Source of the DNA: Deferribacteraceae bacterium V6Fe1
GTDB lineage: Bacteria; Chrysiogenota; Deferribacteres; Deferribacterales; Deferrivibrionaceae
Assembly (NCBI GenBank): GCA_022813675.1
Contig: CP063375.1
Coordinates: 1,376,001 to 1,440,000, forward strand
Direction of reading: 5' to 3'
Length of the DNA stretch: 64,000 bases
Part shown: piece by piece, positions 1 to 64,000 of the stretch
How positions within the stretch are numbered: position 1 is the stretch's first letter
How the letters are laid out: each line of letters starts with the position of its first letter
Translations under genes and position numbers: made by a program
The notes under the pieces: model-generated
Seen by the model: the letters and a program-made list of their open reading frames with translations, nothing else
Database searches by the model: none
What the model was told of the DNA's origin: nothing

Positions 1-26
1 GAAGACAAATACAAAGAGGAGGAGCA

Positions 27-1112
27 ATGCTTTATAATCTTCTTTATCCGCTATCAGAATATATTTCGATATTTAACGTTTTTAAATACATTACTTTCAG
101 GACTGCCTATGCGATACTCACTTCCCTTGCCTTAAGTTTGTATTTGGGTCCGGTTGTTATAGAAAAGCTTAGAAGTTTGCAACTTTCACAAAAAACAAAA
201 GGTTATGAGCCTGAAACCCACAAGGCAAAAGAAGGCACACCTACTATGGGTGGAATATTTATAATTTTATCTGCTGCAATATCTACGATACTGTGGGCGG
301 ATTTGAAGAACCCTTATGTTTGGATAATTCTTTTTGCCTTTGCAGGCACAGGAATGATAGGTTTTTACGATGATTATATTAAAACGGTTCAGAAAAATCC
401 CGAAGGGATAAGTCCCAAACTTAAATTTACATTGCAACTTGTTATAGCGATTATTGTTGCTTTTTCCGTTATATATGCTGACAGAGGGGCTAATTCTACA
501 AAATTGACATTCCCTTTCTTTAAAAATCTAATAGTTGACCTGTCATATTTCTACGCAGTATTGGCAGTATTTATAATAGTGGGTGCTTCAAATGCGGTAA
601 ATTTGACGGATGGACTTGATGGTCTTGCTACGATGCCAAGCGTTATTGCATTTGGGACATTCATAATTTTTGCTTATGTCGCAGGTAATGTGAAATTTGC
701 TAATTATCTGCAAATTATATATGTGCCGGGTGCTGGTGAGCTGGCAATATTTTGTGGGAGCTTGGTTGGGGCTGGTCTTGGATTTTTATGGTTTAATGCA
801 TATCCTGCTTCCGTTTTTATGGGGGATGTGGGCAGCCTTTCTCTCGGGGCTGCGCTTGGGACAGTTGCGGTTATAGTTAAGCAAGAGATTGTTTTGGCAA
901 TTGTAGGTGGACTTTTTGTAATAGAAACTGTTTCTGTAATTTTACAGGTTGGTTTTTTTAAAGCCACAAAAGGTAAAAGGCTGTTTAGAATGGCACCGAT
1001 ACACCATCATTTCGAATTAAAAGGTTGGCAGGAGCCAAAGATTATTGTGAGATTTTGGATTGTCTCACTTGTTTTGGCACTGATTGCTCTAAGTACTTTA
1101 AAATTAAGGTAA
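27..1112 (+). CDS. mraY: Phospho-N-acetylmuramoyl-pentapeptide transferase
   Basis: Integral membrane enzyme that transfers phospho-MurNAc-pentapeptide from UDP to undecaprenyl phosphate, giving lipid I. The 361-aa length is normal for the family. The cytoplasmic [13 protein letters not shown] loop lies at about residues 64-76, the catalytic Asp pair in FYDDYIK at 115-116, the [10 protein letters not shown] loop near 192-201, and the IHHHFE histidine motif near 325; many hydrophobic segments lie between them. An AGAGGAGGAG ribosome-binding site sits just before the ATG. It is the first gene visible of a dcw-type operon. Bases 1-26 may hold the end of an upstream gene (murF is usual), but too little is visible to call it. 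Very secure assignment. Confidence 0.97.
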
Positions 1113-1114
1113 AT

Positions 1115-2365
1115 ATGAAAGCAGCTATTTTGGGATACGGAAAAAGCGGACAATCTGCCGAGAAAATTTTGAAAGTTAACGGGATTACAAATATAGATAT
1201 ATATGATGACTCATTGGCATCATATCCAAATATTACAGAGGTAAAAGAGGGTTACGATACAATTGTGGTTTCACCTGGATTAGACTTAAATAAATTAAAT
1301 ATAGACAAGGATAATGTGACAAACGAAATAGACCTTGCTTATAGTAAGATTGACAATAATGCCAAAATTATCGGAGTTACAGGCACAAACGGGAAATCTA
1401 CCATTACTTATTTAACTGAGCAGATATTAAACAATTACGGCATCAAAGCCAAAGCGTGTGGTAATATAGGATACCCTTTTGGAGAAGCAGTATTGGAACA
1501 ATATGATGCTTATGTGGTCGAGTTAAGCAGTTTTCAAATTGACTTGATCAAACTGTTCAAAGCCGATTCGTCATGTATTTCAAACATTACCGATGATCAT
1601 TTCGACAGATATGGTAATTTGGAAAATTATGTTAACGCCAAACTTAAGATTTTGGATATAACAAAATTCAAGGTTTACGCGTTAAATGATAATATCCTTA
1701 AAGAAAAGTTGACTGGTTTTGCAAGATTTATTGATAAAGATTTAAGCTCTTATCCGTTTATAGAAGATGAAGTAATGAAATTTGGCAATTTTTATGTGAA
1801 TCTTCAAAAATTTAATCTGTTTGGTTGGCATAACAAAGTAAATTTGGCATTTGCGCTGAGTCTGGCATCTGAAGTTGTTAATTTGAATGGGGATGTTACA
1901 AATCTTATAAGTAATTTAAAAGGGTTGCCTCACAGGTGTGAATATGTAGCTGAAATAAAAGGGAATATTTATATCAATGACTCAAAAGGGACAAATGTCG
2001 ACTCTACATTGGTGGCGTTAAAATCTATTGATGACGACTGCATATTAATTCTTGGGGGTAAGGACAAAGGTGGAAACTTTGGTTTATTAGCAGATTTAAT
2101 AAACAAGAAAGTCAAGTCGCTTATTCTATATGGTGCAGCTGCGGAAAAAATTGAAAGTCAATTAAATGGGAAAATACATGTCAAATGCCATAAGGTTAAC
2201 TTGTTAAAAGACGCTGTTTATAAAGCATATGAATTAAGTAGAGACACTTCATATGTGCTCTTTTCTCCGGGTTGCGCAAGTTTTGATCAATTTAAAAATT
2301 TTGAGGAAAGGGGAGAATATTTCAAAAAATATGTATTTGAAATAAAGGGATTAGCTAATGCATAA
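1115..2365 (+). CDS. murD: UDP-N-acetylmuramoylalanine--D-glutamate ligase
   Basis: Cytoplasmic ATP-dependent ligase adding D-Glu to UDP-MurNAc-L-Ala. I start it at the ATG at 1115, two bases after the mraY stop. The open frame continues upstream to 1025, but that part only overlaps mraY and encodes nothing MurD-like, whereas 1115 opens directly with the N-terminal Rossmann segment (AAILGYGKSG). The product is 416 aa. The Mur-ligase P-loop GVTGTNGKST is at residues 87-96. A GLPHRCEYV stretch and an NDSKGTN motif in the C-terminal half are typical of MurD. Part of the tight peptidoglycan/division operon. Confidence 0.95.
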   Translation: MKAAILGYGKSGQSAEKILKVNGITNIDIYDDSLASYPNITEVKEGYDTIVVSPGLDLNKLNIDKDNVTNEIDLAYSKIDNNAKIIGVTGTNGKSTITYLTEQILNNYGIKAKACGNIGYPFGEAVLEQYDAYVVELSSFQIDLIKLFKADSSCISNITDDHFDRYGNLENYVNAKLKILDITKFKVYALNDNILKEKLTGFARFIDKDLSSYPFIEDEVMKFGNFYVNLQKFNLFGWHNKVNLAFALSLASEVVNLNGDVTNLISNLKGLPHRCEYVAEIKGNIYINDSKGTNVDSTLVALKSIDDDCILILGGKDKGGNFGLLADLINKKVKSLILYGAAAEKIESQLNGKIHVKCHKVNLLKDAVYKAYELSRDTSYVLFSPGCASFDQFKNFEERGEYFKKYVFEIKGLANA

Positions 2366-3449
2366 AGATAATATGGTAGATGTGAAAATAAAGATTGTTT
2401 TGTTTACTGTGATTCTTGTGCTTACCGGTCTGATTTTTGTTTTTTCAGCCGGCTCAATGCAGGCTATAAGACTTGGTAAACCAGAAACTTACTTTTTCTA
2501 TAAACAATTCATTGCTTCGGTTATAGGTATAGTTGCTATGATAATAGCTTACCAGATACCTCTTGAATTTTACCGTAAGAATGTCTTTATAATATATTTG
2601 ATAACATTGTTTTTGCTTATTTCCGTGTTTATCTTTCCTGAGATTAATGGCTCGCACAGATGGATAATTTTATCTCATATAAACATTCAACCTTCAGAAT
2701 TGGCAAAATTTACGACTATATTATATCTTGCTCACTATTTGGATAAAAAGCAGGATAAGTTGAAAGATTTTACGAAAGGTTTTATGCCCGCTTCAATTTT
2801 ACTTGGTATTTTGGCATCATTAATTATGCTTGAACCTGATTTTGGTACGACTTTTTTGATTATGCTTTTGGCACTGAGTTTGTTTTTTGTAGGTGGCATG
2901 AATATTATGCATCTTCTCGGAGCAGTCTTTATGACAATTCCGCTGCTTATTACCCTTATAATGATGGGTGATTATAGAAAAATGAGATTTATCAGTTTTT
3001 TAAACCCATGGGAGTATAAGGATACCGTTGGTTATCAGCTGATACAGTCATTAACTGCAGTGGGGAGTGGGGGCATATTTGGCAAAGGGCTTGGCAACAG
3101 CTCCCAAAAGCTTTACTTTCTCCCCGAAGCACATACTGATTTTATATATTCTATTATTGCAGAGGAGTTTGGATTTATCGGCTCGGTATTTGTTTTGGGG
3201 ATAATATGCTATATTTTTTACATCTCTTTTAAAATAGCTTTTATGCATAAGGACAGATACAAGAGACTTTTGACACTTGGTATATCACTTTTGGTAATAT
3301 ATCAGGCAATTATTCATGTTGGAGTTGCAATCGGTATTTTACCGACAAAAGGTATTACACTCCCTTTTATAAGCTATGGTGGTTCAGCACTTATTTTTCA
3401 ATTAGGTATAATGGGAGTGTTACTAAGAAGTGTAAGGGAGATTGCATGA
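2358..3449 (+). CDS. ftsW: SEDS-family lipid II polymerase FtsW
   Basis: Polytopic membrane glycosyltransferase of the SEDS family that polymerises lipid II at the division septum with its cognate PBP. The product is 363 aa with about ten hydrophobic segments. The family hallmarks are present: a GSHRWI motif, LEPDFGT near the middle, and a C-terminal GITLPFISYGGSALI stretch. Its position between murD and murG identifies it as FtsW rather than RodA. It overlaps the murD end by 8 bases; a second in-frame Met six codons in is an alternative start. Confidence 0.94.
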   Translation: MHKDNMVDVKIKIVLFTVILVLTGLIFVFSAGSMQAIRLGKPETYFFYKQFIASVIGIVAMIIAYQIPLEFYRKNVFIIYLITLFLLISVFIFPEINGSHRWIILSHINIQPSELAKFTTILYLAHYLDKKQDKLKDFTKGFMPASILLGILASLIMLEPDFGTTFLIMLLALSLFFVGGMNIMHLLGAVFMTIPLLITLIMMGDYRKMRFISFLNPWEYKDTVGYQLIQSLTAVGSGGIFGKGLGNSSQKLYFLPEAHTDFIYSIIAEEFGFIGSVFVLGIICYIFYISFKIAFMHKDRYKRLLTLGISLLVIYQAIIHVGVAIGILPTKGITLPFISYGGSALIFQLGIMGVLLRSVREIA

Positions 3450-4486
3450 AGGTAATTTTGGCTGGAGGCGGCACCGGTGGCCACTTGTATCCGGCAATAG
3501 CATTGGCTGAAGAGTTAAGTAAGAAGGGGACGGACTTTATCTTTATGGTCTCTGACAGAGGGATTGAAAGGGAGATTTTGAGTAAGTTAAATTATAAATT
3601 TGTTGAGCAAAATATTAAACCTTTTGCTGATAGGGGTTTGGTAGGGAAAATAAACATATTTTTTGGTATTGCCAAAGAGGTGTATCGTTTAAGAAAACAT
3701 TTTGATGTAAATGATAAAGTTATATTGTTTGGAGGGTTTGCTGCAGCTATTTCAGGATTAATCGCTCTTATCAGAGGGTGCGATTTGTATATACATGAAC
3801 AAAATTCTGTAATGGGGTTTACGAATAGATTCTTTGCAGGGTATGCCAAAAAAGTGTTTATAAGCTTCGATAAGACGCTAAAGGTAAAAGGGAAAGCTAT
3901 TGTGTCAGGGAATCCGGTAAGAAGTAGCATAATAGAGACTGCTCCAAAGAGTGAACTTGGAAAAACTGTTATGCTTATGGGTGGCAGTCAGGGGAGCAGG
4001 CTTTTAAACAATATGATGGCTGAAAGTGCTAACGACTTAATTGCTAAGGGGTACAAAATCATACATCAAACAGGGAAGAAACTTTTTAATGAGACCAAAA
4101 CAAAATATGAATCCTTGGGGTTATTTGGTAATCCAAATATAGAGCTTTTGGATTATTTAGACGATATTAACTGCTATTATTCCAAGGCTGATATATTGGT
4201 TAGCCGTGCCGGCTCAGGGTCTATTTTTGAAATTATGAAAGTTAGAAAACCTGCTGTGTTTGTACCCTTAAAAATTGCCGCTGAAAATCATCAATATTTT
4301 AATGCACTGGAAGCAGCAGAGAAGGGCTGCGGCGTGATTATAGAAGAGAATAATTTAAACAAAGAGATATTGGTCAAAAAGATTGAAGAGATACACAGAG
4401 ATTATGAAAAAAAGTTTTTGCCTAAGTTGAAGGAAATTAAAACGAAAGACTCTGTATCAATAATATTGAAAGGGATGAATTTATGA
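3446..4486 (+). CDS. murG: UDP-N-acetylglucosamine--MurNAc-pentapeptide pyrophosphoryl-undecaprenol GlcNAc transferase
   Basis: Peripheral inner-membrane glycosyltransferase (GT28) converting lipid I to lipid II. The 346-aa protein opens with the conserved glycine-rich GGGTGGHLYPAIA motif at residues 7-19. It carries the second G loop MGGSQGS near 177-183 and the UDP-GlcNAc-binding region VSRAGSGSIFE with downstream ENHQ. It overlaps the ftsW stop by four bases (ATGA), indicating translational coupling within the operon. Confidence 0.96.
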   Translation: MKVILAGGGTGGHLYPAIALAEELSKKGTDFIFMVSDRGIEREILSKLNYKFVEQNIKPFADRGLVGKINIFFGIAKEVYRLRKHFDVNDKVILFGGFAAAISGLIALIRGCDLYIHEQNSVMGFTNRFFAGYAKKVFISFDKTLKVKGKAIVSGNPVRSSIIETAPKSELGKTVMLMGGSQGSRLLNNMMAESANDLIAKGYKIIHQTGKKLFNETKTKYESLGLFGNPNIELLDYLDDINCYYSKADILVSRAGSGSIFEIMKVRKPAVFVPLKIAAENHQYFNALEAAEKGCGVIIEENNLNKEILVKKIEEIHRDYEKKFLPKLKEIKTKDSVSIILKGMNL

Positions 4487-5874
4487 TGTTTGGAAAAGTA
4501 AAAAAGATACATTTTGTCGGCATCGGCGGTATAGGGATGAGTGGTATCGCTGAGGTACTTAAAAATATGGGGTTTGAAGTATCCGGCTCAGATTTGAGTG
4601 AAAATGCCAATGTTTTAAGGCTTAAAGATATGGGGGTCAGAGTTTTTAAAGGGCATAATAAGAGCAATGTGGATGGGGTGGATGTGGTGGTTTATTCCTC
4701 AGCTGTAAGACCTGATAATCCTGAGCTTGTAGCTGCTTCGGAAATGTATATTCCGTGCATTAGAAGAGGTGAGATGCTTGCTGAGCTTATGAGGATGAAA
4801 TATTCAATAGTTGTAGCCGGTAGTCATGGAAAAACGACAACTACTTCAATGCTTGCGGAAATTTTTAAAACGGCTGAGCTTGACCCAACGATTGTTATAG
4901 GTGGCAGATTAAATAGTGAGGATAACAATGCAAGTCTTGGCAAAAGCTTGATTATGATATCTGAAGCAGATGAGAGCGACAGATCGTTTCTAATTTTATA
5001 TCCGACATTTTCCGTTATAACCAATATAGATTTGGAGCACCTTGATTGTTACAAAGATATGGACGATATAAAGGGTGCTTTTGCGGAATTTGCAAACAGA
5101 GTGCCATTTTACGGTAAAAATTTTATATGTCTTGATGATGAAAACTGTGCGGATATCTTTCAGTTTATCAAAAGGAAGGTAGTTACCTATGGCCTTCGTT
5201 CAAAAGCGGATATAACAGTCTCAAATATCAAAAAAGATGGATTTAGGACTACTTATAATGTAACAGCGTATGGCCAGGAACTTGGTGAATTTGAATTAAA
5301 TTTTCCGGGTGAGCACAATATTTCAAATTCTTTGGCTGCAATAGGTATCTCTTTGGAGTTTTCTATTGATGTAAACGTAATTAAAGCAGCCCTCAAGAAT
5401 TTTAAGGGTGTTCAAAGAAGGCTGAGTAAAAGATTTGAAACGGATAATGTGGTGGTTTTTGATGATTACGGGCATCACCCTACGGAGATTAAGGCAACTT
5501 TAAAGGCAATCAGAGAAGCTTACGAAAATAGAAAGGTAGTGGTAGTGTTTCAGCCTCACAGGTATACAAGGACAAGGCTATTAATGAACGATTTTGCCAA
5601 ATCATTTTTTAACTCTGACATGGTTTTTGTAACGGACATATACGCTGCAAGCGAAGATCCTATCGAAGGTGTTCATTCTCAAGTGTTGGTAGAGGAGATA
5701 AAAAAACACGGCTTCAAAGATGTATTTTATTTGGGCAAGGAGAGTGACTTTTTTAAATACTACGAAAGAATAAAAGATGAAAGCCTTGTCATTGTGACGC
5801 TTGGGGCGGGTAGTATTACTAAATTTTCTTTTGAAATAGCTGAATTTTTAGGCGGTGGTGTTTATGAAAGATAA
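4483..5874 (+). CDS. murC: UDP-N-acetylmuramate--L-alanine ligase
   Basis: Cytoplasmic Mur ligase that starts the stem peptide by adding L-Ala to UDP-MurNAc. The 463 aa cover the three Mur domains: the N-terminal Rossmann motif HFVGIGGIGMSG, the P-loop AGSHGKTTTT near residue 113, the metal/ATP-site EADESD near 163, and the C-terminal VFQPHRYTRT and DIYAASEDPI motifs that are characteristic of MurC. The start overlaps the murG end by four bases. The next gene is ddl; the murB gene that commonly follows murC is not here. Confidence 0.96.
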   Translation: MMFGKVKKIHFVGIGGIGMSGIAEVLKNMGFEVSGSDLSENANVLRLKDMGVRVFKGHNKSNVDGVDVVVYSSAVRPDNPELVAASEMYIPCIRRGEMLAELMRMKYSIVVAGSHGKTTTTSMLAEIFKTAELDPTIVIGGRLNSEDNNASLGKSLIMISEADESDRSFLILYPTFSVITNIDLEHLDCYKDMDDIKGAFAEFANRVPFYGKNFICLDDENCADIFQFIKRKVVTYGLRSKADITVSNIKKDGFRTTYNVTAYGQELGEFELNFPGEHNISNSLAAIGISLEFSIDVNVIKAALKNFKGVQRRLSKRFETDNVVVFDDYGHHPTEIKATLKAIREAYENRKVVVVFQPHRYTRTRLLMNDFAKSFFNSDMVFVTDIYAASEDPIEGVHSQVLVEEIKKHGFKDVFYLGKESDFFKYYERIKDESLVIVTLGAGSITKFSFEIAEFLGGGVYER

Positions 5875-6751
5875 AAAAATAGTTGTCTTATATGGCGGAC
5901 TGTCAAGTGAAAGGGAAGTGTCTCTAAAGACCGGCAAGGCGGTATACAATACACTTGTTGAAAATGGTTATAGCAACGCGATTTTGGTTGATGTCGATAA
6001 AAGTATTGCCCAAACACTTATTGAGTTAAAACCTGATGTTTGCTTTAATGCTCTTCATGGCAAATTTGGGGAGGATGGCACCATACAGGGCTTACTTGAA
6101 ACACTTGGCATAAAATATACCGGCTCTAATGTCGCAGCAAGCGCTGTTGCATTTGATAAAGTGTTGTCAAAATATGTGTTTGTCGCAAACGCCATCCCTA
6201 CTGCAGATTATGTTGTTTTGGAAAACAATGTAGATATTGATATCCCTTTCGAAAAGTGTGTAGTAAAACCGGCAAGGGAAGGCTCTACGATAGGGATAAG
6301 TATCGTAGAAAATGCGAAAGATTTTTTTGAAGCCGTTAATTTGGCATTTAAATACGACTCGAAAGTAATTGTAGAAAAGTTTATAAACGGCAAAGAGTTA
6401 ACTGTGAGCGTAGTTGGGGATGAAGTTTTTCCTCCTATTTGGATAAGACCAAAAAAAGGATTTTACGACTATGAATCCAAATATACCAAAGGGATGACTG
6501 AATATATATTTGAGACAGGTTTAAGTATTGATGAGCTTGAGGTTTTAAAAGAGTTGGCACTAAAGTCCGTAAAGGTTTTAGGATGTACTTCGGCTGCCAG
6601 AGTTGACTTTATTTATGATGGCAATGAGTTTTATGTCTTAGAGGTAAATACTTGCCCAGGTATGACTGAAACTAGCTTGTTGCCGAATGCAGCGAGAAAG
6701 GCGGGCTTAAGTTTTATAGAGCTTATTGAAAAGATGTTGGAGCTTGCTTAA
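5864..6751 (+). CDS. ddl: D-alanine--D-alanine ligase
   Basis: ATP-grasp enzyme making the D-Ala-D-Ala dipeptide for MurF. I prefer the ATG at 5864; two in-frame GTG codons at 5855 and 5858 lie in what is more probably the ribosome-binding region (GGCGGTGG). The product is about 295 aa. The N-terminus KIVVLYGGLSSEREVSL is the family signature, followed by NALHGKFGEDGTIQG and KPAREGSTIGIS. The C-terminal ARVDFIYDGNEFYVLEVNTCPGMT segment holds the Mg-binding acidic residues and Asn. It overlaps murC by 11 bases. Confidence 0.95.
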   Translation: MKDKKIVVLYGGLSSEREVSLKTGKAVYNTLVENGYSNAILVDVDKSIAQTLIELKPDVCFNALHGKFGEDGTIQGLLETLGIKYTGSNVAASAVAFDKVLSKYVFVANAIPTADYVVLENNVDIDIPFEKCVVKPAREGSTIGISIVENAKDFFEAVNLAFKYDSKVIVEKFINGKELTVSVVGDEVFPPIWIRPKKGFYDYESKYTKGMTEYIFETGLSIDELEVLKELALKSVKVLGCTSAARVDFIYDGNEFYVLEVNTCPGMTETSLLPNAARKAGLSFIELIEKMLELA

Positions 6752-7422
6752 TGAAGATTATGAAAAGGTTCGGTGCTTTTGTGTTAATTTTAATTATGGC
6801 TTTTTTGCTGTATTACTCAAATAGGGTAATCAGTGAGTTTTTAAATAGTCCTTATTTTGAAGTCAAAAGTGTGAATCTTATTGGTGTTTTAAATGCTGAT
6901 ATAAAAAAGATGGATAGTGTTTCAAAAAAAATACTTGGTAAAAATATTTTTCAGGTAAACGAAAGTGATTACTCACATTTTTTTAATGACGAATGGGTTG
7001 AAAAGGTTGAGATAATCAAAAGTTATCCTTCAAAAATTAAATTAGTTGTTTACGAAAAGAAACCTCTTTTTGACTTTAATAAGGGAGGGGTTGTTTATAG
7101 CTACCTTTCTGATGATAGTTATTTAAAGGCAAAGAAACAAGAAAGCAAGATTATTGTGTATGGTAATTATTGGAAGGATAATTTGAAAAAATTTAAGAGC
7201 TTTTATGACAACAACTATTTGTCTAAAATGGAAAAGATAGAGTTAATGGATTCATACATAAAGATGACGGATGGAGATATCGTTATTAAGTCAGGTTATG
7301 ATGCTGACGGTTTTAATAAATCGGTAATAAGACTTGATATGATTTTAAAGAGATATAAAAAGGTTAATTATGTTGACTTAAGGGTTAAAAATAGAATCTA
7401 TGTTGACGGAGTTAGATTATGA
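6751..7422 (+). CDS. ftsQ: Cell division protein FtsQ
   Basis: Bitopic divisome protein linking early and late division proteins. The 223-aa product is at the short end for FtsQ. It has a short basic N-terminus, one membrane segment at about residues 7-24, and a POTRA-like domain (YFEVKSVNLIGV onwards to about residue 110, including SYPSKIKLVVYEKKP). The rest is poorly conserved, so the call depends on architecture and on position between ddl and ftsA. The start shares a base with the ddl stop (TAATG). Confidence 0.88.
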   Translation: MKIMKRFGAFVLILIMAFLLYYSNRVISEFLNSPYFEVKSVNLIGVLNADIKKMDSVSKKILGKNIFQVNESDYSHFFNDEWVEKVEIIKSYPSKIKLVVYEKKPLFDFNKGGVVYSYLSDDSYLKAKKQESKIIVYGNYWKDNLKKFKSFYDNNYLSKMEKIELMDSYIKMTDGDIVIKSGYDADGFNKSVIRLDMILKRYKKVNYVDLRVKNRIYVDGVRL

Positions 7423-8648
7423 AACAGGAAAATGTATATGTAGGGCTTGATATTGGCACCACGAAAGTATGTGTAGTGGTAGTTAAGAAAAATCATGATG
7501 ATTCCCTTGATGTCATTGGTGTTGGGACAGCTCCGAGCGTAGGATTGAGAAAAGGGGTAGTTATAAACATTGATGCAACAGTAAACTCAATAACTGAAGC
7601 GGTAAAAGAAGCGGAAAAAGTTTCAGGGGTACAGATTAAAAGTGTATGTGCCGGCATTGCAGGGGGGCACATTAAAAGTTTTAATTCAAGGGGGATAATT
7701 GCGGTAAAAAATAGAGAAGTAACGGCTAAAGATGTGGACAGGGTTATAGAGTCGGCTTCTGCTGTTGATATCCCCTTAGGTTGCGAAGTGCTGCATGTCA
7801 TACCCCAACAATATGTCCTTGACGGGCAGACTGAGATTAAAGACCCTATAGGAATGAATGGGATTAGACTTGAAGTTGATGTTCATATTGTTACAGGTGC
7901 TGTTAGCAGTGCAAAAAATATATTAAAAAGCTGCGAAAGGGCGAATATTTCCGTTGATGATATAGTATTGGAGCAGCTTGCTTCAAGCGAAGCCGTATTG
8001 TCAGATGACGAAAGGGAGATAGGCGTTTGTCTTATTGATGGTGGCGGTGGTACAACTGATATGGCGGTATTTAAAAGAGGAGCGGTTTGCCATACGGCTG
8101 TTTTACAATTAGGAGGGAATAATTTTACAAGAGACTTGTCAATTGGGCTAAATACGCCTGAGTCAGAGGCTGAAAAGTTAAAGAAACTTTATGGCTCCGT
8201 ATGGCTTCCGACAACTGCCGATGAAACAATAGCAGTGCCGTCAGTCGGGGGCAGGCCTCCGAGAAAAATTTCCAAGCCCGTTCTGACACAGATATTGCAG
8301 GCAAGGTGTGAGGAGATTTTTCAAATGTTTTTAGGTGAATTGCAGAAAAAACAACTTATTGAATTTTTAGGTGCAGGCATTGTTGTAACTGGAGGGCTGT
8401 CTAACCTTAATGGTATCGAATATTTGGCTCAGTCAATTTTTGAACTTCCCGTTAGGGTGGGAAGACCTTTAAATGTTTATGGTTTAAAAGATTTGGTAGA
8501 TGATCCTGTTTATGCAACCGGTGTGGGTTTGGCAATCCATGCAGCAAAAAAAGGGCATCAACAGGTAAAAATATCTAAAGGCAGTGACGAAAAAGTTTTT
8601 TCACAAGTTTTAAAAAGAATGAAGAGCTGGTTTGGCGAGTTCTTCTAA
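7419..8648 (+). CDS. ftsA: Cell division protein FtsA
   Basis: Actin-like ATPase that tethers FtsZ filaments to the membrane. The 409-aa protein has the phosphate-1 motif GLDIGTTKVCVVV at about residues 9-21, the phosphate-2 region LIDGGGGTTDMAVF near 204, and the adenosine motif VVTGGLSNLNG near 322. The last residues form an amphipathic membrane-targeting helix (KRMKSWFGEFF). It overlaps ftsQ by four bases. Confidence 0.96.
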   Translation: MKQENVYVGLDIGTTKVCVVVVKKNHDDSLDVIGVGTAPSVGLRKGVVINIDATVNSITEAVKEAEKVSGVQIKSVCAGIAGGHIKSFNSRGIIAVKNREVTAKDVDRVIESASAVDIPLGCEVLHVIPQQYVLDGQTEIKDPIGMNGIRLEVDVHIVTGAVSSAKNILKSCERANISVDDIVLEQLASSEAVLSDDEREIGVCLIDGGGGTTDMAVFKRGAVCHTAVLQLGGNNFTRDLSIGLNTPESEAEKLKKLYGSVWLPTTADETIAVPSVGGRPPRKISKPVLTQILQARCEEIFQMFLGELQKKQLIEFLGAGIVVTGGLSNLNGIEYLAQSIFELPVRVGRPLNVYGLKDLVDDPVYATGVGLAIHAAKKGHQQVKISKGSDEKVFSQVLKRMKSWFGEFF

Positions 8649-8666
8649 ATAAACGGGGGTGAGCAT

Positions 8667-9800
8667 ATGTTTGAATTTGAAACTTTTAACAGTGGTGCGG
8701 TAATTAAGGTTATCGGAGTTGGCGGAGCGGGCGGCAATGCCATCAACAACATGATTAAGTCTGGTATTGAAGGGGTTGAATTTATTTCAGCTAACACGGA
8801 TGCACAGGCTTTATCAAAAAACCTGGCTCCGGTTAAGATTCAGTTAGGGACAAACCTTACAAAAGGTTTGGGAGCAGGCGGTAATCCTGAAGTTGGCAGG
8901 AAAGCGGCTGTTGAAGATGCTGAAAGTATTGAAGATGCATTGAGAGGCGCTGATCTTGTATTTGTTACAGCCGGAATGGGTGGCGGTACAGGTACGGGTG
9001 CTGCAGCGGTAATCGCAAGTATTGCAAAAGATATGGGTGCACTGACAGTTGCGGTAGTATCAAAGCCTTTCTATTGGGAAGGTAAAAGAAGGAACGAATT
9101 TGCGGAGCAAGGGTTAAAGTTTTTAAAAGAGCATGTGGACACATTTATTGCCGTTCCAAATGACAGATTGCTTGATATTATTGATAAGAATACCTCTTTT
9201 ACTGAGGCTTTCAGGATTGCGGATGATGTCTTAAGGCAAGGTGTTCAAGGTATATCAGATACTATTAACAGTGAAGGTTATATAAATGTAGACTTTGCAG
9301 ACGTTAGAGCAATTATGGAGTCAAAAGGGATGGCTCTTATGGGTATTGGTCAGGCAAGCGGTGAAAATAGGGATATTGAAGCTGCCAAGAAGGCATTAAT
9401 GAGCCCTCTGCTTGCGGATGCAAATATAAAAGGAGCAGAAGGTATCTTAATCAATATTACCGGTGGTCAAGATGTGACTATGTATGAGATACAAAATATT
9501 GCTCAATACATATATGAAAATTCCGGTGAGGATGCCGCTATTTATAAGGGTGTGGTAATTGATGATAAATATCAGGGGCAGATCAAGGTAACTGTCGTGG
9601 CTACTGGGCTTGGTAGGGTAAAAGAAACTCAGAAAACAGTAAAAATGGATGAGTATATCAAAAATACGACTCCGGAGGCCTCAAAAATTATAAAAAAGGT
9701 TCAAAGTATCAGAAATATAGATAGGGGCTTGAAGACGTTGGATGATTTTGATGAAGAGGAGTTTGAAATACCGACTTACATAAGGAAACAAGTAGATTAA
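8667..9800 (+). CDS. ftsZ: Cell division GTPase FtsZ
   Basis: Tubulin homologue forming the Z ring. The 377-aa protein has the N-terminal [12 protein letters not shown] loop, the GTP-binding G-box [11 protein letters not shown] near residue 107, and the T7 region [11 protein letters not shown]. The C-terminal conserved peptide [12 protein letters not shown], which binds FtsA and other partners, ends the protein. A GGGGGTGA ribosome-binding site precedes the ATG, 18 bases after ftsA. It closes the division part of the operon. Confidence 0.98.
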
Positions 9801-10855
9801 TGAAGTTTTTGCAGGTCATAAATGTTAGGTGGTATAATGCTACTGCATGGTATGCAGTAAATTTATCACGTATTTTGCAAGAGCACGGGCATAAGGTCGT
9901 AGTATTGGGCCTGCCCGGCTCACCCCCTATTAAAAAAGCCTGTGAGTACGGATTGGAAGTCTTTGAATTAAATTTAAATAGTAATAATCCATTTGTATTT
10001 TATAAAAATCATACCGAGCTTTCAGCTTTTATAAGAGATTATAAACCTGAAATAATAAACTGCCACAGGGGTGAGTTTTTTTGGTGGTTTGCCTTTAACA
10101 GGCGGAAATCTTCAAATTTTAAGCTTTTACGCACAAGAGGGGACCAGCGTAAACCTTCGACAGATTTGCTAAACAGGATAATGCACGACAAATGGTGTGA
10201 TAAAATCATAGCCACAAGTAATAAAATAAAAAATTATTACCTACAGATGGGGATAAGTTCAGATAAAATCAAGGTTATTTATGGGGGGGTCGATACTAAA
10301 AAGTTTTATCCGAATACCGCAGAGCGAAAAAGGATAAGAGAAGAGTTTGATTTCAAAGATGAAGATTTTGTAGTTGGGATTGTCGGCAGGTTTGACCCGG
10401 TCAAAGGGCATGAAATACTGATTAAAGCAATCTCTTACCTTTATAATAAAGATGGTTTCAATAATATAAGATTATTCATTGTGGGTTTTGATTCTATAAT
10501 ATCAAAAAGGGAGTTAGAGGAAAAGTTAGTCAATTATAAAATTGATAGCATTACTAAGTTTGCAGGGTTTAGAGAAGATATCGCTTCCGTGTTAAATAGC
10601 TTTGACTTGGGTGTTGTTTCGTCTGTTGGTTCGGAGACAATATGCAGGGTAGGGATGGAGATAATGGCATCCGGTGTCCCTTTGGTAGTATCCAATATTG
10701 GCACGTTGCCTGAGCTTGTTGAAAAGGAAAATGTTTATCAATATGATAATTATATAGATTTAGCTGAGAAAATCAAAAATCATTCCAAGAAAACTTTTGT
10801 TTATTCCGATGAATGCTTCTATAAAGAGTATTTGAGTTTGGTTGAAAGTTTGTAA
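9800..10855 (+). CDS. Family 4 glycosyltransferase
   Basis: A 351-aa retaining glycosyltransferase of the GT4/GT-B type. The N-terminus reads as a sugar-acceptor domain (LQVINVRWYNATAWYAVNLSRIL). The C-terminal donor domain shows IYGGVDTKKFYP, VVGIVGRFDPVKGHEILI and the family EX7E region around VGMEIMASGVPLVVSNIGTLPELV. Its start shares a base with the ftsZ stop (TAATG), so it is cotranscribed with the division genes. Acceptor and sugar cannot be read from sequence; a role in LPS or other envelope glycan synthesis is an inference. Confidence 0.85.
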   Translation: MKFLQVINVRWYNATAWYAVNLSRILQEHGHKVVVLGLPGSPPIKKACEYGLEVFELNLNSNNPFVFYKNHTELSAFIRDYKPEIINCHRGEFFWWFAFNRRKSSNFKLLRTRGDQRKPSTDLLNRIMHDKWCDKIIATSNKIKNYYLQMGISSDKIKVIYGGVDTKKFYPNTAERKRIREEFDFKDEDFVVGIVGRFDPVKGHEILIKAISYLYNKDGFNNIRLFIVGFDSIISKRELEEKLVNYKIDSITKFAGFREDIASVLNSFDLGVVSSVGSETICRVGMEIMASGVPLVVSNIGTLPELVEKENVYQYDNYIDLAEKIKNHSKKTFVYSDECFYKEYLSLVESL

Positions 10856-10856
10856 A

Positions 10857-10879
10857 AAAGGGGGGCAAAAGCCCCCATA
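10857..10879. terminator. Bidirectional rho-independent terminator
   Basis: A G-run and C-run separated by a short loop (GGGGGC-AAAA-GCCCCC) lies between the convergent ends of the glycosyltransferase and the octahaem cytochrome gene. An A-rich stretch precedes it, giving a U-run for transcripts of the minus strand; the plus-strand U-run is weak. Confidence 0.7.
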
Positions 10880-10883
10880 AATG

Positions 10884-12365
10884 TTATTTATCTGTAATTG
10901 ATATTGGATTCTTACCGCCAAATTTGCTCCAGTCTATCACAGGGTTTTCACCATGACAGCTTGAACATTTAAGAGCTTTCTCTTTTGGCTGAATACCGTG
11001 ACTGACAGAAAAATATTCAGTAACATCTTTAAATCCGACAAAAGATGATTCTTTTAAAAATGGTTTGTCAGGCTTTCCGCTTACCATAGTCCCTAATTTT
11101 TCACCTATGAAAATGGCTTTTTCAAGATTATCTCCGACTCCGTTACCATTTTTATCTTCACCCGGACCGCCTTTTGTGACCAGTCCAAGCTTTATTGGAA
11201 GTCTGTTCCCATCTTTGTCAACAGGTATTCTTGATGTGTATTTTTTGAAAGGATAAATTTTGCTGCCTTCTATATTTTTTCCGCCTGTAGGGGTGAGCTT
11301 TTCGCCAGTAGTTTTATCCCACCACAAATATTCTACTGGGACGGAATGTTCGTCTTTTACTACTACTTTAAACAACCAGAAACCACTTTTTTCACTCTGA
11401 TGAAGCTGACTGAAATCTTTATGGACAAGTCCGCCGGTCTTTCCAACGTGACAAGTTACACACGCTACTGCACTGCATTTGTTGTAAATTTCATCTTTGT
11501 GAATCTGCCCTGTGTGACATCTTACGCAGGACTCTGTGTCAAGGTAGTGGTCATAAGCCCAGTTGTTAAGCCCTGCACCCCTTATCATACCATGGTCAGT
11601 CCTTGGCCTTTTTGTGTGGCAATCTACGCACATGATGCCTTTTGCAGCATGAACATCTACATCACTTGCATAATCAACACCACGCTTAAATAAAGGACCG
11701 CCACCGGCAGTATAATGGCATCTCATACAAGCGTCATTTGTAGGTCTGCCAACTGACTGTAATGCTTTGTCACTCATATCTTGGGTAAGTCTCAATATTG
11801 GGTTACCGTCTTTTTCGCCTACTTTTATAACATTTCTTTTAGATTTGTCATAACTCTCAGCATGGCAGTAAAGACATTCAATAGCATTTTTTTGTTCAAA
11901 AGTAGCTTTTTCAAAATCTGCAGGTGGAAAACCACCACCGATATGACAATTACTGCAGCCCATCCCTACCATTTTTCCATCTTTGTTGGGAAGCATACCA
12001 AGATAATTGGCAAGTGGATAAGCGCCGGGGCAGTTACCTATTTTATATTTTTTACCTACTTCTTTCCCACCTGTAACAAATTTGCCATTATTATCTTTGA
12101 GATAGTTAACAGGCACAGGCCCGGCCCACTTATAGTGAGATGAATTCATGACTTCTTTAATTGCCCCTTCGTGACATTTTTCGCAGTAGTATGCGCCTGT
12201 GTAGCCTGTTAATTTACTGTGAGGATTAGCTTTACGTGCACTTCTTGATTTGTACTTTGAGTAGGCATCAGATTTGTAATAATCATCACTTAACACGTAA
12301 CCATCTGCAAAACAATAAGCTGTGAATGACAAAACTAACAAAATAAAAAATAAAAGCTTTTTCAT
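10884..12365 (-). CDS. Octahaem c-type cytochrome, tetrathionate reductase (OTR) family
   Basis: A secreted 493-aa cytochrome. A signal peptide spans about residues 1-20 (AYCFA|D). Eight CXXCH haem sites are visible: CEKCH 61, CSNCH 137, CLYCH 164, CMRCH 213, CVDCH 246, CVRCH 280, CVTCH 302, and CSSCH near 468. The VGRPTNDACMRCH context followed by a Gly-rich patch and DVHAAKG resembles what I recall of OTR-type octahaem cytochromes, which reduce tetrathionate, nitrite or hydroxylamine in vitro; the true substrate in this group is unsettled. It lies 66 bases downstream of a triple-rhodanese lipoprotein on the same strand, which favours sulfur chemistry in the periplasm. Family call fairly sure, substrate unsure. 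Confidence 0.82.
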   Translation of the reverse strand: MKKLLFFILLVLSFTAYCFADGYVLSDDYYKSDAYSKYKSRSARKANPHSKLTGYTGAYYCEKCHEGAIKEVMNSSHYKWAGPVPVNYLKDNNGKFVTGGKEVGKKYKIGNCPGAYPLANYLGMLPNKDGKMVGMGCSNCHIGGGFPPADFEKATFEQKNAIECLYCHAESYDKSKRNVIKVGEKDGNPILRLTQDMSDKALQSVGRPTNDACMRCHYTAGGGPLFKRGVDYASDVDVHAAKGIMCVDCHTKRPRTDHGMIRGAGLNNWAYDHYLDTESCVRCHTGQIHKDEIYNKCSAVACVTCHVGKTGGLVHKDFSQLHQSEKSGFWLFKVVVKDEHSVPVEYLWWDKTTGEKLTPTGGKNIEGSKIYPFKKYTSRIPVDKDGNRLPIKLGLVTKGGPGEDKNGNGVGDNLEKAIFIGEKLGTMVSGKPDKPFLKESSFVGFKDVTEYFSVSHGIQPKEKALKCSSCHGENPVIDWSKFGGKNPISITDK

Positions 12366-12401
12366 TATGTTACCTCCCTATCTTTAATGAAATGCAAAAA
12401 A

Positions 12402-12420
12402 GGCAGCCAGATAGGCTGCC
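12402..12420 (-). terminator. Rho-independent terminator between rhodanese and cytochrome genes
   Basis: A perfect 7-bp stem (GGCAGCC / GGCTGCC) with a 5-base loop is followed on the minus strand by a run of T. It lies between the rhodanese stop and the cytochrome start, so it either ends the rhodanese transcript or lets a fraction through to lower cytochrome expression. Confidence 0.78.
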
Positions 12421-12431
12421 CTTTAACAATC

Positions 12432-13640
12432 TTATTTAATTTCACATTTCCCGCTGGAATAATCAACATGGGCATCTAAAAAATAAAGTCTGCTCATATC
12501 AGGATATTTACAGTCTTCCTTCAGACCGAAATACATTTCACCTGCACGTCCACCGGTTGCGCACATAAAGATTACATATTTGTCCTTTGGTAATTTTGTA
12601 GTAACATTATTGCAATCTTTATACATATCATCAACAGGGATGTTGATTGCACCGTTTACATGGCCGGCTTGAAACTCTGAAGGAGATCTAACGTCTACTA
12701 TAACGATATTGTCGGGTCTGCTGTCGATTAGAGATTTAAAATATTCTTTGTCAACAGTGCCTTCATCTGCACCTACTTTGATTGCAGATGAAGTTGGAGC
12801 TGTAGCTTTAGCTGCTGCTGTATCAGCTTTTTCACCCGGCTTTAAAATTTGTTCGCCTTTTTCTTTCCATTCAGGCTCTCCACCGGCATAAACCAATACT
12901 TTTTTGTAACCCATTTCATATAATTTTTCAGCAACTTTGTGAGATTTTACGCATGCGTATCCACCGCAGAATACAACTATCTGAGTGTTTTTATCTGTTG
13001 GGAGCATGCTCATAAAGGGTGCTGGGTCTTTTAAAAATTTAGTGTCAGGAATGTTGATCGCACCGGGAATGGTTCCTTTTGCATAAACTCTGTCTGGTCT
13101 TGCATCTACAAACATTACACCTTTGCTTAAAAGTGACTTTGCGTATTCAAAACTGATTTCCATAAAATTTTTCTGTGACCAGTCAGGGTCACCTGCAAGA
13201 TACACTTTGATATTTTTAAAGCCTTTGTCTCTTAGGTACTTAGCATCATTGTAACTTTTGATGCAATTAAATCCTCCACAGTAAACGATTAATTCGGTAT
13301 CTTTGGTTACTTTAAGCTCATCAAGCTGAGGGTAAAACTTGTCAAACTTTGTGTCAGGTATGTTGATTGCACTTGGAATGTGGCCTGAGGCGTATTTTCT
13401 TTCAGGTCTTGCATCAATGATGACTACTTGATTAAATTTTCTAAGCCCGTTACCTACTTTTGCTTTAACATAGTCATAATCTACTATCTCAAATCCGGCT
13501 GCTTTGACCTGCTCCATAATGGATGGGCCTTTAGCATTTTCCCCTTCTGGCTTTACTTGTGCTTTCTGGGCACAACTTGCAAAAATAAAGAGTGCAAATA
13601 CGGATACTAAAAGAGTGAGCTTTTTGAAACTTTTTGACAT
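12432..13640 (-). CDS. Triple-rhodanese-domain lipoprotein
   Basis: A 402-aa exported protein with a lipoprotein signal peptide; the lipobox is FASC with Cys23 as the lipidation site. Three rhodanese-like domains follow, at about residues 45-155, 157-270 and 295-400, each with a DARP or DVRS entry motif and an AINIP segment. The active-loop cysteines are visible in YCGGFNC, FCGGYAC and FMCATGGRAGE. Domains 1 and 2 are close duplicates with an unusual CGGxxC loop carrying two cysteines; domain 3 is more like a canonical single rhodanese. Rhodaneses move sulfane sulfur, so an envelope-anchored sulfur carrier next to an octahaem cytochrome suggests handling of polysulfide, thiosulfate or tetrathionate. 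The exact reaction is inference. Confidence 0.9.
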   Translation of the reverse strand: MSKSFKKLTLLVSVFALFIFASCAQKAQVKPEGENAKGPSIMEQVKAAGFEIVDYDYVKAKVGNGLRKFNQVVIIDARPERKYASGHIPSAINIPDTKFDKFYPQLDELKVTKDTELIVYCGGFNCIKSYNDAKYLRDKGFKNIKVYLAGDPDWSQKNFMEISFEYAKSLLSKGVMFVDARPDRVYAKGTIPGAINIPDTKFLKDPAPFMSMLPTDKNTQIVVFCGGYACVKSHKVAEKLYEMGYKKVLVYAGGEPEWKEKGEQILKPGEKADTAAAKATAPTSSAIKVGADEGTVDKEYFKSLIDSRPDNIVIVDVRSPSEFQAGHVNGAINIPVDDMYKDCNNVTTKLPKDKYVIFMCATGGRAGEMYFGLKEDCKYPDMSRLYFLDAHVDYSSGKCEIK

Positions 13641-13670
13641 ACATGCCTCCTAATAAAATTCTGTATTAAA

Positions 13671-13698
13671 ATGATACCACGAAAAAGTACTCTGTCAA
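13671..13698 (-). promoter_or_regulatory. Sigma-70-type promoter of the rhodanese gene
   Basis: Reading the minus strand, a perfect TTGACA (13698-13693) is followed after 16 bases by TATCAT (13676-13671), about 30 bases before the start codon at 13640. An AGGAGG-type ribosome-binding site lies in between. The strength of the match supports the operon starting here. Confidence 0.7.
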
Positions 13699-13706
13699 TA
13701 CTTTTT
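13682..13706. promoter_or_regulatory. Inverted repeat overlapping the -35 element (candidate operator)
   Basis: Perfect 8-base arms AAAAAGTA and TACTTTTT are separated by 9 bases. The repeat covers the -35 hexamer of the rhodanese promoter. The arm length and spacing suit a dimeric regulator; which one is unknown. Confidence 0.5.
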
Positions 13707-13834
13707 GAAGTAAAAAATATTGATTATCAAATAGTTAAATCATAGTGAGTTTGTGTGGATTGATTGCTTTTATATAAATTGAAATTTTTCGAAGTTTATT
13801 TGAAAATTATATAAACATCAAATCAATGGAATAT

Positions 13835-15856
13835 TTACATTTCCAAAATTTTATCCACGTAAGATTCACCACAGTATACTCTTAAAAGTTTTTCAGCCTT
13901 GGCATGTACATCAAAGTTTGCTGTTAAAATTACGGAGTTGTATCTGCCCATCGACTCTCTTAGGTCTTTATCGCTGATAAGATAATTTATTTTTTCTATA
14001 AATTGATTTTTACTATCACAAATATAACCCATCTTATTATCTATGATAATTTCAGGTACAGCGCCTACTCTTGATGCAATAATTGGCAAACCAGCATTCA
14101 TAGCCTCCAAAATAACGTTAGGAAAACTTTCAGAACGTGAAGTTAAAACGAAGATATCACTTTTTAAAAGGTACTTATAGACATCTTTTGTTTCGCCAAC
14201 AAGTTTTATATCATTATGAACATTTATTTTTACTTTATTTGCATCTATTCCCACGGCGTAAGCTTTTATTTCTGACTTTTTTCTAAGTTCAGTAAAAATA
14301 CTATTAAAAATATCAAATCCTTTAACTGGGTTATCATTCCCAATATAGCATAAATAAGGAATATTATGATGCTTGATCTTAATCGGAACATCTTTTGCTT
14401 TTATGTGATTATAGATTAAATTTATTTTTGATTTTTTTATAAATCTACTTTTTAAAACATTCATACAAGCAATTGAGTTGCAAGTAAAAGCATTTACGAT
14501 TGGGTTAACGTAATAAAAAAGGTTATTTGGTTTATTTAATACCCCTCTGTTTACGAAGAGTTTGTTTTTTTTAAAGTTTAGTAATGTTAGCCAAAACCCA
14601 AGTTTGTGTCCTCCGTTATGATACGTGTGAATTATATCAATATTTTCCTTTTTAACGGTATTTAATAAATTAAAGGCATCCAATATTTTATATTTAAAGT
14701 CAGCGTGGTAAATATTTTTACAAAATCCAGAAACCATATTATTTATTTCAGCATTTTTTTTACTTATTAAATAGATATCTAATCCGCAATTATATAGCGA
14801 TTCAATGTTATAGGTTAATTGACGAATTCCTCCTGAAGAATATTTATTGGAATCTGTAATGAATAAAATCTTATTTAATTCTTTTTGCTTTTTAAACTTT
14901 TTAAAAAATATTGTAGCTGTGATTTTGTTTGAGTAAATTTTAAGCTTTTGATGCAGCCACTTTATATCATTTTTATCACCAACCCCTATGCGATTTATAT
15001 AAAAAGGATTGGTTCCATATGAGTTAGGAAATCGTTCAAGAGTGAAACTTCCTTTATATCCAGCATCTTTTAATGCCTGCGTTGAGACTTTGTCAAATTG
15101 ACCCCATGGCCAGCAGAAAAAGTCAATTGATTTGTTTAGAATATTTTCTAGGCAATTCTTACTTTCTTTGAACTCTTTAAGGCAAAAGCGGTATCTTTCT
15201 TCTGTATTTCTTTTTTTAAATATCACTCTTCCATTTTGTTCAATGGGCCAAAATCCATCGTAAGCATATGCTGAGCCTTTATCAAAGTACTTTGTTCCCT
15301 GTTTTACTTCATTATATATTCCGTAAATTCCCCAATGAAATTTTTCTGGATAATTACCAATTAGTTTCATAGATTTAAAACACATTTGATGGTTAACAGA
15401 ATGGCTATATACTTCATGCCCAAAGTCACGTACTGCAGAGTAAATTTCATCTTTATTCATAAATTGTGTTTTGTCTGAATCTTTTAATACATTGATAAAT
15501 GAAGTTTTGGCATCTAAAATTTCAGGTAAATTTTTATTTGGGAATTGAGGTCTCTTCTGTCCATCTCCTATAAAGTTTGTAATTGCAAAGAAAATACCAC
15601 TGAAATTATATTTATTAAGCAAAGGGATTGCGTATATCCAGTTATCTAATGAACAGTCGTCAAATGTAATTACAACAGACTTGTTAGGTAATTTTATGTT
15701 ATTTAACATAAAGTTGTATAACATCTCTGCAGAAATGGTTTTAAAACCGTTGCTTTGTAGATATTCAAGATGCTCACAAAATCTTTCCGGAGTTATCCCT
15801 CCAGCATATGAAACTTTGTGGTAACATAATACAGGTACACTTTTAAACACCAACAA
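13835..15856 (-). CDS. Polysaccharide deacetylase-glycosyltransferase fusion
   Basis: A 673-aa two-domain protein. Residues 1 to about 310 form a NodB-type polysaccharide deacetylase: PVLCYHKV opening, VITFDDCSLDNW with the metal-binding Asp pair, HSVNH as the HxxxH metal motif, and a C-terminal WPWGQFD stretch. Residues from about 330 form a GT4 glycosyltransferase: ILFITDSNKYSSGGIRQL acceptor-side start, PYLCYIGNDNPVKGFDIF, and the SRSESFPNVILEAMNAGLPIIAS donor signature. No signal peptide, so it acts in the cytoplasm or on the inner face. It is the last gene of the LPS block and overlaps the upstream GT9 gene by 14 bases. Coupling of N-deacetylation to sugar addition on one nascent glycan is my inference. 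Confidence 0.88.
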   Translation of the reverse strand: MLVFKSVPVLCYHKVSYAGGITPERFCEHLEYLQSNGFKTISAEMLYNFMLNNIKLPNKSVVITFDDCSLDNWIYAIPLLNKYNFSGIFFAITNFIGDGQKRPQFPNKNLPEILDAKTSFINVLKDSDKTQFMNKDEIYSAVRDFGHEVYSHSVNHQMCFKSMKLIGNYPEKFHWGIYGIYNEVKQGTKYFDKGSAYAYDGFWPIEQNGRVIFKKRNTEERYRFCLKEFKESKNCLENILNKSIDFFCWPWGQFDKVSTQALKDAGYKGSFTLERFPNSYGTNPFYINRIGVGDKNDIKWLHQKLKIYSNKITATIFFKKFKKQKELNKILFITDSNKYSSGGIRQLTYNIESLYNCGLDIYLISKKNAEINNMVSGFCKNIYHADFKYKILDAFNLLNTVKKENIDIIHTYHNGGHKLGFWLTLLNFKKNKLFVNRGVLNKPNNLFYYVNPIVNAFTCNSIACMNVLKSRFIKKSKINLIYNHIKAKDVPIKIKHHNIPYLCYIGNDNPVKGFDIFNSIFTELRKKSEIKAYAVGIDANKVKINVHNDIKLVGETKDVYKYLLKSDIFVLTSRSESFPNVILEAMNAGLPIIASRVGAVPEIIIDNKMGYICDSKNQFIEKINYLISDKDLRESMGRYNSVILTANFDVHAKAEKLLRVYCGESYVDKILEM

Positions 15857-16841
15857 CCTCTCTTAAAAATTTATCAAATTCATCTTTGATATCTTCAAAA
15901 CTCAATTCTTTTAAACAAGGAATTGTGTCTCCATATTTACATTTATTGCTTTTACAAGGTTGACAATCAAGTCCCTTTCTAATCCATCTATATTCATTAG
16001 AAGGAAAAATCCAGCCTTCACTTGATGCTCCAAGTATGACAAAAGATGGTTTGTTTAATGCAACGGACATATGAAAAGGTGATGAATCGTTGCCTGTGTG
16101 AAATTTAGCTAAACTTATTAGTGCGACAAATTCTGATAACGAAAATGCATTGGTAAAAAATATGCTGCCGTAAAGCTTGTGTTTTTTTATTTTGGCTAAA
16201 TAACTATCTTCATTTGGCCCGTATGAAAAAATAACCTTAAAACCCGTTTTTATATGAATATATTTTGCTAATTTTATATAATTATCTAATGGCCATCTTC
16301 TTGTATTCCCTTTATGTGTAGGTGAAACTATTACAAAATCTTCAACATTATTATTTTTTAAATATTGTTTAATATTTTCTATCTCTTTTTCACCAGGATA
16401 TATTATAGGTCTAATGTTATAATCATGAATATCTAAAGATTTAAGCAATGAGCACTTTATTTGGGTGGCTGTACCTTTATCAGGCTCAATAAGTGTGTTA
16501 TATGCAAATTTTCTCTTAGTATAAGAATAAGTAACCCTATACTTGGCATTTGATAAAAGAGATATCCACATTGTGCGAGGATTATTTTGAAAATCCAAGA
16601 TGTAATCATATTTTTCATTTTTTATATCTTTAATGAGTTTTAAGGTTTTTAAAGGATTTTTATCTCTTGTAATGTTAAATATTTTATCAATATTCTTATC
16701 ATATTTAAGTATTGCATTACACATTGGTGTAGTTAAAAAATGGATTTCTGAATCCGGATATTTGTTCTTAATTTCTCTTGGTATTGGCGTTGTTAGCACA
16801 ACGTCACCAATTTGGTACAACTGAATTATAAGAATTTTCAT
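15843..16841 (-). CDS. Heptosyltransferase-like family 9 glycosyltransferase
   Basis: A 332-aa GT9 (WaaC/WaaF-type) enzyme that would add ADP-heptose, or a related sugar, to the LPS core on the cytoplasmic face. The N-terminus KILIIQLYQIGDVVLTTPIP is the family signature. The C-terminal half has VSPTHKGNTRRWPLDNY and the substrate loop HTGNDSSPFHMSVALNKPS. A cysteine-rich stretch near the end (DCQPCKSNKC) is often seen in GT9 proteins. It overlaps both neighbours by a few bases, so it belongs to the LPS operon. Confidence 0.87.
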   Translation of the reverse strand: MKILIIQLYQIGDVVLTTPIPREIKNKYPDSEIHFLTTPMCNAILKYDKNIDKIFNITRDKNPLKTLKLIKDIKNEKYDYILDFQNNPRTMWISLLSNAKYRVTYSYTKRKFAYNTLIEPDKGTATQIKCSLLKSLDIHDYNIRPIIYPGEKEIENIKQYLKNNNVEDFVIVSPTHKGNTRRWPLDNYIKLAKYIHIKTGFKVIFSYGPNEDSYLAKIKKHKLYGSIFFTNAFSLSEFVALISLAKFHTGNDSSPFHMSVALNKPSFVILGASSEGWIFPSNEYRWIRKGLDCQPCKSNKCKYGDTIPCLKELSFEDIKDEFDKFLREVVGV

Positions 16842-17953
16842 GCAAGTTCCTTTATGATATTTAAATAGTTATTAAAAACTTTGTCATCATCTAGTGCTGT
16901 GTCGACAAAATTTTCAGATTTTAATTCTACACATTTTTGAATATACTTTGCAATAAGTTCTTCGTTTATTTCTTCCAAAACATATCCGTTTATACCGTTA
17001 ATAATTAAATCTTTGGCACCAACAGATTTTGATGTGACAACAGGTATGTTGCAAGATATTGCTTCGGCAACAACACTCCCAAAAGTATCATAAAAAGAAG
17101 GGTGACAAAATACATCAAGCATTGCATAAAATGCTAACATATCTTTTACTTTTCCAAGAAAATGTACTCTATATTCAACATTTATGCTTTTAGCCAATTT
17201 AATATACTTTTTTGGGTTTCTGCCACCGGCTACTAATATTACATAATCTTCTGGCAAGTATTGTAGAGATTTTATTAAGAAAGATAGACCTTTGAGTTCA
17301 AAGTTGGTGGAGCAAAAACCTATAACTTTTTTATTATTCAAATTCAAACTACTACGCTTGTTTTTTCTTAACTTGAGAATATTTGCTTTATTAAAGATAT
17401 CTTTATTAACACTATTATTTATGATCGTAATTTTATTTTCTTCTATTTTAAATCTATTAATAAGCTCATTTTTAACCATGTTAGAAATTGCAATAAATCT
17501 AGTGGATTTATTCTTAAAAATTTTTCTTTCAATATAGATGTCGTAATAATTAATTGGGTTTAATAATCTCTTTAGCATTTTAGTCAAAAAACTTAATCCT
17601 TTATAGCCTTTCATAGACTTTATCATAAAATCCAAATGTGAACTACTGCCAGTACGATAAAAATCACAACCAGCTACTTTTCCAAAAGCAACAATTGTAG
17701 TATTTTTTTCTTTGATTTTTTTTAAATATTTTATAGACTTGATGTAAAAACTAAGCGTTTTTAAAAATCTACCAGGTCTCCATAATCCCAAAACTATAAT
17801 ACTTTCATCTTTAATATTGGTTTTATTTTCGCCACAAACAATTTTAACATCATAGCCATTTTTTAACAGGTAATTAAAAAATCTGTAACAAAAATTTTCT
17901 ACACCTCCGTACTGTGAAAATGTCCTGATAAATATTACAATTTTATTTACCAT
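16838..17953 (-). CDS. Family 4 glycosyltransferase (WaaG-like)
   Basis: A 371-aa GT-B fold glycosyltransferase. The N-terminal FIRTFSQYGGVENFCYRF and the later GCDFYRTGSSSH segment resemble LPS core glucosyltransferase I (WaaG/RfaG). The donor domain shows VIGFCSTNFELKGLSFLI and HPSFYDTFGSVVAEAISCNIPVVTS, with the EX7E-type region. It sits between two other core transferases with short overlaps. The exact sugar is not readable. Confidence 0.84.
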   Translation of the reverse strand: MVNKIVIFIRTFSQYGGVENFCYRFFNYLLKNGYDVKIVCGENKTNIKDESIIVLGLWRPGRFLKTLSFYIKSIKYLKKIKEKNTTIVAFGKVAGCDFYRTGSSSHLDFMIKSMKGYKGLSFLTKMLKRLLNPINYYDIYIERKIFKNKSTRFIAISNMVKNELINRFKIEENKITIINNSVNKDIFNKANILKLRKNKRSSLNLNNKKVIGFCSTNFELKGLSFLIKSLQYLPEDYVILVAGGRNPKKYIKLAKSINVEYRVHFLGKVKDMLAFYAMLDVFCHPSFYDTFGSVVAEAISCNIPVVTSKSVGAKDLIINGINGYVLEEINEELIAKYIQKCVELKSENFVDTALDDDKVFNNYLNIIKELA

Positions 17954-19031
17954 ATTCTTTTATTGTTTCCTTATAAATAGATATCAAATTTTCAACATAA
18001 TTTTTAATTTCTAAAGTTTCTTTTAATATTTTAGCTTCTTCTGCTAGTTGTTTATATAGGCCTTTATCATTCAATAATTTTTCAATGTTATTTTTTATAC
18101 TAGTAGGATTCGTATTACAAATAAGAGAACATTTAGATGCAATCTCTTTAGATGGTACATTTTCTGAAATAACAGCAGGTAACCCGCAAGCAATAGCCTC
18201 AATATGAGTAATAGGGAGTCCTTCATACTCAGATGGTAAAACAAAAATATGAGAGTTTTCATAGTAAGACGCTACATTTTTTTGATAACCTACAAAATCC
18301 ACATACTTTTCAACATTTAACTCTTTTGCTAACCTTTCTAAGTTATTCCTTTCTTTCCCCTCTCCAACTATTATCAAAAATAAATTACTATAACATTTTC
18401 TCAATTCCGCAAACGCTTTAATAAGAGAATGAAAGTTTTTTTGTGGTACCAGTCTACCAACAGCTATCAAATTTATGTTATTATCATCTATCCTTTTATC
18501 TTTACAGACAAAACTACCTAAATTGATAGCATTGTACAAAACAATATTCTTTCTGCCAGCTATATTATGATCTTTTTCAACAAGATCCTTAACTGATTTA
18601 GATACTGAAATGTATAAATTGGTTTTATATGATAATAGTTTGTTAATTATTCTTCTATGCAAATGCCTTTCCCTTTTTATATTGTGTATGTGAGTTATGA
18701 TAGGAATTTTAAGTCTTATTGAAGCCAATCTACCAAAGTAATCCCCTGAAAATTGCATAGTGTGTATGATGTCAGGATTGAGCTCTTTGATTAATTTTCT
18801 AAGCTTCATAATTGTTGATATTTTGTAAACTTTTAACCCATTTTTTGAATTAAACAAATTAATGACCTTTATACCATTTTCAATAAAATCATTAATTTTT
18901 TCTCCTGTTCCTGAAATGTTTATAATAATTACTTCAATATTATCCCTATTTTTGCAAGCCATAGAAATATCAAAAATAAGGTTTTCTATGCCGCCAAATG
19001 GCAATCCACCAACAACAATAGCTACTTTCAT
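17943..19031 (-). CDS. Family 4 glycosyltransferase
   Basis: A 362-aa GT4 enzyme. It opens with VAIVVGGLPFGGIENLIFDI (acceptor domain) and carries the donor-binding LIAVGRLVPQKNFHSLI and PSEYEGLPITHIEAIACGLPAVISENVPS motifs. A strong GGGAGGTAAT ribosome-binding site precedes the ATG. It overlaps the next gene by 11 bases within the LPS block. High AT content and A-ending codons are marked here. Sugar and linkage unknown. Confidence 0.85.
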   Translation of the reverse strand: MKVAIVVGGLPFGGIENLIFDISMACKNRDNIEVIIINISGTGEKINDFIENGIKVINLFNSKNGLKVYKISTIMKLRKLIKELNPDIIHTMQFSGDYFGRLASIRLKIPIITHIHNIKRERHLHRRIINKLLSYKTNLYISVSKSVKDLVEKDHNIAGRKNIVLYNAINLGSFVCKDKRIDDNNINLIAVGRLVPQKNFHSLIKAFAELRKCYSNLFLIIVGEGKERNNLERLAKELNVEKYVDFVGYQKNVASYYENSHIFVLPSEYEGLPITHIEAIACGLPAVISENVPSKEIASKCSLICNTNPTSIKNNIEKLLNDKGLYKQLAEEAKILKETLEIKNYVENLISIYKETIKEYGK

Positions 19032-19032
19032 A

Positions 19033-19992
19033 TTACCTCCCTATAAGAAGCTGAATCAATCCTAATGGCAAAGCCCTTAAAAACTGCTTCTTCATTCTAT
19101 TCGAAGTGCCTAAAATATATTTTAACCTTTTATATTCTACCAAGACTCTTGAGTGTGAAGCCGATTTGTATAGAGCTCTTAAATATGTAGAAGCCTCATT
19201 TTTTTTGAGACTATCACACATGAATGAATAGTCAAATAAACCTTTCTTTGCAAAAGTCAGTCCCTGCAAAAAAGCGTATTCAAATTCTAACATAAGATCT
19301 TCTACCTTATTTTTGAAGTCCTTGTTTGTGATACTATCAATTCTATTAACGTGTCTATATGAAATTTTTGATGAGTAGCATATTGGAAATTCTGGGTAAT
19401 TTAAAGATAAGGAGATGTAATTTCTTATAAAATACTTGTCGTGCCCCATTCTTATGGGAGGGAGATTTAAGTTATTGCTTAAAATGATATCTTTTCTTAT
19501 TAAAAGCCCCCATAACAATGGGTTACACTTTTCCCAAAATTTCCTTAACATAGAATTACCATTGTAGATCTTTTCTGGCGTATTTGTTTTTACAGTTCCA
19601 TCTATCATAATTTCTTCGTGAGGTTGAACTACTATGAAAGCATTATTTTTAAGAGCTATTTCAAGTGCTTCAATGACTCCTTCAAAAAATATTATATCAT
19701 CACAATCGCAGACTTGAATATATTTCCCTTGTGCTAAATAGATTGCCTTGTTATAAGTATGAGCCGGTCCAAGATTCTTACTATTTTTTACAACTTTAAC
19801 ATTTTTACGGCTTTTTGAAAAATCTAAACAGAGCTTATAGCTATTGTCTTTACTAAAATCATCTACTAAGACTATTTCAACATCATTTTCGTTAAAGCTA
19901 ATTAAATACCCAAATAGGTTTGGGAGATATTTTTCAGCATTATATATAGGGATACATATGGATAACAAAATATTATCAGTAATACTATTCAT
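19033..19992 (-). CDS. Family 2 glycosyltransferase
   Basis: A 319-aa inverting GT-A glycosyltransferase. I start it at the ATG at 19992, which overlaps the O-antigen ligase stop by ATGA; the longer frame to 20040 lies inside the ligase gene. The N-terminus shows LSICIPIYNAEKYLPNL, VEIVLVDDFSKDNSY with the nucleotide-binding Asp, and CDCDDIIF as the DXD metal motif. The C-terminal part is less conserved. Probably adds a core or O-unit sugar. Confidence 0.86.
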   Translation of the reverse strand: MNSITDNILLSICIPIYNAEKYLPNLFGYLISFNENDVEIVLVDDFSKDNSYKLCLDFSKSRKNVKVVKNSKNLGPAHTYNKAIYLAQGKYIQVCDCDDIIFFEGVIEALEIALKNNAFIVVQPHEEIMIDGTVKTNTPEKIYNGNSMLRKFWEKCNPLLWGLLIRKDIILSNNLNLPPIRMGHDKYFIRNYISLSLNYPEFPICYSSKISYRHVNRIDSITNKDFKNKVEDLMLEFEYAFLQGLTFAKKGLFDYSFMCDSLKKNEASTYLRALYKSASHSRVLVEYKRLKYILGTSNRMKKQFLRALPLGLIQLLIGR

Positions 19993-21125
19993 GATTTTAT
20001 TTTTCCTGATTTTGAATATAGAGCTCCAACAATAAAGCAAAAAAGCATTAAGACTTCCGTGTCGCCAAAATTGTTTTCTGTCAATCCGTCAAGCATGTAA
20101 GCAACTATTACCCCTATCCCTGCTAATTTAGTAAATTGGTCATCAGATTTGTAAAATCTATACAATAGCGTGCCTAATATTGTCATTAGTATTACAAGAG
20201 CAGGGATACCATGATAAATTGCCAATGTTAAGTATGAATTATGAGAGTGGGCCTTTGAGCTAACTGGCACATCTATATATTTATCAAAATATTTTCTTAT
20301 ATTATTGCCTATTCCAAAAACTGGATTATCTTTAATTATCTCAAGAGAGCTTTTCCAAAGTACTATTCTTGTGCCAAATGAAGTAGTTGAAACATTATAC
20401 GAATCATTAAAAAAGTCATTGAATCTATTTTTGAAAGTATCATTGGTAGATATTAAGCTGGCAAAGAGAAATACTATAAATAAAGAAAACAGTATGCCTT
20501 TACTTCTATATTTCATTGCAAGTATTATCAATAGCGTTATTGTTGTAAAAAGTATCGGACCTCTTGAAAGAGTTAACATTAGAGAGGCATAATATAGTAT
20601 GAATAATAATACATACGAATACAATTCTATTTTTGTTGTATATGACTTAGTTATTAGTATGACAAAAACTAAAATGATTATTAGTGAAATAGTATTGCCA
20701 TAAGTCAGAGCATGAGTAAAAAAACCATCTGCCCTTGGGGTAAGTTTCTTTATTAATTCATATATTGCATAGCATGAGGATAAAAAAGCACCAAGCATTA
20801 AGAAGTTAAAAGCATTAGATACCTTTAACTTTTTTTCTTTAAATAAATACCATGTTACAAAAAATATCAGGTAGTGCCACCAGCTAAAAGATTTCTTTAT
20901 TAGTTTACTAACACTGCTAAAGTTTTCATAGTTTACAAATTTTGATAATGTTGTCCAAACAATAAATAAAATGAATAAGATAACAATTTTATCTAAAAAG
21001 ATGTTTTTATTTCCTTTGACAATATCTTTAATAAAAAATAACAAAAGAATCCCGAACGCTATTTGAGTTGCACTTATTGATATAAAATGTGACAAACTAA
21101 AAATATACATAAAGTATTCAACCAT
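19989..21125 (-). CDS. O-antigen ligase family protein
   Basis: A 378-aa polytopic membrane protein of the Wzy_C/WaaL type. Around ten hydrophobic segments are visible, with the periplasmic loop and family motif NPVFGIGNNIRKYF followed by AHSHNSYLTLAIYHGIPAL (the H...HNxYL stretch). The known role is joining O-antigen, or another glycan, to lipid A-core in the periplasm. It could instead be a Wzy-like polymerase, since these two are hard to separate by sequence. A GGGAG ribosome-binding site supports the start at 21125. Confidence 0.84.
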   Translation of the reverse strand: MVEYFMYIFSLSHFISISATQIAFGILLLFFIKDIVKGNKNIFLDKIVILFILFIVWTTLSKFVNYENFSSVSKLIKKSFSWWHYLIFFVTWYLFKEKKLKVSNAFNFLMLGAFLSSCYAIYELIKKLTPRADGFFTHALTYGNTISLIIILVFVILITKSYTTKIELYSYVLLFILYYASLMLTLSRGPILFTTITLLIILAMKYRSKGILFSLFIVFLFASLISTNDTFKNRFNDFFNDSYNVSTTSFGTRIVLWKSSLEIIKDNPVFGIGNNIRKYFDKYIDVPVSSKAHSHNSYLTLAIYHGIPALVILMTILGTLLYRFYKSDDQFTKLAGIGVIVAYMLDGLTENNFGDTEVLMLFCFIVGALYSKSGKIKS

Positions 21126-21879
21126 TTTTGCACTCCCAAGCTTTTATATATTTTAATACTTCATAAAAACTGCCTAAAATGGCAATAATAAGCCCTCTGT
21201 AACCTTCAAAAATTCCGCCTTTTAAAAAGTACATTTTTATAAACTTTAAAGGGGGTTTAGTAAATAAATTTAGCAGTATACTTAGATTACTCAGTTTACT
21301 TTTTTCTTTTCCTAAAATTGTTGTGTACTTATTCATTTTATTAATGTGGTCTTCAATATTTTTATATGAATAGTGATAAAGGTCACAATTTTTAGGGATG
21401 TAAAATATTTTTTCTCCGCAGACTAAAGATTCATGCACCGATTTATCATCCCAAAAGCAGACATTTTTGTCATAAATCCTTATTTTATAATCAGGATACC
21501 AACCGCTGTTTTTAATGAATTTGCCAAGATAAAAGGTCCGCCTTGGGGTTACAACAGCGGAATAACCCTGGGAGAAAATATCATCTACATGCTCTAACAG
21601 ATATTTTTTTAGCTCTACCGAAACTTCTTCATCAGCATCAATTGAAAATATGATATCATTTTTTGCTAAATTAGAGGCAAAATTTTTTTGCTGTCCATAC
21701 CCTTCAAACTTATTAATATACACCTTATCAGTATATTTTTTGGCTATTTCTATTGTCTTATCAGTGCTTCCGGAGTCAACTACGATAATTTCATCTACAA
21801 AATCCAGAGACTTAAGACATCTTTCCAAATTTTGTTCTTCATTAAAAGTTATAATTGTCGCCGAAAGTTTTAATTTCAT
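21118..21879 (-). CDS. Family 2 glycosyltransferase (WaaE/KdtX-like)
   Basis: A 253-aa GT2 enzyme. SATIITFNEEQNLERCLKSL and DEIIVVDSGSTDKT are the hallmark opening of the LPS inner-core beta-1,4-glucosyltransferase group (WaaE/KdtX). DADEEVS holds the DXD motif, and RTFYLGKFIKNSGWYPDYK with an acidic/His segment follows. The C-terminus has a hydrophobic helix suggesting membrane association. It overlaps the ligase gene by 8 bases. The exact donor is inferred from family only. Confidence 0.85.
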   Translation of the reverse strand: MKLKLSATIITFNEEQNLERCLKSLDFVDEIIVVDSGSTDKTIEIAKKYTDKVYINKFEGYGQQKNFASNLAKNDIIFSIDADEEVSVELKKYLLEHVDDIFSQGYSAVVTPRRTFYLGKFIKNSGWYPDYKIRIYDKNVCFWDDKSVHESLVCGEKIFYIPKNCDLYHYSYKNIEDHINKMNKYTTILGKEKSKLSNLSILLNLFTKPPLKFIKMYFLKGGIFEGYRGLIIAILGSFYEVLKYIKAWECKNG

Positions 21880-21887
21880 ACAATATG

Positions 21888-22967
21888 CTACACTTCACCT
21901 GCTAATTTGTAGTAAAGCTTAATATACTTATCAACCATTTTATTATTTGAAAATTCTTCTATTGTTTTGTGGGTATTACTTTTTAGTTTTTTAAAAATAT
22001 CTTCATTATCAATGATATACATTAGTTTAGAGAAAACATCTTCATGGCTTTTAACATTGCATAATAGCCCGTTTATATTGTCTAAAATCAACTCCGGTAT
22101 CCCACCAGCTTTTGTTGCAATTACTGGTAGTCCAAAGCTTAAAGCATCTATAATTGATGTGCAAAGCCCTTCCTCTTTTGATGTCATAGCAAATATATCC
22201 ATACATTTCAAACATGAATATACATCTTTTCTAAAACCAGCAAAAACAATATTGCCAAAACATGGTAAAGCTTTTGCAAAATCGACTACTTCATTAAAAA
22301 GAGGTCCATCACCAATTAATAAAAGTTTTACATCCTTCCTCAATTCAAATAGCTTATTAAAAGCCTTAATTAATGTTTTATGGTCTTTGTGGTCTGCAAA
22401 ATTTGCGATGCAGCCAACAATATAATGCCCTTCCAAGATTTTTTTCAAGTCATCCGGGCATTCATAATTATCAGGATTTTTAAATTCTACACCACTATAT
22501 ATAATTTCAATCTTGTTACCATCAATTCCGTCATTTATTAAAATATTTTTTATTGCTTCTGATATGGCGATAATTTTATTAACATACTTGTTTGTATATT
22601 TGAGTGTACTAAAAAGATTTTTCTTTACTGAGAAATCAACTCGTCTTGTATGTAGCAGCTTAAAATCTTTTCCGAGCATTTTTATAATAACAAGAGGTGT
22701 TAGTGAATGAGCATCATGTGAATGTACGATATCAGGTTTTATTTTATTAATAATTTTCGTTAGATTTAAAATACTGAGAGGATTAACTTCCCCTTTAAAA
22801 TCAAAAGGTAAGATATTTTTATCAAACTTGTTAATCAACTCCCCTTTACTGTTGGCGACCAAGTAACTTTCAAAACCATTTTCCAAAAGCCCTTTGTGAA
22901 GCAGTAAAGCCTGCCTTTGCCCGCCTCTCCACTCTTTCCCTGTATCTACATGAAGTATTTTAACCAT
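21888..22967 (-). CDS. Family 4 glycosyltransferase
   Basis: A 359-aa GT-B glycosyltransferase. It opens with ILHVDTGKEWRGGQRQALLL, typical of core heptose/hexose transferases. The donor domain shows IIYSGVEF, IVGCIANFADHKDHKTLIKAF, LLIGDGPL and the EX7E-type MTSKEEGLCTSIIDALSFGLPVIATKAGG. It lies directly after the MsbA-type exporter gene with an 8-base gap. It may act early on lipid A-core, but the acceptor is unknown. Confidence 0.85.
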   Translation of the reverse strand: MVKILHVDTGKEWRGGQRQALLLHKGLLENGFESYLVANSKGELINKFDKNILPFDFKGEVNPLSILNLTKIINKIKPDIVHSHDAHSLTPLVIIKMLGKDFKLLHTRRVDFSVKKNLFSTLKYTNKYVNKIIAISEAIKNILINDGIDGNKIEIIYSGVEFKNPDNYECPDDLKKILEGHYIVGCIANFADHKDHKTLIKAFNKLFELRKDVKLLLIGDGPLFNEVVDFAKALPCFGNIVFAGFRKDVYSCLKCMDIFAMTSKEEGLCTSIIDALSFGLPVIATKAGGIPELILDNINGLLCNVKSHEDVFSKLMYIIDNEDIFKKLKSNTHKTIEEFSNNKMVDKYIKLYYKLAGEV

Positions 22968-22975
22968 TTTAGATT

Positions 22976-24694
22976 TTAACCATCTTTAAATTGTATTTCA
23001 TATAGTCGTTTGTATATATCTGAAGCTTTCAATAACTCTTCATGATTACCGATACCTTTGATTTCACCCTTATCTAAAACAACGATATAGTCAGAATCGA
23101 GTACCGTAGACAATCTGTGAGCAATTACAATACTTGTCCGCCCTTTCATAAGATTTTCTAAGGCTTTTTGAACAATTTTTTCGGATTCGGAGTCGAGTGC
23201 ACTTGTGGCTTCATCTAATATAAGTATGGGCGGGTTTTTTAAAATTGCCCTTGCTATTGTTATTCTTTGTTTTTGTCCGCCTGAAAGTCTGACGCCCCTT
23301 TCTCCAATTATTGTGTCATATTTTTCCGGCAATTGATTAATAAATTCATCTGCAAACGCATATTTTGCAGCCTTATAAATTTCTTCTTCAGCTACGTTAT
23401 CCATACCGTAAGAGATATTATATTTGACAGATTCATTAAATAAAAATGTGTCCTGTGTTACTATTCCTATATTTTTTCTTAGAGAATGCACATCAAAATC
23501 TCTTATGTCTATGTCCCCGATTTTTATACTGCCCGTTGTAACATCATAAAATCTTGGAATAAGCTTTATAAAAGTTGACTTTCCGGCACCACTTGAGCCC
23601 ACTAAAGCAATCTTTGAACCACTTTTAATGTGTAAGTTAATATCTTTTAAAACAAGTTCATTATCGTAAGCAAAACTAACATTATCAAAAACAATGTCCT
23701 TATCTTTTGCGTCACATTTAAGTGTCCCATTGTTTTGTAAAATTTCATTTTCCGTATCCATCATTTCAAAGACACGTTCGGCGGCTCCGATAGCAGCTTG
23801 GATACTGTTGTTTGCGGTGTTTATCCTTTTGAAAGGATCATACATCATCATAATTGCAGCCATAAATGAGAAAAAAGTACCGGGAGTTGATGCGCCGCTA
23901 ATAACCTTTAAGCCACCATAATATACAACAAGACCAATACCGATGGCACCTATCAGTTCCATTAATGGTGAACTTATTTCATTATAAAACATTTTCCTGA
24001 TTTCATAATTTACAAACTTGCGATTATTTTCTTTAAATTTTTCTTTCTCTTTATCTTCCATTGCAAAGGCTTTTACTACCTGCACCCCTGAAAAGGATTC
24101 CTGTAATACCGATGAGATTCCACCCATCTGACTTTGCCCTTTTTTGCTATACTTTTTTATCTTTTTCCCGATTTTGACTATCGGAAGCACAAGCAGTGGG
24201 AGTATGAAAAGAGCAAAAGAGCCGAGATATAAATCTTGGTAAAGTACCACTGCCGCAAGACCTATAATGGAGAACACTTCTCTCATTCCTGTAACAAATG
24301 AAGGGATGGAATTTTGCATCAAGTTTACATCATTTGTTATCCTTGACATCAACACACCGGTTTGATTGTTTGAAAAAAAGCGCATCGGGAGCATAATAAT
24401 TTTGTCAAATAAATCGTTTCTTATTTCTTCGATTACCTTTTGCCCGGTTTTTCTCATTAGGTAGTTTTGCCCAAACCTAAAAATACCCTTAATTAGATAA
24501 ACCAAAACTATCAAAATAGGCATAATAACAAGTTTTTCCTTGTCCTTATTGATGAAAATACCATCCAGTGCCGGTTTTATCAAATATGCACTCGCACCGT
24601 TGCTAGCAGCTACGAACAAAGAAAAAATAATTGAAAATACTATATAAATTTTATATTTACTAAAATACGACCAGATTCGTTTTATCTTATCCAA
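22976..24694 (-). CDS. msbA: MsbA-type lipid A-core ABC exporter
   Basis: A 572-aa half-transporter that forms a homodimer and flips lipid A-core across the inner membrane. Residues 1 to about 310 are the six-helix ABC_membrane domain. The nucleotide-binding domain shows Walker A GSSGAGKST, Q-loop IVTQDTFLFNES, signature LSGGQKQR, Walker B ILILDEATSALD and the switch His in IAHRLST. The start is read as TTG; no in-frame ATG lies nearby and the N-terminus aligns with the expected cytoplasmic end. As the first gene of the LPS block it fits lipid A-core export, though other lipid or drug export cannot be excluded. It is divergent from hemW. Confidence 0.86.
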   Translation of the reverse strand: MDKIKRIWSYFSKYKIYIVFSIIFSLFVAASNGASAYLIKPALDGIFINKDKEKLVIMPILIVLVYLIKGIFRFGQNYLMRKTGQKVIEEIRNDLFDKIIMLPMRFFSNNQTGVLMSRITNDVNLMQNSIPSFVTGMREVFSIIGLAAVVLYQDLYLGSFALFILPLLVLPIVKIGKKIKKYSKKGQSQMGGISSVLQESFSGVQVVKAFAMEDKEKEKFKENNRKFVNYEIRKMFYNEISSPLMELIGAIGIGLVVYYGGLKVISGASTPGTFFSFMAAIMMMYDPFKRINTANNSIQAAIGAAERVFEMMDTENEILQNNGTLKCDAKDKDIVFDNVSFAYDNELVLKDINLHIKSGSKIALVGSSGAGKSTFIKLIPRFYDVTTGSIKIGDIDIRDFDVHSLRKNIGIVTQDTFLFNESVKYNISYGMDNVAEEEIYKAAKYAFADEFINQLPEKYDTIIGERGVRLSGGQKQRITIARAILKNPPILILDEATSALDSESEKIVQKALENLMKGRTSIVIAHRLSTVLDSDYIVVLDKGEIKGIGNHEELLKASDIYKRLYEIQFKDG

Positions 24695-24751
24695 TGTCTC
24701 ATCCTTAAAAATTCTATTTTAAAATATCAAAACATAATGTATTTGTAAACA

Positions 24752-25843
24752 ATGAAAGGACTCTATATACATATACCTTTTTGCAAAAGCAAGTGCAAAT
24801 ACTGCGGATTCTTCTCTCAAACAGATTACTCAGATTCTCTTGTAGAGAAGTATCTGAAAAAAGTAATAGAATATATTAATATCTTTGAGATTAAAGATTT
24901 TTCTACGATTTATATTGGTGGTGGCACCCCTACATCTATTTCTTGGAGATTATTTGATAAATTTTTGCTGAATCTTTCAAAGACTGTTTTTTGGGATAAA
25001 ATTGCTGAATTTACTATCGAAGCAAACCCTGAAAGTCTTACTAAAGAACATTTGGATGTTTTTAAATCGTATTCTGTTTCCAGAATAAGCATGGGTGTTC
25101 AAAGTATGGATGACGAAGTATTAAAATTTTTGGGAAGGGTACATACAAAATCAGATGTAATTAGAGCAGTAAATTTAGTGAATAAAATTTTGCCAAACAC
25201 TGCCTTAAATATCGATATTATATTTGACATACCAAAAATTGAGCCTGCAATAATTATCGATTCTTTGGATACGATAATAAGAATAAATCCTGAGCATATT
25301 TCTGCATATTCATATAGCTTTGACACGGATTTTTTACCGCAACATCTTGAAGTGGAAGAAAGTCAATTTTTAAAAATTAAAGAGATGCTGCAAGAGAATT
25401 CATACAAAAAGTATGAGATTTCAAATTTTGCCAAAGAAGGCTTTGAAAGTATCCATAACAGGCTTTACTGGGAAATGAAAGAATATTTGGGAATTGGTGC
25501 GGGAGCAAGCTCGATGCTTATTAAAGGTGATAAGAGGGTTAGATTTTCTTTTCCTAAAAGTGTAACTGAATTTTTGGAAACTCCTTCCCTTACAGACTTT
25601 GAGGTTATAGAAGAAAAAGTTGAGCTTCTAAAAGAGGATTTGATATTTGGGCTGAGGTTAATTGAAGGTGTAAATTTGAATGTTTTAAATAATAGATATG
25701 GAAAGCTGGTTGAAAAAATAATTAAAAAATGCGATAAGCTATTTACTGAAAATTTGTTACGTTATAAAGGGGAGAGTGTATGTCTCACGGAAAAAGGGGA
25801 GCTTTATTTGGACTTTGTGCAGCAGTATTTGTGGGAATTATAG
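24752..25843 (+). CDS. hemW: Radical SAM haem chaperone HemW (formerly HemN-like)
   Basis: A 363-aa radical SAM protein. The N-terminal YIHIPFCKSKCKYCGFFS holds the CX3CX2C motif for the 4Fe-4S cluster. YIGGGTPTSI binds SAM, and ISMGVQSMDDEVLKFLGR plus YEISNFAKEG are HemW family motifs. The length fits HemW rather than the longer coproporphyrinogen dehydrogenase HemN. Its role is haem delivery to cytochromes and other haem proteins. It overlaps a downstream cytochrome gene by 64 bases. Confidence 0.9.
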   Translation: MKGLYIHIPFCKSKCKYCGFFSQTDYSDSLVEKYLKKVIEYINIFEIKDFSTIYIGGGTPTSISWRLFDKFLLNLSKTVFWDKIAEFTIEANPESLTKEHLDVFKSYSVSRISMGVQSMDDEVLKFLGRVHTKSDVIRAVNLVNKILPNTALNIDIIFDIPKIEPAIIIDSLDTIIRINPEHISAYSYSFDTDFLPQHLEVEESQFLKIKEMLQENSYKKYEISNFAKEGFESIHNRLYWEMKEYLGIGAGASSMLIKGDKRVRFSFPKSVTEFLETPSLTDFEVIEEKVELLKEDLIFGLRLIEGVNLNVLNNRYGKLVEKIIKKCDKLFTENLLRYKGESVCLTEKGELYLDFVQQYLWEL

Positions 25844-26100
25844 GCTTTGTATTATTGACATCTGACAGTTACGCCGGTTGCGCTGGTGATTGTATGACTT
25901 GCCATCCATCACTGAAAGGTTCTGCCGAGCATCGTTCTTTGGAATCTTGTATAAAATGTCATGACCCGGCAAAAAATATTTCTATTGTCCCTTCAAATGA
26001 TAATGGCTGTGGCGACAGGTGTTTTGATTGTCATAATGAATGGCCTAAAGATGGATATCATGCAGACCTTGTTACTTGTAAAAGCTGTCATAAGGGTTAA
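25780..26100 (+). CDS. Small exported tetrahaem cytochrome c
   Basis: A 106-aa protein with an N-terminal signal or anchor segment (about residues 7-31, ending near SYAGC) and four CXXCH sites: CMTCH, CIKCH, CFDCH and CKSCH. Four haems in about 75 mature residues is a very dense packing, as in small periplasmic electron carriers. The start ATG at 25780 lies inside hemW, in another frame, after GGGGAGAG; the overlap is 64 bases, long for this genome, but the next candidate start would lose the signal peptide. No exact family recognised. Confidence 0.85.
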   Translation: MSHGKRGALFGLCAAVFVGIIGFVLLTSDSYAGCAGDCMTCHPSLKGSAEHRSLESCIKCHDPAKNISIVPSNDNGCGDRCFDCHNEWPKDGYHADLVTCKSCHKG

Positions 26101-26103
26101 TCA

Positions 26104-26610
26104 ATGAATTGGTACTGTATTTATTATAAACCAAATTGTTTTAAAATAGTGGCGACTCATTTGAGCAGGCTTGAGAGCGATTACGAAATTTATTCACCGA
26201 AATTAAAATATTTTAAAGTGGTTGGCGGCAAAAAAGTTGAAAAATACCAAGACCTCTTCCCATGCTATTTTTTCTTAAAAACAGATGAGGAAAACTTGTC
26301 TCTAATACGTTTTACAAGAGGTGTGAGGAGAATATTGGGTAATTATAGAGGGGATTATTCAGTAATAGATGAGAATTTTATTAATTCTTTAAAAAGTGCG
26401 GAAGATGAAGATGGGTATATCTTTTTTGAAAATGACAAAAAGTTTGAAAAGGGTGAAAATATTGAGATAATCGACGGGCCTTTCAAAGGGTTAACTGCGC
26501 AATATTTGTATTCATTAAGCTCTCAGGAAAGGGTTGCCGTCTTATTAAATATAGCCAATGCTTCAACAAAGATAATTATTGAAAAGCATTTGGTCAAGTC
26601 AAGGGCGTAG
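26104..26610 (+). CDS. RfaH-like NusG paralogue
   Basis: A 168-aa transcription elongation factor of the NusG/RfaH type. The N-terminal NGN domain covers about residues 1-95 (NWYCIYYKPNCFKIVATHL, then LFPCYFFLKTD and TRGVRRILG). The C-terminal KOW domain shows GENIEIIDGPFKGLTAQYL. Length and divergence point to a specialised paralogue rather than housekeeping NusG. Such paralogues often antiterminate long surface-polysaccharide operons, and its neighbours here are galE, glmU and glmS; a role in expressing the nearby LPS operon is an inference. Confidence 0.82.
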   Translation: MNWYCIYYKPNCFKIVATHLSRLESDYEIYSPKLKYFKVVGGKKVEKYQDLFPCYFFLKTDEENLSLIRFTRGVRRILGNYRGDYSVIDENFINSLKSAEDEDGYIFFENDKKFEKGENIEIIDGPFKGLTAQYLYSLSSQERVAVLLNIANASTKIIIEKHLVKSRA

Positions 26611-26612
26611 GT

Positions 26613-27599
26613 ATGAAAATTTTGATAACGGGCGGAGCAGGATATATTGGCAGTCATGTAGTAAAACAGCTAGGTGACTATACCGGCCATGAGATAGTTG
26701 TTTTGGATAACCTCGTGACAGGGTTTAGAGAGTCTGTTTTATATGGCAAATTTGTCGAGGCAGATCTTTCCGATTGGAATTTTGTCGCAGATTTTATGAA
26801 AAAAGAGCAATTTGATGCAATTATTCATTTTGCTGCAAGTCTTATCGTCCCTGAAAGTGTGGTAAATCCTTTGAAATATTATCTCAATAATACTGCCAAT
26901 ACTGCCAATCTTATAAAATGTGCCGTTGAGAGCGGAGTAAAGAAATTTATATTTTCTTCCACAGCCGCCACATATGGTGAGCCTGATAAAAAGTATATCC
27001 CCATAAATGAAGAATGCCCAACCAATCCTATAAATCCTTATGGTATGAGCAAGCTAATGAGTGAAAATATACTTAGGGATGCGGCCAAAGCACATGAAAA
27101 CTTCAAATATGTAATTTTGCGATATTTTAATGTGGCCGGTGCCGATGTTGGTGGGCGAATAGGCCAATCCACAAAAGATGCTACTCACCTGATTAAGGTT
27201 GCAGCCGAAGCAGCAACAGGTAAGAGGGATAAAATTTTGGTTTTTGGAACAGATTATGATACGCCGGATGGCAGCTGCATCAGAGATTATATTCATGTAG
27301 ATGATTTGGCTTCAGCACATCTGCTTGCACTTGATTATCTTGATGATAATGATAGCGATATATTTAATTGTGGTTATTCAAGGGGTTATTCTGTCCTTGA
27401 AGTATTAAACACTATGAAAAAGGTTACGGGGGTTAATTTTAAAGTAGAAATTACTGGTAGAAGGGCAGGGGATCCGGCTGAGCTTGTGGCAGATAATAAA
27501 AAGATTGTTAGTAAATTAAAATTTAACCCTAAATATAATGACTTGGAGCTGATATGTAAAACAGCTTACGAATGGGAAAAAAGGCTTGAAGCTAAATAG
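26613..27599 (+). CDS. galE: UDP-glucose 4-epimerase
   Basis: A 328-aa extended short-chain dehydrogenase interconverting UDP-glucose and UDP-galactose (or the N-acetyl forms). The N-terminal NAD motif is TGGAGYIGSHV. The catalytic Ser is in FSSTAATYGEP and the YXXXK pair in NPYGMSK. VLRYFNVAGADVGG and the CIRDYIHVDDLA motif are typical of GalE. It provides sugar nucleotides for the LPS block. The start codon lies 2 bases after the NusG-like gene. Confidence 0.93.
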   Translation: MKILITGGAGYIGSHVVKQLGDYTGHEIVVLDNLVTGFRESVLYGKFVEADLSDWNFVADFMKKEQFDAIIHFAASLIVPESVVNPLKYYLNNTANTANLIKCAVESGVKKFIFSSTAATYGEPDKKYIPINEECPTNPINPYGMSKLMSENILRDAAKAHENFKYVILRYFNVAGADVGGRIGQSTKDATHLIKVAAEAATGKRDKILVFGTDYDTPDGSCIRDYIHVDDLASAHLLALDYLDDNDSDIFNCGYSRGYSVLEVLNTMKKVTGVNFKVEITGRRAGDPAELVADNKKIVSKLKFNPKYNDLELICKTAYEWEKRLEAK

Positions 27600-28038
27600 A
27601 CTGTATAGAGAGCAAAAAATTAATGCAGGAATTAATGAGGTTTGGGATTATTTTTCATCCCCTTCCAACCTGCCGGTAATTACCCCAGATTGGCTTAATT
27701 TTGAAATTATTTCAGTGGTGCCGGATGATATGTATGAGGGATTAATTATAGAATATAAAGTTTCTCCAATATTAAATATCCCATTTAAATGGATTACTGA
27801 GATTACTTATGTAAATAAGCCTTATTTTTTTGTTGATGAACAACGATTTGGACCGTATAAATTTTGGCATCATAAACATTTTTTTAAAGAGCTTGATGAT
27901 GGCTCGACTTTAATGAGCGATGAGGTTCATTATATTGTTACTTTTAATTTTTTGGATAAAATGTTAATTGCTAAGAGGCTAAAGAGCATTTTTGATTACA
28001 GATTTAAAAAAATCGAAGAAATTTTTAACAAGAGGTGA
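27586..28038 (+). CDS. SRPBCC-fold (START-like) protein
   Basis: A 150-aa protein with the helix-grip SRPBCC fold: the N-terminal ALpha/beta opening INAGINEVWDYFSSPSNLP is the usual family entry, and a basic C-terminal helix closes the pocket. The start is a TTG inside the galE end (14-base overlap); a later start would trim the first strand. Members resemble the small domain that accompanies YfcH/SulA-like epimerases. The ligand is unknown. It is translationally coupled to galE and glmU. Confidence 0.75.
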   Translation: MKLNRLYREQKINAGINEVWDYFSSPSNLPVITPDWLNFEIISVVPDDMYEGLIIEYKVSPILNIPFKWITEITYVNKPYFFVDEQRFGPYKFWHHKHFFKELDDGSTLMSDEVHYIVTFNFLDKMLIAKRLKSIFDYRFKKIEEIFNKR

Positions 28039-28040
28039 AT

Positions 28041-29411
28041 ATGAGTCTTAAAGTAGTTATCCTTGCCGCAGGAAAAGGGACAAGAATGAAGTCTGAGAAG
28101 CCTAAAGTACTATTTGAAGTTGCCGGAAAACCTATGATTGATTATGTAGTGGATGAAGCAAAAAAACTAAACCCGGAAGAGATAGTTGTAATCGTAGGTA
28201 ATCAGAGTGAGCTTGTAAGAGCCCATTTAAAAGATAAAGGTGTTGTTTTTGTTGAGCAAACCGAGCAAAAAGGGACAGGGCACGCTCTAATGTGTGCAAG
28301 AGATAAAATAGAAGGTAAAGAGCAAAATATTTTGGTATTGTGTGGCGATATGCCGCTTGTTAAACATGAAACTTTGGTTAAGTTTATTGATTCAGCCAAA
28401 GGTAGCAAAGTTAGTTTTATTTCTGTTAAGGTTCAAAATCCGACAGGTTATGGAAGAGTTATTCGCGGGGCGGATAAAAAGGTCTTAAAGATTGTAGAAG
28501 AAAAGGATTCCAACGACAATGAGAAAAAAGTAAATGAAATCAATACAGGTGTTTACCTCGTAAATTCCAAAATACTACTTGAAAGATTAAGCATGCTTAC
28601 AAATGAAAATGCTCAAGGGGAATATTATCTTACAGATATAGTCAAAAGCGGGGCTGATGTATATATGGCTGACGATGAGCAGGAGTTTATAGGGATTAAT
28701 GATAAATATCAATTATCTGTCGCATCAAAGGTGATTTGGAAAAGAATGGCGATAGAGCATATGAAAAACGGCGTACAAATACTGGATTTTGAAAATTGCT
28801 ATATTGATGAAGATGTTAAAATAGGTATTGATACGGTAATATATCCAAATGTGTATCTGTTTGGTAAAACTGAGATAGGCCTAAGATGTAAGATTTATCC
28901 GGGTGTTCATATTGTCGATTCGGTAATAGAGGATGATGTGGAGATTAAGGATAATTCCTTTATAACTGAATCATTTGTCGGGGCAAAATCTTCGGTAGGG
29001 CCTATGGCTCAGTTAAGGCCGGGGACAAAACTTCTTGGAGAAAACAAAATAGGTAATTTTGTGGAAACAAAAAAAGCCTTGATTGGAAAGGGCTCTAAAG
29101 CAAGTCACCTGACATATCTTGGAGATTGTGAAATTGGTGAAAATGTAAATGTAGGTTGTGGTACAATTACTTGTAATTACGATGGTATTTCCAAGCATAA
29201 AACAATTATCGGAGATAATGTATTTGTTGGTAGTGATGTCCAATTTGTGGCACCTGTTAAAATAGGCTCAAACTCATTGATTGGAGCTGGCTCTACTATT
29301 ACTAAGGATGTTCCTGACGGAGCATTGGCTGTGACAAGGGCTGAGCAAAAGAATATCGAAGGTTGGGTGGAAAAATGGCGTGCTAAAAAGATGAAGATGA
29401 GGGGTGAATAA
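28041..29411 (+). CDS. glmU: Bifunctional GlcNAc-1-phosphate uridyltransferase / glucosamine-1-phosphate acetyltransferase
   Basis: A 456-aa enzyme making UDP-GlcNAc for peptidoglycan and LPS. The N-terminal pyrophosphorylase domain has VILAAGKGTRMKSEKPKVL and GTGHALMCA. A left-handed beta-helix of hexapeptide repeats follows from about residue 250, with the acetyltransferase motif ETKKALIGKGSKASHLTYLGD and GCGTITCNYDG. I use the ATG at 28041 rather than the GTG two codons upstream, because GAGGTGA looks like the ribosome-binding site. It is adjacent to glmS, giving a two-step UDP-GlcNAc supply unit. Confidence 0.96.
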   Translation: MSLKVVILAAGKGTRMKSEKPKVLFEVAGKPMIDYVVDEAKKLNPEEIVVIVGNQSELVRAHLKDKGVVFVEQTEQKGTGHALMCARDKIEGKEQNILVLCGDMPLVKHETLVKFIDSAKGSKVSFISVKVQNPTGYGRVIRGADKKVLKIVEEKDSNDNEKKVNEINTGVYLVNSKILLERLSMLTNENAQGEYYLTDIVKSGADVYMADDEQEFIGINDKYQLSVASKVIWKRMAIEHMKNGVQILDFENCYIDEDVKIGIDTVIYPNVYLFGKTEIGLRCKIYPGVHIVDSVIEDDVEIKDNSFITESFVGAKSSVGPMAQLRPGTKLLGENKIGNFVETKKALIGKGSKASHLTYLGDCEIGENVNVGCGTITCNYDGISKHKTIIGDNVFVGSDVQFVAPVKIGSNSLIGAGSTITKDVPDGALAVTRAEQKNIEGWVEKWRAKKMKMRGE

Positions 29412-31228
29412 TGTGCGGAATTGTTGCGTATATTGGCTCTAAAAATGCTCCTAATGTTTTGATAGATGGTCTGACAAAGCTTGAATATAGAGGGTATGAT
29501 TCTGCCGGGATTGCAGTAATTAATAAGGATAAAATTGATGTTTATAGAAGTGTAGGCAAACTTATTAATCTAAAGAATATGTTAGATGAAAAAAAACCGG
29601 TTTCAAATATTGGAATTGGTCATACAAGATGGGCAACTCACGGTAAACCTTCCTATGAAAATGCTCATCCCCATTCTTCATTTGGTATATCACTCGTCCA
29701 CAACGGAATTATAGAAAATTACCTTGATATAAAGAGGAATTTGGCTGATAAAGGGTATAAATTTGAATCTGAAACGGATACAGAAGTAATAGCTCACCTT
29801 ATTCATTCAAATTACAAAGATGACATATTTGAAGCTGTAAAGGTGTCTGTCAAACAAATTAAAGGCTCATTTGCTTTGGCTGTTATTTCAGTTAATGAAC
29901 CTGATAAAATCATTTTGGCAAGGCATGACAGCCCTTTGGTTATAGGTATTTCAGAAGGTGAAAACTTTGCCGCAAGTGATATCCCTGCACTTATTAGCTA
30001 TACGAATAAATTTATCTTTTTAGAAGAGAATGACATAGCTATACTTACAAAAGATTCAGTGACATGCTTCGATTTTGAGGGGAAAAAGACGGATAGAGAA
30101 ATCAAAATTGTAGATATTAACCCTGTAATGGCTGAAAAAGCAGGTTACAAGCATTTTATGCAGAAAGAGATATTTGAGCAACCAAGAGCCATAATTGATA
30201 CAATTAGAGGGAAGTATTCACTTGAAAATGGTGAGCTTCTTTTAGATGAGTTAAAAAGTATAGATATTAAAAAATATAGAAGGGTTAATATTGTAGCATG
30301 TGGGACTAGTTGGCATGCAGGGCTTATTGGTAAATTTTATATTGAAAAGTTTGCAAAAATTCCTGTGGAGGTGGATATTGCCTCTGAATACAGGTATAGG
30401 GACAATATAATCGATGAGGAAACATTATTTATTGCAATAAGTCAATCCGGAGAGACAGCCGATACTATTGCTGCCATGAGGTTAGCTAAAAGTAGAGGTG
30501 CAGGTATTTTGTCCATCTGCAACGTAATAGGCTCAACAATTCCAAGGGAATCTGATGCAACATTTTTTACACATGCGGGGCCTGAGATTGGTGTTGCTTC
30601 TACTAAAGCTTTTACCACTCAAGTGATTGCTATGCTTATGCTTGCTCTATACTTTGCTCAGGCGAAGCAAACTCTTAAACAAGAAGAAGTAAAAAATATT
30701 TTAACTGAGATTTTAAAATTACCTGAAAAAATGGAAGTTGCACTAAAACTTGATAGTTATATCGAAGAGATGGCAAAGGAGTTTAAAAGCTTTTCAAGCT
30801 TTTTATATCTTGGAAGAAATGTAAATTACCCCATTGCACTTGAAGGTGCCTTAAAGTTAAAAGAGATTAGTTACATTCATGCGGAAGGCTATCCGGCAGG
30901 TGAGATGAAGCATGGGCCTATTGCATTAATTGATAAAAAGATGCCTGTCTTTATAATTGCAACTGATTCTAAGGTTTATGATAAGGTCCTTGCAAATATT
31001 CAAGAGGTAAAGGCAAGGGACGGAATTGTAATTGCTACTGTTACGGAAGGGAATAAGGATGTGGAAAAGTTTACCGAATACTGCATAAAATTACCTGAAG
31101 TAATTGAAGAGCTTTCTGTGTTTTTAAACTCTGTTGTTATTCAGCTACTTGCATACCATATTTCAGCAGAGCTTGGTCTTGATGTGGATCAACCGAGAAA
31201 TCTTGCAAAAAGTGTTACGGTAGAATAA
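29411..31228 (+). CDS. glmS: Glutamine--fructose-6-phosphate aminotransferase
   Basis: A 605-aa enzyme committing fructose-6-P to amino-sugar synthesis. It begins MCGIVAYIG, whose Cys becomes the N-terminal nucleophile of the glutaminase domain. The isomerase half carries two SIS domains: ACGTSWHAGLIGK and SQSGETADT, then LGRNVNYPIALEGALKLKEI and HAEGYPAGEMKHGP. The C-terminus [13 protein letters not shown] is the usual ending, so the gene is complete although a copy of its last 144 bases lies 2.1 kb downstream as part of an insertion-site duplication. Confidence 0.97.
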   Translation: MCGIVAYIGSKNAPNVLIDGLTKLEYRGYDSAGIAVINKDKIDVYRSVGKLINLKNMLDEKKPVSNIGIGHTRWATHGKPSYENAHPHSSFGISLVHNGIIENYLDIKRNLADKGYKFESETDTEVIAHLIHSNYKDDIFEAVKVSVKQIKGSFALAVISVNEPDKIILARHDSPLVIGISEGENFAASDIPALISYTNKFIFLEENDIAILTKDSVTCFDFEGKKTDREIKIVDINPVMAEKAGYKHFMQKEIFEQPRAIIDTIRGKYSLENGELLLDELKSIDIKKYRRVNIVACGTSWHAGLIGKFYIEKFAKIPVEVDIASEYRYRDNIIDEETLFIAISQSGETADTIAAMRLAKSRGAGILSICNVIGSTIPRESDATFFTHAGPEIGVASTKAFTTQVIAMLMLALYFAQAKQTLKQEEVKNILTEILKLPEKMEVALKLDSYIEEMAKEFKSFSSFLYLGRNVNYPIALEGALKLKEISYIHAEGYPAGEMKHGPIALIDKKMPVFIIATDSKVYDKVLANIQEVKARDGIVIATVTEGNKDVEKFTEYCIKLPEVIEELSVFLNSVVIQLLAYHISAELGLDVDQPRNLAKSVTVE

Positions 31229-31257
31229 AAAAAGGCCTCTTTTAGAGGCCTTTGTTG
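31085..31257 (+). repeat. Left copy of the 173-bp direct duplication flanking the insertion sequence
   Basis: This 173-bp segment holds the final 48 codons of glmS (including the stop) and its terminator. It is identical base for base to 33173-33345 at a constant offset of 2088 bases, and the identity stops exactly at the ends of the insertion sequence. It is therefore a target-site duplication. IS1634-family elements are known for long, variable target duplications. Confidence 0.93.
31231..31253. terminator. Bidirectional rho-independent terminator of glmS
   Basis: A perfect palindrome with 10-bp arms (AAAGGCCTCT) and a 3-base loop begins two bases after the glmS stop; A and T runs on its two sides allow termination in both directions. 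Before the insertion it would have served both glmS and the convergent trpB-like gene. Confidence 0.9.
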
Positions 31258-31274
31258 CCTGACTTTGACACTTT
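31258..31274 (+). repeat. Left terminal inverted repeat of the insertion sequence
   Basis: CCTGACTTTGACACTTT starts immediately after the left target duplication. It matches the inverted right end with one mismatch at position 5. Confidence 0.9.
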
Positions 31275-31442
31275 CAATTAAAAAAATCAATAAAAGTGGC
31301 AAGAAGCCAGTAAATACAGGGGTGTTAATTTCTGTGCTCCATATTTTGTAGTGGCAACTTATTGATAGATAATATGTTTTATATTGATGTTTTTATGCAT
31401 TTTTTTCTTGACATATTTACTACTTTTGTAGTATATATAGCC

Positions 31443-33079
31443 ATGTACTTGAAAAAAACTCGCTCTAAACAATATACTTACCTGCAAGTTGTAGAATCAT
31501 ATAGAGACGACAATGGTGTCCCAAGACATAAAGTACTATTTAATTTAGGCAGATTAGATATCCTAAAAAAAGACCCATCTTTTGCCACTGTAATAGATAA
31601 AATAAGAGAAGAGATTTCTGAATCTACTAAACCTGAGTTTAAAGATATATCTGATGCTGATATAGTGAATTGGGGCTATAAGATATATGAGAAGCTCTGG
31701 AAGATGTTTGAGCTGGATAAGACACTTGATGATATACAGAAAAACAGTAAAGCCAGGTTTGATTTACAATCGAGTTGTTTCCGTATGGTAATAGAGCACT
31801 TATTAGAGCCTAAGAGTAAGCTTGGAGTTTATGCAAATCAGAATAGGTATTACAATATTCCTGAAGTAGAGCTTCATCATTTTATAGAAGCCTTGATATA
31901 TTGTCAGAACATAAGGAGCTTTTAGAGGATAAATTATTTTATAAAAATTTTAGCGTATTTAATTTAAAAGTAGATATAGTTTTTTATGATGTAACGACCT
32001 TTTATTTTGAGAGTGTCAGGTCAGATAGTTTAAGAGAATTTGGCTTTAGTAAAGATGGTAAGTTTAATGAGGTACAGATTGTATTTGGTTTACTTGTTGA
32101 TATGGAAGGTCGTCCTATTGGTTATGAACTATTTCCTGGGAATACTTTTGAGGGTAAGACCCTTGAGAAGGCATTATTTAAATTAAATGAACGATTTAAT
32201 TTAAATAAAGTTATAATAGTTGCAGATAGGGGCTTAAACAGTAAGATTAATTTAAAGCTGATAAAAGATAATGGATTTGATTATATAGTTGCAAGCAGAC
32301 TAAAGAGTTTGCCATCAGATATTCAATCCGAGATATTTATGGATGAAGGTTACAATTTTATAAAATCGGATGAAGAGGATATTTTTAAATATAAGAGTAT
32401 AGATTACAAGAATAAAGTTTCTTTGGGTAATGGTTCTGTAGCTGTTTTGGATGAGAAGTTAATAGTAACATATTCTTCTAAAAGGAGTAAGAAGGATAAA
32501 GCAGACAGGCAAAGACTTATAGACAAGGCTAATCATTTGCTTGAAAATGAATCATTGATAAAATCCTCTTTAAGAGAGGTGGCAAGAAGTTTTAAAGGAA
32601 GAATCCTCAAACAAAGAAAAATGTTATAAACTTGATGAGGCTGCGATTGAGAAGGATGAGCGCTTTGATGGATATTATGGTATACAGACAAGTGAAACGA
32701 ATTTATCTGAGATAGATGTAATAGATGCATATCACAATTTGTGGAAGATAGAAGAATCTTTTAGAATAATGAAGAGTAAATTAGAGGTACGTCCGATATT
32801 TCATTGGACGGAGAAGCGTATTAAAGGGCACTTTGTAGTTTGCTTTTAGCATTTTTACTTGAGAGGACATTGGAACATAAGCTTAGAACGGCTGATATAA
32901 AAGCATCATCGAGAGATGTAAGAAGTACAATTAACTCTATGAATTTTGCAAGATTTGAATCTAAGGGTCAGACTTATCTGCTTAAAACTAAATTTGGCAG
33001 TTTGGGCAGTCATATATTAAGAGCACTTAGAATCCCACCGCCTAAGAATCTTTCCACCCCTGATGAGTTGAAATTTTAA
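31443..33079 (+). pseudogene. Frameshifted IS1634-family transposase
   Basis: Reconstructed by joining reading frames: 31443-31925 (from MYLKKTRSKQY), then the frame open from 31901 to 32629, then a frame from about 32622, then the one open at 32840-33079. The three breaks are near 31895 (one base missing), in the A-run at about 32616-32621 (one base extra) and in the T-run near 32844 (one base missing). The catalytic DDE set is readable: DIVFYDVTTFYFES, VIIVADRGLNS, and LWKIEESFRIMKSKLEV, the last matching the IS4-superfamily Y/W-x-IE-x2-FR-x3-K region. Together about 545 aa, full length for the family. As written it cannot make transposase unless the breaks are sequencing errors. Confidence 0.87.
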
Positions 33080-33155
33080 TCTAAAAATCACCTGTAGTGA
33101 CAAAATGTACAAACCTAAAATAATAAAATTATTATCTACAATTACTTATAAAATC

Positions 33156-33172
33156 AAAGTGTCAAAGACAGG
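33156..33172 (-). repeat. Right terminal inverted repeat of the insertion sequence
   Basis: Read on the minus strand it is CCTGTCTTTGACACTTT, the inverted counterpart of the left end with one mismatch. The right target duplication follows at once. Confidence 0.9.
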
Positions 33173-33345
33173 ATAAAATTACCTGAAGTAATTGAAGAGC
33201 TTTCTGTGTTTTTAAACTCTGTTGTTATTCAGCTACTTGCATACCATATTTCAGCAGAGCTTGGTCTTGATGTGGATCAACCGAGAAATCTTGCAAAAAG
33301 TGTTACGGTAGAATAAAAAAAGGCCTCTTTTAGAGGCCTTTGTTG
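33173..33345 (+). repeat. Right copy of the 173-bp direct duplication
   Basis: Identical to 31085-31257. It holds a promoterless, non-functional 3' fragment of glmS (last 48 codons with stop, ending at 33316) and a second copy of the terminator at 33319-33341. It stops one base before the stop codon of the convergent trpB-like gene. Confidence 0.93.
33319..33341. terminator. Duplicated terminator serving the trpB-like gene
   Basis: Second copy of the AAAGGCCTCT palindrome, a few bases beyond the end of the trpB-like gene on the minus strand. Because of the target duplication, both convergent genes keep a terminator on their own side of the insertion sequence. Confidence 0.88.
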
Positions 33346-33346
33346 T

Positions 33347-34696
33347 TTATATTTTAGGAAGGTTTTCCATTGATTTTCTAATTTCTTCTTCAGGATATTC
33401 AAAATCTTCAAGTTTTCCATCAAGATATGCATCATAACTTGCCATATCAAAGAAACCATGACCGCTCAAACAAAGAAGAAGAGTTTTCTCTTTTCCTTCA
33501 TCTTTACATCTCAGAGCTTCTTTTACGGTAGCAGCTATGGCATGAGCAGATTCAGGAGCAGGAACTATACCTTCAGTTTGAGCAAACAGCATACCGTACT
33601 TAAATACTTCTGATTGAAGGACACTTTCGGCACTTATAAGTCCATCTTTATATAGTTTGCTGACAATAGGTGAGTCACCGTGATATCTAAGACCTCCTGC
33701 ATGAATTGCAGGCGGTTCAAAATCGTGACCTAAGGTAAACATTTTCATTATAGGTGTTAATTTAGCAACATCACCGTAATCATAAGCGAATACCCCTTTA
33801 GTAAGGGTAGGGCAGCTTGCAGGCTCAACAGCCACACACTCTACATTTTTATCTTCTACGATTTTATCTCTGACAAAAGGGAATGCGATACCACCAAAAT
33901 TTGACCCGCCACCGCAAGAGGCAAATACTTTGTCGGGATAATCTCCAACTTTTTCAAGCTGTTTTTTAGCTTCAAGCCCAATAACTGTTTGATGAAGAAG
34001 TACATGGTTTAGCACGCTTCCAAGAGCGTAATTTGTATCTTCTCTACCTGCTGCTTCTTCCACAGCTTCACTGATTGCAATGCCAAGGCTTCCGTTTGAG
34101 TTTGGATTTTTCTTCAAAATTTCACGTCCTGAGTTTGTAAATTCGGACGGGCTTGGGATTACTTCAGCTCCAAACATGTGCATGAATGATTTTCTATAAG
34201 GTTTTTGATGATAGCTTACTTTTACCATGTAAACACGACAGCTCATCTCAAACATTTTACATGCAACTGAAAGAGCACTCCCCCATTGCCCTGCACCTGT
34301 TTCCGTAGTTAGTTTGTTTATACCTGAAATTTTGTTATAATAGGCTTGAGCAACAGCTGTATTTGGCTTATGACTTCCTGCAGGTGAAACACCTTCATAT
34401 TTAAAATAAATTTTTGCAGGTGTCCCCAATGCTTCTTCTAATCTTTTTGCCCTTATTAAAGGGGAAGGTCTCCAAATAGAAAGTATATCAAGAACTTTTT
34501 CAGGGATATCAATCCATCGTTCTTGTGACATCTCTTGCTCAATTAATGGTTGTGGAAATATTGCCTTAAGTTCATCGAGAGTTACAGGTTTGCCTGTAAA
34601 AGGGCTGATAGGCGGCTCCATCGGCGTGGGCAGGTCAGCCAAAATATTGTACCATTGTGTAGGCATCTCTTTTGCGTCTAAATATATTTTATGCAT
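33347..34696 (-). CDS. trpB: Tryptophan synthase beta chain, TrpB2 type
   Basis: A 449-aa PLP enzyme that condenses indole with serine. The PLP Lys lies in [18 protein letters not shown], and the phosphate-binding Gly loop in [11 protein letters not shown]. Length, the [18 protein letters not shown] opening and the [15 protein letters not shown] motif mark the TrpB2 subgroup, which often occurs without an adjacent trpA and may act on free indole. No trpA or other trp gene is near. It lies downstream of the flagellar operon with a 91-bp gap; an AAGGAGGATGAG ribosome-binding site precedes the ATG. Confidence 0.92.
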
Positions 34697-34787
34697 CTCA
34701 TCCTCCTTAAAAGATTAAAAAATATTTAACATATTTGGGGCATAAATCAACAAAATATTTAGGTTAAAAATTACCAATATTTATAAT

Positions 34788-35624
34788 CTAAGCGTATATT
34801 TGAATATTTCCAATCCTTGAAAGAGCAGATTTGAATATGTCAAATTTTTTAATATCAGCGTTATCGAGTTTTTCCCATTTTAATTTAAGGCCAGGTAAAT
34901 TTAATGCGCTAATAAAATTTGATATATCTATTGAAGTTTTTACAGTGCCAAAAATACTCCCTTTTGTTTCAGTGAGAAATATTACTACATCTTTTAGCTC
35001 AGAAAAATTGGCTTTAATATATATGGAATTAGATTTTTCGCCCTTTTTAAAGATTATTTCCCCCTCATTAATGTCAAAATCTTTGGCGGTGAATGTATAA
35101 AAAAGTGCCTGATTTAAAATTGTTGTTACTTGAAGTTTCGTTATACTGTCAATTGTTTGTGTGTCACCAGTTTTATATGCTACTGATTTTAAATCATCAT
35201 CAATATTTTCATCACGCAGTAATTTTGATTCAAAATTAAGCCCTGAGTTTTTTATTAATTTTTTAAACTCAGCTTCATTTAAGTTTTTCAAATCGTTACC
35301 ATCAAATTTGATAAGTGCATTTTTTATAAGGTTTTTATCAAAATTAACAAGAAATCTTTTTAAAACATTTAAGCTTTCAGTTTCCTGATTTAATAACTTT
35401 ATTTCTAAAAAAGGGTCAGTGGAAGCTACTTCCCCTAAATATCTTGAAAGGGTAGGTTGGGTTTTAAAAGCAGCGTTTAAAAGTTTTCCTTTTATATTAA
35501 TGAGAAATAGGTCTTTGGAAATAGCTTTTAGAACATTTATCGCTACCTTATCCCCTACCTTTAAATTTAAATCAGAGCTTTTGATATTTAAAGTTAGGTT
35601 GTTTATATTACTTATAGTGTTCAT
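34788..35624 (-). CDS. Uncharacterised protein at the end of the flagellar operon
   Basis: A 278-aa protein, not assigned to a family. I start it at 35624, where ATG overlaps the upstream stop (ATGA); the longer frame to 35669 lies inside the neighbour. An N-terminal beta-rich segment (KVGDKVAINVLKAISKDLFLINIKGKLLNA) resembles the small barrel found near the start of some FliK/hook-length-like proteins, followed by a helical, Lys/Asn-rich middle and a C-terminal beta segment. Its position in the flagellar operon and this weak resemblance suggest a hook-length-related role, but I cannot show it. Confidence 0.65.
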   Translation of the reverse strand: MNTISNINNLTLNIKSSDLNLKVGDKVAINVLKAISKDLFLINIKGKLLNAAFKTQPTLSRYLGEVASTDPFLEIKLLNQETESLNVLKRFLVNFDKNLIKNALIKFDGNDLKNLNEAEFKKLIKNSGLNFESKLLRDENIDDDLKSVAYKTGDTQTIDSITKLQVTTILNQALFYTFTAKDFDINEGEIIFKKGEKSNSIYIKANFSELKDVVIFLTETKGSIFGTVKTSIDISNFISALNLPGLKLKWEKLDNADIKKFDIFKSALSRIGNIQIYA

Positions 35625-36037
35625 TGTTTCATTTTTATAACGAGATTGACTTCGGTTACTGATACACAAAGCTCCTTAGCAATCTCCATAGGGCTTAATC
35701 CTTTGTTGTATAAATCTTTTATCTTTTCACTTAGCTTTTTTTCTTCCTTGTTTGCTGATTCGATTGACGCATACTTATTAAGTTTTTCATCTACAAGGAC
35801 ACTTAAATCTTCGAGTAGATTTTCTTTTTTTGTAATTTCTGCATCAAGATTTTCAGAAACACGCTCACTTTCAATTATAAGCTCTTTTAGCTGCTCAATT
35901 ATAAGAGGTAATTCATTAAGATTGTTTTTGTAAATAAATTTATTGAGTCTGTTAATCTTTGATATCAAATAAAAAAGTATTAAGTAACTTATTCCTACAA
36001 GTAAAAATAGCAGAATTAAAAAGAGGGAAAGATTCAT
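35621..36037 (-). CDS. Membrane-anchored coiled-coil protein with C-terminal HTH-like helix (DUF2802-like)
   Basis: A 138-aa protein: one N-terminal membrane segment (about residues 4-28), a long charged coiled coil (about 30-110), and a C-terminal KGLSPMEIAKELCVSVTEVNLVIKMK segment that looks like a small helix-turn-helix. Similar short membrane/coiled-coil proteins (DUF2802/DUF6115 type) lie in flagellar clusters of several phyla. Function unknown. It overlaps both neighbours by four bases, so expression is coupled. Confidence 0.75.
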   Translation of the reverse strand: MNLSLFLILLFLLVGISYLILFYLISKINRLNKFIYKNNLNELPLIIEQLKELIIESERVSENLDAEITKKENLLEDLSVLVDEKLNKYASIESANKEEKKLSEKIKDLYNKGLSPMEIAKELCVSVTEVNLVIKMKQ

Positions 36038-36819
36038 CTGTTTTTTGACCCTTTAATCAGCTCTCTCTCTTTTTCAAAAATAAATTTTATTATCTCTTCC
36101 CTTATCTCTCTGTCAATATTATCATAATTTGCTCCATATATAAAACCCTTTGGTGTCTTTATTATGCTTACAATTTTGCATAAGACAGACAACTTGATTT
36201 TATAATAAGACTCGGCAATTTCACCTTCAAGGTAAATAGTGTCATTTTCATTAAAAATCTCTTTTGAAAAAAAGCTTAGACCGCCACCACTTATATCAAC
36301 TGCATTTACAGATATTAGGTCTGTTGAGATTTCGTTATTTTTGAGCAGGGTAATAATATCATCAAGCTTATTGTTCATTTCAAGTAAAAACTTCAGGATA
36401 AGCTGATTATTAAGGCTTTCGTTTGGAATTACATTTTTCACCTTTTGAGCAAGGGAGCTTTTGGATGCGAATGTGTTATTTTCAGATAGAATTACATACT
36501 TGCGCTTTTCACCCGGTTCAACCTTTTTTATCTTAAAAATTCCTTTATAATCAATTCTATTGTATTCTCTTTCAGAGTCAAAGTCTATCTTTTTAAGTCC
36601 CTTTAAAGTCAATGTATTACTTTCAAGTTTAACGCTTTCAACTTCAAATACTTTGAGCTGATTATTTTCAGAGAATGTTGCCCATACTTTGATAAAGTTT
36701 TCGTCTATTTCTTTTGTTTTGATGTTGACCACAATCTCATTATTTTCGGTTTTGATTATGTTACCGTAATGGGTTTTAATATCATTTTCGTAAAGTGTTC
36801 TTATCTTAATCACTATCAT
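36034..36819 (-). CDS. PilZ-domain protein, probable cyclic di-GMP receptor
   Basis: A 261-aa protein. The N-terminal third is a beta-rich YcgR-like domain. An RXXXR motif (REYNR) near residue 83 is followed much later by the DXSXXG motif (DISGGGLSF) near 172, which together form the usual cyclic di-GMP site, and a C-terminal helix (REEIIKFIFEKEREL). The spacing between the two motifs is longer than in a compact PilZ domain, with a helical insert of about 70 residues between them. In a flagellar operon it would fit control of motor function in response to the second messenger; that is inference. Confidence 0.8.
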   Translation of the reverse strand: MIVIKIRTLYENDIKTHYGNIIKTENNEIVVNIKTKEIDENFIKVWATFSENNQLKVFEVESVKLESNTLTLKGLKKIDFDSEREYNRIDYKGIFKIKKVEPGEKRKYVILSENNTFASKSSLAQKVKNVIPNESLNNQLILKFLLEMNNKLDDIITLLKNNEISTDLISVNAVDISGGGLSFFSKEIFNENDTIYLEGEIAESYYKIKLSVLCKIVSIIKTPKGFIYGANYDNIDREIREEIIKFIFEKERELIKGSKNR

Positions 36820-36822
36820 AAT

Positions 36823-37059
36823 TTATCCTTTAAAGTCGATTATTTGTCCGTGCTCCTCTTCGACAAATTTCTTTCTTTTGTAGTTTTTATCTTTCTTACC
36901 GTCCCTATTTTTTTGTTTGTAAGAATCCTTTTTTTCCCTTTTATCAATTGTTTTTGTCTGAGCATGTTCAGTTTGGACTACAATCTCGTTTTCCTGCTTT
37001 AATTTGATCCCAACTTCATTAGTCAAAACCTGTTGTTTGTTGAAAACATTCTTATCCAT
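36823..37059 (-). CDS. Small charged flagellar-operon protein, 5' end apparently frameshifted
   Basis: The intact frame from the ATG at 37059 gives 78 aa, rich in Lys, Glu and Gln and without a recognised domain. The same frame stays open upstream for 23 more codons (GIGPIDLQHVVGKISIVEKV and three more), which look like a real conserved N-terminus. A well-placed AAGGAG-N4-ATG at 37130 precedes it, but that ATG runs GGA then TAG. One extra G in the GGG run after the ATG would restore a 102-aa protein. So the gene is either damaged, misread by one base, or translated from a later start. Function unknown; I have a weak memory of similar small proteins beside cheR in flagellar operons. Confidence 0.6.
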   Translation of the reverse strand: MDKNVFNKQQVLTNEVGIKLKQENEIVVQTEHAQTKTIDKREKKDSYKQKNRDGKKDKNYKRKKFVEEEHGQIIDFKG

Positions 37060-37132
37060 TACATCCTGAACTTTTTCAACAATACTTATTTTGCCAACAA
37101 CATGTTGTAAATCAATTGGGCCTATCCCATTT

Positions 37133-37966
37133 TCACTCCTTTATGTAAACAATTCCTCCGCCAAAGTTTAACATTTTAAATTTGTCGGTGATTTTGTTTA
37201 GTGTCTCGGAATGTCCTAAAAATAAAAATCCTTTTGGTGAAAGTGTGTTGTAAAACATTTCCATAACCTTTTGCTTAGCAGGGATATCGAAATAGATGAG
37301 TACATTTCTGCAAAAAATAACGTCTGCTGTGCCAACTCTTGATGAGGCCATCCTTTCTACAAGGTTTGCTTTAAAAAAGGTTACCATACTCTTTATTTCA
37401 GGAGAAAGTTTGTAAACAAAGCCATCTTTTTCAAAATATTTATTGATTATGGTTGGTGGTACCCCTCTGAAAGAAACCGTCCGATATTCACCTTTTTTGG
37501 CAGTTTCAAGGACTTCAGTATTGATATCGGATGCAAAAATATCAACCCTTACTTTTCCAAGAAGCCCTGATTCTTTTAGTAAAATTGCAATAGAATATGG
37601 CTCCTCACCTGTTGATGATGCTGCTGACCATATCTTAATACTTCTCTTTCCTTTGGAAATAAGCTCAGGAATTACTTTATTTACAAGATAATCCATTTGC
37701 GGTCTTTCCCTAAGGAAATAGGTTTCATTAATTGTAACAAGGTTTAACAGGGTTATCATTTCCTGCATTTTTTTAATATCATACTTGAGATAGTAGATAT
37801 AATCTTTGAATGAGTTAAAATTAAGCTCTTGTATCCTTCTTGAGAGTCTGTTTTCAAGAAGATATTTCTTTGTAGCGCTAAACGTAATTCCAGAGTGTTT
37901 GTAAATTATATCTGAAAGCTCGGCAAACTCATCATCTTTCAGTTTTATAGTGCCTGCCCCAATCAT
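37133..37966 (-). CDS. cheR: Chemotaxis protein methyltransferase CheR
   Basis: A 277-aa SAM-dependent methyltransferase that methylates glutamates of chemoreceptors. An N-terminal helical domain (about 1-80) precedes the catalytic domain with IKIWSAASSTGEEPYSIAI, VDIFASDINTEVLETAKKG and VIFCRNVLIYFD, the latter the CheR signature. There is no C-terminal pentapeptide-binding TPR. The start overlaps the STAS-HEAT gene by four bases (ATGA). Confidence 0.95.
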   Translation of the reverse strand: MIGAGTIKLKDDEFAELSDIIYKHSGITFSATKKYLLENRLSRRIQELNFNSFKDYIYYLKYDIKKMQEMITLLNLVTINETYFLRERPQMDYLVNKVIPELISKGKRSIKIWSAASSTGEEPYSIAILLKESGLLGKVRVDIFASDINTEVLETAKKGEYRTVSFRGVPPTIINKYFEKDGFVYKLSPEIKSMVTFFKANLVERMASSRVGTADVIFCRNVLIYFDIPAKQKVMEMFYNTLSPKGFLFLGHSETLNKITDKFKMLNFGGGIVYIKE

Positions 37967-39384
37967 AACTCACCAACCAACCCTGCAAGTTTATCTTTTA
38001 CGTATCTGTTAGTTTCTTTCTCAAGAGCCTGTTTAAAGATATTTGCAGTTTCACTCAAAGATAAAGTTTCAAGTATTTCTGCAGCCTTAAACCTAACAAT
38101 CCAGCTATCGTCTTTCAATAACATCTCTTTTGCTGCACTAATAGCCATCTCTTTGTTTAGAAGGTAGAGTGAGTTTAATGATTCTTTTCTTAAATCTTCA
38201 TTCTCCTCTTCAAGAAGTTGGTATAAAAAATCGCTTACATCTGCACCAATCTTGCCCAGAGCTTCTAAAATAGCCACCTTAACCCTTGTGGTTGAGCCAG
38301 GATACAGATGCATTAATTTATCGGCACATTTGAAATCTCTACAAATATTGCCAAGTGTTTTTATTGCAAAAAATGATACCATTTCATCTTTATCGTTGGT
38401 ATATTCCATTATTTTATCAACTTTATCGGTGGCGTTGATTCTTGACAATGATGCTGCAGCAGATTCCCTTACCTCTTCTGATACATCTTTAAGCAAGTCT
38501 ATTAAAATGTCTGCCACTTCAATTTTATTAAAAAATGAAAGACACTTGACCATTATGCTTTTTACAGCAGGATTTTTTTCTTTTTTGATGGCCTCTAACA
38601 GGTAACCAAATGATTTGTCATCATTGATAAGTGACAGAGATTTAGCAGCAATTTTTCTAAGTCTTTCATCAGGACTTAGTAAAAGCTCTTTTAGCTTATC
38701 AGCATCATTATCATCACTTAAAAGTGATATTGATGCAGCAGCAGCTTCTGCGACATCGATAAATTCACTTTTAAGATATTCATAAATCTTATCTTTCAAA
38801 TCATCAAGCCCGAGCCATCCGGCGACCAAAATGGAGGCTTTTTGAACATTTGCGACCTCAAAGTTCATAAACTCAGGGATAAGTTTTTCCACAGCTTCTT
38901 CATGTACTTTTCCGAGTGTAATTAGTGCATACTCCAATATTACCGGGTCGTCAGTCTTTAGTGCTTCAAAAAGCTTATTCTTGAAATCTTCGTTATAGTT
39001 TTGTGCAATAAAATCTGAAACTTCATCTGCAATCTCAGGATTGAAAAAAGATTCAATCAGTTCATCACTGCTATAAGATGAGTAATCTCTTTCTATTTGA
39101 AATTGAGATAAAAGGTTAGTTATTTCAAGTATTTGTAAAACACTTTCCATAACATTTGTCAAAAATAGCCTGACATCATCTTTCATTAGAACTTTTTTAA
39201 AAGCAATAAGTTGAGCCAGGTCTTTACTTTGTATGTAGAAACAGTTTTTCAGGTCAAGGATAACTTCCTTAACAGGCTTATTTTCATTATAAATATTAGC
39301 TAAAGACTCAAAATCTTTAGTGTCAGGCTCTTGAGTCATTAAAATTTTTAGTTTACCTGACTCTTTTTTAAATGAAATATTCAT
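37963..39384 (-). CDS. STAS-domain protein with HEAT repeats
   Basis: A 473-aa protein of unusual build. Residues 1-100 form a STAS-like domain (EVILDLKNCFYIQSKDLAQLIAFKK, with a Ser at the position that is phosphorylated in anti-anti-sigma factors). From about 110 to the end come HEAT/PBS-type repeats of about 31 residues with recurring ALGK, VRESAAASLSRI and VRFKAAEIL units. It follows a stand-alone STAS gene and a SpoIIE-type phosphatase, so it probably takes part in the same partner-switching network, the HEAT solenoid acting as a protein-docking surface. No characterised homologue known to me. Confidence 0.82.
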   Translation of the reverse strand: MNISFKKESGKLKILMTQEPDTKDFESLANIYNENKPVKEVILDLKNCFYIQSKDLAQLIAFKKVLMKDDVRLFLTNVMESVLQILEITNLLSQFQIERDYSSYSSDELIESFFNPEIADEVSDFIAQNYNEDFKNKLFEALKTDDPVILEYALITLGKVHEEAVEKLIPEFMNFEVANVQKASILVAGWLGLDDLKDKIYEYLKSEFIDVAEAAAASISLLSDDNDADKLKELLLSPDERLRKIAAKSLSLINDDKSFGYLLEAIKKEKNPAVKSIMVKCLSFFNKIEVADILIDLLKDVSEEVRESAAASLSRINATDKVDKIMEYTNDKDEMVSFFAIKTLGNICRDFKCADKLMHLYPGSTTRVKVAILEALGKIGADVSDFLYQLLEEENEDLRKESLNSLYLLNKEMAISAAKEMLLKDDSWIVRFKAAEILETLSLSETANIFKQALEKETNRYVKDKLAGLVGEL

Positions 39385-39387
39385 TGT

Positions 39388-39708
39388 TTACCCCAATGCA
39401 GCAGACTCGCTATCGTGAATTTTAAAAACTTTATCAAGCCCGGTAAATGCGAACATATCCCTGATATCTTTTGACATTTCGCAAAGTGCAAGCTCTTTTT
39501 TATCTTTTCTGCTTTGTTTTAATAAATCGATAATTTCTCTTAATCCAGAGCTGTTCATATAGACGACCCCTTTAAAAGAGAGAGCAGCGAAATCTTTTGT
39601 TTTGAAAACTTCTAAAACCTTGTTTTTTAGTTCCAACCCTGTTTGTGCATTGATTTCACCTTTCAAATAAACAACAGTTTTTCCATTCTTTTCTTGGATA
39701 TCAAACAT
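39388..39708 (-). CDS. STAS-domain anti-anti-sigma factor-like protein
   Basis: A 106-aa SpoIIAA/RsbV-like protein. The phosphorylation site region reads YMNSSGLREI, with the usual Ser-Ser-Gly-Leu. In known systems the unphosphorylated form binds an anti-sigma kinase and frees a regulator, and a SpoIIE-type phosphatase resets it. The neighbouring phosphatase gene starts two bases upstream, so the two are a natural pair. The matching kinase/anti-sigma factor is not in the window. Confidence 0.88.
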   Translation of the reverse strand: MFDIQEKNGKTVVYLKGEINAQTGLELKNKVLEVFKTKDFAALSFKGVVYMNSSGLREIIDLLKQSRKDKKELALCEMSKDIRDMFAFTGLDKVFKIHDSESAALG

Positions 39709-41280
39709 TTAATCCTCCTTTTTTATAACAAATATAGTAATATCATCATCGAAGGGTCTGCCTTCGGTGAATTCTTTTAAATCTTTCATTATATTATCTA
39801 TTATAACACAGCATTTTTCATTTTGAAACATAATTAACTTAGAAATTAATCTATCGTAGCCATATTGTTCACTTGATTTGTTCATAGCCTCTACCAGACC
39901 ATCGGTGTACATAAAAAGGATATCACCGGTATCGATTTTGACATTGCCCTCTTCATACTCTACATCTTCAAATGTTCCCAAGAAGAGGCCGGATGCAGTA
40001 AGTCTTTTTACAGTCATTTCACTTTTATCAAAAAATAGTAATGGATTATGACCTGCACTGGCAAAATTGCACTCGGATGTATTTGAGTTCATTACAAGGT
40101 AAAACATAGTAACAAAGTCAGTGGTATAAATATTATCACAAAGTATTTCATTAACCATAGCAAGGGCTTCGGAAGAGGAAATGACATCATAGGTGTATGA
40201 TCTCATTATTGCTCTTGTGATTGCCATTATAACTGCCGCAGGTATTCCATGTCCTGATACATCAGCTACCGTAAACCCGTAATAGCCATTGCTCATTTTT
40301 ATACAATCGTAATAGTCACCGCCAGCTTGCTCTGCAGGTGTATAGAATGCACCAAAGTCAAATCCTTCTATGTCAGGTAATTTTTCCGGTAAAAGACTTG
40401 TCTGTATTTCACCGACTTGTCTTAATTCATCATCAATAAGTTTTTGAGCTTCCTGCAGTTTGGCATTCATTTTTAGTAAGTCTTCATTAAGGATTTTCAT
40501 CTGATGTTGCTTCTCTTTTAAATCATTTTGCTGCTTTTTAATCTCATCAAGCAAATATATCTCTTTTGTGGTATCTCTTACACTCTCTACAACATATTCA
40601 TCAAAAAGGTTAAAATTTACTGTTAAATGCTTATCTTTAATTTTTCTTGCTGACTTAACTGTTTTTTTATCTTTGAAAGGGCATTCGGGGCATTGGTTAT
40701 TAAAACCGTAAATATTATAGCATTTCTCAATATTTTTATCTTTATATTCAGTTAATGTTTTAATTTTATAATTGCTTGTGATTACGTTAAAATTATTGTC
40801 AATAACCATCAATCCTTCTTCAGTGCTGTTAAGAATCTTTTCAAGAAATATTCGCTTCTTTTCGGTTTCCCTTTTTTGAAGGTTTAGCATCACATTTTTT
40901 GCCTTGAGCTCTTTAAGGTGATGATTTAATTTATCCATCATTTTTTTGTTTTCAGTTATGTCATTTAAAATTTCTATATAACTATTCGTGGTAGTTTTAC
41001 TAAATTGAGCAGAATATATTTTTCTGAAACCTCTATGTGTCAATACATCGTGAGTAATCATCTTAGGAAGTTTATTGTCAATCAAATCTTTTAGTTGGCA
41101 ATTTTCGCAAGGGTTTGTTAGACCGAAAAGGGCAGAGTAACATTTTTTCCCTAATAACTGCTCTGAAGTTTTTCCTGTGAGTGATTTTACAGGATAGTTT
41201 ACGTATTGTATTTTATAGTTACTGTCAATTTCTATAACTATATTTTCAATAAAATTGAGTATCTCTCTACAACTATCCAT
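39709..41280 (-). CDS. PAS-PAS-SpoIIE (PP2C) serine phosphatase
   Basis: A 523-aa signalling phosphatase. Two PAS-like domains (about residues 1-115 and 145-240) are joined by coiled coil. Each PAS carries a cysteine group: CYSALFGLTNPCENC in the first, KCYNIYGFNNQCPECP in the second. The C-terminal RsbU/SpoIIE domain shows all metal-binding acidic sites: AGGDYYD, VADVSGHG, YTDGLVEA and FDDDITIF. It should dephosphorylate the STAS protein encoded next. No membrane segment, so it senses a cytoplasmic signal; the cysteines make redox, metal or haem sensing possible. Confidence 0.9.
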   Translation of the reverse strand: MDSCREILNFIENIVIEIDSNYKIQYVNYPVKSLTGKTSEQLLGKKCYSALFGLTNPCENCQLKDLIDNKLPKMITHDVLTHRGFRKIYSAQFSKTTTNSYIEILNDITENKKMMDKLNHHLKELKAKNVMLNLQKRETEKKRIFLEKILNSTEEGLMVIDNNFNVITSNYKIKTLTEYKDKNIEKCYNIYGFNNQCPECPFKDKKTVKSARKIKDKHLTVNFNLFDEYVVESVRDTTKEIYLLDEIKKQQNDLKEKQHQMKILNEDLLKMNAKLQEAQKLIDDELRQVGEIQTSLLPEKLPDIEGFDFGAFYTPAEQAGGDYYDCIKMSNGYYGFTVADVSGHGIPAAVIMAITRAIMRSYTYDVISSSEALAMVNEILCDNIYTTDFVTMFYLVMNSNTSECNFASAGHNPLLFFDKSEMTVKRLTASGLFLGTFEDVEYEEGNVKIDTGDILFMYTDGLVEAMNKSSEQYGYDRLISKLIMFQNEKCCVIIDNIMKDLKEFTEGRPFDDDITIFVIKKED

Positions 41281-41283
41281 TTT

Positions 41284-42252
41284 TCACCTTATGTTAAAGT
41301 ATATTATAGCAGCAACCAGGATAATGATAATAGAAATAGCTATTAGTTTTGTTGAGCTTATATAAGTATTCTTTATCTGACCTTTTTTATAATTATCTAC
41401 AATTTCATCTATTTGTGTTAAATTATCAAGATTTGTTATCAGATTATTTTTATATTTTTCTACATCCTCTTCCGCTTCATATTCTGCCAAAGCACCAATA
41501 TAAAGTATACAATTTTTGAGGGTATCAAAAAGAAGCTCTTTTGCTTGGCCGACTTCAGGGGGAAGCTGAATAGAAGAAATTTTAATAAGCTCCGGCAAAA
41601 GTGCATATTGAAGTTTTTTCAATTTATCCCTTTCTTCTACTGAGATTTTGTTAATATCTTCGATAGAATCCAGGGTTTTTAGTGTTTGTTCTACTTTAAT
41701 CAGCGTTTTATTAGCATAAGAGGAGATATGTTCCAATTTTAAAACAATATGTTTTATTTCCTGTTTATGTGATTCCAGATAATTTTTAATTAATATAAAT
41801 CCGCTCGGGACTTTTACCTTTTTTCTTTTTACCCTGGTTTCTTTGTTTTCCGATTTTGCCTTAATTACGCTGACAGTCTCTATAATTTCAGATGGAGTAA
41901 ATATGAAATGATTTTTTCCGTCCAGGATATCAAGATTATCTTCCGATATACCACCATTTGTGAAGAAAAAAAGCTTTGTCAGATTTTCATCGTTCATTGC
42001 TCTTAAGACTTCAATTGGGATATCTTTGGAAATATCTGAGCCTGAATTGGTTATTTCTATCCACACCAGAGCTTTGTCGGATTCATTTTTTTTGGACAGC
42101 CAGAGCTCAACCCTTCTTTTTTCAGGCAATTCTTTTATATTTCTATGAAAAATAAAATTAAAGTCATCCATAATGGATGCAGCAAGCTCATAAAAGTCAG
42201 ATATTCCGATATTATAAAATTTTTCAAAATCCAAGGTTTCATTTGTATTCAT
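41284..42252 (-). CDS. Uncharacterised tail-anchored protein
   Basis: A 322-aa protein I cannot assign. I prefer the ATG at 42252, after GGGTGGA and 14 bases inside the OmpA-like gene, over the longer frame to 42321. The N-terminal half is alpha/beta with segments VELWLSKKNESDKALVWIEIT and LTKLFFFTNGGIS, which recall, weakly, the PD-(D/E)XK/Mrr-like nuclease fold. A basic linker (RVKRKKVKVP) and helical coiled-coil region follow. A single membrane helix close to the C-terminus (about 300-318) anchors it. Context: between an OmpA-like protein and the partner-switching phosphatase. Confidence 0.7.
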   Translation of the reverse strand: MNTNETLDFEKFYNIGISDFYELAASIMDDFNFIFHRNIKELPEKRRVELWLSKKNESDKALVWIEITNSGSDISKDIPIEVLRAMNDENLTKLFFFTNGGISEDNLDILDGKNHFIFTPSEIIETVSVIKAKSENKETRVKRKKVKVPSGFILIKNYLESHKQEIKHIVLKLEHISSYANKTLIKVEQTLKTLDSIEDINKISVEERDKLKKLQYALLPELIKISSIQLPPEVGQAKELLFDTLKNCILYIGALAEYEAEEDVEKYKNNLITNLDNLTQIDEIVDNYKKGQIKNTYISSTKLIAISIIIILVAAIIYFNIR

Positions 42253-42952
42253 AAATTTCCACCCGTCTGTTAACAGGACTTCCATTAAATGTGTTGTCTT
42301 TTTTTGGATAAAATTCTCCAAAACCCGCTATTTTCAGGTTTTCATATTTGAGCCCTTTTTTTTCAATTAAATATTTTTTCACTTCAAGAGCACGTAGTAT
42401 AGACAGCTCATAATTTGTTTTAAAATAAGCATTTGGTTTTACAGGAAGACTGTCCGTATAGCCGTAAATGAGATAAATCTTGTTATTTGAAAAAGTTAAA
42501 TTATCAAATGTTGAAAAATCGGCATTGTATTTTCCTGATTCAAAGTAAATATCAGCGACAAAATTTATGTTTTTAAAGTTAGTGTTAAAATTTTGAGACA
42601 TGTTGTGAGAAGTAGCATCCTCAGTGCCTTGAAGCATGCTATTGCTGTTATTGATGTTGTTAGTGTTATTTTTTGCTTCCTCATTGAGCGCAGGCGGGTT
42701 AAACTTTTTTATATTTAAGATTTTCCATCCATTTAGAGAAAGATGCTCTTTTGCATCATCTTCGGTATACGCCCATACATGAAAAGTTGTCTTAATCCCT
42801 TTAGGTGCTTTTTCCACATAAACTTCATATATATTTTTCTTGTTTTGCGCCAGACTATCTCCACCAAATATAAGGAGCAGGATTGTTATTAACAGGATAC
42901 TTTTTTGGTAACAATTCTTTTTTATTGTATTTATCAAGGTTAAAATCCTCAA
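42239..42952 (-). CDS. OmpA-like peptidoglycan-associated protein
   Basis: A 237-aa exported protein. The TTG start at 42952 gives a signal peptide ending near SLAQ (residue 36). A small N-terminal domain (IYEVYVEKAPKGIKTTFHVWAYTEDDAKEHL) is followed by an Asn-rich linker and a C-terminal OmpA domain with YFESGKY, IYGYTDSLP and LKIAGFGEFYP...NRRVEIYEY. OmpA domains bind peptidoglycan; in a motility operon a stator- or cell-wall-related role is possible, but there is no MotB-type membrane plug visible. It overlaps the upstream small gene by 98 bases, and a later TTG at 42940 is an alternative start. Confidence 0.8.
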   Translation of the reverse strand: MRILTLINTIKKNCYQKSILLITILLLIFGGDSLAQNKKNIYEVYVEKAPKGIKTTFHVWAYTEDDAKEHLSLNGWKILNIKKFNPPALNEEAKNNTNNINNSNSMLQGTEDATSHNMSQNFNTNFKNINFVADIYFESGKYNADFSTFDNLTFSNNKIYLIYGYTDSLPVKPNAYFKTNYELSILRALEVKKYLIEKKGLKYENLKIAGFGEFYPKKDNTFNGSPVNRRVEIYEYK

Positions 42953-43199
42953 CAGCCCTTTTTATATTATTATCGGCATAAATTTTTACTACTTTAAGGT
43001 TTACAATGACATCCTTCCCCCCGTTTAGATATAAAAATGTCACAGGGTCTTTAATAGAGGATGTCAAAAACCTCCTGCTATCAGTTGCAACCTCATACAC
43101 ATACACATAAGCGTAAGTGTGTTTACAAAATAAACATATAAGCAAAAAACTAAACGTTAGTCTTTTGCACAAGGCTGTTAATCTTAGCAACCATTTCAT
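42855..43199 (-). CDS. Small exported protein of unknown function
   Basis: A 114-aa frame with a clear signal peptide (hydrophobic TFSFLLICLFC ending near TYAY) and a short beta-rich mature part (EVATDSRRFLTSSIKDPVTFLYLNGGKDVIVNLKVVKIY). The ATG at 43199 lies 50 bases inside cheA; a TTG nine codons later would reduce this overlap and keep the signal peptide. Its 3' end overlaps the OmpA-like gene by 98 bases. Possible partner of the OmpA-like protein in the envelope. Not recognised. Confidence 0.65.
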   Translation of the reverse strand: MKWLLRLTALCKRLTFSFLLICLFCKHTYAYVYVYEVATDSRRFLTSSIKDPVTFLYLNGGKDVIVNLKVVKIYADNNIKRAVEDFNLDKYNKKELLPKKYPVNNNPAPYIWWR

Positions 43200-45243
43200 C
43201 TAAGTTAATCGGCTTAACTAAAAATGCATCAATTCCTGACAATTTTGCCTTTTGCATATTTCCTGCTTCACCTCTTGAAGAAACAGCAATAATTGGCTTT
43301 TCAAACCCTTTTTCTCTAAGTGTCCTTGCAAGTTCAAAACCGTCCATATCAGGCATTACGATATCTGTAATCAATAGATCAATATCGACCTTTTGTGCGG
43401 CATGTATAGCATCATTAGGGTTTGAAACTTCCACGGTATCAATCCAACCGGTAGAGGTTAGCAAACGTTTCATAATTTTTCTGTCTGTAGCTGAGTCATC
43501 AACAATAAGAGCTTTTATATTATTGCTATTCTTGTATAAATTTTTCATATTTTTTCTTTTACTTCTTCGTGGCATCTTTGTGGCAATTTCCATTATCCCT
43601 GAGACATCCACTATAAGCCTTACCTTACCGTCCCCCATAATTGTAGCTCCTGCAATGCCGACATTTCCCCCTAAGTATTCGCCTAAGGACTTAATTACTA
43701 TTTCTTCCTGCCCAACGAGTCTGTCAACAATAAGACCAATCCTCTTTTCTGCCAAAGCAACAACTACTACATACATATCTTGTGAAAAAGAGCCTTCAAG
43801 TTGGAATACTTCATCAAGCCTTATAAGGGACAGCACGGAGTCTCTGAGCTTTAAGACCTCTCGCCCTTCAAAACTATGTATTTCATTGTCATTAATTTTA
43901 ACGGTTTCGATTACAGAAACAAGAGGGATAGCAAAAACTTCACCTGATACCTCTACCAAAAGAGCCTGAATAATTGCAAGTGTAAGAGGTAATTTTAATT
44001 TGAAAGTAGAGCCTTTGTTTATTTCAGACTCAATATTTATTATACCGTTGAGTTTTTCAATGTTTGTTTTTACGACATCCATCCCAACGCCACGACCTGA
44101 AACACCGGTAACCTTTTCGGCAGTGGAAAATCCGGGTTTGAATATTAACCCTAAAACCTCTTCTTTGTTGAGATTTTTTGCCTCATCAGGAGTAATAACC
44201 TCTTTTTCAATAGCTTTTTGCTTTATTTTTTCAGGGTCAATCCCTTTTCCGTCATCTTTTATTTCAATTACTATGTGATTACCTTCGTGGTAAGCATTAA
44301 GCCATACTGTGCCCTTTTTAGGTTTACCCTTTTTAACCCTTTCCTCAGGGGATTCAACCCCATGGTCAACGGCGTTTCTAATCATATGTATTAAAGGGTC
44401 ACCAATTTCTTCTACCACAGATTTATCAAGCTCAGTATCTTCACCGGCAATGACAAGCTCTATCTCTTTATTTAAATCTCTGCATAAGTCTCTTACCATT
44501 CGTGGAAATTTGTTAAACACTTTTCCAATTGGCACCATTCTGGTTTTCATAACTGCAAGCTGTAGTTCAGTAGTGATTAGACCAATCTGTGAGGTAGTTT
44601 CCGCAAGCTGTTCGATTATAAAATCACCTTCGTATTTCTTCTCAAGCTCTACTGCAAGCTGTGTGATTCTGTTTCTACTCAAAACGAGCTCCCCAACCAG
44701 ATTCATAAGGGAGTCAAGTCTTGAAACATCAACCCTGATAGTTTGTTCTATGGCCTTTGTGACTTTTTTAATTTGTGAAGGCTTGTTAACATTTTTTTTA
44801 GACTCTTTAGTTTTATCAGGCTGCTCTTGAGGTTTTACTGAAGAGGGGGCAACAAGTTTCCCCTCATTAGCTAACTTTAATTTTTTTACGGTTTCATCTA
44901 TTGACGCTGTATCGGAATTATTTTTTATATCATCCATTAGCTGTTTGACTACATCGACAAATTCAAGCAAGACATCCATTATCTCTTTTGTTACAGCCAT
45001 TTCACCTTTACGAAGCTTATTTAATATCTCTTCGGCGTGGTGAGTTACCGTTGCCATTTTGTCAAAGCCCAGAAATGAAGATGAACCTTTGATAGTATGA
45101 GCACACCTGAAGATCCCATTTAGTAAATCAAGATCATTTTTTCTATGTTCAAGCTCTACAAGGTCTTGGTCTAATTTTTCTATAAGTTCTTCTGATTCGA
45201 CAATAAAATCGTTAACCAGATCTTGCATATCATCAAAGCTCAT
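43150..45243 (-). CDS. cheA: Chemotaxis histidine kinase CheA with C-terminal receiver
   Basis: A 697-aa kinase. The HPt domain (about 1-105) has the phosphorylated His in CAHTIKGSSSFLGF. A short linker takes the place of a CheY/CheB-binding P2 domain. Dimerisation (about 165-230), HATPase (N box RNAVDHGVE, G1 DDGKGID, G2 GRGVGMDVVK), and a CheW-like domain follow. A REC domain (about 585-697) is fused at the end, with VDDSATDRK, DIVMPDMDG and the K of FLVKPI. Hybrid CheA-REC proteins can use the receiver as a phosphate sink. Next to cheZ, cheY and cheB in the operon. Confidence 0.95.
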   Translation of the reverse strand: MSFDDMQDLVNDFIVESEELIEKLDQDLVELEHRKNDLDLLNGIFRCAHTIKGSSSFLGFDKMATVTHHAEEILNKLRKGEMAVTKEIMDVLLEFVDVVKQLMDDIKNNSDTASIDETVKKLKLANEGKLVAPSSVKPQEQPDKTKESKKNVNKPSQIKKVTKAIEQTIRVDVSRLDSLMNLVGELVLSRNRITQLAVELEKKYEGDFIIEQLAETTSQIGLITTELQLAVMKTRMVPIGKVFNKFPRMVRDLCRDLNKEIELVIAGEDTELDKSVVEEIGDPLIHMIRNAVDHGVESPEERVKKGKPKKGTVWLNAYHEGNHIVIEIKDDGKGIDPEKIKQKAIEKEVITPDEAKNLNKEEVLGLIFKPGFSTAEKVTGVSGRGVGMDVVKTNIEKLNGIINIESEINKGSTFKLKLPLTLAIIQALLVEVSGEVFAIPLVSVIETVKINDNEIHSFEGREVLKLRDSVLSLIRLDEVFQLEGSFSQDMYVVVVALAEKRIGLIVDRLVGQEEIVIKSLGEYLGGNVGIAGATIMGDGKVRLIVDVSGIMEIATKMPRRSKRKNMKNLYKNSNNIKALIVDDSATDRKIMKRLLTSTGWIDTVEVSNPNDAIHAAQKVDIDLLITDIVMPDMDGFELARTLREKGFEKPIIAVSSRGEAGNMQKAKLSGIDAFLVKPINLDEMVAKINSLVQKTNV

Positions 45244-45254
45244 ACTTGCCTCCT

Positions 45255-45890
45255 TTAATTACCAAACTCTTTCAAAAGAGCGTCAACTATATCTTGGTCG
45301 TTCAAGATTTCATCTATATTTCCGGCTCTGTTTAGAGTATTTATGTCAATTTTGTTATCTTTTAATCCAAGTTTAATAACAAGCTCACCCACTTTTCTTT
45401 CTAAAACTTTTATTATCCTTATAAGTTTATCAATTTTTTGCTTGGAAATATCCTGAAATTCCAATGTGGCAATCATATCAAATGAGACATCTTGCCCTTC
45501 AATTGTCTTATCTAATATTCTATCTATAACTCCAAGGGCATGTTCAAAATCACCTGAATGGACATAATCTTTCAAAAGCTTAATGTTTTCTTTTACTTCA
45601 TCTAAGATAAAATTAATGTTATCAGATAGATTTAATATCTCTTCCGATGCTTTTTTTGTATCATTTATAACTTCAGTTAATACTTTTTCAAATAATGGCA
45701 AATCATCAAAAGAATCTTCCATTGTATTGCTTACTTCGGAAAGTTTTTTTACAGCGTCACTGAAATATTTTGCTATTTCAAAAAGCTCACTTTCAGGATT
45801 AATGGAAATATTTGTTATATCGTATTCGCCACTGTTAATTTTTTTGGCTATTTCAATAAGTTCGCCAATATCTTTTAGCTCTTCAGCCAT
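45255..45890 (-). CDS. cheZ: CheZ-like CheY-P phosphatase
   Basis: A 211-aa mostly helical protein. The catalytic region FQDISKQKIDKLI keeps the Asp and Gln of the CheZ active-site motif (FQDXXXQ). The C-terminus QDIVDALLKEFG resembles the CheY-binding peptide of CheZ. It would remove phosphate from CheY-P at the motor or pole. Position between cheY and cheA supports the call. The N-terminal part is diverged. Confidence 0.88.
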   Translation of the reverse strand: MAEELKDIGELIEIAKKINSGEYDITNISINPESELFEIAKYFSDAVKKLSEVSNTMEDSFDDLPLFEKVLTEVINDTKKASEEILNLSDNINFILDEVKENIKLLKDYVHSGDFEHALGVIDRILDKTIEGQDVSFDMIATLEFQDISKQKIDKLIRIIKVLERKVGELVIKLGLKDNKIDINTLNRAGNIDEILNDQDIVDALLKEFGN

Positions 45891-45892
45891 AA

Positions 45893-46270
45893 TTAAAGTC
45901 CCAATAGCTTAAATACTTTCTCCTGTAAAATATCTGGAGTAAAAGGCTTTACTACGTAGTTATTGACTCCGCTTTTAAGGGCTGTAAGTATGTCTTCTTT
46001 TGCAGCTTCTGTGGTGACCATTAAAATAGGTATCTCCTTGTACTGATCTTTAGCTCTTAAAGTTTTTACAAAAGTAAGCCCATCCATCTCAGGCATATTC
46101 CAGTCAGTAATGATTAAGTCTACATTGTTTTGTGCTAAAACTTCCAGTGCTTCAATACCGTTGCCGGCTTCCAATATATTTGAAAAACCGATTTTTATAA
46201 GTGTATTTTTTATAATACGTCTCATTGTGGATGAATCATCAACAGTAATGATTTTGTGGTTGTAGGCCAT
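45893..46270 (-). CDS. cheY: Chemotaxis response regulator CheY
   Basis: A 125-aa single-domain receiver. Acidic pocket VDDSSTMRR, phospho-acceptor Asp in DWNMPEMDG, Thr in MVTTEA and Lys in VVKPFTP are all present. It binds FliM when phosphorylated. A GGAGG ribosome-binding site precedes the ATG. The 69-bp gap to the fliN/fliY gene is one of the few gaps in the operon, but I see no clear promoter or terminator in it. Confidence 0.95.
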   Translation of the reverse strand: MAYNHKIITVDDSSTMRRIIKNTLIKIGFSNILEAGNGIEALEVLAQNNVDLIITDWNMPEMDGLTFVKTLRAKDQYKEIPILMVTTEAAKEDILTALKSGVNNYVVKPFTPDILQEKVFKLLGL

Positions 46271-46339
46271 TATTTCCTCCTTGGAAAAACTTGTATTTGT
46301 CTAATTATAACTAAAATATTCAAATTTTAAATATAAATT

Positions 46340-47242
46340 TTATGCATCCCTTAATTTTTTTAATCTTTCTTCGCGGCTGATAATCTCTTTTATCCTGATT
46401 CCAAAGAATCCGTCTACAATAACTACTTCACCCCTTGCAATCGGCTTGTTATTTACCAGTAGCTCTATAGGCTCATCAGCATAATTGTCAAGCTCAATAA
46501 TATTACCTGGGCCTATCCCCACAATATCTTTCAAAAACATTTTTGTAGAGCCTATCCTTACACTGACAGGGATTTCAACATCAAGAAGCATTTCAATATT
46601 TCCGTCATAAGACTGCGCAAAGCTATTTGATGATTTTTTAGGAGTGTCCTCAAATCCGGGCATTTCATCAAAATCAAAATCGTTATCTTGTGTATTCTCT
46701 TGTTCTTTACCCAAAATATTTTTTATTGAATCTGAAATAACCAGTTGGTAAACCTCTTCATTATTATCGTATGAAATTTTATAGTTTTGAACTAACAAAT
46801 CACTATCAATTGTTATTTTTTCTATTTTTTCAACTTTAGTAACTTCAAATGAAATTTTAGTCCCAAATTTTTCTTGAAATGGGACATTTACCGCTGATAC
46901 CCCTTGTGATGCAAGCTCTTTTACTGCATCTATTAAATCAGGATTCAAATCATCTGCCCCGTTCCCTTCACCCATAAGCATAATGTCAGCAAAAGCCGTT
47001 ATTAATTTAATATCAAATATTAACAGTCCGTTGACACTGTTTCCTTTATCACTGAAATATATTCCTGCCTTCCCTTTACTTTCATTCTCAACTGTTTCAG
47101 CATCCGATTCAAAAATATCCGCAACCTCATAAATTAGAGGCTTACTTATTATCGTGCCTACACTGTTTGAAAATACTTCCCCAAATAAGTCAAAAAATTT
47201 GTAAAGGTTACTATCTCTGTTCGGTTGTAATTGATTTTTCAC
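46340..47242 (-). CDS. fliN: Flagellar motor switch protein FliN/FliY
   Basis: A 300-aa protein of the FliY type. Residues 1 to about 180 form a CheC/CheX-like domain. After an acidic linker, the C-terminal SpoA domain (about 215-290) has MLLDVEIPVSVRIGSTKMFLKDI and the FliN motif ARGEVVIVDGFFGIRI. It forms the C-ring with FliM and FliG. The start is a GTG at 47242 preceded by GGAG, overlapping fliM by 32 bases. Confidence 0.9.
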   Translation of the reverse strand: MKNQLQPNRDSNLYKFFDLFGEVFSNSVGTIISKPLIYEVADIFESDAETVENESKGKAGIYFSDKGNSVNGLLIFDIKLITAFADIMLMGEGNGADDLNPDLIDAVKELASQGVSAVNVPFQEKFGTKISFEVTKVEKIEKITIDSDLLVQNYKISYDNNEEVYQLVISDSIKNILGKEQENTQDNDFDFDEMPGFEDTPKKSSNSFAQSYDGNIEMLLDVEIPVSVRIGSTKMFLKDIVGIGPGNIIELDNYADEPIELLVNNKPIARGEVVIVDGFFGIRIKEIISREERLKKLRDA

Positions 47243-48230
47243 TGCTTAACTCCGCAATAATCTTTTTTATTTTTATCCCTTTTTTCACTCCCACAATACC
47301 GGGCTCTCCAAGAAAACTTTCCAAGTTGTTAACATTTATCTTAATATCTTGATTTGACTTTCTATCAAGTACAACCACATCGTCAGTAGCAAGGTCAAGG
47401 ATTTCTTGAACTAACAGGGTTGTTTTACCAAGCTCAGCATAGACAGGAATTTTAATTTCTTGCAATAGCTCAATAATTTTACTTTCGTGCTGTCCACCTT
47501 TCATCTTTTTGGCTCCGATAAGCCAATCTTGAGAGTTTATTTTACCAAGTATAGGCTCTAAAGTAATTGCAGGCAGACATAAATTTATCATACCGGTAAC
47601 TTCTCCGAATTTCACCTCAAATACTACAAGTACGACCACTTCGTTTTGAGCAACAATTTGGACAACTTGAGGACTGTTTTCACTTATTTCTCTTTTAAAT
47701 TTGATGTTAGGGATAATTTGTTTCCATATATCTTCAAGCTCATTAAGTATCAGAGCAATAACACTTTGTATAATATTTTGTTCTAAAGATGTCATTTCGC
47801 GAATTTTATATAAAGGCTGACCTGGACCTCCTAATAGCTTATCAACTATAGGGAAAACGATAGATGGATTTATTTCAAGAACGGCATTTCCTTCGAGCGG
47901 TATCATACTTATTACATTAAAGCTTGTTGGGTCAGGTAGTGACATTAGAAATTCACCATAGGTCATTTGGTCTACACTTACCAAATTTATATCTGTTATT
48001 GTCCTTAAGTAGTTTGAAAATACGGAGCTGAAGTTTCTGGCAAATTTATCGTGTAAGTTTCTGATAGAGCGCAACTGTTCTTTTGAGACTCTGTCAGGTC
48101 TTCTAAAATCATAGACGGATACTTTTTTAGGGACATAGCTTAAAGTATCTTCCTGTTTTTCTTCGATACCGTCTACAGCAACTGTCGATAGTAGAGCATC
48201 AATTTCTTCTTGGCTTAAAATATCTGCCAC
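47211..48230 (-). CDS. fliM: Flagellar motor switch protein FliM
   Basis: A 339-aa C-ring protein. The N-terminus ADILSQEEIDALLSTV is the conserved CheY-P-binding segment. The middle domain has YDFRRPDRVSKEQLRSIRNLHDKFARNF and YGEFLMSLPDPTSFNVI. A C-terminal SpoA/FliN-like domain closes it. Lies between cheB and the fliN/fliY gene. Confidence 0.96.
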   Translation of the reverse strand: MADILSQEEIDALLSTVAVDGIEEKQEDTLSYVPKKVSVYDFRRPDRVSKEQLRSIRNLHDKFARNFSSVFSNYLRTITDINLVSVDQMTYGEFLMSLPDPTSFNVISMIPLEGNAVLEINPSIVFPIVDKLLGGPGQPLYKIREMTSLEQNIIQSVIALILNELEDIWKQIIPNIKFKREISENSPQVVQIVAQNEVVVLVVFEVKFGEVTGMINLCLPAITLEPILGKINSQDWLIGAKKMKGGQHESKIIELLQEIKIPVYAELGKTTLLVQEILDLATDDVVVLDRKSNQDIKINVNNLESFLGEPGIVGVKKGIKIKKIIAELSSEKSITTEQR

Positions 48231-48250
48231 ATAGACTCCTTAATGTTAAT

Positions 48251-49306
48251 TTACTTGCAGTAGTTGACAATGGTATCAGCAATAGATTCAAGGGGCACAA
48301 CTTCATCTGCAATACCAGCTTCAACTACAGCTCTTGGCATACCGTAAACTACGCATGTTTCTTGATTTTGAGCTATAACAGCACCACCCAAACCTTTTAA
48401 CTTTTGCAAACCTTTCAATCCGTCACTTCCCATACCGGTCATTATTACTCCTAAAGCATCCCGTCCAAAATTTTCTGAAACGGACTCCACCATAATATCC
48501 ACACTTGGAATGTGTAACATATTAGATGGCTCATTAGTCACATCTGTATAATAATTCGTCCCAATTTTTTTAATCTTTAGATGAAATCCACCTTTTGCAA
48601 TGTAAACTGTATTTGGTTCAAGTTTTTCTTTTCCTTGAGCTTCAACAACCGTAAGTTGACTAAGCGTATTTAGCCTGTTTGCAAGGGAAGCTGTAAAATT
48701 AGGTGGCATATGTTGGACAACCAGTACAGGCTTGTTTAATGATGACGGAAGCAGCGGTATAACCTTTTGCAAAGACTGGGGACCACCCGTTGAGGTGCCA
48801 ATAGCTACTATTCTTTTATTACCGCTACCGGCTTTTACAGCAGTAGGTGTAAATGTAGTTTTAGGCTGTATTGATTGTTTCGGTTTAGCAGTTGGTATTC
48901 TAAAATGTTTTTTCGTTGCAAATTGTCTAATTTTTTCGATAATTTGATCTTCCAGCTTCATTACACCGAAACTTGCAAATGACTTATCTTTTGTCAGAAA
49001 GTCAACTGCACCAAGTTCAAGCGCTTTTATAGTGGCTTCAGCCCCTTCGGAAGTAAGTGAACTTACCATAATAACAGAAGTAGGGCATTTTGACATAATT
49101 TGACTTAGAGCCTCAAGTCCATCCATAATAGGCATTTCAATATCAAGGGTGATAACATCAGGTCTTAACTTTTCGGCAAGCTCGACAGCCTCTTTACCAT
49201 TTCTTCCAAAACCAACAATTTGTATGTCAGGTGCTTTTTGTAACATGTTTTCAATCGCTTTTCTCATAAAAGCGGAATCATCGACTACAAGCAGTCTAAT
49301 TGCCAT
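48251..49306 (-). CDS. cheB: Chemotaxis response regulator/methylesterase CheB
   Basis: A 351-aa protein: receiver domain (about 1-120; VVDDSAFMRK, DIEMPIMDG) and methylesterase domain (about 160-350). The catalytic triad can be read as Ser in IGTSTGGPQSL, His in VQHMPPNF and Asp in TGMGSDGLKG. It demethylates or deamidates receptors opposite CheR. Overlaps the fliA end by 11 bases. Confidence 0.96.
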   Translation of the reverse strand: MAIRLLVVDDSAFMRKAIENMLQKAPDIQIVGFGRNGKEAVELAEKLRPDVITLDIEMPIMDGLEALSQIMSKCPTSVIMVSSLTSEGAEATIKALELGAVDFLTKDKSFASFGVMKLEDQIIEKIRQFATKKHFRIPTAKPKQSIQPKTTFTPTAVKAGSGNKRIVAIGTSTGGPQSLQKVIPLLPSSLNKPVLVVQHMPPNFTASLANRLNTLSQLTVVEAQGKEKLEPNTVYIAKGGFHLKIKKIGTNYYTDVTNEPSNMLHIPSVDIMVESVSENFGRDALGVIMTGMGSDGLKGLQKLKGLGGAVIAQNQETCVVYGMPRAVVEAGIADEVVPLESIADTIVNYCK

Positions 49307-50036
49307 AGAATGCTCCTTTCAATCTTTTTTTCAGTTTTGCCACAGCTGCTGAATGTATTTGCGAAGTTCTCGATTCGGTTATATTTAATACTTCACCTAT
49401 TTCTTTCATTGTAAGCTCTTCATAATAATATAATGTAATTACAGCTTTTTCTTTTTCGTTAAGCTTGTCAATTGCATCTGATAATAAACCTATAAGCTCT
49501 TCTTTTTCAATAGCTTCTTCAGGATTTAGAAAAGTTCCTTTTATAAAGTCTACCAGGTCTGTTTCATTATCATCCCCTACAGAGTTGTTTAGACTAATAA
49601 CCTGGTTGTTTTCAAGAACTTGTAACAAGTTAAAAACTTCATCAAGTTCCATATTAGTATATTCTGCAAGCTCTTCTGCGTTAGGTTTTCTTCCTAATTT
49701 AGTAGAAAGTTCAGCTATCTTTGTTTCAAGAGATTTTACTTTTGTTCTAAGGTTTCTCGGTAAGACATCCATTTGCCTCAGGGCGTCTAAAATTGCCCCT
49801 TTAATCCTTCTTTCAGCAAATGCTTTAAATTCAACATTTCTTGACTTATCAAATCGTTTAAAGCTTTCAACCAGTCCCAGACATGCGGCTGAATAAAGTT
49901 CGTCAAGGTCTACCGATGAGGGTAAAGTTTGGGAGATTCTGATTACCCAGCTTTTTATTTTAGGGATAAACTCTTCAGCGAGAGTATTTTGGTCTTCAGC
50001 GGAAATTTTATCTAAATATTTGTCATAACCTGTCAC
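49296..50036 (-). CDS. fliA: Flagellar sigma factor sigma-28 (FliA)
   Basis: A 246-aa sigma-70-family protein of the FliA/WhiG type. Region 2 shows VDLDELYSAACLGLVESFKRFD and FKAFAERRIKGAILDALRQMD. Region 3 and region 4 follow, the last with LTMKEIGEVLNITESRTSQIHSAAVAKLK. It directs late flagellar and chemotaxis transcription. Placed after flhF-flhG as in many polar flagellates. Confidence 0.95.
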   Translation of the reverse strand: MTGYDKYLDKISAEDQNTLAEEFIPKIKSWVIRISQTLPSSVDLDELYSAACLGLVESFKRFDKSRNVEFKAFAERRIKGAILDALRQMDVLPRNLRTKVKSLETKIAELSTKLGRKPNAEELAEYTNMELDEVFNLLQVLENNQVISLNNSVGDDNETDLVDFIKGTFLNPEEAIEKEELIGLLSDAIDKLNEKEKAVITLYYYEELTMKEIGEVLNITESRTSQIHSAAVAKLKKRLKGAFYGN

Positions 50037-50239
50037 AGAAGCTTCCTGTATGTATTAAAAATATCTTCAATATAGCCAAAAATAATTTTTGACACAATGT
50101 AAACTACTATAAAGAGAATAAAATCTTTTACAATGTATTCAAAATTAATTTCAAAATATACGATATATTTATACAAAAAAGAAACAATAAATGCGATAGA
50201 GGCCACAAGAAAAGCAAAATGTTTGTATAATCCGGTCAT
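50033..50239 (-). CDS. Small two-helix membrane protein between flhG and fliA
   Basis: A 68-aa protein with two hydrophobic helices (about residues 6-26 and 37-58) and no motif. It starts in overlap with the flhG stop and its stop overlaps the fliA start (both four-base overlaps), which argues that it is a translated gene. Function unknown. Confidence 0.7.
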   Translation of the reverse strand: MTGLYKHFAFLVASIAFIVSFLYKYIVYFEINFEYIVKDFILFIVVYIVSKIIFGYIEDIFNTYRKLL

Positions 50240-51084
50240 GATACAAGCCTCCTTAATATATCTTTTAAGCTAATGTTATTTTTGGGAATTTCAACGGTAA
50301 TCCCGTTTAGCTTTTGCAAAACTGCTGATAAATCTTTTATATAAACGGAATTTGGATTAAATACCGCAAGAGGTTGCTGCTTTTTTACCGATTTAATAAT
50401 ATTAGTATCTTCTCTGAGGTATCCAAGAAAGTTTATGTCTATTTTAAGAAACTTATCAATTATTTTTTGTAAATTGTCAAATAGTGCTTTTGCTCCCTTT
50501 TCGTCAGTGATTCTGTTTATTACAAGGTTTATTTCTTTTATACCGTAATCTTTGTTGGCTACCTTGATTAGTGCATATGCATCAGTTATTGCTGTTGGCT
50601 CAGCTTGAGTTAAAATTATATTGTAGTCCGAAATAGCAACAAACTTCATTACGTTTTCAGAAATACCTGCACCTGCATCAAAAATTATATATTCATATTT
50701 TTCATCAATATAGACAAAAATCTCAATTAACTTCTCAAAATCTTCTTCCGAGATAGATGCAAGCTTCGAAAAACCGCTTGATGCTGGGATTACGTCAAAA
50801 CCATAGTTTGAAGTCGTGATTAGCTCTTTTGGAGATAGATTTTTTTCAAAGTAGTCAATAATGGTATTTTTGGGGCTTAAATTAAGTAGGATGTCAACAT
50901 TCGCAAGCCCTAAGTCCGCATCAAATAAGAGGACTTTTTTTCCGTTTTTTGCCAACAGGTAGGCAAAGTTTACTGAGAAATTTGTTTTCCCGACTCCACC
51001 TTTGCCACTTGAAATAGTAATGTATTTAGCCTTCTTTTTCTTTTCCCAGGCTATTTTTCTAAGCTGTTGTGCCTGATCTGCCAT
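50236..51084 (-). CDS. flhG: Flagellar number regulator FlhG (MinD/ParA-type ATPase)
   Basis: A 282-aa P-loop ATPase (FleN/YlxH). The deviant Walker A SSGKGGVGKTNFSVNFAY carries the signature Lys; LLFDADLGLANVD and IIFDAGAGISE follow. I start it at 51084, where ATG shares a base with the flhF stop (TAATG) after GGAG; a GTG four codons upstream is possible. The N-terminal DQAQQLRKIA resembles the FlhF-activating DQAXXLR motif. Confidence 0.94.
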   Translation of the reverse strand: MADQAQQLRKIAWEKKKKAKYITISSGKGGVGKTNFSVNFAYLLAKNGKKVLLFDADLGLANVDILLNLSPKNTIIDYFEKNLSPKELITTSNYGFDVIPASSGFSKLASISEEDFEKLIEIFVYIDEKYEYIIFDAGAGISENVMKFVAISDYNIILTQAEPTAITDAYALIKVANKDYGIKEINLVINRITDEKGAKALFDNLQKIIDKFLKIDINFLGYLREDTNIIKSVKKQQPLAVFNPNSVYIKDLSAVLQKLNGITVEIPKNNISLKDILRRLVS

Positions 51085-52259
51085 TAACTTCTCCACAAAT
51101 TTGGTATTTCGTTGAAGATGAATTTAGCAATCTTTTTGCCATCCGGAATTTCCATATCTTCAGGTACATTTTGACCATTTGTCATAAGAAGTATAGGCAC
51201 TTTTTTTAAGATAGGAAGACTTGCAAGGGTTCCAAAATATCTTGTTTCATCAAGTTTTGTAAATATCAGGTAATCAGGGCTTAATTTTGAATACCTGTTA
51301 AAAGTGTCCCCCAGTTCGCTATGGTTTGAGCTCATTGAGAGTACCAAAGCTACATTTATCAATGGATTGGTAGTAAGAAAACTTTTCAGGTCATCAATCT
51401 GTGCCGTGTCGTATTGGCTTCTGCCCATCGTATCAAGGAGTATATATTCATAGTCTTCAAAATCTAAGATTATCTCATTTAATTCTGTAGGGCTACTTGC
51501 AACTCTTAGTGGGACATCAATTATTTCTGCATAGCTTTTTAACTGCTCCACGGCTCCTATTCTAAATGTGTCTATCGAAATAAGTGCAACAGATTTTTGT
51601 AACTTAAGGGCAAGGTTAGCGGCAATTTTTGCCACAGTGGTAGTTTTCCCCACGCCGGTCGGGCCAACAAGTGCCAAAACTTTTTTCTTTAAAGTAGAAA
51701 AATAGCTTTTTTCCGTAGGTATCAAATCACCAAAAAGTTGAGCAGCGATATTTTTAATCTGTAAAGGTGTGGAATTTTCTGGAATACGGTTTTCTATCTT
51801 TTTGAGAAACTTATAACTGAGGACATCATCCACTTCGTTTTTTATCATAATATTATAGACTTCTTGTAATGATTTTGGCAAATCAAGAGCAATATTTTCA
51901 GAAATTGCAGTTTTCATTTCACTGATTTGCTTCTTGATTTCATTCATATCGTTAAGAAGCATTTCAAACTTATTAAGCCCCAAAGAGTTTATTATATCAG
52001 TAATTTTACTTATATCTGCACTATCGTCCGTATTTTTTTCAGGTGCAGGATTATAATTTTCTTTCGGTTTTTTTACTTCCCTTTTGGCGGTATAGTCAAC
52101 TGCAGCAGTTACTTCAATCATTGGCCTTGAAAAAAGTCCGAAGCTGCCATTTTTTACAATTTTTCTTGTGGATAAGATAACTGCATCAGGTCCAAGCTCT
52201 TTTTTGATAAGTGCCATCGCCTCTTTCATATCATAAACTTCATACTTTTTTATTTTCAT
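51084..52259 (-). CDS. flhF: Flagellar biosynthesis SRP-type GTPase FlhF
   Basis: A 391-aa SRP-family GTPase that places the flagellum, usually at the pole. A basic N-terminal B domain (MKIKKYEVYDMKEAMALIKKE) and a linker precede the NG domain with G1 VGPTGVGKTTTVAKIA, SIDTFRIGAVEQLK, and DTMGRSQYD as G3; TKLDE is G4. The gene follows flhA with a four-base overlap. Confidence 0.95.
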   Translation of the reverse strand: MKIKKYEVYDMKEAMALIKKELGPDAVILSTRKIVKNGSFGLFSRPMIEVTAAVDYTAKREVKKPKENYNPAPEKNTDDSADISKITDIINSLGLNKFEMLLNDMNEIKKQISEMKTAISENIALDLPKSLQEVYNIMIKNEVDDVLSYKFLKKIENRIPENSTPLQIKNIAAQLFGDLIPTEKSYFSTLKKKVLALVGPTGVGKTTTVAKIAANLALKLQKSVALISIDTFRIGAVEQLKSYAEIIDVPLRVASSPTELNEIILDFEDYEYILLDTMGRSQYDTAQIDDLKSFLTTNPLINVALVLSMSSNHSELGDTFNRYSKLSPDYLIFTKLDETRYFGTLASLPILKKVPILLMTNGQNVPEDMEIPDGKKIAKFIFNEIPNLWRS

Positions 52260-54337
52260 AATTGTATCTCCACGTTTCCTAAAGTTTCTATTTTAACATT
52301 ATCTGCAATCTCGTTGTGAGAAATAATATTCAGATTAGGGATAAATTTTTCAACAAATCTTCTAAAAGGGAGTCTAATCGGTGGAGAAATTACGAGCACA
52401 GGCGGTAGCCCTTTCATATTTATTTCATCCACTTTTTTCATTAAAGCGGAAAGTATCTTTTGACCAAAAGATGGGTCGACTACAATATCTTTTCCATCAT
52501 CTGTTTGTTGAATATTTTTTGCCAAAAATTGTTCAATAGGGGAGGCCAGTGTAAAAACGTAAAGCTTACCATCGGGAGCAAGGAGACTTTCTGAAATCTG
52601 TCTTTTAAGTGCAATCCTTACCTTTTCGGTCAAATAATCAACATTTTTTGATTGTGTACCATATGAGGCCAGGACTTCAAGTATTGTTTGAAGATTTCGG
52701 ATAGAAATCCTTTCTTTGAGAAGGTTTTGTAATACTCTATGGACAAGCCCCAAATCCAAAATATTTGGGACTAAATCTTCTACTAATTTTGGATATTTTT
52801 CTTTTAATTTATCAAGTAAATCCTGCGTTTCTTGTCTGCCTACGAGTTCAAATGCGTTTGTCTTAATTACTTCTGTGATATGTGTGGCTATGACGGTCGC
52901 AGGGTCTACTATCGTGTATCCTTCCAGCTCTGCTTTTTCACGTTCTGCAGTATCTACCCATTTGGCGTCAAGTCCAAAAGCAGGGTCTTTTGATTCAATC
53001 CCTTCTACAAGATTCAAATCTCCGTCAGGGTTCATTACAAGCCACTTATCAGGCAGCACAAAGCCTGATGCTACCTTTACCCCTTTTATTAAAATAACGT
53101 AATTATTCGGATCAATTTGAAGGTTATCTCTGATTCTTACAGGGGGAACTATAAACCCCATCTCGAGTGCTATTTGTCTTCTAATAGATTTAATTCTGCC
53201 CAATAGATTCCCACCTTTTTGCTCATCTACAAGCTGTATAAGATTAAAACCAATTTCAAGCTCCATAGTATCCATATCAAGCAGATCTCTTACAGCTTTT
53301 TCTTCAGGCACCTCATCAGGCTCTTCTTCAGGTTCTTCAGCCTCTTTTTCAGCAATATCTTTAAGGGAAGATTTGGAGTAATAAGCGATTGCAAACATTA
53401 TACCAGCAAGTATAAAAAATGAAAGCTTGGGAAGTCCAGGTATTAGACCGAAAAATACAAGTATAGCACCTGTGACATAAAGTATTTTTGTGGTCTTAAA
53501 CATTTCTGCCAGAAGTCTTGTGCCTAAGTCTGCTTGTTCTCCAGCTCTTGTCACAACAATACCAGCTGCAGTAGAAATGATAAGTGCAGGCATCTGGCTT
53601 ACAAGTCCGTCACCGACTGTTAATATTGTAAAACGTTTTGCTGCCTCACCTACTGTCATATCAAACTGCGCAACACCTATGATAAGTCCACCAATGATAT
53701 TTATTGCTGTAATTAAAAGGCCTGCAACTGCATCACCTCTTACAAATTTTGAGGCACCATCCATCGCTCCGTAAAAATCAGCCCTTTTTTGTATATCTTC
53801 CCTGAGTTTTTTTGCCTGCATTTCATCAATTATACCTGCATTAAGATCAGCATCGATACTCATTTGTTTACCAGGCATTGCATCAAGAGTAAATCTTGCA
53901 GCTACTTCAGCCACCCTTCCTGAACCTTTAGTGATAACTACAAAATTTATAATAACGAGAATCATAAATATAATAAGACCGATTACAAAATTTCCGCCTA
54001 CTACAAATTGTCCAAAAGACATAATTACTGCACCGGCAGCATCTTCACCCTCGGCACCATGGAGTAATATTCGCCTTGTTGATGCTACGTTTAACGAAAG
54101 TCTGAACAAGGTAGAAATAAGTAAAACCGAAGGGAATGTAGAAAAATCGAGAGGTTCTTTAATGTATAGTGACACAAGCAAAATTATAAGTGCAAGTGTG
54201 ATACTCATTGTAAGGAAAATATCAAGCAGAGGTGCAGGCACGGGTATTATCATTACAATAAGAATGCCTACTACCAAAAACGGCATAAATATATCGCCAC
54301 TTTTAAGTTTACTTAATACACCGGTTTCCTGAGCCAT
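52256..54337 (-). CDS. flhA: Flagellar export gate protein FlhA
   Basis: A 693-aa component of the flagellar type III export gate. The N-terminal half has eight predicted membrane segments and the FHIPEP signature region (FVRGDAVAGLLITAINIIGG). The C-terminal cytoplasmic domain docks substrates and chaperones (for instance the VIKTNAFELVGRQETQDLLDKL segment). It is the first gene of the long minus-strand operon in this window. Confidence 0.96.
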   Translation of the reverse strand: MAQETGVLSKLKSGDIFMPFLVVGILIVMIIPVPAPLLDIFLTMSITLALIILLVSLYIKEPLDFSTFPSVLLISTLFRLSLNVASTRRILLHGAEGEDAAGAVIMSFGQFVVGGNFVIGLIIFMILVIINFVVITKGSGRVAEVAARFTLDAMPGKQMSIDADLNAGIIDEMQAKKLREDIQKRADFYGAMDGASKFVRGDAVAGLLITAINIIGGLIIGVAQFDMTVGEAAKRFTILTVGDGLVSQMPALIISTAAGIVVTRAGEQADLGTRLLAEMFKTTKILYVTGAILVFFGLIPGLPKLSFFILAGIMFAIAYYSKSSLKDIAEKEAEEPEEEPDEVPEEKAVRDLLDMDTMELEIGFNLIQLVDEQKGGNLLGRIKSIRRQIALEMGFIVPPVRIRDNLQIDPNNYVILIKGVKVASGFVLPDKWLVMNPDGDLNLVEGIESKDPAFGLDAKWVDTAEREKAELEGYTIVDPATVIATHITEVIKTNAFELVGRQETQDLLDKLKEKYPKLVEDLVPNILDLGLVHRVLQNLLKERISIRNLQTILEVLASYGTQSKNVDYLTEKVRIALKRQISESLLAPDGKLYVFTLASPIEQFLAKNIQQTDDGKDIVVDPSFGQKILSALMKKVDEINMKGLPPVLVISPPIRLPFRRFVEKFIPNLNIISHNEIADNVKIETLGNVEIQL

Positions 54338-54374
54338 TTTACCTCAAATTAAAATTATTGATATACTTTTGTCT

Positions 54375-54398
54375 ATTATACACCAAAAATATTAAAAA
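54375..54398 (-). promoter_or_regulatory. Candidate promoter of the flhA operon
   Basis: On the minus strand a perfect TATAAT (54380-54375) lies about 38 bases before the flhA start; a weak -35 match (TTAACT or TAACTT) is found about 17-18 bases upstream. No sigma-54 GG/GC pair stands out. Only the -10 element is convincing. Confidence 0.4.
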
Positions 54399-54450
54399 AG
54401 TTAAGCCTTTTTATTAGTTTAGTTTGATTTTAAATTTTATTACTCAATAT

Positions 54451-54491
54451 TTGACATTTATCAATTCAAAAAAAATATTTTTATGTATATT
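54451..54491 (+). promoter_or_regulatory. FNR-type activator box and -10 element of the 54.5-58.0 kb operon
   Basis: TTGAC-ATTT-ATCAA (54451-54464) matches the FNR/DNR-type consensus TTGAT-N4-ATCAA in 9 of 10 fixed bases. A TATATT -10 candidate lies at 54486-54491. A start site about seven bases after it would put the box centre (54457.5) at about -41.5, the standard position for class II activation. The first ATG follows at 54518 behind AAGGAGG. Confidence 0.65.
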
Positions 54492-54517
54492 TCCCACTAA
54501 AGAGTAAGGAGGCAGAT

Positions 54518-55750
54518 ATGACAGCAGTAATTGATACAAATATTTCAATAAAAGAATTGGTTGAAAAATACCCTGAGACACTTGATATACTTGTTGCTAA
54601 CGGTTTTGAAATGTTTAAGGATGAAAATAAGTTAAATAGTGTAGGCAAAATTTTAAAGCTTGGTTCAGCCCTGAAATCAAAAGGGTTTGACGAGGAAACC
54701 TTTGTAAAACTTTTGGAAGAGAAGGTTGAACAAGAAAGAAACGTAAGCGATGTTACGATGAAAAAGAGAGTGGCAGTGGGGGATATCAAAGTAAAAGGTT
54801 TACTCCCTTGTCCCGTAAGAATACCTCTTTTAGAAGGGTTTGACAGCTTTACAGAAAAATTTAATGAAGAAAATGGTATAAATATTACCTATAAACTTGA
54901 AGCAGCTTCAGTAGGTGCAAAGTTTCTTGAAGAAGAGATTGCAAAAGTGGAATCTGAAGATGAGCTTCCGGATATCTTTGTTTCTGCGGGCTTTGAGACA
55001 TTTTTCGACAAGAGAGCCATTGGCAGATTTAAGGATAACGGGGTGTTTGTAAACCCTTATTTTGGTGAAAAATTAAATGATGATTTTAATGGAGTAGATA
55101 TAGAAGACCCGAAGGGTGATTATACGATAATTAGTACTGTGCCTGCGGTATTTATGGTAAATTTGCAGGAAATCGGTGATTTAAAAGTCCCTGAAAGTTG
55201 GGCAGACCTTTTAAGTGAAGAGTATTATCAAAAAGTTGCTCTACCGGTTGGTGACTTTGACCTTTTTAATGCAATTTTGATAAGTATTTATAAAGATTTT
55301 GGTATGGATGGCGTGGAAAAACTCGGTAAAATTTTGCTAAAGTCAATGCATCCGGCACAGATGGTTAAAAATGCAGGGAAAAAAGTGGCAGACAAGCCTG
55401 TGGTAACTATTATGCCGTACTTTTTTACAAAGATGGTTAGGGACGTGTCTACAATGAAGGTTGTATGGCCTAAGGATGGAGCGATTATTTCACCTATTTT
55501 TATGCTTGTGAAAAGAAGTAAACTTGAGATTTTAAAACCTGTAGCTGACTTTCTATTTTCAAAAGAGGTAGGGGAAATACTTTCGCACAAAGGGCTTTTC
55601 CCATCTTTAAACCCTGAAGTAAAAAATATTTTGCCTGAAAATGCAAAATTCAAGTGGGTTGGTTGGGATTACATTTATTCAAATGATATTGGCGAATTGA
55701 TAAAAACTACTAATGAAGTTTTTGAAAAAAGTGCAGATGAGGTGAAATAA
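54518..55750 (+). CDS. DUF1858 domain fused to a cytosolic substrate-binding-protein-like domain
   Basis: A 410-aa protein. Residues 8-65 form a DUF1858-like helical domain (IKELVEKYPETLDILVANGFEMF), of the type linked to hybrid-cluster-protein and NO-related contexts. From about residue 88 comes a type-2 periplasmic-binding-protein fold (VKGLLPCPVRIPLLEGFDSF, DIFVSAGFETFF, VPAVFMVNL, VPESWADLLSEEY). There is no signal peptide, so the binding domain is in the cytosol, unlike normal ABC partners. It is the first gene of a five-gene operon. Ligand unknown; a metal, cofactor or anion is possible. Confidence 0.8.
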   Translation: MTAVIDTNISIKELVEKYPETLDILVANGFEMFKDENKLNSVGKILKLGSALKSKGFDEETFVKLLEEKVEQERNVSDVTMKKRVAVGDIKVKGLLPCPVRIPLLEGFDSFTEKFNEENGINITYKLEAASVGAKFLEEEIAKVESEDELPDIFVSAGFETFFDKRAIGRFKDNGVFVNPYFGEKLNDDFNGVDIEDPKGDYTIISTVPAVFMVNLQEIGDLKVPESWADLLSEEYYQKVALPVGDFDLFNAILISIYKDFGMDGVEKLGKILLKSMHPAQMVKNAGKKVADKPVVTIMPYFFTKMVRDVSTMKVVWPKDGAIISPIFMLVKRSKLEILKPVADFLFSKEVGEILSHKGLFPSLNPEVKNILPENAKFKWVGWDYIYSNDIGELIKTTNEVFEKSADEVK

Positions 55751-56433
55751 TGAAATTTTTAACTATTTCAGGGCCCCCATCTTCCGGGAAAACATCGGTA
55801 ATTTTAAAGACAATAGATGCATTGAAAGAAAAGGGTTATAGGGCAGGGGTAGTAAAATTTGACTGTTTGTTGACTGACGATGATAAGCTTTATATGTCAA
55901 AAAATATCCCTGTTAAAAAAGGTCTGTCCGGTGCATTGTGCCCTGACCACTTTTTTGTAAGTAACATTGAAGCTTGCGTTGAGTGGGGGATGGAAAATAA
56001 TCTTGAATTTTTGATAAGTGAAAGTGCAGGGCTTTGCAACAGATGTTCTCCGCATATTAAGGATATATTGGCTGTATGTGTAATTGATAATTTAAGCGGC
56101 GTAAATACACCTAAAAAAATTGGCCCGATGTTAAAATCTGCAGACATAGTGATTATTACAAAGGGTGATATTGTTAGTCAGGCAGAAAGGGAAGTTTTTG
56201 CAAGCAGAGTAAAAAATGTAAATCCGAGTGCTACAATTATGCACGTAAATGGTATCACAGGGCAGGGTGCTTATGAGTTTGCAAGTCTTATAGAAGATAC
56301 AAATGAAATAGAGACTTTGAAAGGTAAGAAATTAAGATTTTCGATGCCTTCAGCACTTTGTTCATATTGTCTTGGTGAGACAAGGATAGGGGAGTCCTAT
56401 CAGATGGGCAATGTAAGAAAGATGGAGATGTAG
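55750..56433 (+). CDS. HypB/UreG-like P-loop GTPase
   Basis: A 227-aa nucleotide-binding protein. Walker A is SGPPSSGKTSVI at residues 6-17. FLISESAGLCNRCSPH takes the place of the G2/G3 region of HypB/UreG, and ITKGDIV resembles the base-recognition NKXD motif with Thr for Asn. Cysteines occur in ALCPDH, LCNRCSP and the C-terminal ALCSYCLGETRIGESY, which could bind metal. HypB and UreG load nickel; here no nickel enzyme is near, so the cargo is unknown. Start shares the region of the preceding stop (TAATG). Confidence 0.8.
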   Translation: MKFLTISGPPSSGKTSVILKTIDALKEKGYRAGVVKFDCLLTDDDKLYMSKNIPVKKGLSGALCPDHFFVSNIEACVEWGMENNLEFLISESAGLCNRCSPHIKDILAVCVIDNLSGVNTPKKIGPMLKSADIVIITKGDIVSQAEREVFASRVKNVNPSATIMHVNGITGQGAYEFASLIEDTNEIETLKGKKLRFSMPSALCSYCLGETRIGESYQMGNVRKMEM

Positions 56434-56435
56434 TT

Positions 56436-57425
56436 ATGAGTACGATATTAAAAGAGCCTATTTCAAAGATTATAATTGTAAAACCTTACCTGTCAGACTT
56501 TTTTGAGTCTTACGGAATAACTGTTGATAAAGACGATGTTAGAGACTTGGATACCTTTTTTAATGAGTTGAATGAAGATTTACTTGAGGATGTTGGTACA
56601 ACTCTTTCAGATTTGAAAAAGGCATTTAATGAATATTTAGCAGTGATGGAAGAGGTGCTTGAAAATGATTTTCAGGTAGAAGAGATAACTATTATCGGAG
56701 GGTTTAATAAGTCAAATGAGCCTGAAAATTTTGAACTTACTATCAAAAAAGGTGATGTTGTTTGCATAGTAGGCCCCACAGGGTCAGGAAAAAGCAGACT
56801 TTTGGCAGATATTGAGTGGATGGCTCAGGGGGATACCCCTACTAAAAGAAAAGTATTAATAAATGGTGAAAAGCCTAAAAAAGAGTGGAGATTTTCTACT
56901 GAACACAAGCTTGTGGCTCAACTTTCTCAAAATATGAATTTTGTAATGGATTTGACTGTTGAAGAGTTTGTTACTCTTCACGCGGAAAGCAGATTTATTC
57001 AAGATGTTGAGGAAAAGGTTAATAGAATTATAAAAGAGGCAAACAAACTTGCAGGAGAAGAGTTTACAAAGGACACCCCTGTAACTGCACTTAGCGGCGG
57101 TCAGTCAAGGTCATTAATGATTGCGGATACAGCTTTTTTGAGTAAGTCTCCCATAATTTTAATTGATGAAATTGAAAATGCAGGTATTGACAGGAAAAAA
57201 GCATTAGAGCTCTTGGTAAAAGAGGAAAAAATTGTCCTTATGGCTACTCACGACCCTATTTTGGCACTTATGGGGGATAAAAGACTTATTATAAAAAATG
57301 GCGGTGTTGCCAAAATAATTGAGTCAAGTGAAGAGGAGAAGGCAATATTGCCGGAGCTTGAAGCACTTGATAACAAGCTTTTGGAATTAAGAAACAGATT
57401 GAGAAATGGTGAAGTTTTAAAATAA
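56436..57425 (+). CDS. Stand-alone ABC-type ATPase with N-terminal DUF1858-like region
   Basis: A 329-aa soluble ABC ATPase. An N-terminal helical part (about 1-75, SDFFESYGITVDKDDVRDL) resembles the DUF1858/ScdA-N type. The ATPase core shows Walker A GPTGSGKS near residue 111, Q-loop LVAQLSQNM, full signature ALSGGQSRSLM, Walker B IILIDEIENAGID and switch His MATHDP. No membrane subunit is encoded nearby, so it is not an ordinary importer; it may drive a cytosolic remodelling or insertion step with the GTPase and binding protein. Confidence 0.82.
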   Translation: MSTILKEPISKIIIVKPYLSDFFESYGITVDKDDVRDLDTFFNELNEDLLEDVGTTLSDLKKAFNEYLAVMEEVLENDFQVEEITIIGGFNKSNEPENFELTIKKGDVVCIVGPTGSGKSRLLADIEWMAQGDTPTKRKVLINGEKPKKEWRFSTEHKLVAQLSQNMNFVMDLTVEEFVTLHAESRFIQDVEEKVNRIIKEANKLAGEEFTKDTPVTALSGGQSRSLMIADTAFLSKSPIILIDEIENAGIDRKKALELLVKEEKIVLMATHDPILALMGDKRLIIKNGGVAKIIESSEEEKAILPELEALDNKLLELRNRLRNGEVLK

Positions 57426-57451
57426 AATTAATAAATATAGGAGGCTTAATT

Positions 57452-57691
57452 ATGCATGAAGGATGTATGGGAAGTTTTGAAAATGGAAAGCAGGTAGTTG
57501 ATAAACTCAGAATGATGGGGTTTAGCAATCAATATATGCCTATGCCGATGAAGTTAAAATGCAGCTGCGGAGAAGAGTTTGAGATGGAAACATTTGAAAC
57601 AAAATGTCCAAAGTGTAATATGGTTTATGGCGTAACACCTTGTCATGCTTTTGACCCATCAAATATTCAAGCAGCAGGAGTGGACTACTAA
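57452..57691 (+). CDS. Small Cys-rich (zinc-ribbon-like) protein
   Basis: A 79-aa protein with a C-terminal metal-site candidate: CSCGEEFEMETFETKCPKC, then a further Cys-His pair in TPCHAF. Two more methionine/cysteine-rich patches (HEGCMGS, MPMPMKL) precede it. An AGGAGG ribosome-binding site lies before the ATG. It probably holds zinc or another metal and is cotranscribed with the ABC ATPase and the YgbA_NO gene. Function unknown. Confidence 0.78.
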   Translation: MHEGCMGSFENGKQVVDKLRMMGFSNQYMPMPMKLKCSCGEEFEMETFETKCPKCNMVYGVTPCHAFDPSNIQAAGVDY

Positions 57692-58009
57692 ATGGCACTT
57701 TCCAAAGAAAAAAGGATTAAGAAAGATGCTAAAATTTTAAGAAAGTTTGTGTATGTATATTGCAAAAAAAATCATTCCGACAGAGAAAAAAACTCTGACG
57801 GTTATTGTGATGAATGTTTTGAAGTTTTAAACTATGCACTCAAGAGGGATGAAAAATGCCCTCTTGACCCAAAGCCCAAATGTAAAGATTGTAAAATCCA
57901 CTGTTACAAACCTGAAATGCGCCAAAAAATCAAAGAAATTATGAAATTTAGCGGTATCTATTTTATCAAAAGGGGCAGACTTGATTGGGTATTTCATTAT
58001 TTCTTTTGA
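57692..58009 (+). CDS. ygbA: YgbA_NO family (nitrous-oxide/NO-stimulated promoter) protein
   Basis: A 105-aa cysteine-rich protein. RIKKDAKILRKFVYVYCKKNH, CDECFEVLNYALKRDEKCPLDPKPKCKDC and IHCYKPEMRQKIKEIMKFSG match my knowledge of the YgbA_NO family. In Escherichia coli ygbA belongs to the NsrR nitric-oxide regulon, so the gene is a marker of nitrosative-stress operons. The molecular role is still poorly known. It starts directly after the previous stop and closes the operon. Confidence 0.87.
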   Translation: MALSKEKRIKKDAKILRKFVYVYCKKNHSDREKNSDGYCDECFEVLNYALKRDEKCPLDPKPKCKDCKIHCYKPEMRQKIKEIMKFSGIYFIKRGRLDWVFHYFF

Positions 58010-58056
58010 TTGGTCGATTTTTTGCGAAGGGTTTTAAGGCTTAAGGGTATAAAAAA

Positions 58057-58704
58057 CTAATTTCCTAAAAGCTCAATCTCTTTTCCATTTACTTTTATAA
58101 TATTTTCTTCGGTCAGTTTTTTTAAGAGTCTTGAAAATGTCTCAGGGGCTATCCCCAAAAGGATTGCTATATCCCCTTTGCTTGCAGGCAGTATCACCTT
58201 ATTATCTTTATTTTTATCAGCCAGTACAGTTAAATATCTAAGCAGTCTGTTTCTTGCATCACTTAATGTGAGATTTTCAACCATATTCAAAAAATATTTT
58301 ATCCGTTGAGCCATCATACCTATTAATTTCATAGAAATATCCGGATGTTCTTTTATCAATTGGTAAAGTTTTTTAGAGTTAATAGCAAGTGCGACAGAAT
58401 CTACTACCGCCTCTGCAGTAACAGGGTAACGGTTTCTTAAATAAAGGAGAATTTCTGCAAATAGCTCACCTGGCTTGACAAAGTGAATTATCGCTTCTTT
58501 CCCCTCATCATTTGTTTTGTAAAGCTTTATATGCCCTGCGGCTAAGAAATAGATATTTTCCCCTTCCTGATCTTCAAAGAAAAAAATTTCTTTTTTATTT
58601 TTTTTGACAAGAGATGATATACTATCAAGAAGTTTGAATGTTTCATCGTCTGCATTGCCCAAAAAGCAATTTACAAACATTTTTAGCGCATTTTTTTTAT
58701 CCAT
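58057..58704 (-). CDS. Crp/Fnr-family transcriptional regulator (DNR/NnrR/HcpR-like)
   Basis: A 215-aa regulator: cyclic-nucleotide-like sensor domain (about 15-125), dimer helix, and C-terminal winged HTH. The recognition helix reads GIAPETFSRLLKKL; Glu, Ser and Arg in EXXSR match the residues FNR uses to read TTGAT half-sites. The N-terminal FNR cysteine cluster is absent (one Cys only), so it does not sense oxygen by FNR-type Fe-S. It converges on the NO-linked operon, whose promoter has an FNR-type box; I infer that it controls that operon, perhaps through haem or NO. Confidence 0.85.
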   Translation of the reverse strand: MDKKNALKMFVNCFLGNADDETFKLLDSISSLVKKNKKEIFFFEDQEGENIYFLAAGHIKLYKTNDEGKEAIIHFVKPGELFAEILLYLRNRYPVTAEAVVDSVALAINSKKLYQLIKEHPDISMKLIGMMAQRIKYFLNMVENLTLSDARNRLLRYLTVLADKNKDNKVILPASKGDIAILLGIAPETFSRLLKKLTEENIIKVNGKEIELLGN

Positions 58705-58891
58705 GTCAGGAATATAGCATTTTTTTGCAAAAAATCAAACCGCGTATTTTGTCCGGTAAAAATTACAGATACATTTTTTATCCCTTTAAACACATATCAA
58801 ATCGTGCTAATATTTATCTGTTAAAAAATATCTGTCTTTATTTTGTGTTAGATAAGGTGGTTCTTAGAATGGTTGGTATGATGAGGTGATT

Positions 58892-61800
58892 ATGTTTAAA
58901 CCAAGTCTCTGCACACAGGCTTCAGCCGGCTCAGGCAAGACATATAGGCTTGCATCTCGATATATCCACCTGCTTAAACTGATTTTTAAAGGGAATATTA
59001 AGGACAATTTCCCTGAAATTCTTAACCCCGATTCTATCGGCTCAATAGTTGCCCTTACATTCACAAATAAGGCTGCTGCTGAGATGAAAGACAGAATAAT
59101 TCTTTTTTTAAAGAAACTAGCAGATATTTATCCTGACAAAGATTTTGACAAAGAAAGTTTTGGTATAAAAGAAAATGAAGCAGCAAAGCTACTCGTTGAT
59201 ATAATAAAAAATTACGGTGATTTTAATGTCACTACCCTTGATTCTTTTATGAATAAAATACTAAAAGCTTTTGCAATAGAAAAAAAGATTATGCCCGACT
59301 ATGAGGTGTTTTTTGAATCGGATGAAATTTTTGAGCTTGCCTTTGGAGATGTGGTTTCTAATCCCGATAACTTTATACAGCTTCTCGATTTTTTAATCAA
59401 ACTTCTTGATTTGGGGCAATCCGGCGTAAATCCGGAGAAGATTATATTTGATGGGCTTAGTAAATACAAAGATATCGATATTCCTGAAAATCTGCTACTT
59501 TTTGAAAATCTATGTGAAAAGCTTGAGTTTGGTAATAAAAACTTTGCTGAAATACAGTCTGAAATTGAAACTAATCTGCTTGAAAATTTCAGGTATTTTC
59601 AGGAGTTGTTTTCTGAGCATGCAGATATTTTTAATAAGACAAATATAAAAAAGTTTAAAAAATCTGACATTAATGAAATGATAAAACATCTTGGTAGATA
59701 TGAAGAAATATTAGCTGAAGGCTCCCTTGTCAGCCTTTATAAAGGAGGCGGTTTTCTCGATGAGGGTAAAGAGAAAGAATTTATTTCAAGACTAACTGAA
59801 AGTGTGGATTTGCTTAAGAAATATATGCTTTTGAAGAGCAGTTTTGAGACAGATGTAGTGGCACAGCAGCTGAAAAGGTTAAGGGATAAAGAGGAAGAGA
59901 TTAAACATATCTCAAATATCGTAGATGGACAGAAGGTTGCAAAGGATGTGAGTGAGATTTTAAGTGAAAACGATATCTCTTATGCCTTTTTGAAATTGGG
60001 GGAGAAGATTTCTCACTACCTTATTGATGAATTTCAAGACACATCTAAAGAGCAGTTTGATGCTATTTTCCCTCTTATCGAAAATGCGGTATCTGAAGGG
60101 GGGACACTATTTATCGTAGGGGATAAAAAGCAGGCCATTTACGGCTGGAGAGGTGGAGATTATACAATATTTGACGAAGCACTTAAGAGCGATAGTCTTA
60201 GATTAGAGGAAGAATTTACTGACACAAATTATCGCTCAGCAAAAAACATTGTAAATTTTAATAATTTTACTTTCAACTCGTCAAATCTTTTGAATGAAAA
60301 ACTTCTGGAAATTTTTGAAGAGGATTTGGGTGAAGATTTTAAGAGCTTGATGATGGATGCGATAGCAGGGATTTACGGGGCTTCAGAGCAAAAGTATAAA
60401 AATGAAAATGATGGTTATCTGGAAATTATTTTGCAAAATGTGGCTGATAATGACGAGCCAGAAGATTTTTATCGAGATGAATTTGTTGATACCCTTAAAA
60501 AAGTAGTTAATGATTACAAGGTGCCCCTATCAGATATAATGATTCTTTTAAGAAAAAAGGATGATATAGACTTGGTTGTTTCCTGGATGAGGGAATATTT
60601 TGAAGAGCTTCCCTTTGTGACGGAAGATTCAATGAGAGTATCATCTAATTTTGAAATTAAAAAATTGCTCTTTATCGCAAATGTCATGACTATGCCCGAA
60701 AACCAGGATTTTGATAAAATATTCAGTGAATTAAAAGTAGATAAAGAGACATTTGATAATATAAAAAGTGAGATTGCATTTTTATCCCCTTACGAGATTT
60801 TTTGCAAAATTATTTCTGCCGATATTCTTAATTATAATGACAATAAAGTTTATTTTGAAAGATTCTTAGAGGAAGTTTTAAAAATCTCTGATAAACATAA
60901 AACTTTGGAAGATGTATTAGAATATTTTAATAAAAAGAAGGATATTACAATAAGTCTCAACGAAAATATAGAAGCTGTTAAAATAATGACAATTCACAAG
61001 TCGAAGGGGCTTGAAAGTCACACTGTCATAATCCCTTTTTACGATTGGAAACTTTACGATAAAGGGAAGTTAAAAGATGCATATCATGCCGTAAATATTG
61101 AAGAGTTTACAGGTGAGCCTGATTACTTGCTGATAAAGCTTACTAAGACGAGGGATTTTTTAAAAGATGGTAGAGATAAGTATTTTGAAAAGTTTAAAAA
61201 TGAAATCGTTGAAAATTTAAATCTTATGTATGTTGCAAATACAAGAGCGAGGGAAAATCTTTTCATTATTGGGCATTATAAAAAGGATATTCAGGAAAAT
61301 AGATACGGCAGACAAATATCGGCTTCCGATTTACTGCATATGATACTTGAAAATTCGGAATATGGTTGCAAGGCTGAGAAAACTTGTAATGAAAGATATA
61401 TTGTAGGCGAAATGAAAAAATGCTCTAAAATTAAATATGAAGAAAAACCTGTAGAAGATGATAAAGTTGAGATAAATGCAAATTTTAGAGGGCATCTTAA
61501 AATATATGAAAAGGAAACATATCTTAATTTTGAAAAAAAGGAGAGACTAAAAGGTGAGCTGTTTCACTTGGGGATGTCTTTTCTTAGCAAAGTAGATTTT
61601 GAAAAAGATTTAAAAGCAATGATAAATGATGCTTATTTTAGAGCAGTAAATTTAATGAGATATTCAGATGAAGATGTCAAACCGTTAATGATGAAGGCTG
61701 TGTTAGACTTGAGGAAATATTTTGAAGATATAGATGCCTTTTGGAATGAAAAAGAGTTTGTGGACAGATATGGAAATATTATGCGTCTTGACCGTGTAGT

Positions 61801-61954
61801 AAAAATAGGTAGAGAGATTACCGTAATTGATTATAAAACAGGTGAAAAAGATTTAAGCCACGAGCTTCAGATGAGAAGGTATATGAAGATTTTTGATAAC
61901 TGTAGAGGAATAATTTACTATTCAGATACTGGGGAGATATTTGATGTCGTTTAA
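58892..61954 (+). CDS. AddA/RecB-like helicase-nuclease (UvrD family)
   Basis: A 1020-aa superfamily 1 helicase. Motif I TQASAGSGKTYRLASRYI, motif Ia VALTFTNKAAAEMKDRI, motif II LIDEFQDTSKEQF, motif III GDKKQAIYGWRGGDYTIF, motif V/VI region TIHKSKGLESHTVIIPF and LMYVANTRARENLFI are all present. The C-terminus carries a PD-(D/E)XK nuclease with ITVIDYKTGEKDLSHELQMRRYM. With the next gene it makes an AddAB/RecBCD-type double-strand-break resection complex. The ATG at 58892 is preferred over a GTG two codons upstream. Confidence 0.88.
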   Translation: MFKPSLCTQASAGSGKTYRLASRYIHLLKLIFKGNIKDNFPEILNPDSIGSIVALTFTNKAAAEMKDRIILFLKKLADIYPDKDFDKESFGIKENEAAKLLVDIIKNYGDFNVTTLDSFMNKILKAFAIEKKIMPDYEVFFESDEIFELAFGDVVSNPDNFIQLLDFLIKLLDLGQSGVNPEKIIFDGLSKYKDIDIPENLLLFENLCEKLEFGNKNFAEIQSEIETNLLENFRYFQELFSEHADIFNKTNIKKFKKSDINEMIKHLGRYEEILAEGSLVSLYKGGGFLDEGKEKEFISRLTESVDLLKKYMLLKSSFETDVVAQQLKRLRDKEEEIKHISNIVDGQKVAKDVSEILSENDISYAFLKLGEKISHYLIDEFQDTSKEQFDAIFPLIENAVSEGGTLFIVGDKKQAIYGWRGGDYTIFDEALKSDSLRLEEEFTDTNYRSAKNIVNFNNFTFNSSNLLNEKLLEIFEEDLGEDFKSLMMDAIAGIYGASEQKYKNENDGYLEIILQNVADNDEPEDFYRDEFVDTLKKVVNDYKVPLSDIMILLRKKDDIDLVVSWMREYFEELPFVTEDSMRVSSNFEIKKLLFIANVMTMPENQDFDKIFSELKVDKETFDNIKSEIAFLSPYEIFCKIISADILNYNDNKVYFERFLEEVLKISDKHKTLEDVLEYFNKKKDITISLNENIEAVKIMTIHKSKGLESHTVIIPFYDWKLYDKGKLKDAYHAVNIEEFTGEPDYLLIKLTKTRDFLKDGRDKYFEKFKNEIVENLNLMYVANTRARENLFIIGHYKKDIQENRYGRQISASDLLHMILENSEYGCKAEKTCNERYIVGEMKKCSKIKYEEKPVEDDKVEINANFRGHLKIYEKETYLNFEKKERLKGELFHLGMSFLSKVDFEKDLKAMINDAYFRAVNLMRYSDEDVKPLMMKAVLDLRKYFEDIDAFWNEKEFVDRYGNIMRLDRVVKIGREITVIDYKTGEKDLSHELQMRRYMKIFDNCRGIIYYSDTGEIFDVV

Positions 61955-64000
61955 GCTTTACAAGGTTGATTTGAGTATAAATTTTGTAAATTTTATATCT
62001 AAAAGGCTAAAGGGATTGGCGAAAAATTATGGCAAAGTTGTATTTATCTCTGCCAATAAAAGACCTATCAGATTTGTAGAAAAAAGTATTGATATTGATA
62101 CTTCTTTAAAAACGGAATTTTATACAATAGAAGAGTTTGCAAGGACAGTGGTGACAAACTATTCTGATAATTTGCCTATTTTCCACACAAAAATTGAAAG
62201 GGAAATATATTTTCTCGATTTGATAAAAGGGGATGAAAATCTCAATAAAAGAATTGGGCTTGATGATGCAGGCCTTTTATCCTGGGCAAAGAGACTTTCA
62301 AGGCTATTTGATGAAATAGACAGGCAGCTTTTGGAAGATAGAATAAAAAACTTTCAATATATAGAAGCACTACCTGAGGCCGTAACTATCCTTGAAAACC
62401 TAAAAGACTTGTATGCTAAATATAGACGTGAAAATGAAAATATTACCTATGGTGGTGACATTTTCAGGCGGGCTGCCAAACTTACGTCCGAAGAAAGTTT
62501 CAGACAAAATTATACCGGGGCAATTTTTATCTTTACAGGGTTAGTTTACCTTTCAAACTCGGAAGTTGAAATAATTAAAAATATTGATGAGTTTGCAGAT
62601 ATAAATTTTTATGTGCAAACGGATTTGATGGATAGAGAAAGAGGGCTTGAGAGGTTTGAGACATTTAAGGTGGTGGACAATTTGATGGCAAAGCTTGGCA
62701 AATCAGTCAGAAATATTGAAGAGGAAGAGATAAAGCCTTATTCTTATGAGCCTTCAAAAATCTTTTTTTTCCAGTTTACAGATACCCACAATGAAGCAAA
62801 AAAGGCTGTAACACTAATTGAAGATAAATATAAATCTTTTAAAAATAAATATGACAGCAGTAATTTGGCAGTAATCCTTCCGGATTCAAAAACCCTTTTC
62901 CCGTTGCTATCTTATTTGGAAAATATAGACAATTTGAGCCTTAATATATCTTTGAGTATGCCATTAAAAAGCACGGAAGTGGGGGTATTTGTAGAAACAC
63001 TTTTTATGCTTTTGGTTGATATTAAAAGAAAGGAAAGCATAGGTGTAGCAAATTCTGCTGATTCCAAAACTCTATTGAGATTTTTAAATTCAAGCCTTCT
63101 ATCCCTTTTTAAAGAGCAAATTATTAACGATATTAATTGGATTAAAAATGAAATTGTCAAAAGTGAGGCTTCTGTTTTTCAACTTGATTCAAATAGAGCT
63201 GTTTTTAAAAAACTTTTAGCCCCTTTTTTACAAACTAAAAATTTAATACAGTTAGAAGAAGCATTTAAAAATCTATTTGATAATCTTGATGAAAGCAAAT
63301 TGAGGCAGGAGACGGCAAAATTAAGTTTTCAAATTTTGCAGTACTTTTATTTTGAGGTAATAAATAATTTCAGATTGATTGACAAAGACAGATTTGGAGA
63401 TTTGCCATTTTTTTATAAGCTGTTGAGTGAGATAATTAATGACATAATTATCCCATATGAGGGGCATCCGCTTCAGGGCATTCAGATAATGGGGATGCTT
63501 GAGGCGAGACTATTGACTTTTGAAAATATCGTAATTACTGACGTTAATGAAGGTGTACTGCCTTCAGGTGATAAAATTGACCCCCTTTTGCCTGAATCGG
63601 TGAAGATAGAGCTTGGTCTTACCTCTTTTAAAGAAAAAGAGATGTTGATGAGATACAATTTTTTCAGGCTCATCTATTCTGCAAAAAATACCTATATCCT
63701 TTTTAAATCAGGGGCAACAGGGAGTGATAAATTTATCCGTAGCAGGTTTGTAGAGCAGCTTTTGCTGATTAAAGAGAAAAATGAAAAAAGGGAGATTAAA
63801 ATTGATTCTGTGCCCTTTTCTATACCGAGATTGAATAAGATTGAAAATTACATACCAAAAGGGGAAGTAGAGTCAAAATTTATTGACAGTATAAAACATT
63901 TTTCACCTTCTGCATTAAATAGTTATATGAAATGCCCTTATTCTTATTATTTAAAATATATCAAGGCTGTGCCTGATAGGGTAAGGTTTGACAGAGATTT
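61944..64000 (+). CDS. AddB-like nuclease subunit (3' end outside the window)
   Basis: An open frame of at least 685 codons running off the window. It starts at an ATG 11 bases inside the helicase gene (MSFKLYKVDL). The N-terminal region has no intact P-loop (VVFISANKRPIRF stands where a Walker A would be), as in RecC/AddB-type partners. ENIVITDVNEGVLPS is a helicase-like motif typical of this group. Near the edge, SPSALNSYMKCPYSYYLKYI begins the PD-(D/E)XK nuclease domain with the first Cys of the Fe-S nuclease group. The catalytic residues lie beyond the window. Confidence 0.85.
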   Translation, partial: MSFKLYKVDLSINFVNFISKRLKGLAKNYGKVVFISANKRPIRFVEKSIDIDTSLKTEFYTIEEFARTVVTNYSDNLPIFHTKIEREIYFLDLIKGDENLNKRIGLDDAGLLSWAKRLSRLFDEIDRQLLEDRIKNFQYIEALPEAVTILENLKDLYAKYRRENENITYGGDIFRRAAKLTSEESFRQNYTGAIFIFTGLVYLSNSEVEIIKNIDEFADINFYVQTDLMDRERGLERFETFKVVDNLMAKLGKSVRNIEEEEIKPYSYEPSKIFFFQFTDTHNEAKKAVTLIEDKYKSFKNKYDSSNLAVILPDSKTLFPLLSYLENIDNLSLNISLSMPLKSTEVGVFVETLFMLLVDIKRKESIGVANSADSKTLLRFLNSSLLSLFKEQIINDINWIKNEIVKSEASVFQLDSNRAVFKKLLAPFLQTKNLIQLEEAFKNLFDNLDESKLRQETAKLSFQILQYFYFEVINNFRLIDKDRFGDLPFFYKLLSEIINDIIIPYEGHPLQGIQIMGMLEARLLTFENIVITDVNEGVLPSGDKIDPLLPESVKIELGLTSFKEKEMLMRYNFFRLIYSAKNTYILFKSGATGSDKFIRSRFVEQLLLIKEKNEKREIKIDSVPFSIPRLNKIENYIPKGEVESKFIDSIKHFSPSALNSYMKCPYSYYLKYIKAVPDRVRFDRD

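Follow-up and report, generated by a model that had tools for sequence, protein, structure and literature searches.

To our knowledge, little is understood of how zero-valent sulfur, insoluble or in chains, is passed to the respiratory enzymes of the periplasm. The Sud rhodanese is a soluble protein with a single rhodanese domain and one loop cysteine. In Wolinella succinogenes it is periplasmic and carries polysulfide, and it has been proposed to feed Psr (PMC3397948, PMC5437934). The Psr operon of Desulfurivibrio dismutans, described in 2025, includes a lipoprotein with three rhodanese domains, RS06465, and Psr is up-regulated in sulfur disproportionation (PMC12142623); this kind of protein, the triple-rhodanese lipoprotein, is thus already described, at least since 2025. 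For the selenoprotein TsoB the listed motif is UxxxxU (PMC13188914), and octahaem and rhodanese genes occur together in Dethiobacter (PMC10376724).

The protein described here is encoded within a window of 64,000 nt, the whole stretch of DNA that was analysed, from Deferrivibrio metallireducens V6Fe1, which has its genome in one contig, 2,358,333 bases long. The organism reduces S0, nitrate, Fe(III), and Mn(IV), and does not reduce thiosulfate or sulfate (PMC11896075). Like RS06465, to which we liken it by the published description, the window protein has three rhodanese domains and is a predicted lipoprotein; RS06465 lies in the Psr operon of a sulfur disproportionator, whereas the window protein adjoins an octahaem cytochrome. 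The profile of the window family matched three genomes (G577, G622, and G560) over positions 4 to 399 with E values from 1e-111 to 1e-116, indicating full-length homology. One of them, G577, presumably D. alkaliphilus, has two full-length relatives, of which one lies beside PsrABC, and it has selenocysteine (Sec) in one loop where the window protein has cysteine. Compared with Sud, the window protein has three domains, paired-cysteine loops, and a lipid anchor. It shares with TsoB (NF045694) the chalcogen residues at loop positions 1 and 6 (UAGxTUVRS in TsoB, CGGxxCxKS here), and NF045694 is its best NCBIfam match, at 121.7 bits, which is far below the cut-off of 805; in TsoB a lone rhodanese domain is joined to a DsbD-like membrane protein, whereas the window protein has three such domains. 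From sequence and gene context we propose that the triple rhodanese is probably an envelope-anchored, three-site relay of sulfane sulfur in periplasmic sulfur respiration.

Architecture and conserved cysteines

The open reading frame at 12432..13640 (-) encodes 402 amino acids, and three stretches of it match PF00581 (cut-off 22.2 bits), with a score of 171.2 bits and E 7.7e-51. Residues 1-24 (13569..13640, (-)) comprise a signal peptide and the lipobox FAS-Cys23; because this sequence, FASC-AQ, has an invariant cysteine (27/27 relatives) and no Asp at +2, the protein is predicted to be a lipoprotein. Domain 1 (residues 70-156; 13173..13433, (-)) carries the loop Cys121-GGFN-Cys126 in the context Y-C121-GGFN-C126-IKS, and domain 2 (residues 172-264; 12849..13127, (-)) carries Cys225-GGYA-Cys230 in the context F-C225-GGYA-C230-VKS. 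The loop of domain 3 (residues 307-396; 12453..12722, (-)), Cys360-ATGG-Arg365, is of the canonical type and reads M-C360-ATGGR-A. Each domain therefore has a catalytic loop cysteine (Cys121, Cys225, and Cys360), and the preliminary description, an envelope lipoprotein with three rhodanese domains, two with CGGxxC loops (CGGFNC and CGGYAC) and the third with a canonical one (CATGGR), was borne out. When the paired-cysteine loops were aligned to the C-x-x-G-x-R loop of domain 3, the second cysteine of CGGxxC replaced the arginine.

A search of 60 genomes of the phylum found the triple rhodanese in 27, the window genome included, and in other phyla the profile of the window family picked up relatives that match it along all or most of its length; 64 family loci were read in total, 39 of them outside the phylum. 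Among the 27 relatives of the phylum, window included, the lipid cysteine and the four cysteines of the paired loops are invariant, and Cys360 was kept in all 26 that are long enough to reach it, one truncated copy stopping short. Chance is no issue for the three-domain architecture and these invariant cysteines. Three more cysteines, Cys343 and Cys377 in domain 3 and Cys399 just after it, were conserved in 22-23 of the 27, so that the "four or five cysteines" counted earlier hold for the loops, which have five, and leave out these three. At 47% identity (38.7 s.d. over shuffles) domains 1 and 2 are related, but to call them near-duplicates was an overstatement; domain 3 is 38% identical to domain 1 (z 10.4).

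An AlphaFold model of the protein, built on an alignment of four sequences, was of low confidence (pLDDT 64, pTM 0.38) and was used for the fold only; with it, Foldseek matched known rhodaneses, consistent with a rhodanese fold. The paired-cysteine loop was absent from all three PDB matches at E 1e-12. The NCBI family of rhodanese-related (seleno)proteins, NF041203, gave 92.2 bits, under its cut-off of 115.

Apparent selenocysteine at the second loop position

Outside the phylum, 21 of the 39 loci have TGA, in frame, precisely where the codon of the second loop cysteine would stand; the loop concerned is that of domain 1 or that of domain 2. A position at which Cys and Sec replace each other usually marks a redox-catalytic residue, and the presence of Sec at this position in relatives suggests that the paired-chalcogen loop is a redox site instead of a plain carrier. 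About 15 nt 3' of the TGA, a SECIS-like 6-bp hairpin covaries, with 22 compensatory cells compared to 0/500 shuffles as high, a count to be read with the stem having been picked by inspection of the same sequences and with relatedness also inflating compensatory counts; slid structures failed. Of 15 Sec-type genomes searched, 14 had SelB over its cut-off, and the remaining one is 76% complete. In two genes that scored over the TsoB cut-off, TGA occurred at both loop positions (UAGLTUVRS and UAGFTUVRS). SelB is also present in the window genome, yet loop position 6 is always cysteine across Deferribacterota.

The apparent selenocysteine triple rhodaneses are those of L245-L250, L263, L266-L271, L275-L278, and L210-L213, with the TGA always at loop position 6. 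Within the phylum, an in-frame TGA in G014, which cuts the triple rhodanese gene there (L067:7929-8699(+)), was considered as selenocysteine and rejected: it falls at the Trp codon of GGVPEW and reflects a damaged copy or a sequencing error. The Psr genes of G014 lie elsewhere, as two copies near 240 kb of contig 4.

Linkage to Psr

The commonest gene partner was a PsrA/PhsA-type operon, with PsrA and/or PsrB within ~5 kb in 29 of the 64 loci, in several phyla. The suggestion that the protein is a multi-site sulfur carrier of sulfur respiration is supported by this gene context. Outside the phylum, PsrA and/or PsrB occurred with no OTR nearby in 14 of the 39 loci, and Psr and OTR both occurred in two. 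Locus L214 has the order cytochrome c, PsrA (41% identical), PsrB, cytochrome b, triple rhodanese. In family f6, and in G048 and G050, the rhodanese gene adjoins genes for a PsrA/PhsA-type molybdoenzyme and a PsrB-type Fe-S subunit, and an NrfD-type anchor is also found in the rhodanese-Psr neighbourhoods of f6. The closest solved relative of this PsrA is PsrABC of Thermus thermophilus (PDB 2vpw, 384.5 bits).

At the level of whole genomes, the PsrA clade was present in 24 of the 27 phylum genomes with the triple rhodanese compared to 0 of the 33 without it, a contrast that shared ancestry inflates. G010 (99% complete) and G049 hold the triple rhodanese without the PsrA clade, and G003, presumed to be Calditerrivibrio nitroreducens, a species that cannot reduce S0, holds both the triple rhodanese and Psr. 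In the window Psr is not adjacent to the rhodanese gene; in this genome it lies at 2.30 Mb and the rhodanese gene at 1.39 Mb, ~0.9 Mb apart. There, far from the rhodanese gene, two PsrABC operons face each other (L092:6779-15337).

The octahaem neighbour

The neighbouring gene, at 10884..12365 (-), encodes an OTR-like octahaem cytochrome c of 493 amino acids. It resembles Shewanella tetrathionate reductase (PDB 1sp3, 71.9 bits, E 4e-19) in its eight CXXCH motifs and conserved lysine; it is about 28-30% identical to canonical OTRs and scored 128.7 bits with TIGR04315, below the family cut-off of 375. The eight motifs and Lys227 align in all 8 OTRs compared, and Lys227 aligns with position 153 of 1sp3, which we take to be the distal lysine ligand of the active-site haem.

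The rhodanese gene had been described as in line with the octahaem gene, and the two do share a strand with a gap of 66 bp; this gap, however, is filled by an intrinsic terminator (12398..12424, (-); 11-bp stem, T tail), and one operon therefore does not follow from the shared strand. A terminator-like hairpin lies in the same gap in L047 and L050 (G002 and G009), and in L046 (G001) one lies just before the octahaem gene, after an IS insertion. No convincing promoter of the octahaem gene's own was found within the 32 bases after the terminator; this gene could be transcribed by read-through. For the rhodanese gene there is a probable sigma-70 promoter at 13671..13698 (-), consisting of TTGACA, a 16-nt spacer, and TATCAT with TG before the -10 (11 of 12 consensus matches); it was the top promoter match in the region and lies ~30 nt upstream of the rhodanese start, in a scan that overall did not rise above chance. 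In G001 a transposase gene (L046:3045-4385(+)) splits the rhodanese gene from the octahaem gene.

The window-type octahaem was found in 4 phylum genomes only, beside the rhodanese every time; three of these genomes belong to the genus, the fourth is G009, presumed to be D. autotrophicus, and the outer neighbours differ. Any OTR at all was present in 7 of the 27 phylum genomes with a triple rhodanese, and in 5 of these 7 it lay beside the rhodanese. Over all 64 loci an OTR adjoined the triple rhodanese in 8, and the arrangement that the preliminary description had proposed to look for next to OTR-type cytochromes does recur in other lineages (L069, L252, L261, and L273). In G049 a canonical OTR gene adjoins the rhodanese gene on the opposite strand. 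Locus L252 (G614), in which no PsrA was found, has the order cytochrome c-like, triple rhodanese, OTR (521 bits, over the cut-off), cytochrome b561, so that rhodanese and OTR follow each other as they do in the window. In G578 and G435 a full OTR (540 bits for that part in L261) is fused, within a single gene of ~1080 codons (L261:11836-15087(-) and L273:12616-15861(-)), to an NrfD/HybB-type membrane domain and another haem-rich region; the genes for PsrA, PsrB, a cytochrome c, and the triple rhodanese come next, on the same strand. On a tree of the 64 sequences the OTR-only label required at least 4 changes on well-supported branches, and the loci with both Psr and OTR formed one clade.

As a regular partner the OTR did not hold up, since the window-type OTR is present in 4 of the 27 phylum genomes and Psr in 24; the same comparison ruled out OTR co-occurrence as the sole explanation of the family. 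Among 24 OTR loci picked irrespective of rhodanese, as a background sample, none had a triple rhodanese. YeeE/YedE-type proteins are thiosulfate/sulfur transporters, and the presence of their genes near the OTR in 9 of these 24 points to sulfur for canonical OTRs. Loci L128-L133, L135, L136, and L138 are canonical OTR loci, often with YeeE/YedE-type genes, and in L129 and L135 YeeE has a C-terminal rhodanese-like domain missing the loop cysteine.

Proposed role and alternatives

The relay that we propose builds on what was observed directly, namely the architecture, the invariant cysteines, the linkage to Psr and OTR genes, and the Sec codon at the second loop position of relatives. The lipid anchor would keep the protein at the membrane, on what we infer to be its periplasmic side, where the loop cysteines may be loaded by taking sulfane sulfur off polysulfide to form persulfides. 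The second cysteine of the paired loops, in domains 1 and 2, could then attack the persulfide or polysulfide bound to the first, the pair cycling between dithiol and disulfide, with sulfide or a shorter chain being released or passed on; domain 3, with its Cys/Arg loop, would be an ordinary carrier. Bound sulfur would be transferred to a periplasmic terminal reductase, presumably a molybdoenzyme of the PsrAB(C)/PhsA type in most cases; the adjoining octahaem cytochrome may also receive it in the window lineage. The window protein could be partnered by the octahaem, by a Psr whose genes lie elsewhere in the genome, or by both.

The recurrence of the OTR-rhodanese linkage argues for a sulfur role of the octahaem. 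Along the lines of the preliminary description, the two proteins would be one functional unit in the window lineage, with the octahaem reducing tetrathionate, polysulfide, or rhodanese-bound sulfur without molybdenum. We consider this unlikely. Although the adjacency is kept in the three genomes of the genus and in G009 despite different outer neighbours, the linkage extends to other OTRs (G049, G614, and, as NrfD-OTR fusions, G578 and G435), the OTR-only loci require at least 4 changes on the tree apart from the clade with both partners, and the lysine aligned with 1sp3 position 153 is conserved, a terminator-like hairpin precedes the OTR gene in all four Deferribacterales cases, any OTR is confined to 7 of the 27 phylum genomes with the rhodanese, with none in the S0-reducing G016 (presumed D. 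desulfuricans), and the octahaem scores under the family cut-off. A reading that we take seriously without favouring it is that the octahaem reduces nitrite/hydroxylamine (or Fe(III)) and adjoins the rhodanese gene incidentally, the rhodanese serving the Psr encoded elsewhere. The OTR of D. autotrophicus, for which nitrite has been proposed as the substrate, lacks a homologue in D. desulfuricans (PMC6896113). The species with the window-type OTR (D. metallireducens, D. autotrophicus, and G002, presumed to be D. essentukiensis) form ammonium and reduce Fe(III), and it is absent from D. desulfuricans, whose nitrate reduction stops at nitrite; the distribution of the octahaem tracks the reduction of nitrate to ammonium and of Fe(III) rather than that of S0, and by species it fits nitrite or iron as well as sulfur. 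The terminator between the two genes agrees with an incidental adjacency, but that adjacency outlasts the change of outer flanking genes, the linkage recurs in other phyla, and YeeE/YedE-type genes accompany other OTRs.

The paired loops also admit a bolder scheme, which we regard as quite improbable: Cys/Cys or Cys/Sec loops would themselves be redox-active, reduce sulfane sulfur to sulfide, and be re-reduced by a haem protein, so that with an OTR and a cytochrome b561 or NrfD-type subunit they would make up a molybdenum-free polysulfide reductase, the window pair being its lipoprotein version. That the triple rhodanese is instead a housekeeping or stress protein, detoxifying sulfide, cyanide, or reactive sulfur in the envelope apart from respiration, is very improbable; UspA-like neighbours in Calditerrivibrio-like genomes (by sequence resemblance only) and the 29 of 64 loci with neither reductase in the region read would suit it, but the co-occurrence with PsrA (24/27 compared to 0/33) and the position of the rhodanese gene after PsrAB(C) in several phyla point away from it.

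As a sulfane-sulfur relay, the family would be a widespread candidate sulfur carrier with a testable feature, the second loop chalcogen, which is exchanged between Cys and Sec in nature. Independently of the biochemistry done on Shewanella, the gene linkage also argues that sulfur metabolism is at least part of what OTR-type octahaems serve. In the open-licence papers searched we found no description of the paired-chalcogen loop of triple rhodaneses with recurrent Sec, of paired-cysteine rhodanese loops in general, or of the recurrent linkage of OTR and triple rhodanese, the NrfD-OTR fusion included.

Related loci

Several rhodanese-like genes were seen in other arrangements. In L152 a multihaem cytochrome gene lies directly upstream of a TsoB selenoprotein gene. 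The paralogues in L073, L074, and L079 have an N-terminal CXXCH ahead of rhodanese-like domains, a possible cytochrome-rhodanese fusion, and their layout resembles that of the Sec proteins of L210-L213. A further small cluster, which recurs within the taxonomic order (L072, L075, L077, and L080), combines a small secreted protein and an ArsR-type regulator with a rhodanese-like protein whose loop is altered (VGRPC or similar).
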